Assembly: GCA_032622095.1 (NCBI GenBank)
Contig: CP136061.1
Span: 191,338,369-191,402,368, forward strand
Direction: 5' to 3'
Source: Siphonodentalium dalli
Lineage: Eukaryota; Mollusca; Scaphopoda; Gadilida; Siphonodentaliidae
Length of the DNA stretch: 64,000 nt
A model generated the notes under the pieces. The model was not told where the DNA came from. It did no database searches and was given only the letters and a program-made list of their open reading frames with translations. Below are positions 1-64,000 of the stretch, piece after piece (positions within the stretch are counted from its first letter, which is position 1; each line of letters opens with the position of its first letter). The position numbers and the translations under genes are program-made.

Positions 1-60
1 GCCTAGCGACTGAAACGATATTAAACCCCAATTAATCAATGACATAATCTTAACTTATTT
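1..60. other. unassigned intronic sequence
   Basis: AT-rich leader with no recognisable feature. It probably belongs to an intron of the SVOP-like gene whose 5' exons lie upstream of the window. Confidence 0.4.
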
Positions 61-1767
61 AGCTCAACTTTACTTAGTAAAGTTTGAGCTATTGCCATGT
101 CTTGGTATCCGTCGTCCGTGTGTGTGTGCGTGACTCGTCAACAATTTCCTTTAGCATGGGCTACAGGTTGCACCTTTGGTCGGATCATTATGAAATTTGT
201 CATGGCTGTTGACATTGACATGTAGATGGGAACCAGTCATTTTGGGGTCATTCGGCAAAAAAACATGGCCAACAGCGGCCATCTTTGATTTCAAAATTCA
301 ATCCATTAGCACGGGCTACAGGTTTGTCTGATTATCATGAAATTTGTCGTGGATGTTAATATTGACATGTAGATGGGAACGTGTCATTTTGGGGTCGTTC
401 GGCCAAAAAACAGCAGCCATCTTGGATTTTACTCTTTGCATGACTAAATCCTTCTGCACGGGCTACAGGTCGTAGCTTTGGTCGGATCTTCATTAAATTT
501 GTCATGGATGTTAACAATGACATGTAGATAGGAACGAGCCATTTTGGGGTCCTTGGGCCAAAAAACATGGCCGCCAGCAGCCATCTTGGATTTTACTCTT
601 TGCATGACTAAATCCTTTGGCACGGGCTACAGGTCGTACCTTTGGTCAGATCATGAGATTTGTCATGGCTGTTGACATTGACATCTAGATGAGAACGAGT
701 AATTTTGGGATTATTCGGCAAAAAAACATGGCCTCCACTGGCCATCTTGAATTTCAAAAATTCAATCCATTAGCACGGGCTACAGGTCGTACTGTTCATC
801 TGATCATCATGAAATTTGTCATCGATGTTAATATTGACATGTAGATGGGAACGAGTCATTTTGGGGTCGTTCGGCCAAAAAACATGGCCACTAGCAGCCA
901 TCTTGGATTTTACTCTTTGCATGACTAAATCCTTTGGCACAGGCTACAGGTCGTAGCTTTGGTCGGATCATCATGAAATTTGTCATGGATGTTAACAATG
1001 ACATGTAGATGGGAACGAGTCATTTTGAGGTCATTTGGCTAAAAAACATGGCCGGCAGCAGCCATCTTGGATTTTTCTCTTTGCATGAATAAATCCTTTG
1101 GCACTGGCTACAGGTCCTACATTTGGTCAGATTATTATGAAATATGTCATGGCTGTTGACATTAATAAGTGAACGAGTCATTTTGGGGCCATTTGGCAAA
1201 AAAACATGGCCTCCAGTGGCCATCTTGGATTTCAAAATTTAATCGATTAGCACGGGCTACAGGTCGTACTGTTCGTCTGATCATCATGAAATTTGTCGTG
1301 GATGTTAATATTGACATGTAGATGGGAACAAGTCATTTTGGGGTTGTTCGGCCAAAAAACATATCCGCCAGCAGCCATCTTGGATTTTACTCTTTGCATG
1401 ACTAAATCCTTTGGCACGGGCTACAGGTCGTAGCTTTGGTCGGATCATCATGAAATTAGTCATGGATGTTAACAATGACATGTAGATGGAAACGAGTCAT
1501 TTTGGGGTCATTCAGCCAAAAAACATGACACAGGCTACAGGTCGTATCTTTTGTCGGATCATCATGAAATTTGTGATGGATGTTAATGACATGTAGATGG
1601 GAATGAGTCATTCGGCAAAAAAACATGGCTGCCAGTGGCCATCTTGGATTTCACTCTTTGCATAACTAGGCCTTTCAACTTTCCACATTCCTAATCACTC
1701 CATTGACTGTAACACATGAAATTATTCCCTTTCCAAGTTGAGCTACAGTGTCATTGACACTTTCATT
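61..1767. mobile_element. Satellite-bearing element A (pearl/HINE-like), copy 1
   Basis: The left end is a hairpin at 61-90 (AGCTCAACTTTAC / GTAAAGTTTGAGCT), followed by GTCGTCCGTG/TG-rich simple sequence. About ten degenerate units of 150-160 bp follow, carrying the landmarks TGTAGATGGGAACGAG and GCCATCTTGGATTT. Two unit types tend to alternate: one continues TTTCAAAATTCAATCC, the other TTTACTCTTTGCATGAC. The right end is a conserved 90-bp segment finishing AAGTTGAGCTACAGTGTCAT and TGACACTTTCATT. The same two ends delimit a second copy at 48773-50886, and right ends alone recur near 5234 and 7195. The layout resembles pearl/CvA-type Helitron-related elements of bivalves. No coding capacity is seen. 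The right end lies 11 bp from the exon at 1779. Confidence 0.7.
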
Positions 1768-1778
1768 TTATTTTTCAG

Positions 1779-1904
1779 TTATTTTGGGCATCAGGCTGCA
1801 TGTTTGAGATTCTACTGGCATATGCTGTGCTTCCCACGCTTGGTTGGAGATGGTTATTCTTCATGTCATCCATTCCAATGTTAATACTCAGTCCACTAAT
1901 AATG
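1779..1904 (+). CDS. SVOP-like transporter, exon coding TM5-TM6
   Basis: 126 nt, phase 0 at both ends: acceptor ATTTTTCAG|TTA, donor ATG|GTGAGT. It encodes 42 residues beginning LFWASGCMFEILLA and containing LPTLGWRWLFF. The pattern FW-xxG-x-FE-x-LLA followed by P-(S/T)-LGWRWL matches the fifth and sixth membrane segments of SVOP-family carriers. Upstream exons (the first four helices with the GR/GD-rich loop) are not in the window. The polypyrimidine tract of the acceptor partly overlaps the right end of a repeat element that stops about 11 bp upstream. Confidence 0.88.
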
Positions 1905-1921
1905 GTGAGTTAAATAGAGTA

Positions 1922-2060
1922 CAGTAATGCTCTAAGTAATCGACTTCTTAACCACAGCAGATTTATGGGTAACTTTTCAGGATTTAGTCGGAAATATGGC
2001 TTGTTGCCATTCATCGGAAAGCTCTCGGGGAGAGCTTTCCGATGAATGGCAACAAGCCAT
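1922..2060. mobile_element. TA-flanked palindromic MITE (CAGTAATGC family), 3' truncated
   Basis: Starts TA|CAGTAATGCTCTAAGTAATC and contains the family inner segment TTTCAGGATTTAGTCGGAAA. It then folds on itself through GCCATTCATCGGAAAGCTCT. The second arm stops at GCCATAT where complete copies go on to a terminal CATTACTG|TA. TA flanks and CAGT termini suggest Tc1/mariner-type mobilisation. Other copies lie at 16243, 54219 and 59125. This one sits 17 bp after an exon donor. Confidence 0.7.
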
Positions 2061-2670
2061 ATATAAGTTAAACTTCAAAATAATTTATTGCATGTGGCCT
2101 CTTGGATTTATACAAGTTATATGTGCAATGTGCCAGGTATGAAATACAGGTTGATATTACGGCTGGAAGTAGATAACAATGTGCATTTAGAAGAATTTAA
2201 ATAATGAATTTCACCAATCGATTGACCAATCAGTTATTTTCAAACAAGCACAGATACATATAACACCACGCAAACTGAAGTTAGCAATTTATCGTGCATC
2301 TTTGAACAATGAGTGTAAAATTCCATCTTATAAGTTACAAAGAAGAATCGCTAACTGATGATTTTACTAATCGCTTTGTTTTGGAGAGGTTAACTGTAAA
2401 GCCGATGAGTCGATGATACATGCATACAATCTGCATGATTTTAAATAAGGTAACTGTAAAACATATTGTGATCAAATGGGCGTAGATGACGTAGTCGCCA
2501 AAAATGTAATGAATTTTATATTCAAATTGGTAATGTTAAGCAACGTCATTCCTGTGTATGAATATGATATGTAGCGAAGATTCAAGATGGTTGGCGGATC
2601 GGTAAGCTGTTCTGCTTTGGTATTTTTACAAAGCGGTTGAAAAGTTTCCTCAGTGATCGAATATAATTAA
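2061..2670. other. intronic sequence without recognised feature
   Basis: AT-rich sequence of about 600 bp. I see no conserved ORF, terminal repeat or family match on either strand. Confidence 0.4.
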
Positions 2671-2842
2671 TTATACCCCCTTTTAAAAAAAAAGGGGGGT
2701 ATACTGTTTTGCACCTGTCCGTCCGTGCGTCGTACCGTCTGTGCATCTGCATCCGTGCGGCGTGCATCTGTCTGTACGTCCGTCCGATGTCTGTTCATGT
2801 CATAACTTGAACAGTAGTGCTCAAATTAGGTATGGATGTTCA

Positions 2843-3803
2843 CAGGCCTCAGCCTAGGGGTCCAGAACAGGGAGACTTGAAGTCTCCCTCCAGGAAATTT
2901 AGGGAGACTTCAGGAAATTTAGGGAGACTTCAGGGAGAAGTGGGGAGATTACCAACAATTTTCAAATATCGCTTTATTTTATAACATTTGACAATCAAAT
3001 TTAAAAAAAAAGATAAAATAACAAATAAAACTAAAAAAGTTTGACAGTAATAGTTAATTTTTTAACTAAATGAAAGTAGTATTATTTCCTAGACTGCAGC
3101 TTGGAAGATACGTTTGTACAGTCTGAATCATGATGCATGTAACTTGGTAAGTTTAATTTGGTCACGGCTGTAATGTGGGTGTCCGCTAAAATAAACAATA
3201 AGGACTAACTAACAAAGGAGTTGCAAAAGCTTTTATTAATTAATGGCCTCCCTTAATTAATGCCAACATCACTGGTATAATCCGATTAAAGCAATAAACT
3301 TGACATTATTTTATTTACGGAAGCGGTCTCTTCAAAAAGTCCGACGCGGTCTCTTCAAAAAGTCCGACGCGTTACCGAAACGAACTTCCGAAGCGCCTGG
3401 TACATACTCTGATATTAAATGTCGTAATTGTTTTATATCTGAAAAGCGGGACGGCGGTCTTTTAAGTTAATTAAAACATTTATTTGTGACACTCACCATG
3501 GTCAGTAACAACACAGATGCGAACATCTCATCGTGTTTTCAGCGTGTCAAAACATTCGTGATTAACATTCATTACCGCAAAGGGAACAAAGGCGACGGAA
3601 TAACAACACAAAACAATAGGTCATATTTTATTCTTTATTTTAAACACTTGGGTCTTTGTCTCTGCATCGTCTGTTTCTTTTTGGGATGGCCGCCACAATT
3701 CATCTATATATGGACATGTCCGGAAAAAAAACTTCGATTTCGCCTTAGAGCGACGATAGGGCAAAGTCAGCGACAATCTTGCCCGAGTCGCCTTGTGAGC
3801 CTG
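2843..3803. mobile_element. hAT-type non-autonomous element nested in element B
   Basis: Terminal repeats start CAGGCCTCAGCC and end GTGAGCCTG. The 8-bp target duplication GATGTTCA is exact at 2835-2842 and 3804-3811, and restores the satellite of the host element when removed. The interior has short direct repeats of GGGAGACTTCAGG (2870-2935), a duplicated GCGGTCTCTTCAAAAAGTCC (3324-3369) and an unremarkable 115-codon open frame on the + strand that I do not regard as a gene. An 8-bp TSD with CAGG-type ends points to hAT. Confidence 0.7.
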
Positions 3804-4440
3804 GATGTTCACTACTATGAGGGCATTCAATAGAGGGTTACATCGTTTTGTTCGGATTTTCCATTCTAGAGTTATTCATCATTGTTTATCTGGAAATGTT
3901 GGCTTTTTGGTCTTTCTGGTGTCTGTTCATGTTGTAACTTCAACAGTTGTGCTGGAATCTCAATAAAATTTTGTATGGATGTTCACTACTATGAGGGCAT
4001 TCAATAGAGGGTACCATCGTTTTGTACGGATTTTCCATTCTAGAGTTATACATCTTTGTTTATCTGGAAATGTTGGCTTTTTGGTCCGTCTGGTGTCTGT
4101 TCATGTCGTAACTTCAACAGTTGTGCTGGGATCTCAATGAAATTTGGTATGGATGTTCACTACTATGAGGACATTCAATAGAGGATGCCATTGTTCTGTT
4201 CCGCTTTTCCATTCTAGAGTTATTCATCTTTGTTTCTATGGAAATGTTGGCTGTTTGGTCCATCCGATGTCTGTTCAGGTCATAACTTGAATAGTAATGC
4301 TCGGATCTCAATGAAATTTTGTATGGATGTTCACCACTATGAGGACATTTATTGGCTCATTCAACTGTTTTGTTTTGGTTTTTTGTTCTATAGTTATTCA
4401 TCTTTGTTTATATGAAAATGCTGATTTTTGGGTCCATCTG
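3803..4440. repeat. 174-bp tandem satellite inside element B
   Basis: The landmark GGATGTTCAC recurs at 3803, 3977, 4151 and 4325, exactly 174 bp apart each time. The units share GGCATTCAATAGAGG, TTTTCCATTCTAGAGTTA and TTTATCTGGAAATGTTGG. Relatives of the same unit are found at 35230-35630. Confidence 0.85.
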
Positions 4441-4536
4441 TCTTGAGTATAGCAGTCATAAGTTATAGATATGCCCACACTAGGCGTTACCGGTATGACA
4501 CAAGGGGGTATGCACCGGACGACAGTCCATCTCTTG

Positions 4537-5233
4537 TTATGAACAGTTTATATTCACAAACACAGGTTCACTGACGATTAAAATTGTGACTGTGGATTCC
4601 GATTTTAATAAATAAAATAGAATGATTTCTTTGAACTTCGATTGAAGTATATAAATATACATGACATATCCTTATCAACATTGATTCAGCTGCAGTCAGG
4701 GCCACGTGCATCGTGACTGGTTGCTCAGTCAGCGATTGGTAATTTGTAATTGTCTTTTATGTTTAGGTCACAGTATGTGTATGTTTCTATACTCATAGAA
4801 GCGTCGCTAATTGGTCACTTTGGGTTGAGGCTACCATGGCACGGTGGCACCGGATAATATACGCAGACAATGTGTGTAATTTAAATTATCCAACTTCCCG
4901 ACAATATAAGTACGACTACTGGTAGATCGTATTGCCTTCCATTTTGGTCGGGGCAAGTTGCAAATCGGGTTTTCTGCTATGCGAATATGTAAACAAGCAC
5001 ATTTTATTTAGCAATTACAAAGTGTGGTTCAAATTTGGATTTGTTAATGTGAAAATTTCCAAGTACTGACGGTTCCAGTACCGGTACTGGTACCGTTGAG
5101 AAGCCTGATTTATATAGTGCAAAAATTATGAGAACATATTCTAATGTGCAATAGGTTATAAGGCTGAATGGTCGGTAGTGGTATATTGTCAAGTAACATT
5201 GGAGGGATTAAAGAAATTTTCCCTTCATGAATT
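4537..5233. other. intronic sequence, only a short TACCGGTA-type repeat
   Basis: No gene or element end is seen. A small block near 5070-5100 repeats GGTACCG/CCAGTACCGGTACTGG. Confidence 0.4.
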
Positions 5234-6250
5234 ATTTAGATATTTAAACTTTCTGCGTTCCTAATCGCTCTATTGACTCTAACATAGTCCAAGTCTTCTT
5301 GTACTAAAACCAGCTAAGATATTGGGATGGCGATGCTGGCGTTTAGTCCAAGCCCGCTTGCATACCAATCCTACCACACGACTTACGCCCACGATCTGTG
5401 GCGGGAATCTGTGGTGTATTTTACTCGATTTACCTAGCAAATCAATACATGATGCTATATACATCGGAAAGGCTTACATCTTATGGTCAGAATGGTGTAT
5501 AATAATCTAACTTTAATGTTAAATTACACATAGAATATTCCGGTTGATTGCCATAAACATCGTTGTTTTTTCTGTTTGTTTACTTAACTGAAAGCCGAAC
5601 TCAGGTTCCGAAAAACTTCGGCATTGTCCGGTGTTTGTTTTGGCCGAGACGAATTTCGATACAAACAAAATGGCGGCCCCCATGATATTCTAATGCTCAT
5701 TGTGTTTACACTGTTTTAAACTGTGAGATGGTTATAATTCCCGTAATTTATGTAATGTATTACATTTATATCTTCAATATGTATTTAATCTATGTATTTA
5801 TTTATTTATTGTCACGTATAATTACGATTACAATGGAGAATTCATCGTGCGTGGTTGATTGAAAATCTACGGAATATTTTCACCGGAAAATGCCGAACGC
5901 AGTTCGCAAGGTCAACTGAGTTCGCATACTTTTAAAAATATGTAAACACTGCGGCAAATGTTTCTTTTCACATTAAATTACCGTTTTAAATTCACAACTG
6001 ATGTGGGTTTCAGATAAAATAGCATGTCTTCTGCGGAAAATATCCGTTTATTGTCGCAATTGTGATATTTTATTTCATATAATTGTGGTTTTATTTGAGC
6101 GGGTCACTAACGCTTAAGCCGTGTCATAAGCGAGCATATAGGGCGGTCTTGGACTAAACGCCAGCATCGCCATCCCAATATCTTAGCTGGTTTTAGTACA
6201 AGAAGACTTGGACTAACTCTAACACAGTGTCATAGACACTATCATTGATG
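5234..6250. mobile_element. Right-end fragment of element A family, split by a MULE-type MITE
   Basis: TTTAAACTTTCTGCGTTCCT then CGCTCTATTGACTCTAACA at 5243-5284, and CAGTGTCATAGACACTATCA after 6224, together reproduce the right terminal segment seen at 1685-1767, 7195-7290 and 50785-50886. The segment was broken by the insertion at 5285-6215. Confidence 0.6.
5285..6215. mobile_element. Mutator-type MITE, family TAGTCCAAG, copy 1
   Basis: Long terminal inverted repeats (over 60 bp) start TAGTCCAAGTCTTCTTGTAC and are nearly perfect. The 9-bp target duplication ACTCTAACA is exact at 5276-5284 and 6216-6224. A second copy with its own 9-bp TSD lies at 60687-61853, with the interior in the opposite orientation and about 236 bp longer. 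Long TIRs and 9-bp TSDs are the signature of Mutator-like elements. No transposase frame is visible. Confidence 0.85.
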
Positions 6251-6254
6251 GATT

Positions 6255-7190
6255 CCGACAATTTTTGGTATGTGAGTTAATTGTCATGTGCGACAGCTGT
6301 AAACAGAAAATCGGGACCGTCCCGACTATCTAACCAGAGTTATTCCACTTGTTTCAATCTATAGAAATTTGATGTCTGTTAGCGTGATAAATTGAACAAA
6401 CATCAACAAATTTCAGCTGCCCCGACTTTTTAACCTGAGTTATGCCACTTGTTTCTATTTATAGTAATTTGATGTCCTTAGTGCGATAACTTGAACAAAA
6501 CGTAAATCAATTTCAGTCATATTTGGTATATGGATCTTTCACAACAATATCTTGATCGAGTTTGAAAATATGTTTTGTATGATTTCTTTTACCTGAGTTA
6601 CAGCCCTTAGTTTGTCTATTTTTAGCAATTTTTGGAAATTTTATGTCCATTAGAGTAATAACTTGAACAAACATCAAAAAATTTCCTGTGGCACACCCTG
6701 CAGGACACATCCCTCATCCGATCGTCACCAAACTTCATATGGATCCTCGGAGTGACCTCTAGATGGGAGCTTACAATTTTTTCCAAATTTAAATTTTATG
6801 TTTGAATCCATCGGCATACCATGCAGCACACAATTGGCTAAATGTTTTTAAAATTTACAGGATTGTTTAGATGGGAGCTTACCATTTTTTCCAAATTTAG
6901 TTTCATATTTGAAGCCATCGGCATACCATGCAGCACACAATTATTGGCGAAATGTTTTTAAAATTTACAGGATTGTTTGGGATCACCTCCAGATGGGAGC
7001 TATTGAATTTGAACGATTTTTGATGAAATACATGACCGCTGGAAGCCATCTTGAATTTTACTCTTTGTATCACTAAATCTTGGATTTTATTCTTTGCATC
7101 ACTAAATACTTTGGCATGTCCTACAGCCAACATAGTTTATCCAATTGATCACAAACTTCATATGGGCTCTTCGGGTGGACCTCTGTTATT
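6255..7190. repeat. Degenerate satellite units of AACTTGAACAAACATC type
   Basis: Repeated landmarks are GATAACTTGAACAAAC, TTGGTATATGGATCTTTCAC, CCTGAGTTA and, further on, AGATGGGAGCTTACCATTTTT. Units are about 120-180 bp and diverged. Related blocks lie at 48410-48770 and 50930-51190. The stretch probably belongs to the body of an element A relative, whose right end follows at 7195-7290. Confidence 0.55.
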
Positions 7191-7194
7191 CCTT

Positions 7195-7290
7195 AAACAT
7201 TTAAACTCTCCGCATTCCATATCGCTCCATTGACTGAAATCTATGACATTATCCCCTCTCCAAGTTGAGCTACAATGTCATTGACACTTT
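7195..7290. mobile_element. Right terminal segment of element A family
   Basis: Contains CTCCATTGACTGAAATC and CCAAGTTGAGCTACAATGTC, closing in ATTGACACTTTCATT. It is the same terminal segment as at 1685-1767 and 50785-50886. Confidence 0.65.
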
Positions 7291-7423
7291 CATTAAAAAT
7301 ATATTTTTGTATTTGTATGTTGAACATTCTCAGAATTGTGACAGGACACGTTTATAAAAAGGAACAATGTACAGTGTTTTACAGAAAGCTTATTAATTTG
7401 ACACAATTATAATCAGGCCATAT

Positions 7424-8462
7424 TAGGGTCCGTCGAATATTCGATATTCGATATGAGATTCGATTTGAAAGTCCAATTCGATTCGAATTCGAGTCGAAAT
7501 GTCCAACTCGAAATTTCGAATATACACTGACGAAAAGGTAGGCTGTTTACGAACAAGTAAACACGTCGATCTTAGCTGTTTCTGTGCCATTTAGATCCTG
7601 AAAATTATGAAGATATGCACCTTATAATTCTTATTGTACATCGCGAATGTTCGCATGATATTACATTTAAGTATACCCAGTAATTAGCCACAAAAGGACG
7701 ACTAAATACGTCTGAATTCTAGCATCGAACATAGTAGTCAAAATCTCGGAGATTGACCGACGACGCGCATAAATTATAATAGGTAAGAGACTGAGAAACC
7801 GTTAGCGTTATCTGCTGAATATTCATCTCAGATTCCGATTTATGTAATAATTATCGCTGAGAATGTAAACAACACGTGTTTCTAGCGTCGAAAAGTGCAT
7901 GTGGGCGGTGTTTTCTTTTGAAGTTGACTTTCAGTTTTGGAGCATTTTTTGACACTGTCTTCTCTAACTTATGCCGTTATGTAAGTTATGTCTGCGAATT
8001 TCATTTTACCCCTGTCTTGTTTTACGACTGTTGTTGCATCTTCTGACTTCAAGTTTATAACAACGCCAACAGGTGTTTCCGAATGCCGATTTGCAATTTT
8101 GCATGTACATGCATACTGTACAAATTTCGCGTGAGATCAGTTCCGATAATCCGTTCAGTGATTATATATTAATCGTCGTGACGGCCGCATGGACGTTTTG
8201 ATCTGTTTTTATTTCTCACGACAATTATCAATTGAAGTCAATACTATCGCGAACGACGGTTGATCGCCACATATTAAATTAAGTTATGTTGGAACTTCAT
8301 TAGAACGTGTCACAAATTGTCTAATCGTTGACAAAACTTTCCTAATTGAGAATGCAACACACAGGTATGACTCGATTCGATATTCGGTTCGATATTCGAT
8401 TCAATTTCGTCGATTCGATTCGACATTCGATTCGATCAAAATCTCTAATTCGCAGGACCCTA
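7424..8462. mobile_element. hAT-type element with TTCGAATCGA-rich ends
   Basis: The ends are TAGGGTCCGTCGAAT and AATTCGCAGGACCCTA. The 8-bp target duplication GGCCATAT is exact at 7416-7423 and 8463-8470. Both subterminal zones (7435-7525, 8368-8445) are packed with short repeats of ATTCGAT/TTCGAAT, as expected for clustered transposase-binding motifs. The interior (about 0.85 kb) shows no transposase frame, so it is non-autonomous. Confidence 0.85.
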
Positions 8463-8718
8463 GGCCATATATACGGTCATTTTATATTATATCTATTTGT
8501 CCCCCAATATTTTAGGAGGACAATTGTAATCAGCCGCGTCCGTCTGTCTGTGTATGTGTCGGGCATCCATTTATCTGTCAGTCCAATTCCTTTTCCGGAC
8601 ATTAACTCCAGTTCAAATTATCTGAACAAAATGATACCTGGTATGAGGAATAACCATCACATTATTGAGGTCAAGTTCGGTCGCGGTAGAATGAATTTTG
8701 ACTGAGTTATGTCCCTTT

Positions 8719-9990
8719 TGAGCTCACCTGAGACGAATTCTCCGGTGGAGCTATAGTCATCACTCCTCATCCGTCGTCCGTCCATCCGTCCATCCGTCCA
8801 TCCGTCAACAATTCTTTGAACATCTTCTCCTCTGGAACCGTAAGACCGAATTGGTTCATATTTGGTGTGGATGTTCCCTAGGTGACTCTCATTCAGATTT
8901 GTTCAAATGAGGTCACTGGGTCAAATAGTTGCGAAACCAGGGCCATAACTCTATTCCTCCATAGTAATTCTTACAACGACTTCTTGTCCAGAACCATTGG
9001 GCCGATTTCGCTAATATTTGGTATGGAGGGTCCTTGGGTGACTGGTGTTCAGATTTGTTCAAATGAGGTCACCCGGTCAATTAGTTGAGAAACCAGGGCC
9101 ATAACTCATAGTAATGACTTCTTCTAAAAAAATATTGGGTCGATTTAGCTTATATTTGGTACGGAGCGACCTTGGGTGACTGGGTTTCAGATTTGTTCAA
9201 ATGGGGTCACTGGGTCAAATAGGGGCAGAGCCAGGGACATAACTCTAAAGCATTTTGACCTTTGATTTTTTTTTAGACACATCACAGCTACCCCACCCCA
9301 CCCATTGACAGATTTGTTCAATGAAATGTAATTTTGAAGCTCACCTGAGACAAAGCTATAGTCATCACTTCTCATCTGTCACCTGTTCATCTGTCTGTCC
9401 GTCCATCCATCATTCAACAATTCTTTGAACATCTTCTCTAGATCATAAGACTGAATGGGTTCATATTTGGTGTGGATGTTCCCTAGGTGACTCACATTCA
9501 GATTTGTTCAAATGAGGTCACTCTGTCAAATGGCTGTGAAGCCAGGGCCATAACTCTTGCCCTGCATAGTAATTCTTAAAAACGACTGCTCATGTACCAT
9601 CAGGTTGAATGGGTTCATATTTGGTATGAAGGGTCCTTTGGTGACTGTGGTTCAGATTTGTTCAAATGGGGTCACCTGGTCAAATAGGGGCCAAGCTAAG
9701 GACAGTTTTCCTCTTAATATGCTTCCTTCACACGGATCATCAGGTTTATTTTACTGATATTTAGTATGAAGGGTTCTTTGGTGTCTGGGATTTAAATTTA
9801 TTCAGATGTGGTCACCAGGTTAAATAGAGTGAGACCAGAGACATAACTGTATGTCTCTATAGTAATACTTAAAATGTCTTCTCAAGAGAGGTTGGACTAT
9901 TTAGCTTACATATAGTATGGAGGAATCTTTAGTGACTGAGATTCAGATTTGTTAACATGAGGGCAACCCGTTAAGAAATGACGGGGCTAT
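8719..9990. mobile_element. Hairpin/GTCC/satellite element D (HINE-like)
   Basis: A hairpin AGCTCACC...GGTGGAGCT at 8728-8752 is followed by TATAGTCATCACTCCTCATC, then a (GTCCATCC)n block at 8769-8805. Units of about 150 bp carry TTTGGTATGGAGG, CAGATTTGTTCAAATGAGGTCAC and CCAGGGCCATAACTC. A second start with the same hairpin remnant and microsatellite is at 9341-9420, so two copies are joined head to tail. This repeat unit is abundant in bivalve genomes; the assignment here rests on my recollection of such repeats. Confidence 0.6.
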
Positions 9991-11150
9991 GGGGACTTAA
10001 GACTTTTGTGTCTAACAAAATCATTAAAATACAAAATTCATTAAAACATCTACCTTGGAACTACCTGACTGATTAATTTGACATACATATAGTGTTTTTG
10101 GGTCCATGGATAATTGGGCTTTGAGGCCAAAAAAAAAAAGTTTTTTGGTTCTTGGGCAATTTTTTTTTCAAATCAATGAGGGAGGGAGGGTTTTTTTCTC
10201 TTTTTTTTCTGCGCATAGTAAGCATGGACAAAGATACCTTCCTCTGTCTAGTAATAACCAGAAAGGTAGAGGGAACTGTTATGCATATAAACTCATTTAG
10301 TCTTATATAAAAATGACATTGTTCTACCAGTGTATGACTGGGATTACCTAACAATATATAATGCCCCTGACATTAACTACTGTTATTGTTGTTTAAAAAC
10401 TGATACCTCCCCATTCTAATATGTGATCCTGAATTTAGTCCTGTGCCTTTCAATTGTATAAAGTTACAATTAGTGTAAGTTGTTCACAATGACTAATTGT
10501 AAGAAGAGCATGAGGATCAGCTTTGATCATTTTCTTAATTGTAGTCATCTACTTCATGTTGTAAGCCTGCAAGTCACTTTTTAACACATTACATGTTAGA
10601 GCTCAATGCACACTAATATTCAACACATATCTGCTATGGACATGTTGATAAAATCCCCCAAAAAAAAATTGTCATAACATCAGGCATTGCAATAAAAAAG
10701 GCCTAATGCAGCCATTTTAATTCAATGCGGCGGGGCCTGAGCACCAAAACCTTTTTTTTTTTTTTTTTTGGGCCTAAACATGTCTAAATGGTTTTATAAA
10801 AAGGCGCTTGTGAGATTGGAAATTTCCAACAATTTAGAAAGTTTGAGATGTCTGTTGTGAAATTCCAACCTAAGACCTGGGAGTCTGCAGCCCGGTCGGG
10901 AGGGGACATGTTGAGCTGGAGGAGGAGGGGGGGGGGATGATCAGTAGTGTACAGTGGGTAATTTAAAGGTAGATATTCACTGATCTACATACATGAAGCC
11001 TCTCTAGCCACATATCCTGTTTAGATCTAATTTTCTTAAAGTGATTATGAAAAGTTCTGACTGTTGTGGTCTCCAGAGTCCCAGTCTTATCAGTCTTTGC
11101 AGTCTGGTGAGCGACCCCACAGTCTTTGACTGTCTTGTTTACTTAGAAAT
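9991..11150. other. intronic sequence with A/T-homopolymer interspersed repeats
   Basis: No gene is recognised. The block at 10109-10200 (GGTTCTTGGGCAATTTTT, then TCAATGAGGGAGGGAGGG) is repeated in diverged form at 24955-25045. Long A or T runs occur at 10130, 10660 and 10750, and a G run at 10927-10935. Confidence 0.45.
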
Positions 11151-11700
11151 TACAGTTTTTGGGTTGTCTGGATGATAACTTTAGAAATATGCAACAGAAT
11201 TTCTTTATATTTGGTGCGTGGTTCTGATTTGAGAAGATGCAGGCCAAGTTCTATTTTGGTCATGGTCCGATGAATTTTGACTGAGTTATGCCTCTTTTTT
11301 TTTTTACTTAGAAATCACAGTTTTTCTGGATGATAACTAGAGCAGTATTCACATAATTTCTTGATATTTAGTATGTGGTTCTTACTTGAGAAGATGCAGT
11401 CCAAGTTCAATTTTGGTCATGGTCAGATGATTTTTGACTGAGTTATGGCCCTTTTTTACATAGAAATCTCAGTTTTTGTGTTGTTGGGATGATAATTTCA
11501 GCAATATTCAACAGAATTTCTTGATATTCGGTATGTGGTTCACATTTAAGAAGACGCAGGCCAAGTTTTTGATGGATTTTAGAATGCCACCTCGTTACGG
11601 GGAGACATGGGAATTGTGCACCTACAAATTTGAGGTCCCTCTGCCTTTTGTTTGGTGGATTTATCCCCCTTTTTCGACTTAGAAAATTTTCTCAAGATGC
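11150..11700. repeat. Satellite units (GATGATAACT / TTGACTGAGTTATG type)
   Basis: Three diverged units of about 150 bp share CTTAGAAAT(T/C)ACAGTTTTT, GGATGATAACT, TTCTTGATATTTGGT, AAGATGCAGGCCAAGTTC and TTTTGACTGAGTTATG. The last runs into CCCTTTTTCGACTTAGAAAA, also present at 38545. No exon is seen. Confidence 0.6.
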
Positions 11701-11884
11701 ATAATGTATTTCCTACATTTTGAACAGCAATAACACAGCAGCCAAATGGCAGGTACATCATGGCTGAACGACAACTACACCGCTGCCGAACAGCAACTAT
11801 ACTGTGGTCCAACTGCAGTTTTCCGATGGAACCATGGTGTAGTTGCCATTCGGTCCCGGTGACAACACTAACTGCACCGTGGTT

Positions 11885-12196
11885 GCCTGATTTAGTGTGT
11901 CTGACATTTGCAGAATGAGGTCCCCAGGCCTAGGATCAGATTGAAATTGGTGATGTTCACCCATTAGTCATCTCGATTATGCAATTTATCTTCTGCAAAT
12001 TAGGGGATATAGAAACTGAACTGAAGGGGAAATAGTAACTAAAAGCAATTTTAATTTGAGACTATTGATACTTCCAAGAAGATGAGGCCCCCAGAGGGTG
12101 AATTTGGTGATGCTGGCCCGGCTATGTGGGGTAGCATCACTAAATTCACCTCTGGGGACCTCACTCTGCAAATGTAAGACACACTAAATTCAGGCT
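11885..12196. mobile_element. Palindromic MITE family P (GCAGAATGAGGTCCCC), copy 1
   Basis: Terminal inverted repeats are CCTGATTTAGTGTGTC and GACACACTAAATTCAGG. The inner palindrome is built on CCCCAGAGGGTGAATTTGG and GCATCACTAAATTCACC. A better preserved copy with an exact 8-bp TSD is at 45387-45641, and a core-only copy at 23158-23252. It ends 44 bp before the exon at 12241. Confidence 0.65.
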
Positions 12197-12240
12197 TACC
12201 CACATCATATTCCAGTATTTTCGGGAATTTTTCACTTCAG

Positions 12241-12369
12241 TGGATACCAGAATCTGTAAGATATCTAGTCGCTGCTGGACAGAAGACAAAGGCAATTGAG
12301 GTTCTGAAAAGGGGCGCTCGGCTCAATAAAGCAACACTGCCCCCTGGAGAGTTAGAAGAAAGTAAAACG
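12241..12369 (+). CDS. SVOP-like transporter, exon after TM6 and central loop
   Basis: 129 nt, phase 0 at both ends: acceptor TTTTTCACTTCAG|TGG, donor ACG|GTATTT. The 43 residues begin WIPESVRYLVAAGQKTKAIE and end in a hydrophilic loop with LPPGELEESKT. PES-x-RY directly after TM6, then a G-Q-x-x-KA-x-x-VLKR helix, is the standard start of the large central cytosolic loop in SV2/SVOP and sugar-porter-like MFS proteins. The donor GTATTT is weaker than those of the other exons. Confidence 0.88.
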
Positions 12370-12559
12370 GTATTTATTCCTTTGTCTTATTCTGAAGTTG
12401 AGTTGGCATTATTCAAGTAAGTTTTATAAATACACTCATTTGGTATTGTTGTTTTGTTGACCTTGTCTCTCGATTATGAACACTGGACTTAGTAGAGATG
12501 TCTATTTTACAGTTTGTATGCGACCGGCATGTTGAAATAATATTACAGAGCTTGGTAGC

Positions 12560-12655
12560 AGACCTGTTAACTCTCCCGGATTGTGCGGGAGACTCCCGGA
12601 TTTGAGCATGATCTCCCGCACTCCCTGACAGGCATGACAATCTCCCGGATTCAGC
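12560..12655. repeat. CTCCCGGA short-motif cluster
   Basis: CTCCCGGA, CTCCCGCA and GGGAGACTCCCGG recur several times in about 90 bp. Origin is unknown; a similar GGGAGACTTC cluster occurs inside the hAT element at 2870-2935. Confidence 0.4.
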
Positions 12656-12994
12656 TGCTTTAGAAAATCACAAAAATTAATCTCTTTATTTGATCTATTT
12701 GACCAGTAGACAGGCTATCAACACATCCCTGATATCCGACTGCCATGTCATTGAAGCAATTAACACCCATGATTAATCTGGGGTTATACAATCAACATTG
12801 TTCACACAGCAGGGGCCCCCGGACAATAACACAACAAACACCTTCTAAGTTCTATTGAACAGGAACACCAGACTGAACAAAGGTGACCTGTTCTCAATTA
12901 ACTCAATTAAGCCCTGAGGTTATATGAAACTGCCATTCAAGTTTATTGTCTGAAAGAAATAAAAAGAAGCACATGTTCTAGCTTTAAACTTTAG

Positions 12995-15845
12995 ACGAAG
13001 AAACCCTGGCAGTAGAAGTCGCCATTCGCAATGCCAAGACTGCCATCGTCGCCACATATAACCCGCCAAACACAGACCTCAGCAATGCCTCCTTCAAACA
13101 ATTCACATCAACCCACCGCCACTGCATCTTCATCGGAGACTACAACGCGAAGCACACCTACTACGGCTGTAAAGATACCAACAGAAACGGTGACCGAATG
13201 TTCAACATCATCGAAGATCTTGATCTACTCATACTAAACAACATAGATGAACCAACACATCACCACGCGGCGACCAACAAATGGGACATCCTAGACCTAG
13301 CCATTGCCACTCCATCCATCGCATCTAAAGGAATCATGTGCTATATCGGAGACGACGTATCCAGCGACCACCTACCCGTACGCATAAGATCCAGCAATGC
13401 CTCAACCGATCGCCACCCGAAAACCTTCCGCCGCAACCTAAATAAAGCCGACTGGGACAGTTTCCGACAGCAACTCACCAACAGCATAGACAATTCACCC
13501 ATCACATCAACCAGCGACATTGACGCGACATGCCAGCACCTATCCCAAACCCTCGAATCAGCCCTAGATACAGCATGCCCGAAACAGCAAGTCAACACCA
13601 CAGCATGGCAAGTCTCCCCCGAAACTCTGAAAATGATCCGACTTAAACGCAAGCTACGAAGACTCCAGCAGAAAAACCCAAACGACATGTACTACCGAAC
13701 TCTTTACAACAACATGAACAGACAAGTCAAAACGGCAGTCAAAAAAGAAAAACAAGCATCCTGGCATCGGTCGACAACCGAACTCGGCGATAAAAGAATG
13801 AACAGAAACTTCTGGAGTAACTTCAAATCCCTTACCGGCACAGGAAAAAACAACAACAGCACAGAAAAACCCCTCAAAAAAACCGATGGCAGCCTGACCT
13901 CAGGAGACAAAGAAAAAGCAGAAGCCTTCGCCGACAACCTTCAAAAAATCCACAACACCCACCAAGGCCCAGCCTACGACGACGCCTTCAAAGCAACTGT
14001 AGAAAACCACATCAAAGACAACCCCGACCTCTTCAAACCACTTCCAAGTACCACCAACGACCACGATGATGTCTTCCCCGTAGCATCTCCAATCACACAA
14101 GACGAAATCGCATCTAACCTAAAGAAGGGAAAAGGCAACTCAGCACCAGGCAACGACAGCATCACATACTCCATCCTACGACAAGCCCCTCCAGCCTTCT
14201 TCGCCAGACTACTCCTTCTATTCAACGCCTGCCTGACCATTGGATACTTCCCAACAGCATGGAAAACCGCCGTCGGTATCATGATACCTAAGCCAGAAAA
14301 AGACCGCACCATTCCCAACAACTATCGACCCATCAGCCTCCTCCAATGTACCGGGAAACTATTCGAACGAATTATCAGCAGCCGACTACGAGAGCACCTT
14401 GAATCCTCCAACTTCTTCAACCTGTGGCAGCGCGGCTATCGACAAGGCAAAGAAGGCATGGAACACATCGTTCGACTAGCTGAAGACGCCCGACTATCCC
14501 TTGGCAAAAACTGGTTAACAGCTGCAGTATTCCTTGACGTTGAGAAGGCCTTCGATTCCGTATGGCACGACGGCCTAAGATACAAGTTCAGCCAGCTCAA
14601 CATCGCCCGAAAATACACACGACTAGTATCCTCTTTCCTATAAGATCGTCAACTCAGCGTCCGCATCAACAACGACACATCCAGCCCAGTATTCCCACGC
14701 GCCGGAACCCCACAAGGATCAGTACTCAGCCCACTCCTCTTCCTGATATACGCCAATGGCATACCCACCAACCCAGGAAACAACGTAGAAATCTCACAAT
14801 TCGCCGACGACCTAGGACTCTGGACAACACACAAAAACCCCAGGATCCTACAAAAACGATTACAAAAGACCCTCGACGACTTATCAACATGGTGCTCTAG
14901 ATGGAGAATAAAACTCAACGCCAAGAAAAAACAACTCATCATATTCCACCAGAGAAAAACAACACAGACTATCAACATCAAGATAGACAACGAGACCGTT
15001 CAACCATCCAACCAAGCCATCCTACTAGGAATCACCCTCGACCAACGAATGACCTTCGCCGCGCACATCAAAAAAGTCGCCAACAAAGCCAGAAAAAGAA
15101 CAAACCTGCTAAGTTGTCTCAGAGGTACCGACTGGGGAACCAACAGCCAGACCATCATCAACCTCTTCAAACTATACGTCCGCCCAGTAATGGAGTATGG
15201 CGCACCCATCATAGCAGCAGCCTCCAACAGCTCAATCGAAACCCTGCAGAAAGTCCAAAACAAAGCTCTCCGCATCGCTCTACATCAGCCAATCTTCACA
15301 CCAATCCAAGCCCTCCACGACGCAGCAGACATGCCTAGGATGAAACATCGACTAACCGACCTCAGAAACCAGACCCTCACCAGAATTGACAACAGCCCAC
15401 TCATCCAAGAACTCCATCTACGAAATCAGCTGCTCTCCACCAAAAAGACCAAGTCCATCCTAGAAATCGACAGCACCGACAGACCCATCTAGATCCCATA
15501 CAACCGTCAACCAAGCCAACCAACAGCCAAATCACCAGCCAGCCAATAACCTCACCAGCCAACGCCAATACAGCCCCCAACAACACCACCAACCAAGCAT
15601 CCAAGACGCATCAGCCTTAAAGCCAGCCAACCAACAGCCACACCAACCAGACATCCAGCCTAAACCAAGCCTCACATCCCAACAGCCTCGACTCCTCCAC
15701 CACGCTTCCACTGCACTGCTTTGCCTCCAAATACAACAGCCTCAAAAATCGATCTTCATCGAATATATCAAGAAAGGGTGAAGGGAATTGCACAATGCGT
15801 TCCGACCATCCTGCCCGGCCTGCGGCCGGAAACTACACAACAACA
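12995..15845 (+). mobile_element. 5'-truncated Jockey-like LINE with 15-bp TSD
   Basis: The exact 15-bp direct repeat AGCTTTAAACTTTAG flanks the element at 12980-12994 and 15846-15860, giving an insertion of 2851 bp. Its base composition (C- and A-rich on the + strand, few T) differs sharply from the AT-rich surroundings. It contains one frame from the apurinic endonuclease domain through reverse transcriptase, then about 350 bp of 3' UTR ending in a GC hairpin (CCCGGCCTGCGGCCGG) and an ACACAACAACA tail. A 5' truncation with a TSD of this size is the usual product of target-primed reverse transcription. The copy lies in an intron in the sense orientation of the transporter. Confidence 0.9.
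12997..15492 (+). pseudogene. LINE ORF2: endonuclease / reverse transcriptase, one nonsense codon
   Basis: A single frame of about 830 codons is broken only by TAA at 14641-14643. The endonuclease part retains IFIGDYNAKHTYYGC (GDxNAxH motif) and SSDHLPVRI (catalytic SDH); the first part of the domain is missing because of 5' truncation. RT motifs in order are NNYRPISLLQCTGKLFERI, FLDVEKAFDSVWHDGL (motif A aspartate), GTPQGSVLSPLLF and FADDLGLW (catalytic ADD). A thumb region with VRPVMEYGAP and LQKVQNKALRIAL follows. YFPTAWKTAVGIMIPKP and YRPISLL are typical of the Jockey clade. The stop lies between motif A and the GTPQGS motif, where relatives read FL-x-DRQxSVR, so a one-base change is enough to explain it. 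Translation could not give full RT from this copy. Confidence 0.88.
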
Positions 15846-15860
15846 AGCTTTAAACTTTAG

Positions 15861-16242
15861 GAGTGCGTTCCTGAATTGTACTTTTTAATGTGACATATGA
15901 AATCTCGCGAGATCTAAATGACATCGAAAGTAGTTTACAGTTTAATATTGATACACGTACTCCGGTAGCCTATGATATTTTCTCTATAAATGAGACAATA
16001 AAAGTAATCACTATATAGTAAATGTTTTCCTTAAGAATACTTGTTAATTTGTCATGAAACTTGCATATTTCTGCATTAAATGAGTACATGTTAGCGAGTC
16101 ATAATGGTGAGTATCAGAGCATGTTCTGATCAAACTAGAGCAGCACCTGCACAAGTGGCTGCACCCGGCTCATTGGTTGGCTTGTACAAATTACTGGTTT
16201 AATACTAGTAGTGTAATATATAAAAGCATTTTAGAGCAAGTA
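15861..16242. other. intronic sequence without recognised feature
   Basis: About 380 bp, AT-rich, no family recognised. Confidence 0.4.
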
Positions 16243-16454
16243 CACTAATGCCCAAAGTATATGACCCTTTAACCTCAGCAGAATTATGGGACATTTTTCA
16301 GGATTTAGTCGGAAATATGGCTTGTTGTCATTCATTGGAAAGCTCTCACTGAGGGCTTTCGATGAATGGCAGCAAGCCCTATTTCTGACTAAATCCTGAG
16401 AAATTTCCCATAATTCTGCTGTGGTTTAGGGGTGGATTATTTAGGATAATACTG
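16243..16454. mobile_element. TA-flanked palindromic MITE (CAGTAATGC family), complete
   Basis: TA|CACTAATGCCCAAAG at the left and GGATAATACTG|TA at the right. The two arms pair through AGAATTATGGGACATTTTTC and TTTCCCATAATTCTGCTG. The centre has the AGCTCTCACTGAGGGCT hairpin. Confidence 0.75.
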
Positions 16455-17182
16455 TAGTTGGTTAAGTGCTATATAAAGCTGTCATTATTATTATTTCCTC
16501 TCGGCCCTTTCGACAATCCCGGGGCCAGCCACCCCAAAAAACCACTCACCCCAGTATTTGCATAGGAATTTTATAATGGCTGGTTTGTAATTTCAATGAA
16601 TGCAGCATAGTTATCTAATAAAGGTATTTGAACAGTCAAAACATGTTCTCAGGAAACATTTACAAATTATTATGATGTGGAATGGCTGAAGTGGACAAAA
16701 AGTGGACAGATTACCTTTCAACATGTATTCTTGTAATTTGGAGGGAAAGTTATACAAGCCATCCAATGTGATCATTGTGCAATCACCATCTGCATACATA
16801 CATCTTTTGGTGAACATGAAAGACATCAACATAAACACATTTAATTAATATCATACAATGAATATATGAAAAAGAAATAGGGGATAGGCCCAATTGAGTG
16901 TGTAAAACATTGCAAAACATTGAAATTATACAACAAAATGACCGATAAATTCAACTCGAAACCTGAAAATAAATTGTGGTCAGGACATAAAATTTTGCAT
17001 TAATACTTACAAACAGTTTGTTTTCTAAAATGCTGTGTGTCGCTAAGAGAAAGTGATTCCGGTCTTGTCTAACAATATAGAAATAAGTTGAATGACCTCA
17101 TGCAGGACTTATTAAAAAAAAATTTCGAACAGAAATATAACATTATTTGTAAGCTTAATATCTGTCATATGTTATACTTTAA
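16455..17182. other. intronic sequence without recognised feature
   Basis: About 730 bp between two MITE-type elements. No exon or terminal repeat is seen. Confidence 0.4.
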
Positions 17183-18612
17183 CCCTTTCAGTGCCAAGTC
17201 TGATTTTTGTATCAACCCATATTTCCTTGATCATTTTCAAATTTATTGATTATAATAATGTGATACATTGATTGAAAGAGCTCTTATAGTCTGGTCGAAT
17301 AAAGGTTTGACCTAGAATAAATTTGGACAAAATTGGTTTGTATACCATTTTGAAGAGAAATATATCCTCTATAACATGTCCAAAATCCGCTAAAATCCGC
17401 TTTGAGCAATTTTTGTAATTCAAGATGGCGTCCAAGATGGCTGCCATTTAAGGTAAATCAGTTCTACGCTATTATAGTGAGAAAATCTTGTCATATGTAT
17501 ACACTGGTATACATTTCTGTTAAGCTAAAACATAACCCCACCGTTGTATTCCAAAATTGGAACTCCCCGTCATAAATGGCCGCCAAAATGGCGGCCGGAA
17601 GTGGAAATTTTCACGTTTTTTACTAATATCTTTAAGATAAGTTTCTACTGTTTGGAACTGATTGTGAATTTTGACTTTATTTAGTATTTAACATTTTAAC
17701 TGATCATTGGAGCAAAGAAATATGCCATTCTTTGGCTCCCAACCCCTTCCAATCGCTCAAAAATTCGATTTTACAGAACGCGGTATAACATATCACAAAA
17801 TATCACCATTGGGATTCTAGTCACATTTCATCAAGAAATTGGAAGAACTGTGCAATGTAAGTAATGCTTTCTACTTTTTATGGATATTCCAACTCAATGT
17901 TACAAAAATCGTCACTTTGGATCAAAATGGCTTCCAAATGGCGGCCAAAATATGGAATATTTCAATATTGTCCCAGTGTGCCATGCAACTGCTTATACGC
18001 TGTTGTTGGTGCACACAATTGACTTTTCTGTCTTATATACATTCAAAACCAACATTTCTGATACACCTTGATTAATTTTTACCATTGACACCACTAAAAA
18101 ATCACCAGAATTATTCAAATTTTTCTGTCACAAACTTTGCATCAAAATCGGTAAAAAGTCACTGTTCAGGGTTTAAAACATTTTTTAAAGTAAAATGGAA
18201 ATTTCTTTGGTATCAGCGGTGTCTATTGTTTTGATATATGCTAACTGTGTCACACTGAGGTGTTTTAGACAATATTGCTCAAGATGGCTTGCAAAATGGC
18301 AACCAAATTTGGTAAAATGTTGATTTGTCACATTTATTCCGAACATTATTCACTGCTGTTCCGAAAAGGTAGCAGATTGTGACTCACTTGGTTATTAAAA
18401 ATGCTACTTAGTCAACTAAATGTTATATTCTGGTTGTCCCAGAACCTTGGGAGGCATGAAAGTTCATTTAAGGGGTGCAGTATGGATTTTGCCGAAAAAC
18501 TATTTTGGGATTCTGTCCATGCTTTTTAACTGAAATGGGCAGACCGTTGAAACGGAACTGAGAGGGATCATAGTATGTGGCTACTCTGGCACATTGTAAT
18601 CAACATTGATCA
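17183..18612. repeat. Left arm of the foldback element
   Basis: Pairs with 21010-22487 on the other strand. Matching landmarks are TTCAAATTTATTGATTATAA, GGATTTTAGCGGATTTT class motifs, CACTTCCGG next to GGCGGCC, AAACACCTCAGTGTCAC and CAGACCGTTGAAACGG. The repeated AAGATGGC/GCCATCTT words are part of the arm. There are many single-base differences and small indels, so the element is not recent. Confidence 0.8.
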
Positions 18613-21009
18613 ACTTAATACAGTGTGTATGTCTGTTGAATGTATGGCTAAAGGTGAGGTGAGTATGTATACGGGGAGTTATTGTATTCATGAATAATAT
18701 GAATAGGTATACCATGTATGACTATATGTTCATGTATGGGGTGTCCACGTTGAGTTGTATATGTATATAAGGAGTAACTTATGGTCATGACCGTCATGTG
18801 TGAGGTGAACATGTATGCAGGGAGTTGTCTGGCCATTGAAGTGGTGTATGTGTATAGCGAGATTAGCTACATTGTCCATCTTTGTGTTGTGTATGTATAT
18901 ATGGAGTGACTGTGTGGTCATGGGTGGGATGTACAGGTGTACATTGGGTGGCTGTATTGTCATGGGTGGTGTATATGTATACACACTTTTGCTTTATGAT
19001 AATGGATGGGGTGTATGGATAAATATGGAGTGGTTGTATGGTTATGGGCAATGTGTATATGTGTACATGGAATGACTGCAGGGTCAATGTTGTTGAGGTG
19101 TATATGCATAACTGGAGTACAGTTTGATGGTCACTGGCGGGCTTGTCTATATAGATAGTGACATCATGGTCATGGGTGGGATGTGCATGTTTATCTGTTG
19201 TGGCTGTATTGTCATTGCTGTGTACCGGTATACAGTGAGTAGCTGAATGCTCATGGATGTGGTGTGTAAGAATACAGCGAGTGGCTGAATTGTCATGGTT
19301 GAGCTGTAGTTTTGCAAGTCTGAAGTGTACGAATGGTGGTGTGTGTGGGGTATAGGCATATCTAGAAGGGCTGTATGGTAATTGATAAGTTATATATACA
19401 CCTGTAGTGACAATGGTCATAGGTTAACCAATACAGACAACCAACCAATACAGGTAAGTATAGGCTAACAAATATATGTAAGTGGGTATCTGACAAGGTG
19501 ACACATTTGTCCGCATCAATGAAAATCACACCTAGCCCTCCGGAATGACAATAACAAGTCAGAATGGAGCACTGGCTGACGGACCATAAGGCCTTTCCGT
19601 TTGTCAATATAAGTATAGTGAAAGAAATAATGGCTTACATCCTATCCTATTCCCCACACAATGATAGTGGTACATAAATGTATGGATGTCAAAAGAAAGG
19701 AGATGATATCTGTTAGGCATACTACAGAATATTCGTGGCTACATATATGATGACCAAGGTCCAAATTTCTCGCAGACAAATTGATCCCCGTTCTAATAAC
19801 ATGAATGTTGAGTTGGAAGCTGGGTCCTGGAGCAGTTTAATGGAATTTTGAAAATAGTTTTAGAAAGTACCCCACAGAAACAAGATTTTATTTTATGCCA
19901 AATGTAGAGTTTAGACATTTTTGGAAATTCCTCCCAATGAGTTTAAAAGATGCCAAAATGTTTGGATAAGATCAACATCAGTTGCAGATCGCTGACTATG
20001 TGCCATACTAAGCAAATGTCACATTACGTTTCGACTCATTACCTGCAAGACGCGAGCCCTTGTATATCTTGCATGGCTATATTGCCATGATGTGGCCAAT
20101 ATGTATATATGGAGTGCCAGTGTGGCAAAATTAATGGTGGGTGAATTGATATACAGGGAGTGACTGTATGATCACGAGTGTGGTTTATGAGTATACAGCG
20201 AGAGGCTGAATTGTCATGGTGAGGTCTATATGCAAGTTTGGAGTGTATGATTGACCGTGTGCGCGGTGCGGGACATTGGTATATCTAGAAGGACTGTAAC
20301 GCCATTGGTGAGGTTTATATGTATACTATATATACCTGTAATGACTCTATGGTTTTGGGTTGGTGTATATTTATATTTTGAGTGAATATATGGCCATGGG
20401 TGTCGCAAATATATATGCAGGGAGTAACTTTATGACCCCTGGTGAGGCAAATATGTATACAAGAAGTAATGTATGCTCATGAATGTGCGATAATATATAC
20501 CGGGAGTGACTATATTGTCATCGTTTGGATGTATATCTTGAGTGCCTATATGGCCATGCATATGGCAAATATATACTTATACATGGAGTGGCTGTATTAC
20601 CAATGGTGAGGCGAATAGGTATACAAGATGTTACTGTATGTTCATTAATGTAGTGAATAGGTATACAGTTCGTGACTATATGGTCATGGGTGAGGTGTAG
20701 GATTGTACCTGGTGTGCCTGCATGTTTACTCATGGCTATATGGCCATGCGTTGGGTGTATGGGCATATCCAGTGTGGCTGTATAGTACTAGGTGAGGTGT
20801 ATGTGTATAAAGTAAGTGACATATGTTAATTTATGTGGTGTTCATGTATATATGGAGTGACTGCATGGTCATGTGTAAGTTGCACTGGTGTACCTTTGGG
20901 TGACTATCGATTTCCTGTCACTATAACTCAAGGATATGTGAACCGATAGAGATATCATATCAGAGTGTCTCTTAATGGCGTTTGGTATGCAATACGAATG
21001 AAACGGTTT
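18613..21009. repeat. Minisatellite core of the foldback element
   Basis: Several tens of degenerate 55-65-bp units share the phrases GGTGTATATGTATAC, GGAGTGACTGTATGG and GGTCATGGGTG. The open frames read on either strand here are only repeat translations (THxxHDNTAT-like on the minus strand) and are not genes. A less repetitive stretch at about 19400-20060 interrupts the array. Confidence 0.75.
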
Positions 21010-22487
21010 TCATGACAATAGTATATATGTTAATAAATTTTGATGCTAATGGGCCAGAGTAGCCACATAATATGATCCCTCTCAGTTCCGTTTCAACGGT
21101 CTGCCCATTTCCGTTCAAAGACAGACAGAATCCCAAAAGAAGTGTTCGGCAAAAATTCATACTGCATCCCTTTAACTGATGTGTCATGCCTCATAATGTA
21201 CTGGGACAACCAGAATATAACATTTAGTTATCAGTTGATTAAGTGGCATGTTTAATAACCAAGTGAGTCACAATTTGCAACCTTTTCGGAACAGCTTGTA
21301 ATAATGTTCGGAATAAATATGACAAATCTTTTTGCCATATTTGGTTGCCATTTTGCAAGCCATCTTGTAATTTTGTCTAAAACACCTCAGTGTCACACAT
21401 TTAAGATAGATCAAAAATAAAAATCACATTTGATACCAAAGATAGTTCCATTTAACTTGAAAAAATGGTGCAAACCTGAGAAGTTATTTTTTTCCCGATT
21501 TTTATGCCAAGTTTGTGATAACAAAAAATCCCATAATTCTGGTAATTTCAGTGGTTAAAATAGTAAAAATTAATCAAGGTGCATCATAAATGTTAGTATT
21601 CAATGTATATAAGACAGCATAGTCAATTTTATTCATCAACCACAACTCATAAGCGGTTGCACGGCACGCTGGTGCAATATTTACCATTTTTCGTATTCTG
21701 GCCGCCATTTTGGTAGCCATTGTGAGCCAAAGTGACAATTTTGATACCATTGAGTCGGAATATTCATAAGAAATAGAATGCATCACTTACATTACACTGC
21801 CAATTTTGATGAAATATGACTAGAATCCCAAATTATGATTTTTTTGTGAAATGTTATACCGCGTTCTGTAAACTAGATTTGTTGAATGATCGGAAGGGGT
21901 GGGGACCCCACTTATGGCATATTTTATTTCCCCGATGGTCTGTTAACATGCTAAATACAAAATAAAGTCACAATTCTCAACCAGTTCCAAACAACAGAAA
22001 CTTATCTTAAAGATATCAGTAAAAAAACGTAACATTTTCCACTTCCGGTCGCCATTTTGGCTGCCATCTTGGGTGGTGAGTTCCAATTTTGGCATAAAAG
22101 GTGTCGTTATGTCTTAGCTTCACAAAAATGTATACTTATGTATATGTATACATATGACACGATATTATCACTATAATTGCATCAAATTGCAACAAACTGA
22201 CTTAACAGAAAATGGCAGCCATATTGGACGCCATCTTGAATTACAAAAAATACTCAAAGCGGATTTTAGCGGATTTTGGATATGTTATAGATGAGATATT
22301 CCTCTTCAAAATGATATATAAAACAATTTAGTCCGAATTTATTCTAGGTTGACCCTAAAATTTTAGTTTATCGACCAGACTATTAGAGCTCTTTTCATCA
22401 ATGTATAACATTATTATAATCAATAAATTTGAAAAATGATCAAGGAAATATGGGTTGATACAAAAATCGGACTTGGCACTGAAAGGG
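21010..22487. repeat. Right arm of the foldback element
   Basis: Inverted partner of 17183-18612. It ends 88 bp before the exon at 22576. Confidence 0.8.
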
Positions 22488-22575
22488 TTAATTGCTTAAA
22501 CTTGTATATTTGTTTTTGAGAGTCTCCAAATGGATATTTTTCTTCTTATTCAGAGCTATTAATTTTTTTTTCCAG

Positions 22576-22732
22576 ACAGAGAAGAGAGCACAATTTTGTG
22601 ACCTGTTTAATAGGAAGTATCGAAGAGCCACCTTTCTTCTATGGTTTATGTGGTTCAGTACAGCATTCAGTTATTATGGAATGGTGTTGGCGGGGACTGA
22701 AATCTTACAGAAAAGAAGCCATTCTTCTGTTG
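22576..22732 (+). CDS. SVOP-like transporter, exon coding loop end and TM7
   Basis: 157 nt, enters at phase 0 (acceptor TTTTTTTTTCCAG|ACA) and leaves with one spare base (GTTG|GTACGC). The 52 codons include TEKRAQFCDLFNRKYRR, then LLWFMWFSTAFSYYGMVLA, then TEILQKRSHSSV. The DLF...LLWF-x-WF-S/N-AFSYYG-x-VL stretch is the most diagnostic SVOP-family segment here (start of the C-terminal six-helix half). The lumenal loop of vertebrate SVOP between TM7 and TM8 is considerably shorter here. Confidence 0.92.
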
Positions 22733-22784
22733 GTACGCAATGAAAAAGAAATAAAGGATAGGCCTAGCTCAGTGTCTTTAATAA

Positions 22785-23039
22785 CCCTTTCATGACTGGA
22801 GCTTCCTGAAATTTTGTGAAAATCCTGTGCCAATGCATTCTCTTACATATGCGAGTCTCCCATAGGGTGCCTCGCATATATAAGAGAATGCATTGGCCTA
22901 ACAATAATTACCTTGATCTTGTAAGCCAGTGAATTCTCTTATATATGCGAGGCTCCTTATGTGAGACTCACATATATATGAGAATGCACTGGCAAATGTT
23001 ATTTAATGCTGCACCAGCTCGGCTCCCATCATGAAAGGG
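22785..23039. mobile_element. TTAA-type MITE, family CCCTTTCATGA, copy 1
   Basis: Left end CCCTTTCATGACTGGAGCTTCC (flank ATAA, probably a decayed TTAA); right end GGCTCCCATCATGAAAGGG|TTAA. The centre holds two nested hairpins built on GCATTCTCTTACATATGCGAG and its complement. It begins 52 bp after an exon donor. A second, interrupted copy lies at 26289-28129. Confidence 0.75.
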
Positions 23040-23157
23040 TTAAATAGCAAAACATTGAAATTATACTTGAGTCTTTGAGTCCTGAATTGTAATCAAGTGT
23101 TCCTGAAGTAAGATATGATTGTCAATCAAGTCTGAATTTAGTTTGTTTGAAATTTGC

Positions 23158-23252
23158 TGAATGAGGTCCCCAGAGGGTGAGTTTAGTGATGCTATCTCAC
23201 ACAGCGGGCTGGCGTCATCAAATTCACCCCCTTGTGACCTCATTCTGTTTAG
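23158..23252. mobile_element. Palindromic MITE family P, core-only copy
   Basis: ATGAGGTCCCCAGAGGGTGA pairs with TTCACCCCCTTGTGACCTCA around GCTATCTCACACAGCGGGCTGG. The outer GTGTGTC arms are missing. Confidence 0.65.
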
Positions 23253-24213
23253 ACCTCACATTCTAGGAAGTATCTATAGTCTCAAAAGCTACAGCAGAAA
23301 GAGTGTTTATTATTTACTCAACCCATCTATTATGGACATCAATGGATTCCGGTTGGAATGGGCTAAAATTTCAGCTATACTTTCAGCCCACTCAAAATAG
23401 ATTCTACAAGCAGGGCATACACAGGACCTTCAAATCCTGGAATGGCCTTTCACCATACAAAGTAATGACCATTCAAGGCCTGGAATGTTTTTGCATTGTC
23501 ATGTCTTGAATAGCCTTGATTTTTGGTGATATAGTAAAAATTGCTGAGAAATTGCCTTAAATTGTCTTAAATTTCACAATTGAGGGCGTCAAAGACTTCA
23601 TTAATTATATAAAAAAAATGGCTTTGAATTTCGCCTGGTCTGATCTGATCTATGGGAACCCTGACAATGGTCAGTACCGAGTCTAATAATAAGCCGACGA
23701 TATTCTTATCTTGCGTCTCGGGAACTCTTAAGTCATATTTTATTTCTGTACTGATACGATTCCCTTCTTTCCATTGGTCATGTCTCAAACTGGGTGCTAT
23801 TTCATCGGTTGTGCTGCAACCAATCATTACAAGGTGGATCCAGTCTCTATAGAAAGCCGATAACAGTCACAAACACTGCTTTGTGAGTGGTTATATTTAA
23901 ATTGCTAGATCAGAGGTCAATGTTGACAATTGTCCCACGCATAGAGAAACACAAATTATATAATACAGGCGTCATATACATAATTTGTATACTCATCGCA
24001 ATCTAGGAGACATCATGTATCTCAAAGTTTTTTCAGTCAAATATTAGGATTCTTACAAACATTTACTATATCCGGCATACGCTCCATATTTGGGATTGAT
24101 TTATTACACCAGTACCATACATAATCATTTGTGTGTTTTATTTTTATATCTATATTTTAATTTTTGAATAAGTAATTGTTTTCTACAAAAATATTTACTT
24201 TGTTAATCATTAA
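23253..24213. other. intronic sequence without recognised feature
   Basis: Roughly 960 bp, AT-rich. The opposing short open frames look like chance. Confidence 0.4.
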
Positions 24214-24466
24214 CCCTATCTTTACCAAAACGAAATCCCATTCAGTTATAACAGTATACATTGGATTAATCTAATATTCATTTGGAGGGGTGTTCAGGGA
24301 AAAACTAGCAGACGAAAAGATAATACAAGCACAGAACATTTCATATTCTTAGGTGGGAAATGTTGAGAAAGTAAGTTCAACATTGTTGAACATATTATCT
24401 GAACATTTCCCAAGGAATCTATTTTGATTGGGCTTTCAAGTCAATGAGCATTTAGTAAAGAAAGGG
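24214..24466. mobile_element. TTAA-type MITE, family CCCTTTCTTTAC, copy 1
   Basis: TTAA|CCCTATCTTTACC and TTTAGTAAAGAAAGGG|TTAA. The centre has the hairpin GGGAAATGTTGAGAAAGTAA / TTATCTGAACATTTCCC. Related copies are at 52267-52532 and, interrupted, around 56846-57451. Confidence 0.72.
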
Positions 24467-25530
24467 TTAAGCAGGTAATTCAATCTCATGGATAATTCAT
24501 GGCAATCTTTGTTCATTGTGAATATATTACAAATAAAAGAACTAACATGAATGTGAGTTCTCTGAACAAGACATGTTAAAAAAATAAAAGTAGATATACA
24601 AACAGATACAGCCATCCCATGATCTGGAAACTTAGCATTAAAGGAATACACGGACTTCACATTCAGTTCATGCAAAATAATATAAAAGTCCGCAAAACAA
24701 CTATATCATTAACTAGTACATAAAATAATAGATTGACTTTGTTCTTATTTTCATTAATAACTCTCCAATAATGAGATTTCGCATGTCAAAACCATTGTTA
24801 TGTAAACATTATTGTTACAGTGGAAGTACTGATAAAAGTCCAAGTTTAAACAAATCTTGATAGTAAACATTTGACAAATATTATGAAAATCGTATTCAGA
24901 ATAAAATATTTGAACTTATTACACAATTAGCGATGTTTGTTGACAAATTCATTGTAAGGCAAAAAAAAAGGGTTTTCAAGTTGGTTCTCGGGCAATTTTG
25001 TTTTCAAATATAATGAGGGCGAGAGGGTTTTATTTTTTATTTTTTTAAGCTGTTGTAATAATAGATATTATGCACATTTTACCTTGTTTCTCCCATGTGA
25101 GTTTACACTTAGCACAGTTGTTGGAAGTTCTGACCAAAAAACAATCTTCTTCACTTAATCTTCCCCTACTTAGTTTGAACACCTGTATATTTTTTTAGTC
25201 AACTTCCAACAAATGTGATGAACGAACCATATATCTGTTTCAATTTCATATGATGTAAACTTGTAAAGTACCGTATAATATGACACAAGTTTGTTTTATA
25301 CAAAGACACATCATGTCAGTCAGAGGTACATATGATTTCAAAACTTGAAATTTTGAGCAAGCAACACATTTTTTTGTCTAAATTTGTTTTTAGGAGAAGT
25401 AATTCCTGTTTCTGTATAAAATATGTTACTTGACATAGGTATTTTGTCATGCCGTTTCGTTGTCACTTTGAATTGTTTGTCATCAGTTTCAAATTTCATC
25501 TTGTTCAAGTCGCTCAAATTTTGTTTTTAG
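24467..25530. other. intronic sequence; one A-rich interspersed repeat
   Basis: A diverged copy of the repeat at 10109-10200 lies at 24955-25045 (GGTTCTCGGGCAATTTTG, ATAATGAGGGCGAGAGGG). Nothing else is recognised. Confidence 0.4.
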
Positions 25531-25605
25531 GAAGCTGTCATTGTAAGATGTTGACAAAAGAGAATTTCATAGCCATGATATTGGCAACACTTGGTGAATT
25601 TGCAG
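25531..25605 (+). CDS. SVOP-like transporter, exon coding lumenal loop and start of TM8
   Basis: 75 nt, enters with two bases completing a Gly codon (acceptor TTTGTTTTTAG|GA) and leaves with one base (GCAG|GTGAG). It encodes SCHCKMLTKENFIAMILA followed by TLGEFA. Vertebrate SVOP has a cysteine-bearing loop, then Y/F-x-x-LL/IL-x-TL(S/G)EFPG at this position. Here the G of EFAG spans the next intron. Both flanking introns are phase 1, which supports the small exon. Confidence 0.88.
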
Positions 25606-26288
25606 GTGAGAGAATTGTATACAAAAAAAATTTGTTTTGTTTTTGCGTTGTAAACCAGTAGTAGCATTACGTCATGCGATCTGATACATGTAGCCAAGAT
25701 TTAAGTTTCACCATTTATTTTTATTTCCCCAAACTGGGACAGGAATTTTCATTGATTTTAGAACATTACTACAATATGACAGAAAATCCTATCTTCAATA
25801 TGAAACACATTTAAGTAAATTATACTTAACCTTTTCATGATAGTACCCCAAATATAAAAAATTATCCCCCCCCCCCCTTGGTGTGCTGTCACCCACACTC
25901 AAGTCAGCATAAAATCACATCTGGCAGCTGAATGGTTGATTATGATTGGGATAAAATTAATGCTAAAACAAGAAAAAATCAAAGCCACCATGGAAATATT
26001 ATACCTTGATGAATATTGATCCAGAGTGGGTGAAATAATTAACCTGGCATTTAATGGGGGTATGTTTGAAAATTTGGTGATGATTTTTTGTGCGGAATTA
26101 GGGCAGTATCAAAAGCGGTACATTTAAAGACGGAAAAGGCACACGGACCTATTAATTTTTTTGGGTCATATTGGGTCTGAAGAGCCATTCTTCAAAATTG
26201 ACTAGGTTAGAAAGTTCCAGCATTCACAAGGAATCGAGCATAGCCCCGGACATTAACACTGTCGCCTATGGAGAATAATTGGTGTACC
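25606..26288. other. intronic sequence with short poly-C run
   Basis: A run of 12 C near 25866-25877. No element recognised. Confidence 0.4.
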
Positions 26289-26875
26289 GTAACCATGATG
26301 GGAGCTGTGCTGGTGCAGCATTAAAGACCCTGTGCCAGTGCATTCTCTTACATATGCGTGTCTCCCATTGGGAGCATCGCATATATAAGAGAATGCACTG
26401 GCTTACAATGTCAAGGTAAATATTGTTAGGCCTATGCATTCTCTTATATATGCGAGGCGCCCTATGGGCGACTTGCATATACAATTAAACTTTGTTAAGT
26501 CAAATTGGATTATTTCGAGTTACCCATGTGTTCGACTTAACCATTTTGACTGTTTGGTGACCCCAAATTCCAACTAGTCCTATTAATTTCGAGCCGAAAA
26601 TAATTGTTTTCAACCTTGTGCATGCTATATACTCGTGCTAGATCAATAGTCAGCGACTATGCTGGCCAAATACAGCAGAAGAGATGAAATCTGTTCTGAT
26701 TATTTATTGAATAATGTAATAAAAACACAGAATATGATAACAAAAAATCAACAAATTCGTGGTAGAGATAACATAAGTGGAAGTGGTTACAATGAATAGT
26801 ATTTACAAAAATTAGGATTCAGGACTGGAAATGACTGGTGATCATTGACTGTGGTTTCTGCATACATTTAGTCGT

Positions 26876-27109
26876 TTAATCTTTCTTCAGTTTATCGCTG
26901 ATTTCCAGCATTTTCATTAGGTCATCGGCCGTGTTTGCATGCATCATCAGATATTGCATTTCAAGGCCACAACCATGCATTGCATCATCTTGCGTTCCTT
27001 TTCTACCGGTCCTTGCAAAAAGCTGTTCTTCGATGCTTTTAACCATCCATTTTTTTCTTTTCTTCATCAAATGGATGGCGCATTTCTTCGTTTGGAACAT
27101 TGTTTTCAT
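26876..27109 (-). pseudogene. Possible C-terminal transposase remnant
   Basis: A 77-codon open frame ends NTADDLMKMLEISDKLKKD, preceded by a Lys/Arg-rich stretch. An amphipathic helix closing the frame, its position inside the element and its AT-rich composition would fit the tail of a pogo-type transposase, but no catalytic DDD residues are present and I cannot confirm homology. It could equally be a chance frame. Confidence 0.25.
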
Positions 27110-27450
27110 TTTGGGAAGACATGACTGAATTAAATTATTCTCTGTATCAAGCGGTTTAAATATGATTTTTCATTTCATCTGTCAACACTACTAATCCCCA
27201 CATGGTGAAATTGACCAACACACACCTTGTTAATATGTTAAGTAAACAATGCATTAGGACAAACTAAGACTAGGAAACTTCACAGCTTTTTATGCAATTG
27301 ATTGGCAGCACACTGATTTATAATCACATGGTGATGCATCGCCGACAGCACTTCGACTTAACCATAGTAATTAGTGTTATAATCTGGCTGGTTGGACCAA
27401 ATTTTGTTTCGCCTTAAGCGGGAATTTCGACTTATTCACCTTCGACTTAA

Positions 27451-27952
27451 AGGTACGGTTGGCCTTGGCGGTGGGTATCCTGTGAAAATATTTCCACCCG
27501 TCAAATACCGCCACAAACAGAAAGAACATCAAAATTTAGACAGACTTTGTCCGTATACAAATAAGAAATATCACATAAACAGTATGTTATTGCCATATGT
27601 TTGACCATTGTTATGTAAACAAAAGCATAAAAAGTTACTTTTCTTGTGTTTGTTTATATTATGATGGTAAACATAAAGAGCGTTCTTGTTGGTGAATTCC
27701 TGATATGGGACTAATAAAGAGCGTTTATGCCATTTGTGTGTGATCAGCCAGTAGCATTGTGCTGTGTTCTGTAACACAATCAGGCTCTTGCTTAGGTAAA
27801 ATATAGTAGAATATAGTAGGTCTATATGATAGCATGCTATGTACGCGATGGTCATGGTATATATGAACGAAACTGTATGCGTTTTAATGTTTTTCTGTTT
27901 ACGGTGTTTGGAAAAATATGAATATTTTTGACAATTAAGGCCAACCGTGCCT
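27451..27952. mobile_element. TTAA-type MITE, family AGGTACGGTTGGCC, third nesting level
   Basis: TTAA|AGGTACGGTTGGCCTT and AAGGCCAACCGTGCCT|TTAA, with exact TTAA at 27447-27450 and 27953-27956. 502 bp, no coding frame of note. It sits inside the pogo/Tigger-like element. Confidence 0.78.
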
Positions 27953-28183
27953 TTAACTGTGATTATTCTATTGGCTTTGCACACAAGCTCAGCCAGGACC
28001 AGACAATGGCTTTGACTTAAGTGTTGTTTTCAAGTTACTGACGTTCAAATTAACAAAGTTTGACTGTATACGAGAATGCATTGGCACAGGGTTTTCGCAA
28101 AAATTCCGGAAGCTCCAGTCATGAAAGGGTTAATACCATGTTTCTCTTGTTGTTTTTGGGAATAATATTGCAAAGTATCTTAA

Positions 28184-28244
28184 CCCTTTCAGTGCACAGT
28201 CCGATTTTTGTATCAACACATAATCGGACTTGGCACTGAAAGGG
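28184..28244. mobile_element. 61-bp TTAA-flanked miniature of the foldback family
   Basis: TTAA|CCCTTTCAGTGCACAGTCC ... GGACTTGGCACTGAAAGGG|TTAA: almost only the two termini of the 5.3-kb element at 17183, including the TTTTTGTATCAACACA stretch. It ends 51 bp before the exon at 28296. Confidence 0.82.
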
Positions 28245-28295
28245 TTAAGCATATCTATTTATTTATATTATTCACAATGATCTTTCTTTTTTCAG

Positions 28296-28489
28296 GGATA
28301 CCCATAAATTTTTTTCTGCTTGATTGGATTGGACGGAAAAAGACTGGTGCCTTTAATATATTCTCGACAGCAGTTTGTTTCTTGCTGTGTCAGTTGGATG
28401 TGTCCATCCATTGGCTCACGCTGTTTATATTTGGCGCTAGGGCATTCGCTTCATCAACATTCAACTGGATATATATCTACACTGGTGAG
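28296..28489 (+). CDS. SVOP-like transporter, exon coding TM8-TM10
   Basis: 194 nt, enters with two bases completing Gly (acceptor TTTTTTCAG|GG) and leaves at phase 0 (GAG|GTAAGC). It contains FFLLDWIGRKKTGAFNIFST, the MFS D-x-x-GR(K/R) loop between the eighth and ninth helices, then a hydrophobic helix, then FIFGARAFASSTFNWIYIYT and GE. The vertebrate equivalents are IIDRLGRKKT and [20 protein letters not shown]. TGE replaces the usual TPE. Confidence 0.92.
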
Positions 28490-28779
28490 GTAAGCAGTCT
28501 ACTACAGGGTCATTTGACCTAATGAGTTCCAAGTTTTGCACCTAAACACTCCTCTTAAGCTGATTTATTTAGACAATTTTCTTGCCATAGTTTGACATGT
28601 TAACATTTTTACCACAGTTATTAGAAAAGAGTGGGTACTTGCAAGAATATCCATGGCTTGACACGAAAATTTGACCTCCTCCAGGTAACTCCTACATAAC
28701 TTGTTACCCTACCCTTCCATTGAAAATTATAGACTTTTCAGTCTAAACCAGATGAAACTTAAGCACAAAAACATGTCGG

Positions 28780-28935
28780 TACCTCAACACAAACAATATG
28801 TTCACAGTTTATTAAGTTGAAAATACAATGTTTTGGAGCTTCCTTTTTCAAATGGTATATAATATGGCATATATTTGATATAATGTGATCTGGGGGTTCG
28901 AAAATTAAGTGAGCCTTTAGCCCCTTTTCTCAATA
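28780..28935. repeat. Interspersed repeat, inverted partner of 38150-38300
   Basis: AGTTGAAAATACAATGTTTT, CAAATGGTATATAATATGGC and GGGGGTTCGAAAATTAAGTG are the complement of blocks at 38160-38280 (CCACTTAATGTTTGAATCCC, TATATACCATTTGAAAGAG, TGTATTTTCAACTTATC). The family is unknown. Confidence 0.55.
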
Positions 28936-29629
28936 GTACCTGTAGTTACACCACGTTATATAGCCAACATCATCAGGTATTAAAAAATTACGTTGGCCAA
29001 CAGGTATTTGACGTTATAATATCATTGGGTATTTCCCCACACTGGCCAAAGATATATGTACCATGTGTATAATCAGATATGCAACAACAAACATGCTCTC
29101 ACTTAAGTGTCATCTATGAATAGTTGTTGGTATACGATAATGGAAACATAAACCAGTAGAGGAACTAAATATGTGCCCATAAACAACTGTTTATCTTCAT
29201 TTCATTTGTAAACGCACCTTTGTTTAGAAGCACTCGCATTGGGCTGACTTGATGTCAAACCAGGAGACATTTACTTTTTGTGCGGTGTTTTGAAATCTTG
29301 AACAGGTGGATATATGAAGTAATATCCCATCAATTTATTGTACTAATTTTGTAGATTATATATTAAAACAAGTTTTTAATTAATTATGTGTTTGGAATCC
29401 CGCCGATATCACAACAACACAATGGGGCAACGCGTCTGTAGTTACATTACAACCGGAAATAATATTCCGATGCTCTGAATAACCTGATTTCCCAAAGTAA
29501 ATTTGTGCAATAAAAGCAGAAAGAAACACTTTGAGTCATTAATTTGGAATTACAATGTTTGAGTTCTCAAATTAAACAACAATTGTGACACTTAATGAAT
29601 ATGTTTCACAACATTTGTTTTGTGGAGAG

Positions 29630-30230
29630 GTTCATCTAAATTAAATATGGAGACAAATTTCGTCTTCGTCACAAGTTCGCAACCACGTGTTTCTGTTTCA
29701 TTTGTTTTGATTTTGTCAGTCAATACGAGACTGAGTATGTGCTCTATTTCAACATTTGTAATATATAGGAAGGCAAGATGTAAATATGTGCCTTCATTAT
29801 AATTTTAGTTGACTAATTTTTTTTATTATAAACGTTTTTTTTCACTGCTAAAGTGACAATCATAATGGAACTCAACAGGAAAAACATCCCAGTGGCCAGT
29901 TCCACAACTGTTATGCTGAGCTTTTGCTTAGCTGTGGCAGATATAATTAGGACTGGGAAAAATGTTTATATTGCAATATTTGAAAATATAAAATCACCGC
30001 CTGAGAAATAATACATAATCCAATATAAATATCAATTTCAAGTTGTCAGATATTACATAGATTACCCTCGCATCAACAAGGAAGCGTCTCTGACAACAAA
30101 TTTCGTCTTCGTCGCAACCTCGTGTCTCCGTTTGTTTCATTTTGTCAGCCAAAACAGTATTCTAAGTCAACATTCTGCAAATCTAAAGACTAGCAAAGGA
30201 AGAAAGGGTTTAATATGTGCCCTTCATTAT
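29630..30230. repeat. Direct duplication of about 150 bp
   Basis: Two diverged copies (about 29645-29805 and 30092-30230) share CAAATTTCGTCTTCGTC, CTCGTGTCTCCGTTTG-like text, TTTTGTCAG and TATGTGCCTTCATTAT. Not recognised as coding; the function is unknown. The rest of 28936-31500 shows no exon. Confidence 0.5.
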
Positions 30231-30339
30231 CTCAACCATCAGCAGAACAAAACACAATCAATGTAAATCGTAATTATAACTCTTTAATCGCGTCTCAAAT
30301 CTGAGTGTTGACAATACAAAAATTATTTTTAAATTAAAG

Positions 30340-30415
30340 ACGATATGGACGCTACAACCAAAGACGTCAAAAACCGATATGGACGCTACAACAAAAGACG
30401 TCAAAAGATGATATG
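30340..30415. repeat. Two-copy 34-36-bp tandem repeat
   Basis: CGATATGGACGCTACAAC followed by AAAGACGTCAAAA occurs twice in succession. Confidence 0.6.
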
Positions 30416-30849
30416 TTTTGAATAAGGGTTAAATTAAATCTTGAATTAAATATATTTTGTCCCAATTTTGTCCCTAGTTAAGTTAGCTGTGATATAGATA
30501 CAACTACCTGTGTGTAGTGCATTCTATTTTTAACTGTAAAACTTTGTGTAAGGTATGTATCATGGGTGCTTAAAATATAGTAGACAGTGTCAATTGATGC
30601 CTGCATGAACAAATTTGAAAATGCACTTCTGACAAAAAAACAAAATTCCTGATATCTGAGAGGTAAGTTCTGTTTGATAAATCTGTTCATACTTGTGTAT
30701 TTCCCAAATGAGTATCTTTGGTAAATTCACAAAATTGGTAACAACATAGTCAGGTTTGTTAGAACCGTAAATTAGAATACGTTATTATTTGTCTTTGAAA
30801 AACTAGATGTTCAAAACATATGACATCAGTCAATAGTAGGTACTCTTAT

Positions 30850-31300
30850 TGAACCCCGACATTCTGTCTGAGGACTATATAATCACCCTGTGTGTCCGTG
30901 CTTCTTATCGTCCGTCCATCCATATGAAACTTTGTCCGAGCCTGTATTCTGATAATTTTCTGGTCAATTTTTTAAAAACTTGGCACATATATCAACCAGC
31001 ATGGGAACCTGCGCACCTGCGATTTTAAGTTCAGTCGGAGTCATTTTGGCGGAGTTATTGCCATTTTTCAACATAGAATTTTACATTCTGAGACGCATCT
31101 TTTGTCCAAGCCTTTAACCCGTCATTTTCCAGTCAATATTATTTAAACTTGGCACAGATGTCAACCAGCATGGGAACCTATGCAACTGTGATTTTGAGTT
31201 TGGTCAGAGTCATTTTGGCAGAGTTATTGCCATTTTCGACATAGAATCGTACATCCTGGGATGCATCTTGTCTGAACCTGTATTCTCAGAATTTTGTTAA
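30850..31300. repeat. Satellite units (AACCAGCATGGGAACCT type) with GTCC start
   Basis: After GAGGACTATATAATCACC and a short GTCCGTCC block come two and a half units of about 178 bp with AACTTGGCAC, CAACCAGCATGGGAACCT and CATTTTGGCGGAGTTATTGC. The same unit recurs at 37215-37740. It is a HINE-like element body. Confidence 0.6.
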
Positions 31301-31553
31301 TATTGTGCCAATTTGAGGTTATATTTCGACATTTAAGAGATTTTTTCAGATTTGATTCTTTGTATGCAGCTCCGTTATAAGACAATGCACAAGTATTTAT
31401 TCCATATAATATATTTCTATAAAGCCTCCACTCCAAAAGAGTGGTCTTTTATTTAAGTATGAGCAACTATCTGTTCTCATACGGTTGCATCATGACAACA
31501 TTTGAGATATCAATCTATCTATATCTCATATGAAATAATTCACTCAATTACAG

Positions 31554-31643
31554 CTCTATCCAACGACGATAAGGACACTTGGTTTAGGAGCTTGCTCTTC
31601 CTGGGCCAGAGTTGGTGCTATGGCCACACCTTTTGTGGCACAG
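31554..31643 (+). CDS. SVOP-like transporter, exon coding loop and TM11
   Basis: 90 nt, phase 0 at both ends: acceptor CACTCAATTACAG|CTC, donor CAG|GTATAT. It encodes [20 protein letters not shown] followed by [10 protein letters not shown]. This is the SVOP/SV2 consensus (V/L)YPT-x-x-R-(A/T)-LGLG-x-(C/S)-S-x-x-AR-x-GA-x-x-(T/S)PF-(I/V)AQ, with no gap. Confidence 0.93.
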
Positions 31644-31911
31644 GTATATAACTTATCCCATAAACATCCCTGTTTTTTGGGTATTAATTAATACTGAGTA
31701 ATTAATGAAATAGCTGAAGAATCTTGTTATATTGAAGATTTATAAAGCTACCTATATATAGAATACACCCATAGTAGTCGAGAGTACGAAGTTTTCACCA
31801 CAAGTGGAATTGTGGTTAAGGAGACCAATGTATGCTATAGTATTATAACAACATGTGTTTACCCTCACAATTTGAGAGATATGTTCAAATTATGACAAAA
31901 AGTGGATTTAA

Positions 31912-32147
31912 AGGTACTCAATCCGATCAGATGCTCCTAAATTACTATTTCTTTGGCTTCGGGGGTAAAAAATATTTGATTAGAGTCGAGGAACCCACCC
32001 ATCAAAGCTCAGAGTGATTAGATATCGATGTTTGAAATTTGCTGTTTCTATTGTTTGTGGACCAATCTTTTCGAGGACCACGTGCTAAAAATGGACAAAT
32101 TGCGGTTGTAAGATGGATAACTCTAAAATCAAGTGGTTATTATTTGA
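31912..32147. mobile_element. TTAA-type MITE, family AGGTACTCAATCC, one-arm copy
   Basis: TTAA|AGGTACTCAATCCGATCAGA, running through GGCTTCGGGGGTAAA to GATGGATAACTCTAAAATCA. Only the left arm is kept; the complete palindromic copy is at 56925-57273 and another one-arm copy is at 46394. Confidence 0.72.
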
Positions 32148-32251
32148 AATTGAGATTCTTTGAAAATTCATGAAAGGTGTGTCTTCTTAAAATGCAATAC
32201 CATGAGTGGTGAAAATGTTGTACTCTCAGCTACTATGGTGTATTTTAATTA

Positions 32252-33238
32252 TTATCCCCCGCCAAATTGAAAATTTGCGGGGGATATAGTAATGGGTTCC
32301 GTCGTTCCGTCGTTCCGTCGTTCCGTCTGTCCGTCCCGAATTTGTAAGTTATAATTTGAACAAATGTAAACGGATTTCAAAGATTTGTGGTATATGAGTT
32401 CACCTCACCATTACCTAGAATGAGTTCGCAAGCCAGGTCCAGCCGGATATTTTTACCGGAGTTATTGGACTTTGTTTATTATTTTTGTCGAATTTACCAA
32501 ATAGCAAATAGACGACGTCACAGGGTTCATTTCCACAAATCTCAACGGATTTCAAAGATATTTTTTATATGAGTTCACCTGACTATTACCTAGAACGAGT
32601 TCGCAAGCCAGGTCCGGCCGGATATTTTTACCAGAGTTATTGGACTTTGTTTATTATTTTTGTCGAATTTACCAAATAGCAAATAGAAGATGTCACAGGG
32701 CTCATTTCCACAAATCTCAACGGATTTCAAAGATATTTGGTATATGAGTTCACTTGATGAGTATCTAGAACGAGTTCTCAAACCAGGTCCGGCCGGATAT
32801 ATTAAGCGGACTTATTGGACTTTGTTTATTTTTGTGTGTGCAAATGGACGACGTCACAGGGCTCATTTCCACAAATGTCAACGGATTTCAAAGATTTTTG
32901 GTATATGAGTTCACATGACCAGTATCTAGAACGAGTTCGCAAACCAGGTCCGGCCGGATATTTTCAGCAGAGTTAATGGACTTTGTTTATTTTTTTGTGT
33001 GCATATGGACCACATCACAGGGCTCATTTCCACAAATGTCAATGGATTTCAAAGATTTTTGGTATATGAGTTCACATGACCAGTATCTAGAACGAGTTCG
33101 CAAACCAGGTCCGGCCGGATATTTTCAGTAGAGTTATTGGACTTTGTTTATTATTTTTGGTGCAAATGGACGACGTCACATGGCTAGTACCTAAAATGAG
33201 TTAGCAAGCCAGGCTTTTTGACAAAATCCCACCTCTTG
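32252..33238. mobile_element. Hairpin/GTCC/satellite element (HINE-like), complete
   Basis: A|TTATCCCCCGCCAAATTG folds on AAATTTGCGGGGGATATAG, followed by (CCGTCGTT)n/GTCC. About five units of 150-170 bp carry GGTATATGAGTTCAC, AACGAGTTCGCAAACCAGG, TCCGGCCGGATATTTT and GACGACGTCACAGGG. The right end is CCCACCTCTTG|T. The end structure is as in element B; 987 bp; no coding. Confidence 0.72.
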
Positions 33239-34647
33239 TTTAGCACATACTGAGAACAAAAACATTATTGAGAATGCACTTCCCCAACTGCACATTTCGG
33301 GATACCGTCGTCTGTGACTGCTTGTTATTATTAATTTTGATATGTTCTGCGAATTCAACTACTCCTATGTTTACTTGTTTACTATCCTCAACATGATGCT
33401 ATAAGGAACGTGCATCATTCATAGATACATGTATGCCATGATGTTAGCCTGTTTCTAAGCCTTCAGTCACTTGATATTCCCATTCATAAGTTTCCTAGTT
33501 CATGTAGCAATAGCAAGCGATGTTTGATTAAAATGCAGGTGATTTTCCTCGTATTTAATTGATAGAATAACAACTGCCAATTTTAAATGATTGTAACAGA
33601 AGAACTATTTTTCCTATTTACAATATAGTTCTACTACGGGTATATAACCGATAAAATGATGTTTGAACATTTACACCCACAGTAGACATTTATACCCACA
33701 GTAACATAGACAATTATGTTACAAAGTAAAATATTATTGGAAACTTCTTTAACTCATAATCACCGAGTACATTATTTTTCTGTAGCTAAAAAAATACATA
33801 CCCATTCAGAGACTTTAGTGTACAAAATCTAATCTGAATAAGCTTTTCACTAAGTTGTAATACTAATTTGGCCAATTTTAAATATGAGCCTGGATCAGCT
33901 GCACATGCATGTCACTATATGACTATGACTGTGACTATGAGTATGAGTTTTATTTATAACTCGATACATGATTAATTGTTATGAAAACATATAAATAATT
34001 TTACAATTATCACCAAGAATGCTGTCTTCCTCCACCCCGCGTCAAAACAATGCATATATAATGTATTAAACATTTGTCTCAAAAGGAATTTAATAATAAT
34101 TTGTCCATTTGGATATGTGTTGTTATCGCCAATGAAAATCATATGATTTAGTATGAACTTTGTATGTACACAAACAAATTGATTCTTTTCAGAACTTTTT
34201 AGCGAGGTTGGTTTGCAGGGGAATATTTGGAATGTCCAAGCTATCGCAATTCGACCCCACATCTCTCATGCGATTCTTGTTTGTATATGACTTGTGATAA
34301 AAGATGTTTTAATGATGATTATGTTTAGGATCATTTTCAACTGAAGAGACTGGAAGAAAAGAAATTATTTGGCTATTGGAAGAGTGGTGTTTACTAGGGA
34401 TATCTTCTATGATTATCGCGTGGGTGGGGGTCTCTCTACTAAATCTCGATCACTAAATGTGTTGACATCTAACTTTTCTACTAAGTTGTATGATGTGTCA
34501 TACAAAATGGATCTCCACAGCAGTATGACATCAACACACATTAGAAGTTAAATATATATGTAACTGAATCTGACTATTCCGATCTGACCTCCAACTTGAA
34601 TACTGAAGATATATATTTTTTCTCAAATAAAACATTATTATTTTAAG
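33239..34647. other. intronic sequence without recognised feature
   Basis: 1.4 kb AT-rich; the minus-strand 96-codon frame at 33972-34262 shows no family resemblance. Confidence 0.4.
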
Positions 34648-34761
34648 GTTTTGATGGAACATTCTGTTGCGTATGCAGTCTGGGTCTATGGAGGAGTGTG
34701 TTTCATCAGTGGAGTATGTGCCTTATTATCTCCTATCGAGACCAAAGGCAGGGAAATGCCT
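34648..34761 (+). CDS. SVOP-like transporter, exon coding TM12 and ETKGR tail
   Basis: 114 nt to the first donor (phase 0): acceptor ATTATTTTAAG|GTT, donor CCT|GTAAGT at 34762. It encodes VLMEHSVAYAVWVYGGVCFI followed by SGVCALLSPIETKGREMP. The last helix followed by (L/S)PIETKGR is the conserved C-terminal end of SVOP-family carriers. The last 38 nt of the exon with the splice donor and adjacent intron are repeated six times (34725-35034), so alternative donors 52 and 104 bp downstream would lengthen the exon by 52 or 104 nt without meeting a stop codon in frame. Donors 4-6 lie beyond an in-frame TAA at 34867-34869. Confidence 0.92.
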
Positions 34762-35034
34762 GTAAGTTCATTACATGTTATCTCCTATCGAGACCAAAGG
34801 CAGGGAAATGCCTGTAAGTTCATTACATATTATCTCCTATCGAGACCAAAGGCAGGAAAATGCCTGTAAGTTCATTACATGTTATCTCCTATCGAGACCA
34901 AAGGCAGGAAAATGCCTGTAAGTTCATTACATGTTATCTCCTATCGAGACCAAAGGCAGGGAAATGCCTGTAAGTTCATTACATATTATCTCCTATCGAG
35001 ACCAAAGGCAGGGAAATGCCTGTAAGTTCATTAC
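34725..35034 (+). repeat. Six-copy 52-bp tandem repeat of exon end plus 5' splice site
   Basis: TCCTATCGAGACC recurs at 34731, 34783, 34835, 34887, 34939 and 34991. Every copy keeps ATGCCT|GTAAGT, so six identical donors lie at 34762, 34814, 34866, 34918, 34970 and 35022. Copies differ at only two positions (CAGGG or CAGGA; ACATG or ACATA), so the array is young or homogenised. The repeated unit comprises the exon codons from SPIETKGREMP plus 13-15 bp of intron. Confidence 0.95.
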
Positions 35035-35630
35035 TTCATTTATCTCGCCTGAGTGAAGTCATTCAAGTGCAAGACCACATAGGTTCAAATTGACGTGGAT
35101 ATTTTTATACTGGATACTGGATTGACCTCGGCTTTCCATCCATCCGAAAATCGCTTCCTCCGTTTTTGCCATCCGTCCATCCATTCGTCAGGGCAGATAT
35201 CTCAAACACCAGTTGTCGGATCTGAATGAAATTTGGTATGGATGTTCACTATTATGATGGCATTCAACAGTGTTCAATTGTTTTTTCCGGATTTTCCATT
35301 TTCGAGCTATGCATCTTTGTTTATCTGGAAATGTTGTTTTTTTCCGTCTGAGCAGATATCTCCACCACAGGTTGACGAATCTCAATGAAATTTGGTATGG
35401 ATGTTCACTACTATGAGGGCATTCAACAGTGTTTAATCGTTTTTTTTCATCTCGGTTTATTTGGAAATGTTATGTTTTTGTCCTCCAAGCAGATATCTCC
35501 ACCACCGGTTGAGGGATATCAATAAAATTTGGTATGGATGTTCACTATTATGATGGCAATCAAATTGAGTGTTCAATCGATTTGTTCATAATTTCCCTAC
35601 TACAGTTATTTATCTTTGTTTATATGAAAA

Positions 35631-36282
35631 CTAGCAGGTGGACCCGACTTCGTCCGGGCTGTTTCCCCTCTGCTTTTCGGCGAATTGCGCGATTTGATCT
35701 TGAATTGTCCATTTTGAAGGTCAAGGTCAGGTGGGGTAACGATTTGACCCGTCCAAAACACTGCCCGGACAAAAGTACCAGACAAAAGTACCCATCGAAA
35801 TCCATCCGGTTTTACCCGATTTGACCTCAAATTGATAATTTTGAAGGTCAAGGTCAGGTCAGGGTCACGACTCGACCCGTCCAAAACACTCAGTGGACAA
35901 AAGTAACCCCACGTATCAAATTTCGTCGAAATCCCATCAAAATTCGCGATTTGACCTTGAATTGACCCAATTTCAAGGTCAAGGTCACGTCGCACGGACA
36001 AACGAATAGGCTTACGACACTCCCCATACGAAAGTATCCCCAGACACTAATTTTCATCGAAATCCCGTGATACTCGGGCGTTCGACCTTGAAATGACCCG
36101 ATTTCAAGGTCAAGGTCACATCGCACGGGCAAATTAACAGGCCCATGCCATTCCACGGCCGAAAGTAACCCCACATACCAAGTTTCATTGAAATCGGTTT
36201 GGTCGTTTTCGAGTCCATTGCGAACACACAGACAGACAGACACACAGACAGACACACAGATCTTCCAAAAATATATAATAGA
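35631..36282 (-). mobile_element. Canonical non-autonomous Helitron 1
   Basis: Read on the minus strand it starts TCTATTATATATTTTTGG and ends CACCTGCTAG, with the hairpin CCCGGACGAAGTCGGG 10-12 bp before the end. On the + strand the left junction is GAAAA|CTAG. CTAG 3' end, TC 5' end, subterminal hairpin and insertion after A are the Helitron hallmarks. The body has diverged 125-150-bp units with AAGGTCAAGGTCA and ACCCGTCCAAAACACT, and an ACAGACAGAC stretch near the 5' end. Confidence 0.8.
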
Positions 36283-36829
36283 CTAGCCGATGAGCCCGAC
36301 GTTGTCCGGGCTATTCAAAAACCAAATTTCAAGTCGATAGCTCTACCCAGCCTGACGTTGTCCGGGCTATTCAAAAACCAAATTTCAAGTTGATAGCTCC
36401 ACCCGTTTCCGAGATCTCGTCTGCGCATGCGCGAAACTGGCATCGCACGGGCTCGGCGACCCGATAAAATTTGTATCCGGGGCAAGATACATTCACATAC
36501 CAAATTTCAAGTCGATAGCTCCACCCGTTTCCGAGATCTCGTCTGCGCCTGCACGAAGCTGGCGTCGCACGGGCTCGGCGACCCGATAAAATTCGTATCC
36601 GGGGCAAGATACATTCACATAGCAAATTTCAAGTCGATAGCTCCACCCGTTTCCGAGATCTGGTCTGCGCATGCGCGAAGCGGGCGCCGCACGGGCTCGC
36701 CAATACGACAACGTCGACCGCCTGGTCAAAAAGTTTCGTCCCGATCGGTAGAGAATCGTAGATTTGTATTAATGACAGACAGACAGACATACAAACATAC
36801 AAACAGAGGTCTTCAAAATATATATGAGA
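36283..36829 (-). mobile_element. Canonical non-autonomous Helitron 2, tandem with Helitron 1
   Basis: + strand left junction AATAGA|CTAGCCGATGAGC, right junction ATATGAGA|TGTTGG. The minus-strand 3' hairpin is GCCCGGACAACGTCGGGC, then TCATCGGCTAG. The body carries three units of about 125 bp with CAAATTTCAAGTCGATAGCT, CCGTTTCCGAGATCTCGTCT and GCACGGGCTCGGCGACCCG. It is flanked by Helitron 1 on one side and by T of element C on the other, as expected from tandem insertion at an A/T junction. Confidence 0.8.
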
Positions 36830-37214
36830 TGTTGGGGTTTTTTCCCCGTCCAAGCCGATATCTCACCCATACTTTTGTCAGAATGAATTTGCCACCGTGA
36901 GGGTTTGCCAGCACCGCCGGTGCAATCTCTTGTTCATAGTGAATGAGTTGGTTAATGTTCTTTTGATTGATGGTCTTTTTAATATATTAGTTCTTTTTTC
37001 TTTATTTTATTGACACGAAAACTATAAATGTTATCAAACAAAACAAAGCATTATTCCCAATTATAGGTAATAAGAACAAAATTAATGTGTTCAACTGTTG
37101 CACTAATTACCACAAAATGGGACAATTTCTTGTGTTGGGATGATAGGAAGGCAGTCAGTCACCAAACAATAACATTTATCCAGAGTTTGGCCTTTTTTTC
37201 ATGAGTTTGGCCCA

Positions 37215-38030
37215 TTTGGCCATTCCGTCGGGAGGACTATAGTTATGACCCTCATCCGTGCGTCCATCTATCAGTCTATCCAAATCTGTATTCTCTCATT
37301 TTCTGGTAATTTTTTTTTAAAGCTTGTCACATATATTAACCAGAATGATAACCTGCGCACCTGCAATTTGAGCTCGGTAAGACTCATTTTGGTGGAGTTA
37401 TTGCCATTTTACGACATAGAATCGTTCATCCTGGGAACGCATCTTTTGTCCGAACCTAAATTCCAGTCAATTTTTAAAAAACTTGTCCCAGATGTCAACC
37501 AGCATGGGAACCTGCGCACCTGCTATTTTGAGTTCAGTCGGAGTTATTTTTGCAGAGTTATTGCAATTTTTCATATAGAAATGTACATCCTGGGATGCAT
37601 CTTTGTCCGAGTCTGTATTCTGTCATTTTCCAGTCAATTTTTTAAAAACTTGGCAAAGATATTAACCATCATTGGAACCTACGATTCTGAATTTGGGTGG
37701 ACCCATTTTGGTGGATTCTTACCATTTTTGCTGATTTGTCTTGATTTTCAGCTCGTTAGCTCAATAACTTTAAGAAATATTGACCGATTTTAACAATGTT
37801 TGGCATAGGAGCTGGTTTTCAAAATATCTTGAACGAGTTCGAAAACCAGATATGTTTGTTTTTTTTATCTACTGCAGTTATGGCCCTTAGTTTGCCAATT
37901 TTTCTTGATTTTCAATATTTTAGATTTATTCTAAACAAAGCCAATCCTTCAGTTAGCCACCATGTCAGGGGACATTGTGGTCGGTCGACCTTTTATTTCA
38001 TTATATGATGCAGTTTGTCCCTCCTTAAAG
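37215..38030. repeat. Satellite units (CAGCATGGGAACCTGCGCAC type), HINE-like body
   Basis: GGGAGGACTATAGTTATGAC and a short GTCC block start the array. Three units of about 175-180 bp follow with TTGCCATTTTACGACATAG, TTTTGTCCGA and AACTTG(T/G)C(C/A)CA. The 182-codon + strand frame across it is read-through of the repeat, not a gene. Confidence 0.6.
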
Positions 38031-38149
38031 GATAAATTGAAACTCCTATATAGGTAACAGAAACTAGTTGAGCTGATTTGGTATGGAGATTTTTTTTACT
38101 AAGAATTTTATATATTATGAATTTGATGTTTCAATTGTGAGGAACATGT

Positions 38150-38310
38150 TATCTCTTAAAGGCCCACTTAATGTTTGAATCCCCAGATGACATTATATAC
38201 AACATATTCTATATTATATACCATTTGAAAGAGAAAATTCAAAATATTGTATTTTCAACTTATCTGGCCGAATAAACTGTAAAGCCACTGGACTATTACT
38301 CTAAATGCTG
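38150..38310. repeat. Interspersed repeat, inverted partner of 28780-28935
   Basis: See landmarks in the partner entry. Starts TTAAAGGCCCACTTAATG; the far end was not identified. Confidence 0.5.
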
Positions 38311-38439
38311 GGTGAATAACTCTAGATATCCTAGTTTTGAATTTTTATGCATTTTAGGTAAATAAAGGGGGAGACCTGTGTGTGAATCTGGGAATCTCTA
38401 TCACTTGGTGGATAGTCCTAGGCCACGGCTCTTCTGGGT

Positions 38440-38750
38440 CCTGGTGGAATAGATATATTATTTTTTTACACTTGGCACAGATATTAAGTACCATGGGAAC
38501 CTGTGCACCTGTCATTATGAGGTCCGTTCGACTTTTTTTTGGTGGAGTTATCCCCCTTTTTCGACTTCGAAAATTTTCTCAAGATGCATAATTTTGTCTG
38601 AGCTTTCATTCCTACATTTTTCAGTCAATGTTTTTGAAACTTGGCACAGATATTTAGTATTATGGGAACCTGCACATCAGCGATTATGAGGTCTGTCCAA
38701 ATTTTCTCAAGATGCATTATTCTGTCCAATCTTATATTCATACATTTTTA
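38440..38750. repeat. Two satellite units (ACTTGGCACAGATATTTAGT type)
   Basis: ACTTGGCACAGATATT, ATGGGAACCTG and CTCAAGATGCATAAT recur at about 180-bp spacing. Related text is at 11640-11700 and 39940-40060. Confidence 0.55.
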
Positions 38751-39310
38751 TGTTTACCCATACCATAGTATGGTAAACATAGTGTCGTTGCCCGGATTGA
38801 CCACTCGTCGTCCGTCTGTCTGTCTGTCTGTTTGTCCGTCTGTCTGTCCGAAGACACTTTACGAGTAATGCGATAACTCAAACATTTTCTATCCAATCGA
38901 AACCATATTTTGTATATGGATTTTTCAATCCAAAATACAGATCGAGTTCGAATTTGGGTTTGATCCGAGATTTTGTTACAGAGTTATGGCCCTTTTTCAA
39001 CTTAGAATTCACGCATTCTGCCATAACTCAAACATTTTTTATCTGATCGGAACCAAATTTTGTATGTGAGTTTCTCGGCCCAAAATACAGATCGAGTTCG
39101 AATATGGGTTTGATCGGATTTTTTTTAATGGAGTTATGGTCCTTTGACATATAATTCACACATACTTCGATAAATCAACCATTTTTCATCTGATAGGAAC
39201 CAAATTTGGTATGTGAGTTTCTCAACTCAAAATACAGAACGAGTTAGAATATGGGTTAGATCCAATTTGTTATACCAGAGATATGGTCCTTTTTCAACTA
39301 AGAATTATCC
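38751..39310. mobile_element. Hairpin/GTCT/satellite element (HINE-like)
   Basis: Hairpin TATGTTTACC..TACCATAGTATGGTAAACATA at 38752-38784, then a (GTCT/GTCC)n block at 38810-38850. Three units of about 135-145 bp carry AACTCAAACATTTT, TTTTGTATGTGAGTTTCTC, CAGATCGAGTTCGAAT and GAGTTATGGTCCTTT. Confidence 0.65.
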
Positions 39311-40500
39311 AATTATAACCCAAGTAACTTACAATTAATGAATACCTGCTTCTCTGTGATAGAGAGATAAAAAGACAATATGGTTTATTGAGAGTTATTT
39401 ATAGCCCTCATATGTTAGCTTTGTATAAGAGACACAGTTAGTGAATTATTGGATAAATTGATTTAGCTATCTTTTTAACCACAACTTATCCATGTGAATT
39501 TATTTAACTAGACCAATGGAGCTCTCTAAGTCCTTGGATGATGGGACTACATTGGATCAAACAGGGCAGAGATAGGTGATTTAACCCCTTTTACCCATAC
39601 CATGTCTTTTCACCTTTTCCATTAAATAAATAATTATATTATTTTGATATCTCACATGGCAATTTGCAACAACATGAATAGAACTGCTTACACTATGATA
39701 GTGGTGACAGGCTCTAGAGTTTAGATGTTATATTAACCCTTCTTTATTGACTCATACATTCCAATAATTTGTGTTATTACTGGTTATTATGTACATTTGT
39801 CATATACTACTTTAGATCATAACAGTACACTCTATAATTCAACATTTAAAGATTATGATTCTGATCATAACAATTTACTATCGCCAAGGGATGGGTTAAA
39901 CATCTGCCGATCGTAATCGGCCTCTCGTTCAGTAAATGTTTTGTAAAACTTGGAACAGATATTTAGTACTGTGGGTACCTGTGCACCTACGATTATGATG
40001 TCTGTCCAACTTTTTTTGTGGAGTTATCCCCTTTTTTATTTAAACATTTTCACAACACTCAAATAAGTATGTCAGTCTGTCCAACTATGTGTGTGTGTGA
40101 CTTACTTATCCAGAGCACAACTTGAGTGCGTAAAACATTTCCGCCACTGGCTGCAATGTGGTCTTATTCCATGCCAACAAATAGTCAATAACACTGACTG
40201 TATAGAAATAATCGGGGACTCAAACATTAAGCATGCCTTTAACATAGTTAGGCTATTGTGAAGGTTCGAGTCATGAATGGAGTGAATATACTGAGGATAT
40301 AGCTTATTTAATGGCTTTTTAATGACATTTTGGCCTTTGGACTTAAAAAAACATGCATTTATTTTGGTATTTTCAACATGATATGGATGAGTGTGAATCA
40401 GAGTATTTCTAGCTTGATGGCTATCTGAACAGTCCGTGACTTTCTTGTTTCTTTGTGCTCTTTGTCTAATAGTAACCTGAATTTATATTGGATGTTGCAG
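39311..40500. other. intronic sequence; one satellite unit
   Basis: A single unit like 38440-38580 lies at 39935-40060. No exon is recognised; the remainder is AT-rich. Confidence 0.4.
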
Positions 40501-40702
40501 CAATCTGTTGGCTGATCATTGCCCTGCTCCAAGAGTAGATCATGGCACAGAACCTACAAGGCTGCTAGTAAGGATATGCAAAGCTAAGATTATATCACAG
40601 ACCCTTGAAGGCAGCGACAAGAAGACACATCTCAAACTTCCCAGCTCTACTCTAAACAACAGGCCAGATTTAAGAGTTCAAAATCATTCTTCTTCCAAAT
40701 AG
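40501..40702 (+). CDS. Probable terminal exon of the SVOP-like transporter
   Basis: The acceptor GGATGTTGCAG|CAATCTGTTGGCTGA gives, after the first donor at 34762, the short tail PQSVG and a TGA at 40513-40515. That is comparable with the few residues after ETKGRALQ in SVOPL. In another frame the same exon is open for about 66 codons to TAG at 40700-40702 (starting NLLADHCPAPRVD and ending LRVQNHSSSK). That frame is reached in phase only from the third repeated donor at 34866. The second donor would give a tail of SICWLIIALLQE. No protein homology is recognised for the long tail; transcript evidence is needed to say whether it is coding or 3' UTR. Confidence 0.5.
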
Positions 40703-40819
40703 TTGAGAAAAGTCCTATTATCAGGGGATAATCTTGAAGAGCAAATATCTGAAGATAGTGATTGGCACTTGTGGCATATGAGAGGCCAAATTCACATTTA
40801 TTAATAATTGCACTGAAGC

Positions 40820-41936
40820 TAGTGTTGAAATGATGTCGACTAGTTGACGACGACTAGGATTTTGGCAATAATCGATTAGCAATATCCTAGTCGACTAATC
40901 ACCATATTTCCCAGAAAGGTATAGATAAAAGTTTCATTGGTAGCAATCATTGATGCATGCAGTAAACTTCCATATTCATCATCGCCCGATTGCGATGGAA
41001 CCCAAAATACGACCACCTGGTCGCTGTTACCGTATTATAAAAACATGTTTCTGATCTAGATATTCAGTCGTCACGCGAGGGATAGCGACTTGTTACAGTA
41101 TGTTGTTTTCCGGAAAAACGGGAAACTTTTGATGTCTCATTGATTGGAACAACCATTGTTCGGCTAAGTCGCAACAGCAAATTCTCTGTAAACATTCTCA
41201 TATTCAAAATGCGGCACCTTTGATCTATACTATTCTAAGTCCGACGTTGCAATAGATATGTTGTTTTGATGACGCTGTGACTCATACGAGATCAAACCAA
41301 TTCCGACGTGACTACGTGTTCACTTCACTCCTGACTGGGCGCTGGTATAGTAATGTATACATTGTGCTGGATTATGCCAATATATCAGTCAGATTTCTAA
41401 TCAAGTCATTGACTCATTGTCATACAACCACACTCCCGTAAAGTAGACCAACGGTTACATCGTATATAGCAGAATAGCTCCCCAAACATTGCGTAAAATG
41501 TTACAGTTTTGATATTATCGGGCGAAAAATAGATTGCGCATGTGCCGGAAGTTAGGAAGCTTGTTGCATCCAGTGGTTTCAAATTCTCTCTATAGTATTT
41601 TATGACCGTCACCTTGTCGGGATCGCTCATGAACATAACTTCAATGCGGACGTTTACACCAATATTATATGATATGGGTTATGTTCATGATACTTACTTG
41701 TCACTATAGGCTGTCAACAGTGATAAATATAATGATAAATATGCATGTTTTAATAAATTTATGATGACAAACAGCTGTGAAATGGGCAGATCATCGATGT
41801 CTCAGAAAATACTTTGATAATCCTGTGTGGGTTTTTGATCGTTCTATATAGAGAGTAATTTTTGACTAGTCGGCTAATAGTTGGCTAAGGGCTGCTGACT
41901 AGTCGACTACGAAATACTCTAGTCATTTCAACACTA
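40820..41936. mobile_element. hAT-type element, TAGTGTTGAAATGA termini
   Basis: 14-bp TIRs TAGTGTTGAAATGA / TCATTTCAACACTA. The flanks ACTGAAGC (40812-40819) and ACTGAAGT (41937-41944) are an 8-bp TSD with one mismatch. Subterminal repeats of GTCGACTAGT / ACTAGTCGAC occur at both ends. 1117 bp, no transposase frame. It lies just downstream of the transporter terminal exon. Confidence 0.8.
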
Positions 41937-42240
41937 ACTGAAGTGCAATTGAATTGTACTAAAGCACAATTGCACCGAAGCGCGATCACTTTGAAGCACA
42001 ATCCAATTGTGCTGAAGCTGATTTAAAAATTGATTGTGTTCACACATTTGAATTGCACTGAAGCATGTAATAGGTAACCCCCTCCAAGTAACATTGAAAT
42101 AACCCAACAAGCTAAGGAATAACACACCAATAGTTTGGTTTTACAATAGGTAACTAGTCATCTGGTAGGGGTGTGAGATAGGAATAATAATTGCCCTGAA
42201 GCATAATTGATTTGTGCTTCACCGCAATTGATTTCAGTGT
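41937..42240. repeat. GAAGCACAATTG short-motif cluster
   Basis: GAAGTGCAATTG, AAAGCACAATTG, GAAGCACAATCC, GAAGCATAATTG and similar words recur around an otherwise plain sequence. The cluster also reaches the left side of the hAT element (TTGCACTGAAGC at 40809), so the hAT inserted into it. Confidence 0.5.
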
Positions 42241-43557
42241 CCATAGCATCTTTCCATGTAACTAAAATGCAACAAGCCACTTATGGTTTGTATAAGACAT
42301 CATGCTCTCATGTTTTGTATAAGACATGCTCTTACATCGCTAGAACTCTTTCCACAAAAGAAATATTCAGACTGACCATGATTGCTCATATGAATTCATC
42401 AATTACTACATCTGGCATCTATAGACTTTTCTACTATTGGAAAAGATGGAAACAGATGACTAATCACACATAATTAGCATGATTTGTGCCTCCGTATTTA
42501 AGGTTTCTACCAGGTTAATATTTTGGGACACTTTTTTGGTGCCTGGAGGAAAAAAACATGCTATATCAGCACAGCGTTATATGATGACTGGATGAAAGAA
42601 TTATAAATTGGATCCTGCACTGTAATATCTACAGATACAGATTTCATTTATAATATTTATATTATTTGTATTATTTAAAGCCACATGGTGGATTGTGATC
42701 CAAAATACACCTAATAATAATGTTATTAATTTTAATTTGTCCCAGAATCAAAATAGGCCGATAAATACCTGAACTATCTTTCTATGTGCATTACATGTCC
42801 CAGAAAGATGCATTGAAGTCATATAAAATACAAGTTTGAACACAAGAAATTCCTAACACCTGTTGCACGAGTTTGTGTATTAAGGGCTGGGAAAATTGTA
42901 AGGACTTGTGAAAACACAGCTGAAGCTGATTGATATATCATATTTATTACATGATCCTACACTTATTCCATTCAATAAACCCATTCTATAAATTGTGATA
43001 ATCAACGTTCTTTGCATAACAGGAAATAGTGCCAGGTGAACTTTGACTTCCCATTTGTCATCTGATTACATTCCGTATACTATTTCTCAAAATACTATTT
43101 CTTCCAATGTTTTTCCAACAAACTCTAATGAATGAAGATTTTAAAAGTTATTTCATTAAATATATGCCAATAAATTGCCAAACAGTCTTTATTTATCTGG
43201 GACTATTTCTTTACGTGGACAAACAATGCATAGTTACGTGAAACGTCATTGCAGGCATTATTGAAGCCGATGTTAGTTTCACGTCCCATTTGTTGATATA
43301 AGTATGTTTTATTGATGTTTTTGATTATGTAATAAATAGAATCTACAACTCGTCCCCAGTTTACAGCAGAAATTACAAAACTCATCCAGTAAATTAGGTC
43401 TGGACCGCACCTATGACGCGAAAACACATGTGATTTTACGAGATTTGAGGCAAATACATACCATAGACTTGCGTTCCAAACACTTAAGTTGCAGTTTTAG
43501 TTGTAGTTTGTTGCTGCATTGGTTTCTATGAGAGTTTTGTATGGCTTTTCAATCATA
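42241..43557. other. intergenic sequence without recognised feature
   Basis: 1.3 kb AT-rich. No domain is recognised in the short frames. Confidence 0.4.
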
Positions 43558-43580
43558 TTTATATATATATATATATATAT
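43558..43580. repeat. AT dinucleotide microsatellite
   Basis: (TA)n tract of about 11 repeats; a second (TA)n of about 8 repeats at 43649-43665 immediately precedes a Helitron. Confidence 0.85.
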
Positions 43581-43665
43581 TCTCCTGGATTGGATATTAG
43601 GCGACACTCTACTAAATAACGTGCATTATGACTTACCCATTATTTAGTATATATATATATATATA

Positions 43666-43877
43666 CTAGCGCGTGACCCGACTTCATCCGGGCTTTGACC
43701 TTGAATTGACCATTTTGAAGGTCACGGTCAGGTCGGAGTCACTATTTGACCCGTCCATAACACTCCCCGGAAAAAATCACCCATAGGTATCAAATTTCGT
43801 CGAAATCCGTCCAGCAGTTTTCCCGGCCATAGCTAACAGACAAACAAACAGACAGAAGTCCCAAAATATATATTAGA
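43666..43877 (-). mobile_element. Canonical short Helitron 3
   Basis: + strand: ATATA|CTAGCGCGTGACCCGAC ... AAATATATATTAGA|TCAA. On the minus strand TC...CTAG with the hairpin CCCGGATGAAGTCGGG just before the 3' end. 212 bp, inserted between A and T. The internal text AATCCGTCCAGCAGTTTTCC also occurs in the decayed fragment downstream. Confidence 0.82.
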
Positions 43878-44262
43878 TCAATTGTGGGTACCCGTTTCAA
43901 GGTGAAGGTCACCTCGGGCGGAAAAACTGACCCGATGAAAATCTCGCCCATTCCCAGTAAGCCCTAAGTACGAACACAGAATCACACAACACGCTCATGT
44001 CTGTATACAGACACAACACGCTCATGTCTGGACACAGCACGCTCTTTATCAACGACACTGCGGATACGAACGCTCTTTAACTATCACGCATTTAACCCCC
44101 ACAATTCCAAGATGGCGGCAGTGGGAATGGAAAATGAGTGCCCGGAGCTTCTCAAAAGCAATGCGACGACACTTCATGTGGGTTTTTACACATAGATAGG
44201 AAGTTTGGTTGAAATCCGTCCGGCAGTTTTCCCGGCCATAGCTAACACATATATATATATAT
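43878..44262. mobile_element. Decayed Helitron-type fragment
   Basis: AGGTGAAGGTCACCTCGGGC, AAATCCGTCCGGCAGTTTTC and CGGCCATAGCTAACACA resemble Helitrons 1 and 3. Includes a two-copy ACACGCTCATGTCTG repeat at 43989-44042. No defined ends. Confidence 0.5.
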
Positions 44263-45386
44263 ATCTCCACTAACTCTTCAACAATAATAGATAATACAAA
44301 ATGAACATTCAAAAATTAACATCGATCACCGACCGACAATCTAGGCTCTCTCAGCCTCGCTGGTTCATAAATGAAAATAAAATAAATGTTTTTATTTCAA
44401 AGGAATGGGCAGTGTTCGCGGTGCGGGAATGTTGTGTAATTATGCACATTCGATGAAACCGTGATACTAATGTCTAGTAAGCAGAAATAATGTTAAAATA
44501 TAGAATGATTTTATACCTATAGTGCCCTAAAGGCTATACCAATCATAAATATCATGCTAATAACATGTTATCTTCAAGATCTATGCTGTGTTATGTAACA
44601 AAATGCCAAATTATGTAACATACATTGGCTTTTGTTTACTTAGAACTGTGCATCTCTAGATGATAGCATCCTATCTACATGATATTTATTATTGGTATAA
44701 GTCCCTATAAAAGCAAAATATGTCTACAATTTAATATTCTGTCTGTTTATGGTGATGTTAAGTTGAGGACGAGAGGTGCCCCTGATGTGGTACAACATTC
44801 ACTATCTACGTTTTAGACATCAAATTCATGTGAGATCCAGAAGTGCTACGATTTGTAGCCATCTGCGTTGGTTAGCACGAAACATTCTGTTGCAAATAAC
44901 ATTGTATTTCGTTTGAAAACCAAAATTTTTAATCCAACGATATTGAATCGAAGCTTCGTGATGATTTCGAATCGAATCAAATACTCGAAGCTTCGCAGGC
45001 CCCTAGTCCAGACCTAATTTACTGGGGTCATAAATTCCACTATAAACTGTGGATTCGTTGTAAATCCTATATATATCTTCTCAAGTGCCATAAGAATACT
45101 TATAATAGGGAAGACATTTGCTGTTGGAGGATGTATGAATATCAGCACTTTATTTACTGCTTTCTTTTTGTTTTCTAATCTGTTATGATATTGTGAAAAA
45201 ATATAGCCAGTTAGAAAGTTTGTTATGGATAAAATTTAATAGTATTATAATTCATCAAAAAAATTAATAGCTTCCATGTAGCACTCCTATAAAATTTAAC
45301 AAGTTAATTAAAAATTTAAATATGCTGTTGTATATGTATGAGTATGTGTCTTATAAGATGGCAGGAATTGAATGGTAACACCTTTA
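44263..45386. other. intergenic sequence; possible hAT right end
   Basis: GAATCGAAGCTTCGTGATG, ACTCGAAGCTTCGCAGG and CCCCTAGTCC at 44940-45008 resemble the right end of the hAT at 7424 (CGCAGGACCCTAGGCC), but no left end or TSD is found. Otherwise nothing recognised. Confidence 0.35.
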
Positions 45387-45641
45387 CAAGCCTTGAAATA
45401 GTGTGCCTGTCATTTGCAGAATGAAGTCCCCAGAGGGTGAATTTAGTGATGCTATCCCCGCATAGCGGGCTAGCATCACCAAATTCACCCTCTGGGGACC
45501 TCATTCTGCTTACACCTCAGCAGAATGAGGTTCCCAGAGGGTGAATTTGGTGATGCTAGCCCACTATGCGGGGTAGCATCACTAAATTCACCCTCTGGGG
45601 ACCTCATTCTGCAAATGACAGACACACTATTTCAAGGCTTG
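45387..45641. mobile_element. Palindromic MITE family P, copy with 8-bp TSD
   Basis: CAAGCCTTGAAATAGTGTG and CACACTATTTCAAGGCTTG are exact terminal repeats. The TSD CACCTTTA is exact at 45379-45386 and 45642-45649. The inside is two successive palindromes each made of CCCCAGAGGGTGAATTTAG and GCATCACCAAATTCACCC, so the element is a palindrome of palindromes. An 8-bp TSD fits hAT-type mobilisation. Confidence 0.82.
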
Positions 45642-45649
45642 CACCTTTA

Positions 45650-46389
45650 TAGACTCATTAGTGTATAATGCACAGAATCTTTTGGCCTTATTCTGTGAAG
45701 CCTTTATCAAGTGAAATGACAATAGATAAAAAAATAAAAACAAGTTAGAAGTCTAGCGCGTTTTGTCATCAGTCTTAAAAACCTGCTACAGAGGCTGGAT
45801 AGTGTACCGGTCTTAATTCTGTTTAATTGGCTAATAACTTTCAGTTCAGCAGTTATCCATTTACTGATGCACAGAAATGTCTGCATTACACCGTAACTCT
45901 GAAATATGGCTCCAGCCAGTACATCTGTATTACCACTTTTCGATTGGTGTCCATTCCCAAAGGATTTGTCCTGTTTCACCAACATAAATCATCCCTGGGC
46001 ATTTCCTGCATGAGATGGCATACACCACACCATTGGACGCACAATTGAAATGTCCCCAAGTCATTAACTTGCCCTACGTTTTAACAATTGATTGAGGATC
46101 GTGGCACTTGTCTGACACCTCAGAATATTCCCCTGTAATACATAATAAATGAATGTTCGAGCAATGAAAATTTAATTTGGTTGGACAAATTGTGTGTAAA
46201 TCATTGTTTAAGGAATAATGTCCATTTTCTGATATTATCATGCTATATAAACACATTTGGGCCAGATCACAAACATATAAATCGCAAAGCGATTGATTAA
46301 AGTTTGTGATCGGCAAAATTGTGTTTATACTGTGTAATCTTATCAGATATGAAGATTATTTCTTTTAATTACCTCCGAGTTTAAAAACA
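45650..46389. other. intergenic sequence without recognised feature
   Basis: Overlapping open frames of 73-92 codons on both strands have no recognised domain. Confidence 0.4.
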
Positions 46390-46393
46390 TTAA

Positions 46394-46628
46394 AGGTACT
46401 CAATCCGATCAGACGCTCCTAAATTACTATTTCTTTGGCTTCGGGGTAAACAATATTTGATTCGAGTTGAGGAAGCCACCCATCAAAGCTCAGAGTGATT
46501 AGATATCGACGTTTGAAATGAGCTGTTTCCATTGTTTGTGGCCCAATCTTTTCGAGGACCATGCACGTGCTAAAGACAGACAAATTGCGGTTGTAAGATG
46601 GATAACTCTAAAATCAAGTGGTTATTAT
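46394..46628. mobile_element. TTAA-type MITE, family AGGTACTCAATCC, one-arm copy 2
   Basis: TTAA|AGGTACTCAATCCGATCAGA to AAATCAAGTGGTTATTATT; same arm as at 31912. Confidence 0.72.
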
Positions 46629-47186
46629 TGTTAATGCTGTGTTCAATGAATAGAGATCCATCTTCACTTTATTGACTGGTTGTATACAAAATTGTCAAAT
46701 TGAGCGAAGAGTTCAATCTAAAAAACATTAATTTTAAAAAATAAAATGAAATGTTTTTTTATTAAAAAAAAAATCGAAATGTTTAAAACGATCTAAATGT
46801 GCGCGAAGCGCACACATGGACCGTCACTGAATAAAGGGTCTGCTTAAGACATAAAAGGCAGCCTGTTTCAGCCATTACTTTGATAACTGAATGGGAGAAT
46901 CCATTCAGTAAAGAACGGGTTGATAAATGATCAAAGATCTGTGAGGTAATACAAGTAATTCTCAGCTTAGATACTTCTGTTAATTGATGGCAACATTTTT
47001 GGAACATATTATAATTTTGATCTGTGGCAAAAACCCAACAGAGATGTAGTTCTCATTGTCATCACTACCAACTGTGATATAATCTGAGGCCATCACTTGA
47101 TTTGTCACACAACATGTATGATTCATTTATAACTGTTAATACTGTAACTGATAATAATATGTGATACAAAGTATATCACTCTATAC
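46629..47186. other. intergenic sequence, decayed CCCTTTCTTTAC-type remnants
   Basis: GGAGAATCCATTCAGTAAAG at 46890-46915 resembles an arm of the MITE at 52267. No gene is seen. Confidence 0.35.
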
Positions 47187-47196
47187 CAAATGACTT

Positions 47197-47491
47197 ACAG
47201 GGCCTCAGAGGCTCAATTGGTTAATAGGGGTACAACTCCAAGCCATTTCGGCCTCCAGTGCTGGCGATGAGGGACCATCGACTTTGAAACTTGAAATTGT
47301 TATCTGGTGGAGTTGCCAGTTACTCACTAATGGCCGGTGGTTTGCCACACATGGTCAACGAGTTTATCAGCCATTGAAATCACTGTTAGATTAGCCGTAA
47401 GTATGCAGATTTCCTCCACCACTAAAACTGACAATGTTGTGATATTGACTTAGTTGCTCAAAGGGACATTAACCCCAATCAAGCAATCAAT
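47197..47491 (+). mobile_element. tRNA-type SINE with 10-bp TSD
   Basis: The head GGCTCAATTGGTTAATAGGG resembles a tRNA A-box region. The body has GGTTTGCCACACATGGTCAA and TTTCCTCCACCACTAAAACT; the tail is an AATCAA-type simple repeat after GGGACATTAACCCCAATCAA. The direct repeat CAAATGACTT at 47187-47196 and 47492-47501 is exact. Size (295 bp), tail and TSD fit a SINE mobilised by a LINE. The B box is not clear. Confidence 0.68.
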
Positions 47492-47525
47492 CAAATGACT
47501 TTAATACTCTTTTGGTAGGCGTTAA

Positions 47526-47711
47526 AGAGATACTGTACTGATATGTTGTTGGTTTCTATAGTCTCAGAGTCGTAGAAAAAGGTAACCAGATTTCCATTAT
47601 TTGAAAGTCTGTTTAAGTAGGAAGTAATGTTACAGATGGCAGATTAGCCGGAATGCGAAAATACAAATTACCTGGAATTTATTGAAAATCGCATACATGT
47701 ACAGTACCCCT
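47526..47711. mobile_element. TTAA-type MITE, family AGGGGTACTGTAC, short copy
   Basis: TTAA|AGAGATACTGTACTGATATG and CATGTACAGTACCCCT|TTAA. The inner text GGTTTCTATAGTCTC and CATTATTTGAAAGTCTG matches the larger copy at 56165-56753. Confidence 0.75.
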
Positions 47712-47859
47712 TTAACACATAAGTTGGTATATGGTATAAATTTTTCTTAAGACTATTACTGTAGGTCACATGTGATTGTTGTGTGATATATTTTATTTAT
47801 GTTGAGCTCATTCTAGAAATGTTGTGGTGCTGGATCGGTCAAATTTGCCCAGTTCCATT

Positions 47860-48015
47860 GGGATAACCAGGATGATCAGGTTATCCAGGGTACCAGGATC
47901 TTCAAATTTTTTTTTAGGGTATTAACCAGGATCTCCAAAGAAAAAGTATGCAGGATCTCCAAAAATTTTTATATGGTAACCAGGATCTCAAAATGTTTAT
48001 TAGGGTACTCAGAAT
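47860..48015. repeat. CCAGGATCTCCAAA short tandem units
   Basis: Four to five units of about 38-42 bp with (A)CCAGGATCT(C)CAAA and (T)AGGGTA. Origin unknown. Confidence 0.6.
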
Positions 48016-48409
48016 CTCGTCCATGTCACTTACAAAACTTGCTAAAAGGAATTTGTGAAATGCTTCTTTTTGGAATGTTCTCAATGGTTGGCGATAATCT
48101 CACATAATATTATGGATGATAGCATTTTATGTTATCTGATACATAATAAATGTATTCTATGGGCTGGGTAATTGATTCTCTTTTTGGAGCTTTTGGCCAT
48201 CTGGCTTTTATCAACCGCATGGATTGCTACCAATCACATCTTATAATTTTCAGGTCAGCATGTTCCTAAAGTATAAGATCTAATTATACTATTCCACACT
48301 GTTGATAATGGCCAGGTGGCTGATAGATCCACAGCGAGTGTTGATTTGTATCAGCCCATGTGTTGCGGAGGTTCCTGGATTTCAATCGGAATTACTTTTA
48401 CTAAAATCA

Positions 48410-48772
48410 CAGTTTTAGTCAAGTTTTTATCCTTGGGTCATCTATTTTTTAGGAAATTTTAGGTCTGATAGCACGATAACTTGAACAAACATCAACCAAT
48501 TTCATTCATATTTGGTATATGGATCTTTTACAACAATATCTCAAATAAATTTGAAAACCAGGTTTGTCCCATCCTTTTTACCTGAGTTACAGCCAATTCA
48601 TCTATTTTTAGCAAATATTAGGTCTGTTAGCACAATGACTTGAACAAACGTCAAGAACTTTCATCCATATTTTGTATATGGATCTTTCAGAACAAAATCT
48701 CGAACAAGTTCTAAAACCAGATTTGTCAATCCTTTTTACCTGAGCTACAGCCCTTAGTATTTATCTATTTTT
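48410..48772. repeat. Satellite units (ACTTGAACAAACATCAA type)
   Basis: Two to three units of about 145 bp with GATAACTTGAACAAAC, ATTTGGTATATGGATCTTT and CCTTTTTACCTGAG, running straight into the hairpin of element A copy 2. Confidence 0.6.
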
Positions 48773-50886
48773 AGCTCAACTTTACTTTGTAAAGTTTGAG
48801 CTATTGCCATGGCTTGGTATCCGTCATACGTGTGTGTGTGTGCGCGTGTGTGATTCATCAACAATTTCCTTTACCATGGGTTACAAGTTGTACCTTTGGT
48901 TGGATCATTATAAAATTTGTCATAGCTGTTGACATTGACATGTAGATGGGAACGAGTCATTTTGGGGTCTTTCGAAAAAAAAACATGGCCGCCAGTGACC
49001 ATCTTGGATTTCAAAATGCAATCTATTAGCACGGGCTACAGGTCCTACTGTTCGTCTGATCATGATGAAATTTGTCATGGATGTTAATATTGACATGTAG
49101 ATGGGAACGAGTAATTTCGGGGTCGATCGGCCATAAAATATGGCCGCCGGCAGTCATCTTGGATTTTACTCTTTTAATGACTAAATCGTTTAGCACAGGC
49201 TACAGGTCATACCTTTGGCAGAATCATAATGAAATTGTCATGGACGTTAAGATTGACATGTAGATGGGAACGAGTCATTTTGGGATCATTCGGCCATAAA
49301 ACATGGCCGCCGGCAGCCATCTTGGATTTTACTCTTTGCATGACTAAATCCTTTGGCATGGGCTGCAGGTCATACCTTTGGTCAGATCATTATGAAATTT
49401 GTCATAGCATTCACATGTAGATGGGAACGAGTCATTTTGGGGTCATTCGACAAAAAAACATGGCCACCAGCAGCCATCTTTGATTTCAAAATTCAATCCA
49501 TTAGCACGGGCTACAGCCCAGAGTGTTTGTCTGATCATCATGTAATTTGTTGTGGAAGCTAATATTGACATGTAGATGGGAACGAGTCATTTTGGGGACA
49601 TTCAGCCATAAAACATGGCCACCGGCAGCCATCTTGGATTTTACTCTTTGTATGACTAAATCCTTTGACACAGGCTACAGGTTGTATCTTTGATCGGATC
49701 ATCATGAAATTTGTTGTGGATGTTAATATTGACATGTAAATGGGAATGAGTCATTTTGGGGTCATCCGGCCTTAAGACAATGGCCACTGGCAGCCATCTT
49801 GGAATTTACTCTGCATGACTAAATCCTTTGGTCATAGCTTTTGACCGATCATTATTATACCCCACTTTCGAAGAAAATGGGGGGTATACTGGATTGACTG
49901 CGACTGTCTGTCCGTCACGCTTTCTACCTCCGTCAGTTCGTCCATCCATCCATTCGTCCATCCGTCCGTCCGTCCGACCGTCCGTCCGACCTCATAACTC
50001 GAACAACTATGAACCGATTTCAATAATTTTTTGTATGCAATCTCCTTAGGACTGCCTCTCCGCATGATGCTAATTGCGGTTCGGTCCGACTCTTTTTTTT
50101 TAAGTTACGCCTCATTTTCAACTTATTTTGACTTAGAAAATTCTGTCCGACTAAATAACTTTAACAAATATGATCCGATTTCAATAATTTTTGGTATACA
50201 TGCTTCTCACAATACCCTCTCTACATGATGCGGCTAGGGATTGGCTCAGACTGTTTTTTTGTAATATTACACTTTATTTTCGACTTAATAACTTTTAACA
50301 AATATGAACCAATTTGAATAATTTTTTCTGTACAAGCTTCTTGTGACACCATATCGATATTATTAGTCCCAATTTTTCTTTAAAGTTAAAAATCCTTTTT
50401 GTTGGTTTTACGGATAATGCGGGTTGAATTTGCCACGGTGGGGGTATGCTAGCACTTGAGTGCACACCTCTTGTGAAATTTGTCATGGCTGTTAACATTG
50501 ACATGTAGATGGGAATGAGACATTTTGGGGTCATTCGGCCATAAAACATGTCCGTTGGCAGCCATCTTGGATTTTACTCTTTGCATGACTAAATCCTTTG
50601 GCACACCCTACAGTCCACTTCCCTCAGCCGATCATCACCTAATTTCATATTAATCTTGTTATTGATCTATAGATGGAAGCTATCAAATGTTTTTGAATTT
50701 CATTCGAAAACATAGCCGCCAGCAACCATCTTGGATTTTACTTTATATATATGTCTTCATGTTGATAATCTAGTATTACTTAGACATTTCAACTTTCCAC
50801 ATTCCTAATCGCTCCATTGACTGTAGCACATGAAATTACATGTACTCCCTTTCCAAGTTGAGCTACAGTGTCATTGACTCTTCATT
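48773..50886. mobile_element. Satellite-bearing element A, copy 2, interrupted
   Basis: Left hairpin AGCTCAACTTTAC / GTAAAGTTTGAGCT at 48773-48802, units of about 155-170 bp with TGTAGATGGGAACGAGTC, and the right terminal segment at 50785-50886 finishing AAGTTGAGCTACAGTGTCAT. Both ends match copy 1 at 61-1767. It carries a 619-bp insertion at 49855-50473. Confidence 0.75.
49855..50473. mobile_element. Hairpin/GTCC/satellite element nested in element A copy 2
   Basis: The left junction is GATCATTA|TTATACCCCACTTTC and the right junction GCACACCTCTTG|TGAAATTT. The surrounding tandem units supply the empty site GATCATTATGAAATTT, so the insertion is between A and T with at most one T shared. Hairpin ATACCCC...GGGGGGTAT, (GTCC)n at 49905-49990, units with GAACCGATTTCAATAATTTT, and a near-terminal hairpin GCACTTGAGTGC. 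Confidence 0.82.
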
Positions 50887-52266
50887 TTGCAATTTTATGA
50901 CTGTTAGTGCAAAAACTTGAATAAATGTCAACCGATTACATTCATATTTGATATGTGGACCTTTCACAACAATATCACGATCGAGTTTGAAAACCAGGTT
51001 TGTCCTGATTTATTTTATCTGAGTTACGGCCTTTAGTTTGCCTCTATTTAGCAATTTTATGACTGTTAGCGTAAACACTTGATAAAATGTGAACCCATTC
51101 CATCATATTGGGTAGATGGATCTTCACACAACAATATCTTGATTGAGTTCAAACATTTTTTTTTTCCTGAGTTATTGCCCTTAGTTCTGGTTATGGTTGT
51201 TTAGTTCATCCATTTTTAGTGATTCTCGTTCGAACAGATTCACTCTAATATGGGTAAAAAAACTCAAAATGTCACAAATGATACTTAAAGAGATTCCGTG
51301 GATACTCCAGTCATTGTTTCACATATCCTGAGTACCCAAGGCCATCCTTCAAAGAATTTTTGTTTCCCCTCTCCTGACCCATATTCTTGGGACTGGGTAG
51401 GTAGGTAAAACTTTTTTTTCACAAACAAAATGTTGGGAAGCATTCTTTCAGCAATATGATATTAAAAGGCAAAGATCGTGTCAGAATATAATAATTTAAT
51501 AATTCAATGACTTCACTGTTTTATTTGTATTTAACAAACTATATTTTAAATGGATTCATTTTTGGAGTGTCTTACCCCTTATTAATCAGGCACAGACAGG
51601 AAGGACTAAATGACGGAATCCCACAGTTCTTCTGACGTTGGCATTCCTTTGATCAAACAGTCAGTTACAACTGGGATCTAGTCCTCAGCATTTGCATTGA
51701 ATACTTCCAAATGCAGTCCCTGTGAATCAATATTTGTTAAATATAAATTATATCTTAATCAAAACAAGACCAATATAATATATTGAGTCGGCAGCAAAAA
51801 TAAATGGGTCCGTTGGGAGAGGGGAAACAAACAATCTTTTAATTTTATGGCATAAATCAATGATTCAAGATCATGAGTATGGTAGCCTTATCAATGAAAC
51901 CATGCGAACATGACCAATTCTGCATTAATGACAGCCACATTCATAATATTTGATATACAAAAGAGACATTTTACACTGGTTATGGATTATGAATATTTAT
52001 GAATATATGTTTTATAAAATAAAAATGTTTATATATATTAACCTTTGATTGTGCTTTCTTTAGTTTTCCCCAAGGATAGTTTTGGGAGTTATAGCTAGTC
52101 ATACATGCAAGTAATTTCTTATCTTGTTGAGTACTATGATCACAACTTGAAAGTACATTTATCCTTATCATGGCCAGTAGTTTATTTGAGCAATTTCCAC
52201 AGAACATTAAGATAATCCTGTTAACAAATATAATGGGTCTGGCATTCAAAGGTCAAGTAACATTAA
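50887..52266. other. intergenic; satellite remnant then unassigned sequence
   Basis: 50900-51190 holds two diverged units (AAAACTTGAATAAATGTCAA, CACAACAATATC(A/T)(C/T)GAT). From 51200 to 52266 nothing is recognised. Confidence 0.4.
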
Positions 52267-52532
52267 TCCTTTCTACTGAATGGAATCTCCTATTCAGCTA
52301 TAAAATTATACATTGGAATGATTTATTATTCATTTGGATGGATGTTCAGGTAATGAAAGCACACAAGAGGCAGACGAAAAGATAATACAAGTGCAGAGGG
52401 ATTCAAATTCATTGGTGGGAAATGTTCAGATAATAAGTTCAACAAACAGCCTATGTTTGTTGAACTTATTGTCTGAACATTTCCAGTCGGAACTACTCAT
52501 TAGTAATCAATAAGTATTTAGTAAAGAATTGG
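52267..52532. mobile_element. TTAA-type MITE, family CCCTTTCTTTAC, copy 2
   Basis: TTAA|TCCTTTCTACTGAATGG and TTTAGTAAAGAATTGG|TTAA. The central hairpin GGAAATGTTCAGATAATAAG / CTTATTGTCTGAACATTTCC has nearly perfect arms. Confidence 0.72.
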
Positions 52533-52710
52533 TTAAAGGTATTCAATAGCACTAACACTAACACAAGATATATCCCCAGTTAGTGAATCAATGAATACAT
52601 AAATAGCTATTTGAAAAGAAATGTGTTTTATACATCAATATTGGAAATGTTAGAAGCAATAGAATATTTGCCTTATGTTTTTACAGAGTGTCCTTGGATG
52701 ACTGTGATTC

Positions 52711-53080
52711 AGACACAGAGCAGCCCGGTATACACTGAACATCTACAACTACCCAAGCAGTGCCTCTGACATGCTAAAACACCTGCAGTGGCCTTCTCTA
52801 GAACAAAGACAATTATATTCATCACTTAATTGTCATGTTCTGCAAAATAAAAAACAACATTGTTAATATATGAGAAACTGCCCCCCCCCCCCCCCCCCCC
52901 CTCACAACATCCAGAGGTCATAAATTTTTAATGTTTTTCACTGGACCCAAATACATCTGCACCTCATTCTACCCACGTACTATTCTTGCATGGAATTATT
53001 TTGACCCTGCTATTGCTACCCTCACAGACCTGGATAAGTTCAAATCTGTTCTTTATAGGGACCACTTCAAACTCCCATAA
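52711..53080 (+). pseudogene. LINE reverse-transcriptase C-terminal remnant
   Basis: Translated pieces RHRAARYTLNIYNYPSSASD and LKHLQWPSLEQRQLYSSL, then FYPRTILAWNYFDPAIATLT and DLDKFKSVLYRDHFKLP ending in TAA at 53078-53080. These are the conserved closing segments of CR1/Jockey-type LINE ORF2 (RRAAR...L-x-W-x-x-LE-x-RR; F-x-PR-x-x-x-x-WN; FK-x-x-L). The pieces are in different frames and separated by a 21-base C run (52881-52901). Confidence 0.75.
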
Positions 53081-53282
53081 CCCGGGCCAACCTGTTCTTG
53101 AGTTTTTATCATGTTTCTAAATAAACTCAAAAATTCACCAAAACTATTGCACATCAAAATTTTATAGCTATACTCAATCGTGTGCCTCCTTTCAAACTGC
53201 AACATAATGAAGGTTAGAAGAAACCTATAGATAGATAGATTTTTTTTCAAACAGGAATTACTTGGGGCAGGGCTATAGTAAC

Positions 53283-53603
53283 GCTGAAGGGGTCACTCTC
53301 ACCAAAAAAAGTGCTGAAGGGTACACAGGATTTGAAAATGTGCTGAAGGGTACACAGGGTTTGTGATCACCACTAACATCGTTACTTAAACTGTGTTTCT
53401 GAAAGTCTGGTGCCCATTAGCAGTTTCTTTTCAGTTCATTTTAATGTTCATTGGAACGTAAACAATTATTCTCTCACAGAAATCATGGCAGATACGAAAA
53501 CTAAACGTCATTTAGAACGATATTTCAAACCCTGTGTACCCTTCAGCACATTTTCAAATCCTGTGTACCCTTCAGCACTTTTTTGGTGAGTGACCCCTTC
53601 AGC
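53283..53603. mobile_element. 9-bp-TSD palindromic MITE, family GCTGAAGGGG
   Basis: TIRs GCTGAAGGGGTCACTC and GAGTGACCCCTTCAGC continue inward through GTGCTGAAGGGTACACAGG, which itself occurs twice per arm. The TSD TATAGTAAC is exact at 53274-53282 and 53604-53612. Mutator-type by TSD length; 321 bp, no coding. Confidence 0.82.
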
Positions 53604-53879
53604 TATAGTAACACCTTCTCTCCAAAAATCTCATTACTGGTAAAACTACTCTTTTATGGTAACTATAACAGCTGTTGTAAGAGAATTTGTTATTTATGCT
53701 GTTGCATGGAAACATATTCAATATACTATCACATCGAATTTGCAAATTTCATATTTAGGCATTTTAGAGGCTGTCACCATTCTCTTTTGTCTTAATTTCA
53801 TTTGGATATTTACATATTCTAATGACCTATTTCTAATTAAATAATCTGTAACTGTAGACTTGAGTCATATTGGTCCTCA

Positions 53880-54690
53880 AATGGGACTAGGCAGTTATAT
53901 ATTGAATTATTGGTTCCATATGAATAAAACACTCAAACAAAAGTTTACCAGCATAGCGGATCGAACTGGAAAACACTTCCGTTAAGTTGATTTGGTCCCT
54001 TAGGTTATGCTCAAACCATCGGAATGTCCAGGTCCTCAAAGAATTGCTACAGGCAACTATCACAAATGGGGTAAACTGTTCCACTCCAAACATACTCTTG
54101 AGAAAGAACTCCCTTACGCCTATTGATTTTCGATCGATCTGCAGTTTATATTTATAAATGCCCTCCGAGTTGCCTTGGAATTGGTCTGTCTGAAGAACTG
54201 TGTTGAGTCAATATTGTACAGTAATGCCCTAAATAATCGATTCCTTAACCACAACAGAATTATGGGTAATTTTTCAGGATCTAGTCGGAAATATGGCTTT
54301 CTGATGAATGGCAACAAGCTATATTTCCGACTAATTCCTGAAAAATTACCCATAATTCTACTGTGGTTAATGAGTCGATTATTTAGAGCATTACTGTATA
54401 TGCCACTTATAACTTTGTATGTTTCGTCCACATCAACTCGGTAATATGTATTTCTTGGTTTGTAAGTTTAGTATTAATAGACTCTGGACATAACTGAACC
54501 TTCTCAGACTTGGGACCATTCTTGTAGCTCTCCTTTGAACCTTCTCGAGTTTGTGACAAAGTCCAACAATATATAGCTTGCACCCTGACCACACACCTCC
54601 ATAATATTTCGGTTGAACCATATCATAGTGTATATTTTCTTGAACACAGTTGAGTCTAGATATTGTCCTGAATCTCTACTCAGGATACGC
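53880..54690 (-). pseudogene. Degenerate LINE reverse-transcriptase remnant, split by a MITE
   Basis: Minus-strand pieces in order: KLEKVQRRATRMVPSLRRFS, then (beyond a frameshift) DETYKVISGIYS, then after the MITE at 54219-54396 DSTQFFRQTNSKATRR, and then RREFFLKSMFGVEQFTPF and SLRTW. These match the C-terminal segments LE-x-VQRRAT(R/K), ET(Y/F)K, V(R)x-x-FF-x-x-R-x-x-x-x-WN-x-LP of CR1/L2-type LINEs. Several frameshifts show it is old. Confidence 0.72.
54219..54396. mobile_element. TA-flanked palindromic MITE (CAGTAATGC family) inside a LINE remnant
   Basis: TA|CAGTAATGCCCTAAATAATC ... GATTATTTAGAGCATTACTG|TA. The two arms pair over about 75 bp. Removing it rejoins the minus-strand LINE frame (GIYS to DSTQF). 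Confidence 0.85.
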
Positions 54691-55458
54691 CCTTAAAGAT
54701 CGTACTCCATCACTTCACAGTCATTGGCCATTAGAAATAAATATAAGCAGTAGTAGTAAGTAAACTTGTTCAAATTTAACCTGTGAACTTTTTAATGTTC
54801 TGACAGGGGAGTTTATAACATTGGAAAAACAGTGCAGGTAATTATATTTCTTGAAGTCTGATATTAAATCAGTGTTTGGAATCCAGAGTACATCTCTAAC
54901 ATTTAGATCGCCCCGCCCTATTCCAAAAAAACCAACAAATTATTTAAACTCTTATAACAGAGCTGTTTTTGTTGAAATTTTTATACCGTCAGCCAGATGA
55001 TGGTAGCCCGTTTATATACACATGGGTATATGCGAGTTATACACAAGGAAAATACACTCCAAAGTTTGCATCGATAAGTCATGCCATGTGTATTTTTATG
55101 TTGCTTTTTGACGATTTATCGTCCATATTTTTTTGACAACACAATCATTGATTTATAGGGCTTTAATTAACGCCTGTTATGGCCATGTGAGCATAATACA
55201 CTTGTGTGTATATATAAACGAACTAACAGCATCTGTCCGTGGGTGTTTTATGACCACAATTTATATAAACACGGTAATATTGATGCTACTTTTGAGGAAA
55301 ATAATATAACTTGACATCTAGACTATTATAAATTTTGGTGCCAATAATTGAGGTGTCATTCCTATGAGCCAGACTCTTGTTTTTAAAGGCCTATAAAAGG
55401 CTTCAAAGAAAGGAATGTGTTTTTTTTTATAATTTGAATATTCAAATCATTAGAACAT
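54691..55458. other. intergenic sequence without recognised feature
   Basis: About 770 bp; may contain further decayed LINE sequence on the minus strand but no motif is clear. Confidence 0.35.
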
Positions 55459-56795
55459 TATGGGAGGCCCTTTTCACATTTATTATTTATTTGCGCTCAA
55501 GTGCAAATATTTGCGCTTAAGCGTAAATCATTTGGGCTTAAGCGCAAATCATTTATGCTGAAGCGCAAATCATATGCACTTAAACGCAATTATGTGTCTA
55601 TCAATTTATTTGCGCTTAAACGTAAATACCTAACACTCCCTTACTTCCCTCTGATTGTGAATGATTGAGTCCATCTCATATTATATTATCATGGGCCCAT
55701 AGTAGTAGCCCCATACAGTCTCAAAAGTTGAAGAAAAAACATATTTCCATATGCATATCAACATCTCTGTCCCTGGTGTCCCAAGAATTGGTGTGTCACT
55801 CCCAGAGCTCTAAAATATTTGATTAAAGGGACATCTCCTGCACAGATATATACCATTCCCATGGGCATAAATAGGGAATTAGAGGTTACTGGGGGCTTGC
55901 TTCCTTCATATGGTGTACTTATTGACTTGAAATAGGGGAAAAACCCCTATCTTCATATTATCAGCATCCCTGTCCCCAAGAATTTGTGTCACCATCCCAG
56001 AGATCTAGTGTATTTTATAAAAGAGACATATCCTGCACAGATCTATACCATTTTCATGGTCATAAAAGGGATCTTGGGGTTACTGGGAGATTGCTTCCCT
56101 CATATGATGGGCCTATACAGACTATTCATTAAGGGGGGAATCATTACATATTAATTTTGCTTAAAGGGGTACTGTACGCCACATGTTGTTGTTGGTTTCT
56201 ATAGTCTCCGAGTCGGAGAATAAGGTAACAATTTTTCCATTATTTGAAAGTCTGTTGAGTACGAAGTCATGTTACGGATGACAAATTTACCGGAATGCAA
56301 AAATACAAATTGTCGTTGTCGAGTAATTTTTGTAAAGTTTTCAACCAAATGAATCAAATAAAAGTTATATTATATGCATACTAGTCCCATATAATCATTT
56401 AAGTTATTGTATCGTCGCTAGTCAGTGAGTGGCTTGAGTGTTCTCCCCGTATCATCATAATATTTTAAGCAATCGTGTGTGCGATCGGTTTAAAAATCCA
56501 GTATCCCTCAATTACTATTTTTGATTACGGTAATTCGTAATTTAATTGACGCCATTTTATGGCTCCAGTCATAAATTCAATTTATATCAAATTATTAACT
56601 TTTAAATTATTAAATTTTAAGATAGCCTATTAACCTGAGGGTTTACAGAATACATCTTCGACTCAAATTACTTATGTTTCTATATATTATCGATATTACT
56701 ATTAGATCGTTGTTGTCACCGGAAATTTAATGAAAATGGCGTAGAGTACCCCTTTAAGCGCAAATAAATAATAAATGTGAAAAGGGCCTCCCATA
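55459..56795. mobile_element. MITE with TATGGGAGGCCC termini and GCGCTTAAGC-rich end
   Basis: TATGGGAGGCCCTTTTCACA and TGTGAAAAGGGCCTCCCATA are perfect inverted ends, continuing through TTTATTATTTATTTGCG. The left subterminal zone (55490-55630) repeats (T)TTGCGCTTAAGCGCAAAT-type words seven or eight times. No clear TSD was found. It carries a TTAA-type insertion at 56165-56753. Confidence 0.72.
56165..56753. mobile_element. TTAA-type MITE, family AGGGGTACTGTAC, long copy, nested
   Basis: TTAA|AGGGGTACTGTACGCCA and TGGCGTAGAGTACCCCT|TTAA, TTAA exact on both sides. 589 bp inside the GGGAGGCCC element. The short relative is at 47526-47711. Confidence 0.8.
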
Positions 56796-56845
56796 GCACA
56801 TAATATACCTGAATATACTGTAATTTTGTCTCAGACAACATGTCT

Positions 56846-57451
56846 ATACTAAATACTCATTGACGAGTAGTTCCCATGGTTATGTTCAGATAATAAGTTC
56901 CACAAACGACCATAGTGAACTTAAAGGTACTCAATCCGATCAGACACTCCCAAATTACTATTTCTTTGGCTTCAGGGGTAAAAAATATTTGATTCGAGTC
57001 GAGGAACCTACCCATTAAAGCTCAGAGTGATCATATATTGATTTTTGAAGTTTGTTATTTCAATTGTTTCTGGGCCAGAAATACGAGATCAAACGGACTG
57101 TCTTGCAGATCTATAAAGATGGATAACTCTAAAATCAAGTGGTAATAATAACCACTTGATTTTAGAGTTATCCATCTTTATCTGCAAGACTGTCCGTTTG
57201 ATTAAATATTTTGTTAACCCCCCCGAAGCCAAAGAATTGGTAATTTGGGAGCGTCTGATCGGATTGACTACCTTTAATATCTAAACATTTCCCACCAATA
57301 AATATGAATCAGTCTCCTCTTTGTATCTGTTTTTTTTTTTGGTCTGTCGTCCCCTTTTATTATGTGAAATACACTGGTCCAAATGAATAATAGACCATTC
57401 CAATGTATAATTCCATGTCTGAATGGTAGAATCCATTTAGTATAGAAAGTG
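56846..57451. mobile_element. TTAA-type MITE, family CCCTTTCTTTAC, copy 3, interrupted
   Basis: The left part keeps ACTAAATACTCATTGACGAG and ATGTTCAGATAATAAGTTCC; the right part keeps AACATTTCCCACCAATAAAT and GAATCCATTTAGTATAGAAA then GTG|TTAA. It is split by the palindromic MITE at 56925-57273. The left terminus is decayed. Confidence 0.6.
56925..57273. mobile_element. TTAA-type MITE, family AGGTACTCAATCC, complete palindrome
   Basis: TTAA|AGGTACTCAATCCGATCAGA ... GATCGGATTGACTACCT|TTAA. The central arms AACTCTAAAATCAAGTGG / CCACTTGATTTTAGAGTT are perfect around a TAATAATAA loop. 349 bp; nearly the whole element can fold into one hairpin. Confidence 0.82.
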
Positions 57452-57459
57452 TTAAAGGT

Positions 57460-58097
57460 ACCAGTCGTTCTGAGATTCTTCAGTTTGTTAAACATGAAAA
57501 CTGTCACTGACTTTCTTGTTTTTGATTGAATATTCATAAATAAATTATTAGTTTTGCACTGATACAAAAACATATGAAAATAAATTAACAGTGTTATTAT
57601 ATATTCCTTTGTAAATTGACGATAGTCGCAGCATTTTACAAAAAATAAACCATTGGAAGTAAAATTTACATTTGTGTGAAATTTGGTCGCCAGCAAATAT
57701 CGGTACGAAAAATCTGAAGTACGCATATATTCGCAACGAGGAAAATTGAACGAAATGTTCGTCAAAACAATCAAAATAAGTAAAAATTTCATCATCATCA
57801 GAGACAAAATAATTGTCGGATAATTTTTAATACACGAGAGTAACATCACTACACATATTCTACTAAATTAAACCATGATAATCGAGGAACATTATCCAAG
57901 AAATCCAATCTAAACTGCTAAACAAGCCTGAACTTGTTTCCAATTTTCGATTTGACTCATTTTGACAGTCACTGTCAAACTCCAGACTCTCAGTCTGGCA
58001 TGGATTTATATTGGAATTGGTGACATTTACAGCCGGATTCGTATATCATGTGTTAATATAACAACATTGATAAACATATTGTGAGAACACTTTGAAA
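57460..58097. other. Region upstream of CEP162 start codon
   Basis: Expected to hold the promoter and 5' UTR of CEP162. No TATA box or CpG-rich block stands out. A short inverted repeat CTCCAGACTC/GAGTCTGG lies at about 57979-57996. The minus-strand 191-codon frame at 57274-57849 overlaps a MITE and shows no domain. Confidence 0.35.
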
Positions 58098-58190
58098 ATG
58101 TTCAAAAAAGGAAAGGGCAAAAGTGGCAAGCTGCAATCAAAATCGGACAAGAAACAGCAAGATTATCAGTTTGAACAGTTTTTGAAAGAG
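58098..58190 (+). CDS. CEP162: CEP162, coding exon 1
   Basis: 93 nt, ATG at 58098 (context GAAAATGT), donor GAG|GTAAAG, phase 0. It encodes a Lys/Gly-rich start (MFKKGKGKSGK) followed by QQDYQFEQFLKE. The (Q/E)-QFEQF-(L/M)-KE motif near the N-terminus, followed in the next exon by SVSS-x-(E/D)SF, is characteristic of centrosomal protein of 162 kDa, a microtubule-binding protein at the distal end of centrioles that promotes ciliary transition-zone assembly. No upstream in-frame coding extension is apparent. Confidence 0.8.
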
Positions 58191-58453
58191 GTAAAGGAAC
58201 TTACACAATTAATTTCTCATATATGGTAATGGCTCTTCTGCTGGGGAACAGGACTACCCACCTGTGAGCATGAGTGGATTCGTCTACATGTACATTGTAT
58301 TTCGCCTCGGTCGGAGACAAAAAAAATCATAAATAATTGTTATCAATATCGACAACAAATACAATTTACAAATACATTATTGGACTAGACGAGTTAATTG
58401 CACAAGTACATCCTAACGCTGTTTACTTTTAATGTGTATATATCCTCACTGAG

Positions 58454-58878
58454 GCTAATGGAGTCGTTGTCGTAACGTTTTATACATAGATGCACACCGT
58501 GTGCATTTCTGTATACGGTACATAAATGCACACTAGTCTTGCGTAGTGTCACGTGACAGGGGTCATGGTCGTAGTATTTTCTACATAAATGCACACGTGT
58601 TGATATTTTTTGTAAGTTCATTTTCTTCCGTTCATCGATCAAACAACCATGCAGTTCTTTCGGTCCCTGTTTAATATAAGATCAATATGTGACCGATGAT
58701 CAATTTTATTGCAGTTTCGTCATTATGATAAAAGAATGACTACTAGTATCAGAACTTCGGAAGAAAAATAGTTATGAATTGCAGCAGACGGCAATTATTT
58801 ACGGCAACATTTCAATCTCGCGCCCACTGAGACTGGTGTGCATTTATGTATAAAACGTTACGACAACGACCCCATAGC
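58454..58878. mobile_element. 9-bp-TSD MITE, family GCTAATGGAGTCG, in CEP162 intron 1
   Basis: TIRs GCTAATGGAGTCGTTGTCGT and ACGACAACGACCCCATAGC continue through AACGTTTTATACATA and ATGCACAC. The TSD CTCACTGAG is exact at 58445-58453 and 58879-58887. Mutator-type by TSD length. An internal repeat of TACATAAATGCACAC occurs in both halves. Confidence 0.82.
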
Positions 58879-59124
58879 CTCACTGAGAGACAAACATAAG
58901 GCAGGGTTTCCACAGGTGAAAATAAATGGGGAAATAAATAACATGACAGGGCGACCATTGTTCGTTCTGTTGCGAGAAAATTTTGATATACATACAGGTG
59001 TTACTGAAAAGTAGCCATATCCTTGCACCTGAGATATTCGCAAAAAAATCCAAAGCTACGTATATTGCACAAGTTGGTCATTTCTGTGGGTGCAATAAAT
59101 CTGTTGTTGGTACCGGTACCCAGA

Positions 59125-59240
59125 GCATTGCCATTCATCGGAAAGCTCTCACTGAGAACAAGCCATATTTCCGACTAAATCCTGATAAGTTACCCATAAT
59201 TCTGCTGTGGTTAAGGAGTCGATTATGTAGGGCATTATTG
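59125..59240. mobile_element. TA-flanked MITE (CAGTAATGC family), 5' truncated
   Basis: Begins in the central GCCATTCATCGGAAAGCTCT hairpin and keeps the right arm AAGTTACCCATAATTCTGCT through GGGCATTATTG|TA. It ends 26 bp before the CEP162 exon 2 boundary. Confidence 0.75.
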
Positions 59241-59266
59241 TATCTATTGATAATTTGCAATTTCAG

Positions 59267-59381
59267 TCTGTATCATCAGAAGAGTCATTTGATGCTGCAA
59301 ACCTGTCAAAATATTTTGATCCCAAAGAAAAAAAAGAATCACCTTGGTGGCTTCAAGAAGATGATGACAGCGAAAGCACTG
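59267..59381 (+). CDS. CEP162: CEP162, coding exon 2
   Basis: 115 nt, enters at phase 0 (acceptor TTGCAATTTCAG|TCT) and leaves with one base (ACTG|GTATTT). It encodes SVSSEESFDAANLSKYFDP, a short Lys-rich linker, and SPWWLQEDDDSEST. The (S/T)PWW-x-x-(E/D)DD signature after an SVSS-(D/E)-(D/E)SF segment is the CEP162 N-terminal signature. The intron upstream (1.08 kb) holds two MITEs. Confidence 0.87.
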
Positions 59382-60246
59382 GTATTTCATTCAAGATACT
59401 TTGCAGAGTATTGGAAACCATTTTTTAAAAAGAGAACGATATTATTATAGTGGTTTAAAATTGTTTGTATTGACTACAATAAATATCATAATATGCATAT
59501 CACATTGAGGTTAAGCATCTAGATAAAAATGAGAAACTGACACGGTGACACCTACATGTACGGGTTTAATAGGTATAACCACACTGTTTTTAGATTGAGA
59601 TATGTGACTCATTTTCTAAATTTAGCTGTTTGCACAATTCACATACTGCATGATCAAGGTTTAGCCTGTTTGTGATCAAGTATTAAATCCAGTTTTGTTT
59701 TAAAAACAGACATAGCTCATTCGAGCTTTTAAATTCTATCGACGTAATTTAGAAATGACTGGGTTTTTTTTTGCGACCCAAACATCGTGTTCAAAGTTGT
59801 ATTTTTTATGACATCAGTGCATCTTTCGGGGACATATAATGCTCATAAAAGGTAGTTCAAGTGTTTATCAACCTAGTTCGATACTGGTAATTCAAAAGCG
59901 AATATTATTAGGTGTATTTTGGAGTGCAAACTGCCAAATGGCATTAAATATCTGTTTTTATTTACATATTATATCCAGGCTTATAATATACCGGTAGACT
60001 TATACATGTAGTGAGAAATGAGTCAATGTGTATTATGCATGAAACTTAACTGTGCAATTTTGTGTTATATGCAGTGATTTCATGCATACAACACAAAATT
60101 TCACCTGTAGTAAAGTGCTGAGAAAACTTATTGTCAATCATGCAGAATTATTTATATACTTTTTGTTGCAAATAGTATCTGGTGAGGGAAGAGATTCCCT
60201 ATCCCCTAGTATTTTTTTATATAAAGGAAAATATCACTGTTTTCAG

Positions 60247-60428
60247 AATTGGTACACGGAAAAAGTTTCATGAAGAGTAAGACTCCTGGCCCCCAGCACA
60301 GTACTCCAATAAGTGAAGACAGGGTTGTCAGTAAGACTGCAGTGTTACAGGACACAGATGAGTTTGATGTACCAGATGCAAAGAAATCATCAAAACATGA
60401 TGCTCAAAAACAGAGGGGCAAAAATCCT
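60247..60428 (+). CDS. CEP162: CEP162, coding exon 3
   Basis: 182 nt, enters with two bases completing a Glu codon (acceptor CTGTTTTCAG|AA) and leaves at phase 0 (CCT|GTAAGT). It encodes LVHGKSFMKSKTPGPQHSTP followed by a charged, low-complexity segment with QDTDEFDVPDAKKSSKHDAQ. G-KSF-(M/L)-KSK directly after the PWW segment is retained in CEP162. The remaining exons (the long coiled coil) lie outside the window. Confidence 0.82.
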
Positions 60429-60686
60429 GTAAGTTAGATATTAACAAGGTTTATATACATTATACAATGTTTGTGTGTTTTTATAATATGTTTCTCTACT
60501 GTTGCTATAGATATGTCAATGATACATCATTAAGTAATTTGTTGGAGTAAAAGCTAGAACATATTCGATTGTGACATGGTACCCTAAATCAAATTCTGCA
60601 TTCAGATTGAAGTTTTAAGTTTACATGTCCGACTCCGAATTTCTGAGCCAGGAATAGAACCTGCACCTCACCATCTGGCCTGTGAC

Positions 60687-61853
60687 TAGTCCAAGTCTTC
60701 TCGTACTAAAACCGGCTAAGATATTGGGATGGAGGTGCCGGTCTTTAGTCCGAGTTCCAGGCCCATGCATTCTTATGACACGACTTAAGCGTTAGTGACC
60801 CGCTCAAATAAAACCACAATTATATGAAATAAAATATCACAATTGCGACAATAAACGGATATTTTCCGCAGAAGACATGCTATTTTATCTGAAACCCACA
60901 TCAGTTGTGAATTTAAAACGGTAATTTAATGCGAAAAGAGACATTTACCTCAATGTTTACAATTTTTTAAAAGTATGCGAACTCGGTTGACCTCGCGAAC
61001 TGTGTTCGGCATTTTCCGTAGATTTTGGACAACAACGCAAATTACGATGAATTCTCCATTGTAATCGTAATTATGTGTGTCAATAAATAAAATAATAAAT
61101 AGATTAATTAAACATTGGAGATATAAATGTAATACACTAAATAAATGAACCTTAAGTTTGAAAAGTCCCACTAAAACGGAAGAACTATATTTCGAAACTG
61201 TGTGATTCGGTTCTCCGATTATTTTATCAACACAGATGTCAAAATGGCAAATGCACATCACACGCATGGCAACTTGGCAAGTCAGACACAAGAGTCCTAA
61301 TTTGCTCCAATTTTGACAAGTTGCTTGCGAAAATTGTCAACAAAACTACCGTTCTGATCCTCCATTATGTCATTAAGTTTTTAGTGCGGGAATTGTTCTG
61401 AAAGCACATAGAAAACTGGACTTTCGGGCGATCGGTTTTCGCCATTTTTGTTCGGAAAACCCGCGCTATATATAGAAACGGAAAGTAGAATTCCCAGAAA
61501 AAACAGCGGATTATGCCGAACTTATTCGGACCACTTCGGCTTTCGGTTAAAACGTAAACAAACAGAGAAACAAATCGATGTTTGTGTCAATCAACCGGAA
61601 TATTCTATGTGTAATTTAACATTAAAGTTAGATTATTATACATCATTATGACCATAAGATGTAAGCCTTTCCGATGTATATAGCATCATGTATTGATTTG
61701 CTAGGTAAATCGAGTAAAATACACCACAAATTCCCGCCACAGATCGTGGGCGTAAGTCGTGTCATAGGATTGGTATACAAGCGGTCTTGGACTAAAGACC
61801 GGCACCTCCATCCCAATATCTTAGCCGGTTTTAGTACGAGAAGACTTGGACTA
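60687..61853. mobile_element. Mutator-type MITE, family TAGTCCAAG, copy 2, in CEP162 intron 3
   Basis: TIRs TAGTCCAAGTCTTCTCGTAC / GTACGAGAAGACTTGGACTA. The TSD GCCTGTGAC is exact at 60678-60686 and 61854-61862. The interior is the reverse complement of copy 1 (landmark GTGTAATTTAACATTAAAG), with about 236 bp more. No transposase frame; the minus-strand 113-codon frame at 60950-61291 has no recognised domain. Confidence 0.87.
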
Positions 61854-61862
61854 GCCTGTGAC

Positions 61863-62890
61863 ATATTCATGATTTAATCCAACATAAATTACTGACCTTA
61901 GAATCGCTCATATACTTGTAGAAGTTACTGTTCATGCCTTCATGGGGCAAGCATATAGACCAGCCAATGTGATGTATATGTATTTATTATTAATACAGTG
62001 ATAAAGTCAATTCACTCTGAGGTGGCTATACACATTTTCTTGGGTTGACGGTTAGATAGAGTTAAAACAGAAAAAAAGGTATTTGGGGGGGGGCATACAT
62101 GTACATGTGTCTACTGCCAGCCAGTGTAGCCACTTGGTGCATTGCTTAATAATTTTAAAATGCTGCGAAGGCTCACAATAAAATACGAAATTTGGACGCG
62201 TAACAAGATTTTTGTATTCAGTGCAGGCCAACCCTGTGTTTACCTATGGGAAATTAGCCCAATTTCTTTCAGTTTTGTCATCAGACTGCTTGCAAGTTCA
62301 TATTTTGAAATTGCTTCGATAACTTTTTTTAATTTCAAATATCTTTCAATTCTATCATAGCTCTATTAGTTAGAAGAAGCCTATTTATTGACATTCATTC
62401 TCTTATTGTCGGCTTTGTGGTTAAAAGTGGTTATATTTAGTCCAAAAATTGTTAAAATCTGGTGTTTTATGTTTGTAAACCAAGGGACATAACTCACTGA
62501 CTAATGGTACAAACAAACCAAAATACAATAAAGACAGTTGTTAATGTCGACCATTCCTGTCTCAAATAAAAAACAATTTATGTTTAGATTTGAAGTACAT
62601 TACTACCGGCCAAATTGATCTTGTATCAAATTATTGTCTCAAGTGTATCGACAGCACAGGGGCTTGAAATATGCTCTGCTGCCCGCCCCATCCTGCACTG
62701 CCTTTACACGCCATCCACCTGCTTTACGTTATGCTAGTATAAAAGAGACAAGGCGAATAATAGAATTTCCCCCGATTTATCATTTATTGGAAACTGCCAT
62801 AATTTAGCCCATATATCCAAGCAATGATATTGACGTCATCATGGATAGATCAGGGAAAGATTCATTTTTAAATTATTGCCACAAACGTCC
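61863..62890. other. intron of CEP162 without recognised feature
   Basis: About 1 kb AT-rich. A G run near 62084-62092 and no candidate exon with CEP162-like sequence. Confidence 0.4.
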
Positions 62891-62892
62891 AT

Positions 62893-63330
62893 CAATTCCA
62901 TTTCTATCCATAGGATTTAATAAATTTTTGAATACTGAATATTGTCCCCGAAAATTGCTATTTATCTGAGTTGATCTTAATCAGATGTAAACAAATCTGA
63001 TTGTGAAGAAAATAAACCCCCACCGAGCCTTCTTAATAAAAAATCGGTGAATTATCTCTCTATCTTAAGGCTGACTTGTGGGCTAATAATTTATTTATGC
63101 ATACAAATCAACACATCATCATTCTTGACCTCATCTACATATTGAACATTACCCAACCTGGATTATGAAGCTGAGTGCACTGATTGCCTGGAATAAGCAT
63201 GCACGTGGATGGTGTTTGATATTATATTGATGAGATCAACTCGGATAAATGAAAATTTTTTGAGACAATATTCAGTGTTCAAAAATTTATTAAATTCTAT
63301 GGGTAGAAATGGAATTGAGGGGCATTTGAG
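62893..63330. repeat. Inverted repeat with 85-bp arms
   Basis: ATTCCATTTCTATCCATAGG through TTTAATAAATTTTTGAATAC to TATCTGAGTTGATCT (62896-62975) is the diverged reverse complement of 63230-63318 (GAGATCAACTCGGATAAATG to CTATGGGTAGAAATGGAAT). The loop is about 255 bp. No TSD was recognised; it may be a decayed foldback MITE. Confidence 0.65.
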
Positions 63331-64000
63331 ATATTCATTGAAAGAGGAATCCTTCGCCAATCTATGTGTGACTACATGTACATGTACGTTCATGTCATTA
63401 CTATGATAATGGGCTAAAATTTGTCAGTTTCCGAGCGATGGTAATACGGGGGGAAATTCTATCATTCCCATTTCTCTTGTATACTACCATAATGTAAAGC
63501 AGGCACGTATATAGAGAGTGTGTGTAAGGGCAGTGCAGGGAAGAGGGAGGCAGTGGAGCATGTTTCAATCCCCTGTGATCGAGAATGAAGATGCGGAAGA
63601 ATTCGGAGAACACTTCGATCGGTAGTAGCTATAACAAATCAGAACATCATGAAGATAAGAGAGAATTGTCAAGGGATCATGTATTATTTAACGATATTAT
63701 AAATGTGTCTTCTGTGCAATAGACCATCTCCCACTGTTAATGTGATGATACCAGATTCAACAATAAAGCCAATATTACTAGAAAATGCATTCAGCTCATT
63801 TTCGTCATAAATACAGGAGTGTGTGACTTATGACTAATGGATGGGGAGTAATTCTGTTTATCGTGATTCTGAACTTTCACATTCAGCAATCTTAATCGGT
63901 CTCCATACGGTATACTGAAATTTGCCTTTTGAACTCCATGTCCCAGCCGAGGCTGCCAAGGTATGCCAAATGATTTGTAATTCCCTTGTGACCCACAATT
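63331..64000. other. intron of CEP162 without recognised feature
   Basis: No confident exon; a weak candidate at 63558-63620 is discussed among the rejected items. Confidence 0.35.

Follow-up and report, generated by a model that had tools for sequence, protein, structure and literature searches.

Among the described systems closest to the locus reported here is the exon with two equal-strength 5' splice sites, which likewise compete with each other, yet are spaced for joint binding by U1. In the accessible part of one account (PMC6002489), the U1 footprint is quoted as 23 nt of exon plus 12 nt of intron, U1 is believed by the authors to bind both of two sites 33 nt apart together, and how the intron-proximal site comes to be preferred over comparable ones is said to be unexplained. 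Sequences between 5' splice sites, if short, can reverse the preference, according to the available excerpt of another study (PMC1877881). Splice borders can also be duplicated: in the accessible portion of the report on intron gain in potato RdRp (PMC4974935), a tandem copy spanning a splice border likewise duplicated working splice signals, with the 3' border duplicated once and the new intron seen by RNA-seq. The AG/GY proto-splice-site model of intron gain in Drosophila, as excerpted (PMC2891723), takes local tandem duplication as the source of splice signals and NMD as a buffer. Our search of the open-access literature found no reports of a single 5' splice site repeated as an array.

Here, we describe such an array in a transporter gene of a mollusc. 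All positions without a contig name refer to the window, i.e., the whole stretch of 64,000 nucleotides that was analysed.

34726..35034, + strand: tandem array of a 52-bp unit x 5.9, each unit consisting of 36 nt of exon end and 16 nt of intron start

TRF reports the array with period 52, 5.9 copies, 98% matches and a score of 590. Together with the copy alignment, this bears out the sequence-only reading of the locus, which had claimed a 52-bp unit repeated six times with two variable positions; its split into 38 nt of exon and 14 nt of intron equals TRF's 36 + 16 with the register moved by 2 nt. The frayed end of copy 6 aside, the six copies vary just at position 28 (G/A; G G A A G G along the array) and at the unit's final nucleotide (G/A, in the order G A G G A), and the A at position 28 in copies 3 and 4 is an E/K change in the ETKGR frame. 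The donor core, CCT/GTAAGT, is identical in six of six copies, again as claimed. The 23-mer CTCCTATCGAGACCAAAGGCAGG of the array matched the searched genome sequence (9 contigs, 2.23 Gb) six times, always within the array. The opposite strand and a reversed-pattern control gave 0 matches each, and no second genomic place for the array was found in that sequence. By TRF score and by 23-mer matches against a control of 0, the unit copies stand head to tail above chance, as in a minisatellite or tandem repeat. The copy number is taken from one assembly, and copies 98% alike might have been inflated or collapsed in it; we consider such an artefact hardly likely, given that the variants are irregularly spread over the copies, that the array (309 bp) is below the usual long-read length and that the contigs look chromosome-scale.

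The host gene model comprises twelve exons with 11 consistent junctions and 448 codons containing 0 stops. Among these exons are the following:

1779..1904, + strand: upstream exon (LFWASG...LIM), from the gene model
12241..12369, + strand: upstream exon (WIPESVRY...ESKT), from the gene model
22576..22732, + strand: upstream exon (TEKRAQFCDLF...SSV), from the gene model
25531..25605, + strand: upstream exon (SCHCKMLTKENF...FA), from the gene model
28296..28489, + strand: upstream exon (GIPINFFLLDWIGRKK...YTGE), from the gene model
31554..31643, + strand: upstream exon (...VAQ), from the gene model
34648..34761, + strand: last known coding exon, covering the TM12 region and ETKGREMP and running between acceptor TTATTTTAAG and donor 1; phase 0 at both ends

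Judged from its sequence, the gene is an intact-looking MFS transporter of the SVOP/SV2/SLC22 kind. The 448-residue protein matches Pfam Sugar_tr (1.9e-33 over residues 50-446) and MFS_1 (9.4e-32), and its PDB relatives include OCT1 (5.3e-35 over residues 57-448) and SV2A (1.6e-23), so that the MFS fold match extends across most of the protein. SV2 and SLC22 are present in the PDB match list, which holds no chain named SVOP, and the exons show 29-66% identity to an approximate human SVOP sequence. In a scan of viral_contigs with a 295-residue part of the protein, three patterns matched, but no relative was confirmed among them; nothing on SVOP in molluscs was found in the open-access literature. 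A paralogue of the gene lies on C4, where C4:242484314-242484424 aligns with the last known exon (49% identity). Its donor, AAG/GTAATC, sits at the homologous residue and in phase 0, as does donor 1, and because residue and phase match, donor 1 is the ancestral site, of which donors 2-6 are copies. For the last exon of the paralogue, acceptor strength points clearly to C4:242486755 (rank 1 of 499), which would give DIGHEIPVAH-stop, a tail of 10 residues.

34759..34767, + strand: donor 1, CCT/GTAAGT, ancestral, phase 0 (homologous donor AAG/GTAATC in the paralogue)
34811..34819, + strand: donor 2, copy, phase 1 (array alignment)
34863..34871, + strand: donor 3, copy, phase 2, with the in-frame TAA 34867-34869 within its own GTAAGT
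34915..34923, + strand: donor 4, copy whose junction follows the in-frame stop by 48 nt
34967..34975, + strand: donor 5, copy whose junction follows the stop by 100 nt
35019..35027, + strand: donor 6, copy nearest the remaining intron, its junction following the stop by 152 nt

Depending on the donor (1-6), the exon measures 114, 166, 218, 270, 322 or 374 nt. The earlier claims that donors 1, 2 and 3 leave phases 0, 1 and 2, and that the frame stays open to 34866 before a TAA at 34867, both hold; the open frame reaches back beyond the start of the exon, and the TAA occupies 34867-34869. Three frames arise because 52 = 1 mod 3, as they would with every unit whose length is not a multiple of 3. 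Donors 4-6 and read-through share one predicted protein, REMP plus 35 residues, whichever last exon follows. This identical product, ended by the donor-3 TAA, was overlooked in the sequence-only reading. An open frame up to donor 3 occurs in 2.5% of shuffled units, in 5.1%, 9.6% and 14.7% of cases under three codon-based nulls and at 0 of 11 other donors of the transporter gene. It is somewhat uncommon, a little unusual, and leans towards the proposal made earlier of a built-in switch, in which donors 1-3 would provide three selected C-terminal tails through an exon at 40501; the three phases that the proposal named are real.

40501..40702, + strand: unproven candidate for the last exon, encoding QSVG-stop if read in the ancestral phase and a 66-residue frame in the donor-3 phase

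The tails computed by joining agree with those proposed. Donor 1 with the 40501 acceptor gives QSVG-stop; donor 2 gives 17 array residues and then SICWLIIALLQE, 29 residues after REMP; and donor 3 gives 101 residues, i.e., 35 ending at the junction codon plus 66 (about 67 had been stated), the 66 being encoded at 40502-40699 before a TAG at 40700-40702. From its sequence, the 40501 acceptor is plausible as a true join site: on a 20-site matrix (20 of 23 sites included, three left out and one of the 20 loosely placed) it ranks 6th when the 309 AGs as far as 41 kb are compared, its score falls inside the true-site range, TAGTAAC and CTAAT occur upstream, and 40440-40780 is single-copy DNA. However, its rank is 19 of 1407 overall on that matrix and 61 of 1091 on a matrix of the gene's own 11 acceptors, and the 66-residue tail has no relatives in the searched genome sequence and no Pfam match. 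Moreover, of the region's 1354 AGs, 108 are followed by at least 66 open codons in one frame or another (2.5% in the donor-3 frame), and the nearest AATAAA lies at 41752, with an AGTAAA variant at 40961. Considering the automatic frames, a tail without relatives, an acceptor that many others match in strength and a best paralogue tail of 10 residues, the switch is unsupported. With its phases explained by 52 mod 3 = 1 and no relatives found for the long tail, we dropped it as the leading account and judge it very improbable.

Other routes to the last exon were tried. Unlike in the paralogue, acceptor strength gave no clear answer for this gene, with 40501 only at rank 61 of 1091. The top acceptor on the 20-site matrix, 59267, was assigned to the next gene by position and neighbours. 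No SVOP-like tail was recognised behind the better-scoring AGs listed for the gene, and the best likeness of 40401-41200 to the DNA downstream of the paralogue (E 0.41) was taken as chance.

We favour a recent minisatellite amplification that spans the exon-intron border of the gene's last known coding intron, was tolerated and needs no selected switch, at a probability of roughly 0.72. A neutral slippage array competing for U1, the other option offered by the sequence-only reading, fits best with the flanking repeat, the local array density and an ancestral donor 1. The 7-bp direct repeat TTATCTC flanks the array at 34726..34732 (+ strand, the array's first 7 bp) and at 35040..35046 (+ strand, just past its end). 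After removal of five units the pair stands 54 nt apart, against a unit of 52 bp; therefore, seeding would also need a small indel, and a 7-bp repeat within a 75 x 59-base comparison is modest evidence of it. Tandem arrays with a period of at least 10 occupy 9,113 of 84,000 bases (10.8%) around the gene and 2,787 of 59,999 at the paralogue. With arrays this common, it is not implausible that one falls on a splice border.

The TTATCTC repeat probably seeded slippage or unequal exchange that added five copies of the border. Its position past both the final membrane helix and the ETKGR motif would explain why the array is tolerated, as the use of any donor should leave the transporter core unchanged. 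With 52-nt spacing against a 35-nt footprint, all six sites could hold U1 simultaneously, in competition. Use of donor 1 would yield the ancestral protein, donor 2 or 3 an altered short tail, and donors 4-6 or no splicing an end at the donor-3 TAA after 35 residues encoded by the array. Splicing at donor 5 or 6 would make the mRNA a candidate for NMD, provided that the exon-junction rule applies to this species. All six donors are perfect though one would suffice, which counts against a neutral array, but carries little weight in copies alike throughout.

The array might instead act as a dimmer, its length tuning transporter output as splicing shifts from donor 1 to downstream copies, given the preference for intron-proximal sites. 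In most transcripts, the donor-3 TAA would then precede the junction by over 50 nt, and these would be degraded or else yield the 35-residue tail. With donors 4-6, the junction does lie 48, 100 and 152 nt beyond the stop, and the spacing exceeds the U1 footprint quoted in the accessible part of PMC6002489. Expansion past three copies would route transcripts to a fixed tail or NMD because the third GTAAGT supplies the in-frame TAA. Exon definition in genes with several-kb introns may, however, favour the shorter exon, here 114 nt over 374 nt. The preference is also reversible by short intervening sequences, as the excerpt of PMC1877881 has it. We regard the dimmer as possible but unlikely, and doubt rather more the complete chain in which U1 occupies six sites, intron-proximal copies win and more than three copies lead to the 35-residue tail or NMD. 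A dimmer may share the slippage origin and so overlaps with the best explanation; if it is true, array length sets transporter output.

Most likely a product of recent slippage, the array offers a natural test of choice among identical sites; it is not an established switch. Its six identical 5' splice sites with near-identical neighbourhoods form a natural ladder for testing intron-proximal preference, in which each donor choice would leave a distinct exon length in the mRNA, and the locus indicates that slippage can multiply a splice border while the coding part of the gene stays unbroken. Intron gain within the array was considered and rejected: the AG/GY model, as excerpted (PMC2891723), needs AG and GT in the copied piece, whereas our unit looks donor-only, its CAG scoring -5.6 as an acceptor on the gene's matrix against 1.0 to 12.9 for true sites (left-one-out). 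Compared with potato RdRp, the array carries the 5' border six times, with that poor acceptor CAG and without sign of a gained intron. Within the SVOP/SV2/SLC22 family of MFS transporters, to which the Sugar_tr and OCT1 matches point, each covering the bulk of the 448 residues, the protein appears ordinary, and amplification is confined to the 3' border of the last known exon. Finally, the sites of the two-site exon are unrelated to each other, whereas here six identical sites in near-identical context form a regular ladder.

The last known coding exon of the MFS transporter gene (34648-34761, + strand; TM12 region, ETKGREMP) runs into six tandem copies of its own end and 5' splice site. Tandem Repeats Finder placed the array at 34726-35034 (52-bp unit, 5.9 copies, 98% matches), and copy-by-copy reading showed that, the frayed end of copy 6 aside, the only variation between copies is at unit position 28, which is G or A, and in the last position, bearing out the sequence-only reading of six 52-bp copies with identical donors and two variable positions. 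Each copy comprises 36 nt of exon end and 16 nt of intron start (38 and 14 in the register of that reading), and the donor, CCT/GTAAGT, is identical in all six.

Last exon base of each donor, numbered 5' to 3'
34761, + strand, donor 1
34813, + strand, donor 2
34865, + strand, donor 3
34917, + strand, donor 4
34969, + strand, donor 5
35021, + strand, donor 6

In the part of the 2.23-Gb genome that was searched, a 23-mer taken from the unit matched at six places, all within the array, and the opposite strand and a reversed control gave no match; no second genomic match to a 481-base probe of the locus was found there.

The gene model has twelve exons in one reading frame, seven of them in the window and five upstream of it; all borders are GT-AG, and the phases match at 11 of 11 junctions. 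Joined, they give 448 codons without a stop, which are the traced part of a protein whose start lies outside the traced exons. This product matches Sugar_tr (1.9e-33) and MFS_1 (9.4e-32) in Pfam, and OCT1 (5.3e-35) and SV2A (1.6e-23) in the PDB. Aligned with the exons, a human SVOP sequence shows 29-66% identity; we call the gene SVOP-like, a putative name resting on that comparison. The acceptor of the array-bearing exon (34648) ends in AAG, and the other ten in CAG or TAG. Exons 12241-12369 and 22576-22732 are separated by an intron that contains two adjoining open frames of 551 and 282 codons (12988-15492, + strand), with one in-frame stop between them (14641-14643); read by eye, these frames resemble the endonuclease and reverse transcriptase of a non-LTR retrotransposon.

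As a genome query, the array-bearing exon scored at two places, its own locus and a paralogue on contig C4. Because the paralogous exon ends in a corresponding donor, also in phase 0 (PIETKGREMK/GTAATC), the intron predates the array, and donor 1 is the original of which donors 2-6 are later copies. Elsewhere in the gene, one exon here (28296-28489) corresponds to two in the paralogue (C4:242476565-242478185), split near NICSSR/PVLTLF, so either this gene has lost an intron or the paralogue has gained one. A 30-bp unit in about 21 copies (98% matches by Tandem Repeats Finder; C4:242462678-242463311) lies in one of the paralogue's introns.

Since 52 leaves remainder 1 on division by 3, donors 1, 2 and 3 do lie in three phases, as previously proposed. 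Joined to the acceptor at 40501, the earlier candidate for the start of the last exon (40501-40702), donor 1 gives QSVG after REMP, and donors 2 and 3 give 29 and 101 added residues. The frame closes where the TAA just past donor 3 had been noted, although this stop is no independent element but part of donor 3's own GTAAGT, in the sole phase where TAA reads as stop. Donors 4, 5 and 6, each adding the identical 35 residues, and unspliced RNA thus have a common protein end whatever the last exon. The stop lies upstream of the junction by 48 (donor 4), 100 (donor 5) and 152 nt (donor 6). Under the usual NMD rule, with its threshold of about 50-55 nt between stop and junction, donors 5 and 6 would be candidates for NMD, and donor 4 a borderline case.

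When units were shuffled around an unchanged donor, the frame was open as far as donor 3 in 2.5% of trials. Drawing synonymous codons for the same peptide gave 5.1% with the other intron bases random and 9.6% with the real ones, and units made from any twelve codons of the host gene gave 14.7%. Of the gene's other donors arrayed likewise, 0 of 11 were open. The open frame is mildly unusual, which counts in favour of the sequence-only reading but is not decisive, and would also be expected under removal of arrays that add an early stop.

The proposed junction with 40501 is plausible at the acceptor but not distinctive. The site is single-copy DNA within a repeat-rich stretch, with TAGTAAC and CTAAT upstream. 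On a matrix built from 20 acceptors of the two genes it scores 7.4 (true sites left one out, -5.1 to 16.0), which places it 19th among all 1407 AGs and 6th among the 309 that lie up to 41 kb; on a matrix of the host gene's own 11 acceptors it scores 4.8, within the left-one-out range of 1.0 to 12.9, and ranks 61 of 1091. The 66-residue frame behind it (40502-40699, stop 40700-40702) had no relatives in the genome search or Pfam, and an open run of 66 codons or more, in one frame or another, follows 108 of the region's 1354 AGs. The first AATAAA 3' of the site is at 41752, with a variant AGTAAA at 40961. In the paralogue the 11-acceptor matrix puts one site clearly first (rank 1 of 499), and this site gives a ten-residue tail, DIGHEIPVAH, so a short tail here would not be odd. 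We regard 40501 as a possible, unproven next exon. The last-exon search is limited by the next gene, which by our reading begins at about 58.1 kb, also on the + strand. Its start, read by eye (MFKKGKGK...QFEQFLKE; 58099-60428, + strand), presumably resembles the CEP162 N-terminus; an exon at 59267 (SVSSEESFDAANLSKYFDPKEKKESPWWLQEDDDSE), for which no Pfam match was found, is followed by one ending at 60428 with the window's only other + strand CCT/GTAAGT.

In an estrogen receptor alpha study (PMC6002489), the quoted U1 footprint is 23 exonic plus 12 intronic nt, the authors hold it likely that U1 binds both of two sites spaced by 33 nt, and the mechanism favouring the intron-proximal site is described as not known. 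Given the 52-nt spacing, U1 could occupy all six sites at once, and the intron-proximal rule by itself would favour donor 6. Exon definition could favour donor 1. Sequences between sites could do the same (PMC1877881). We think that functional mRNA is made mostly via donor 1, with leakage to the other donors.

TTATCTC, the longest word common to the two array edges compared, stands at the array start (34726) and recurs at 35040, directly past its end; slippage or unequal exchange would leave such direct repeats. With five units removed, the spacing of the pair is 54 nt and thus 2 nt longer than the unit, which means that seeding also needs a small indel. Tandem arrays of period at least 10 are common in the region, covering 9,113 of 84,000 bases around the gene and 2,787 of 59,999 around the paralogue. 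The near-identity of the copies points to recent origin or homogenisation. We see the array as a mutation of an ordinary kind at an unusual location. An alternative in which array length would tune transporter output, through intron-proximal donors, the TAA of donor 3 and NMD, overlaps with this explanation in origin. A built-in switch among C-terminal tails, suggested earlier, is not established: the phases follow from 52 mod 3, and no relatives of the 66-residue frame were found in the genome or Pfam.

No multi-copy array of a single 5' splice site was found in the open-access literature searched. There are known cases of tandem duplication over splice borders: one that covered a 3' border created a new intron in potato (PMC4974935), and AG/GY site duplication is known in Drosophila (PMC2891723). 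The unit here is without a good acceptor, so the array is not classed as intron gain. It offers a good natural test object.
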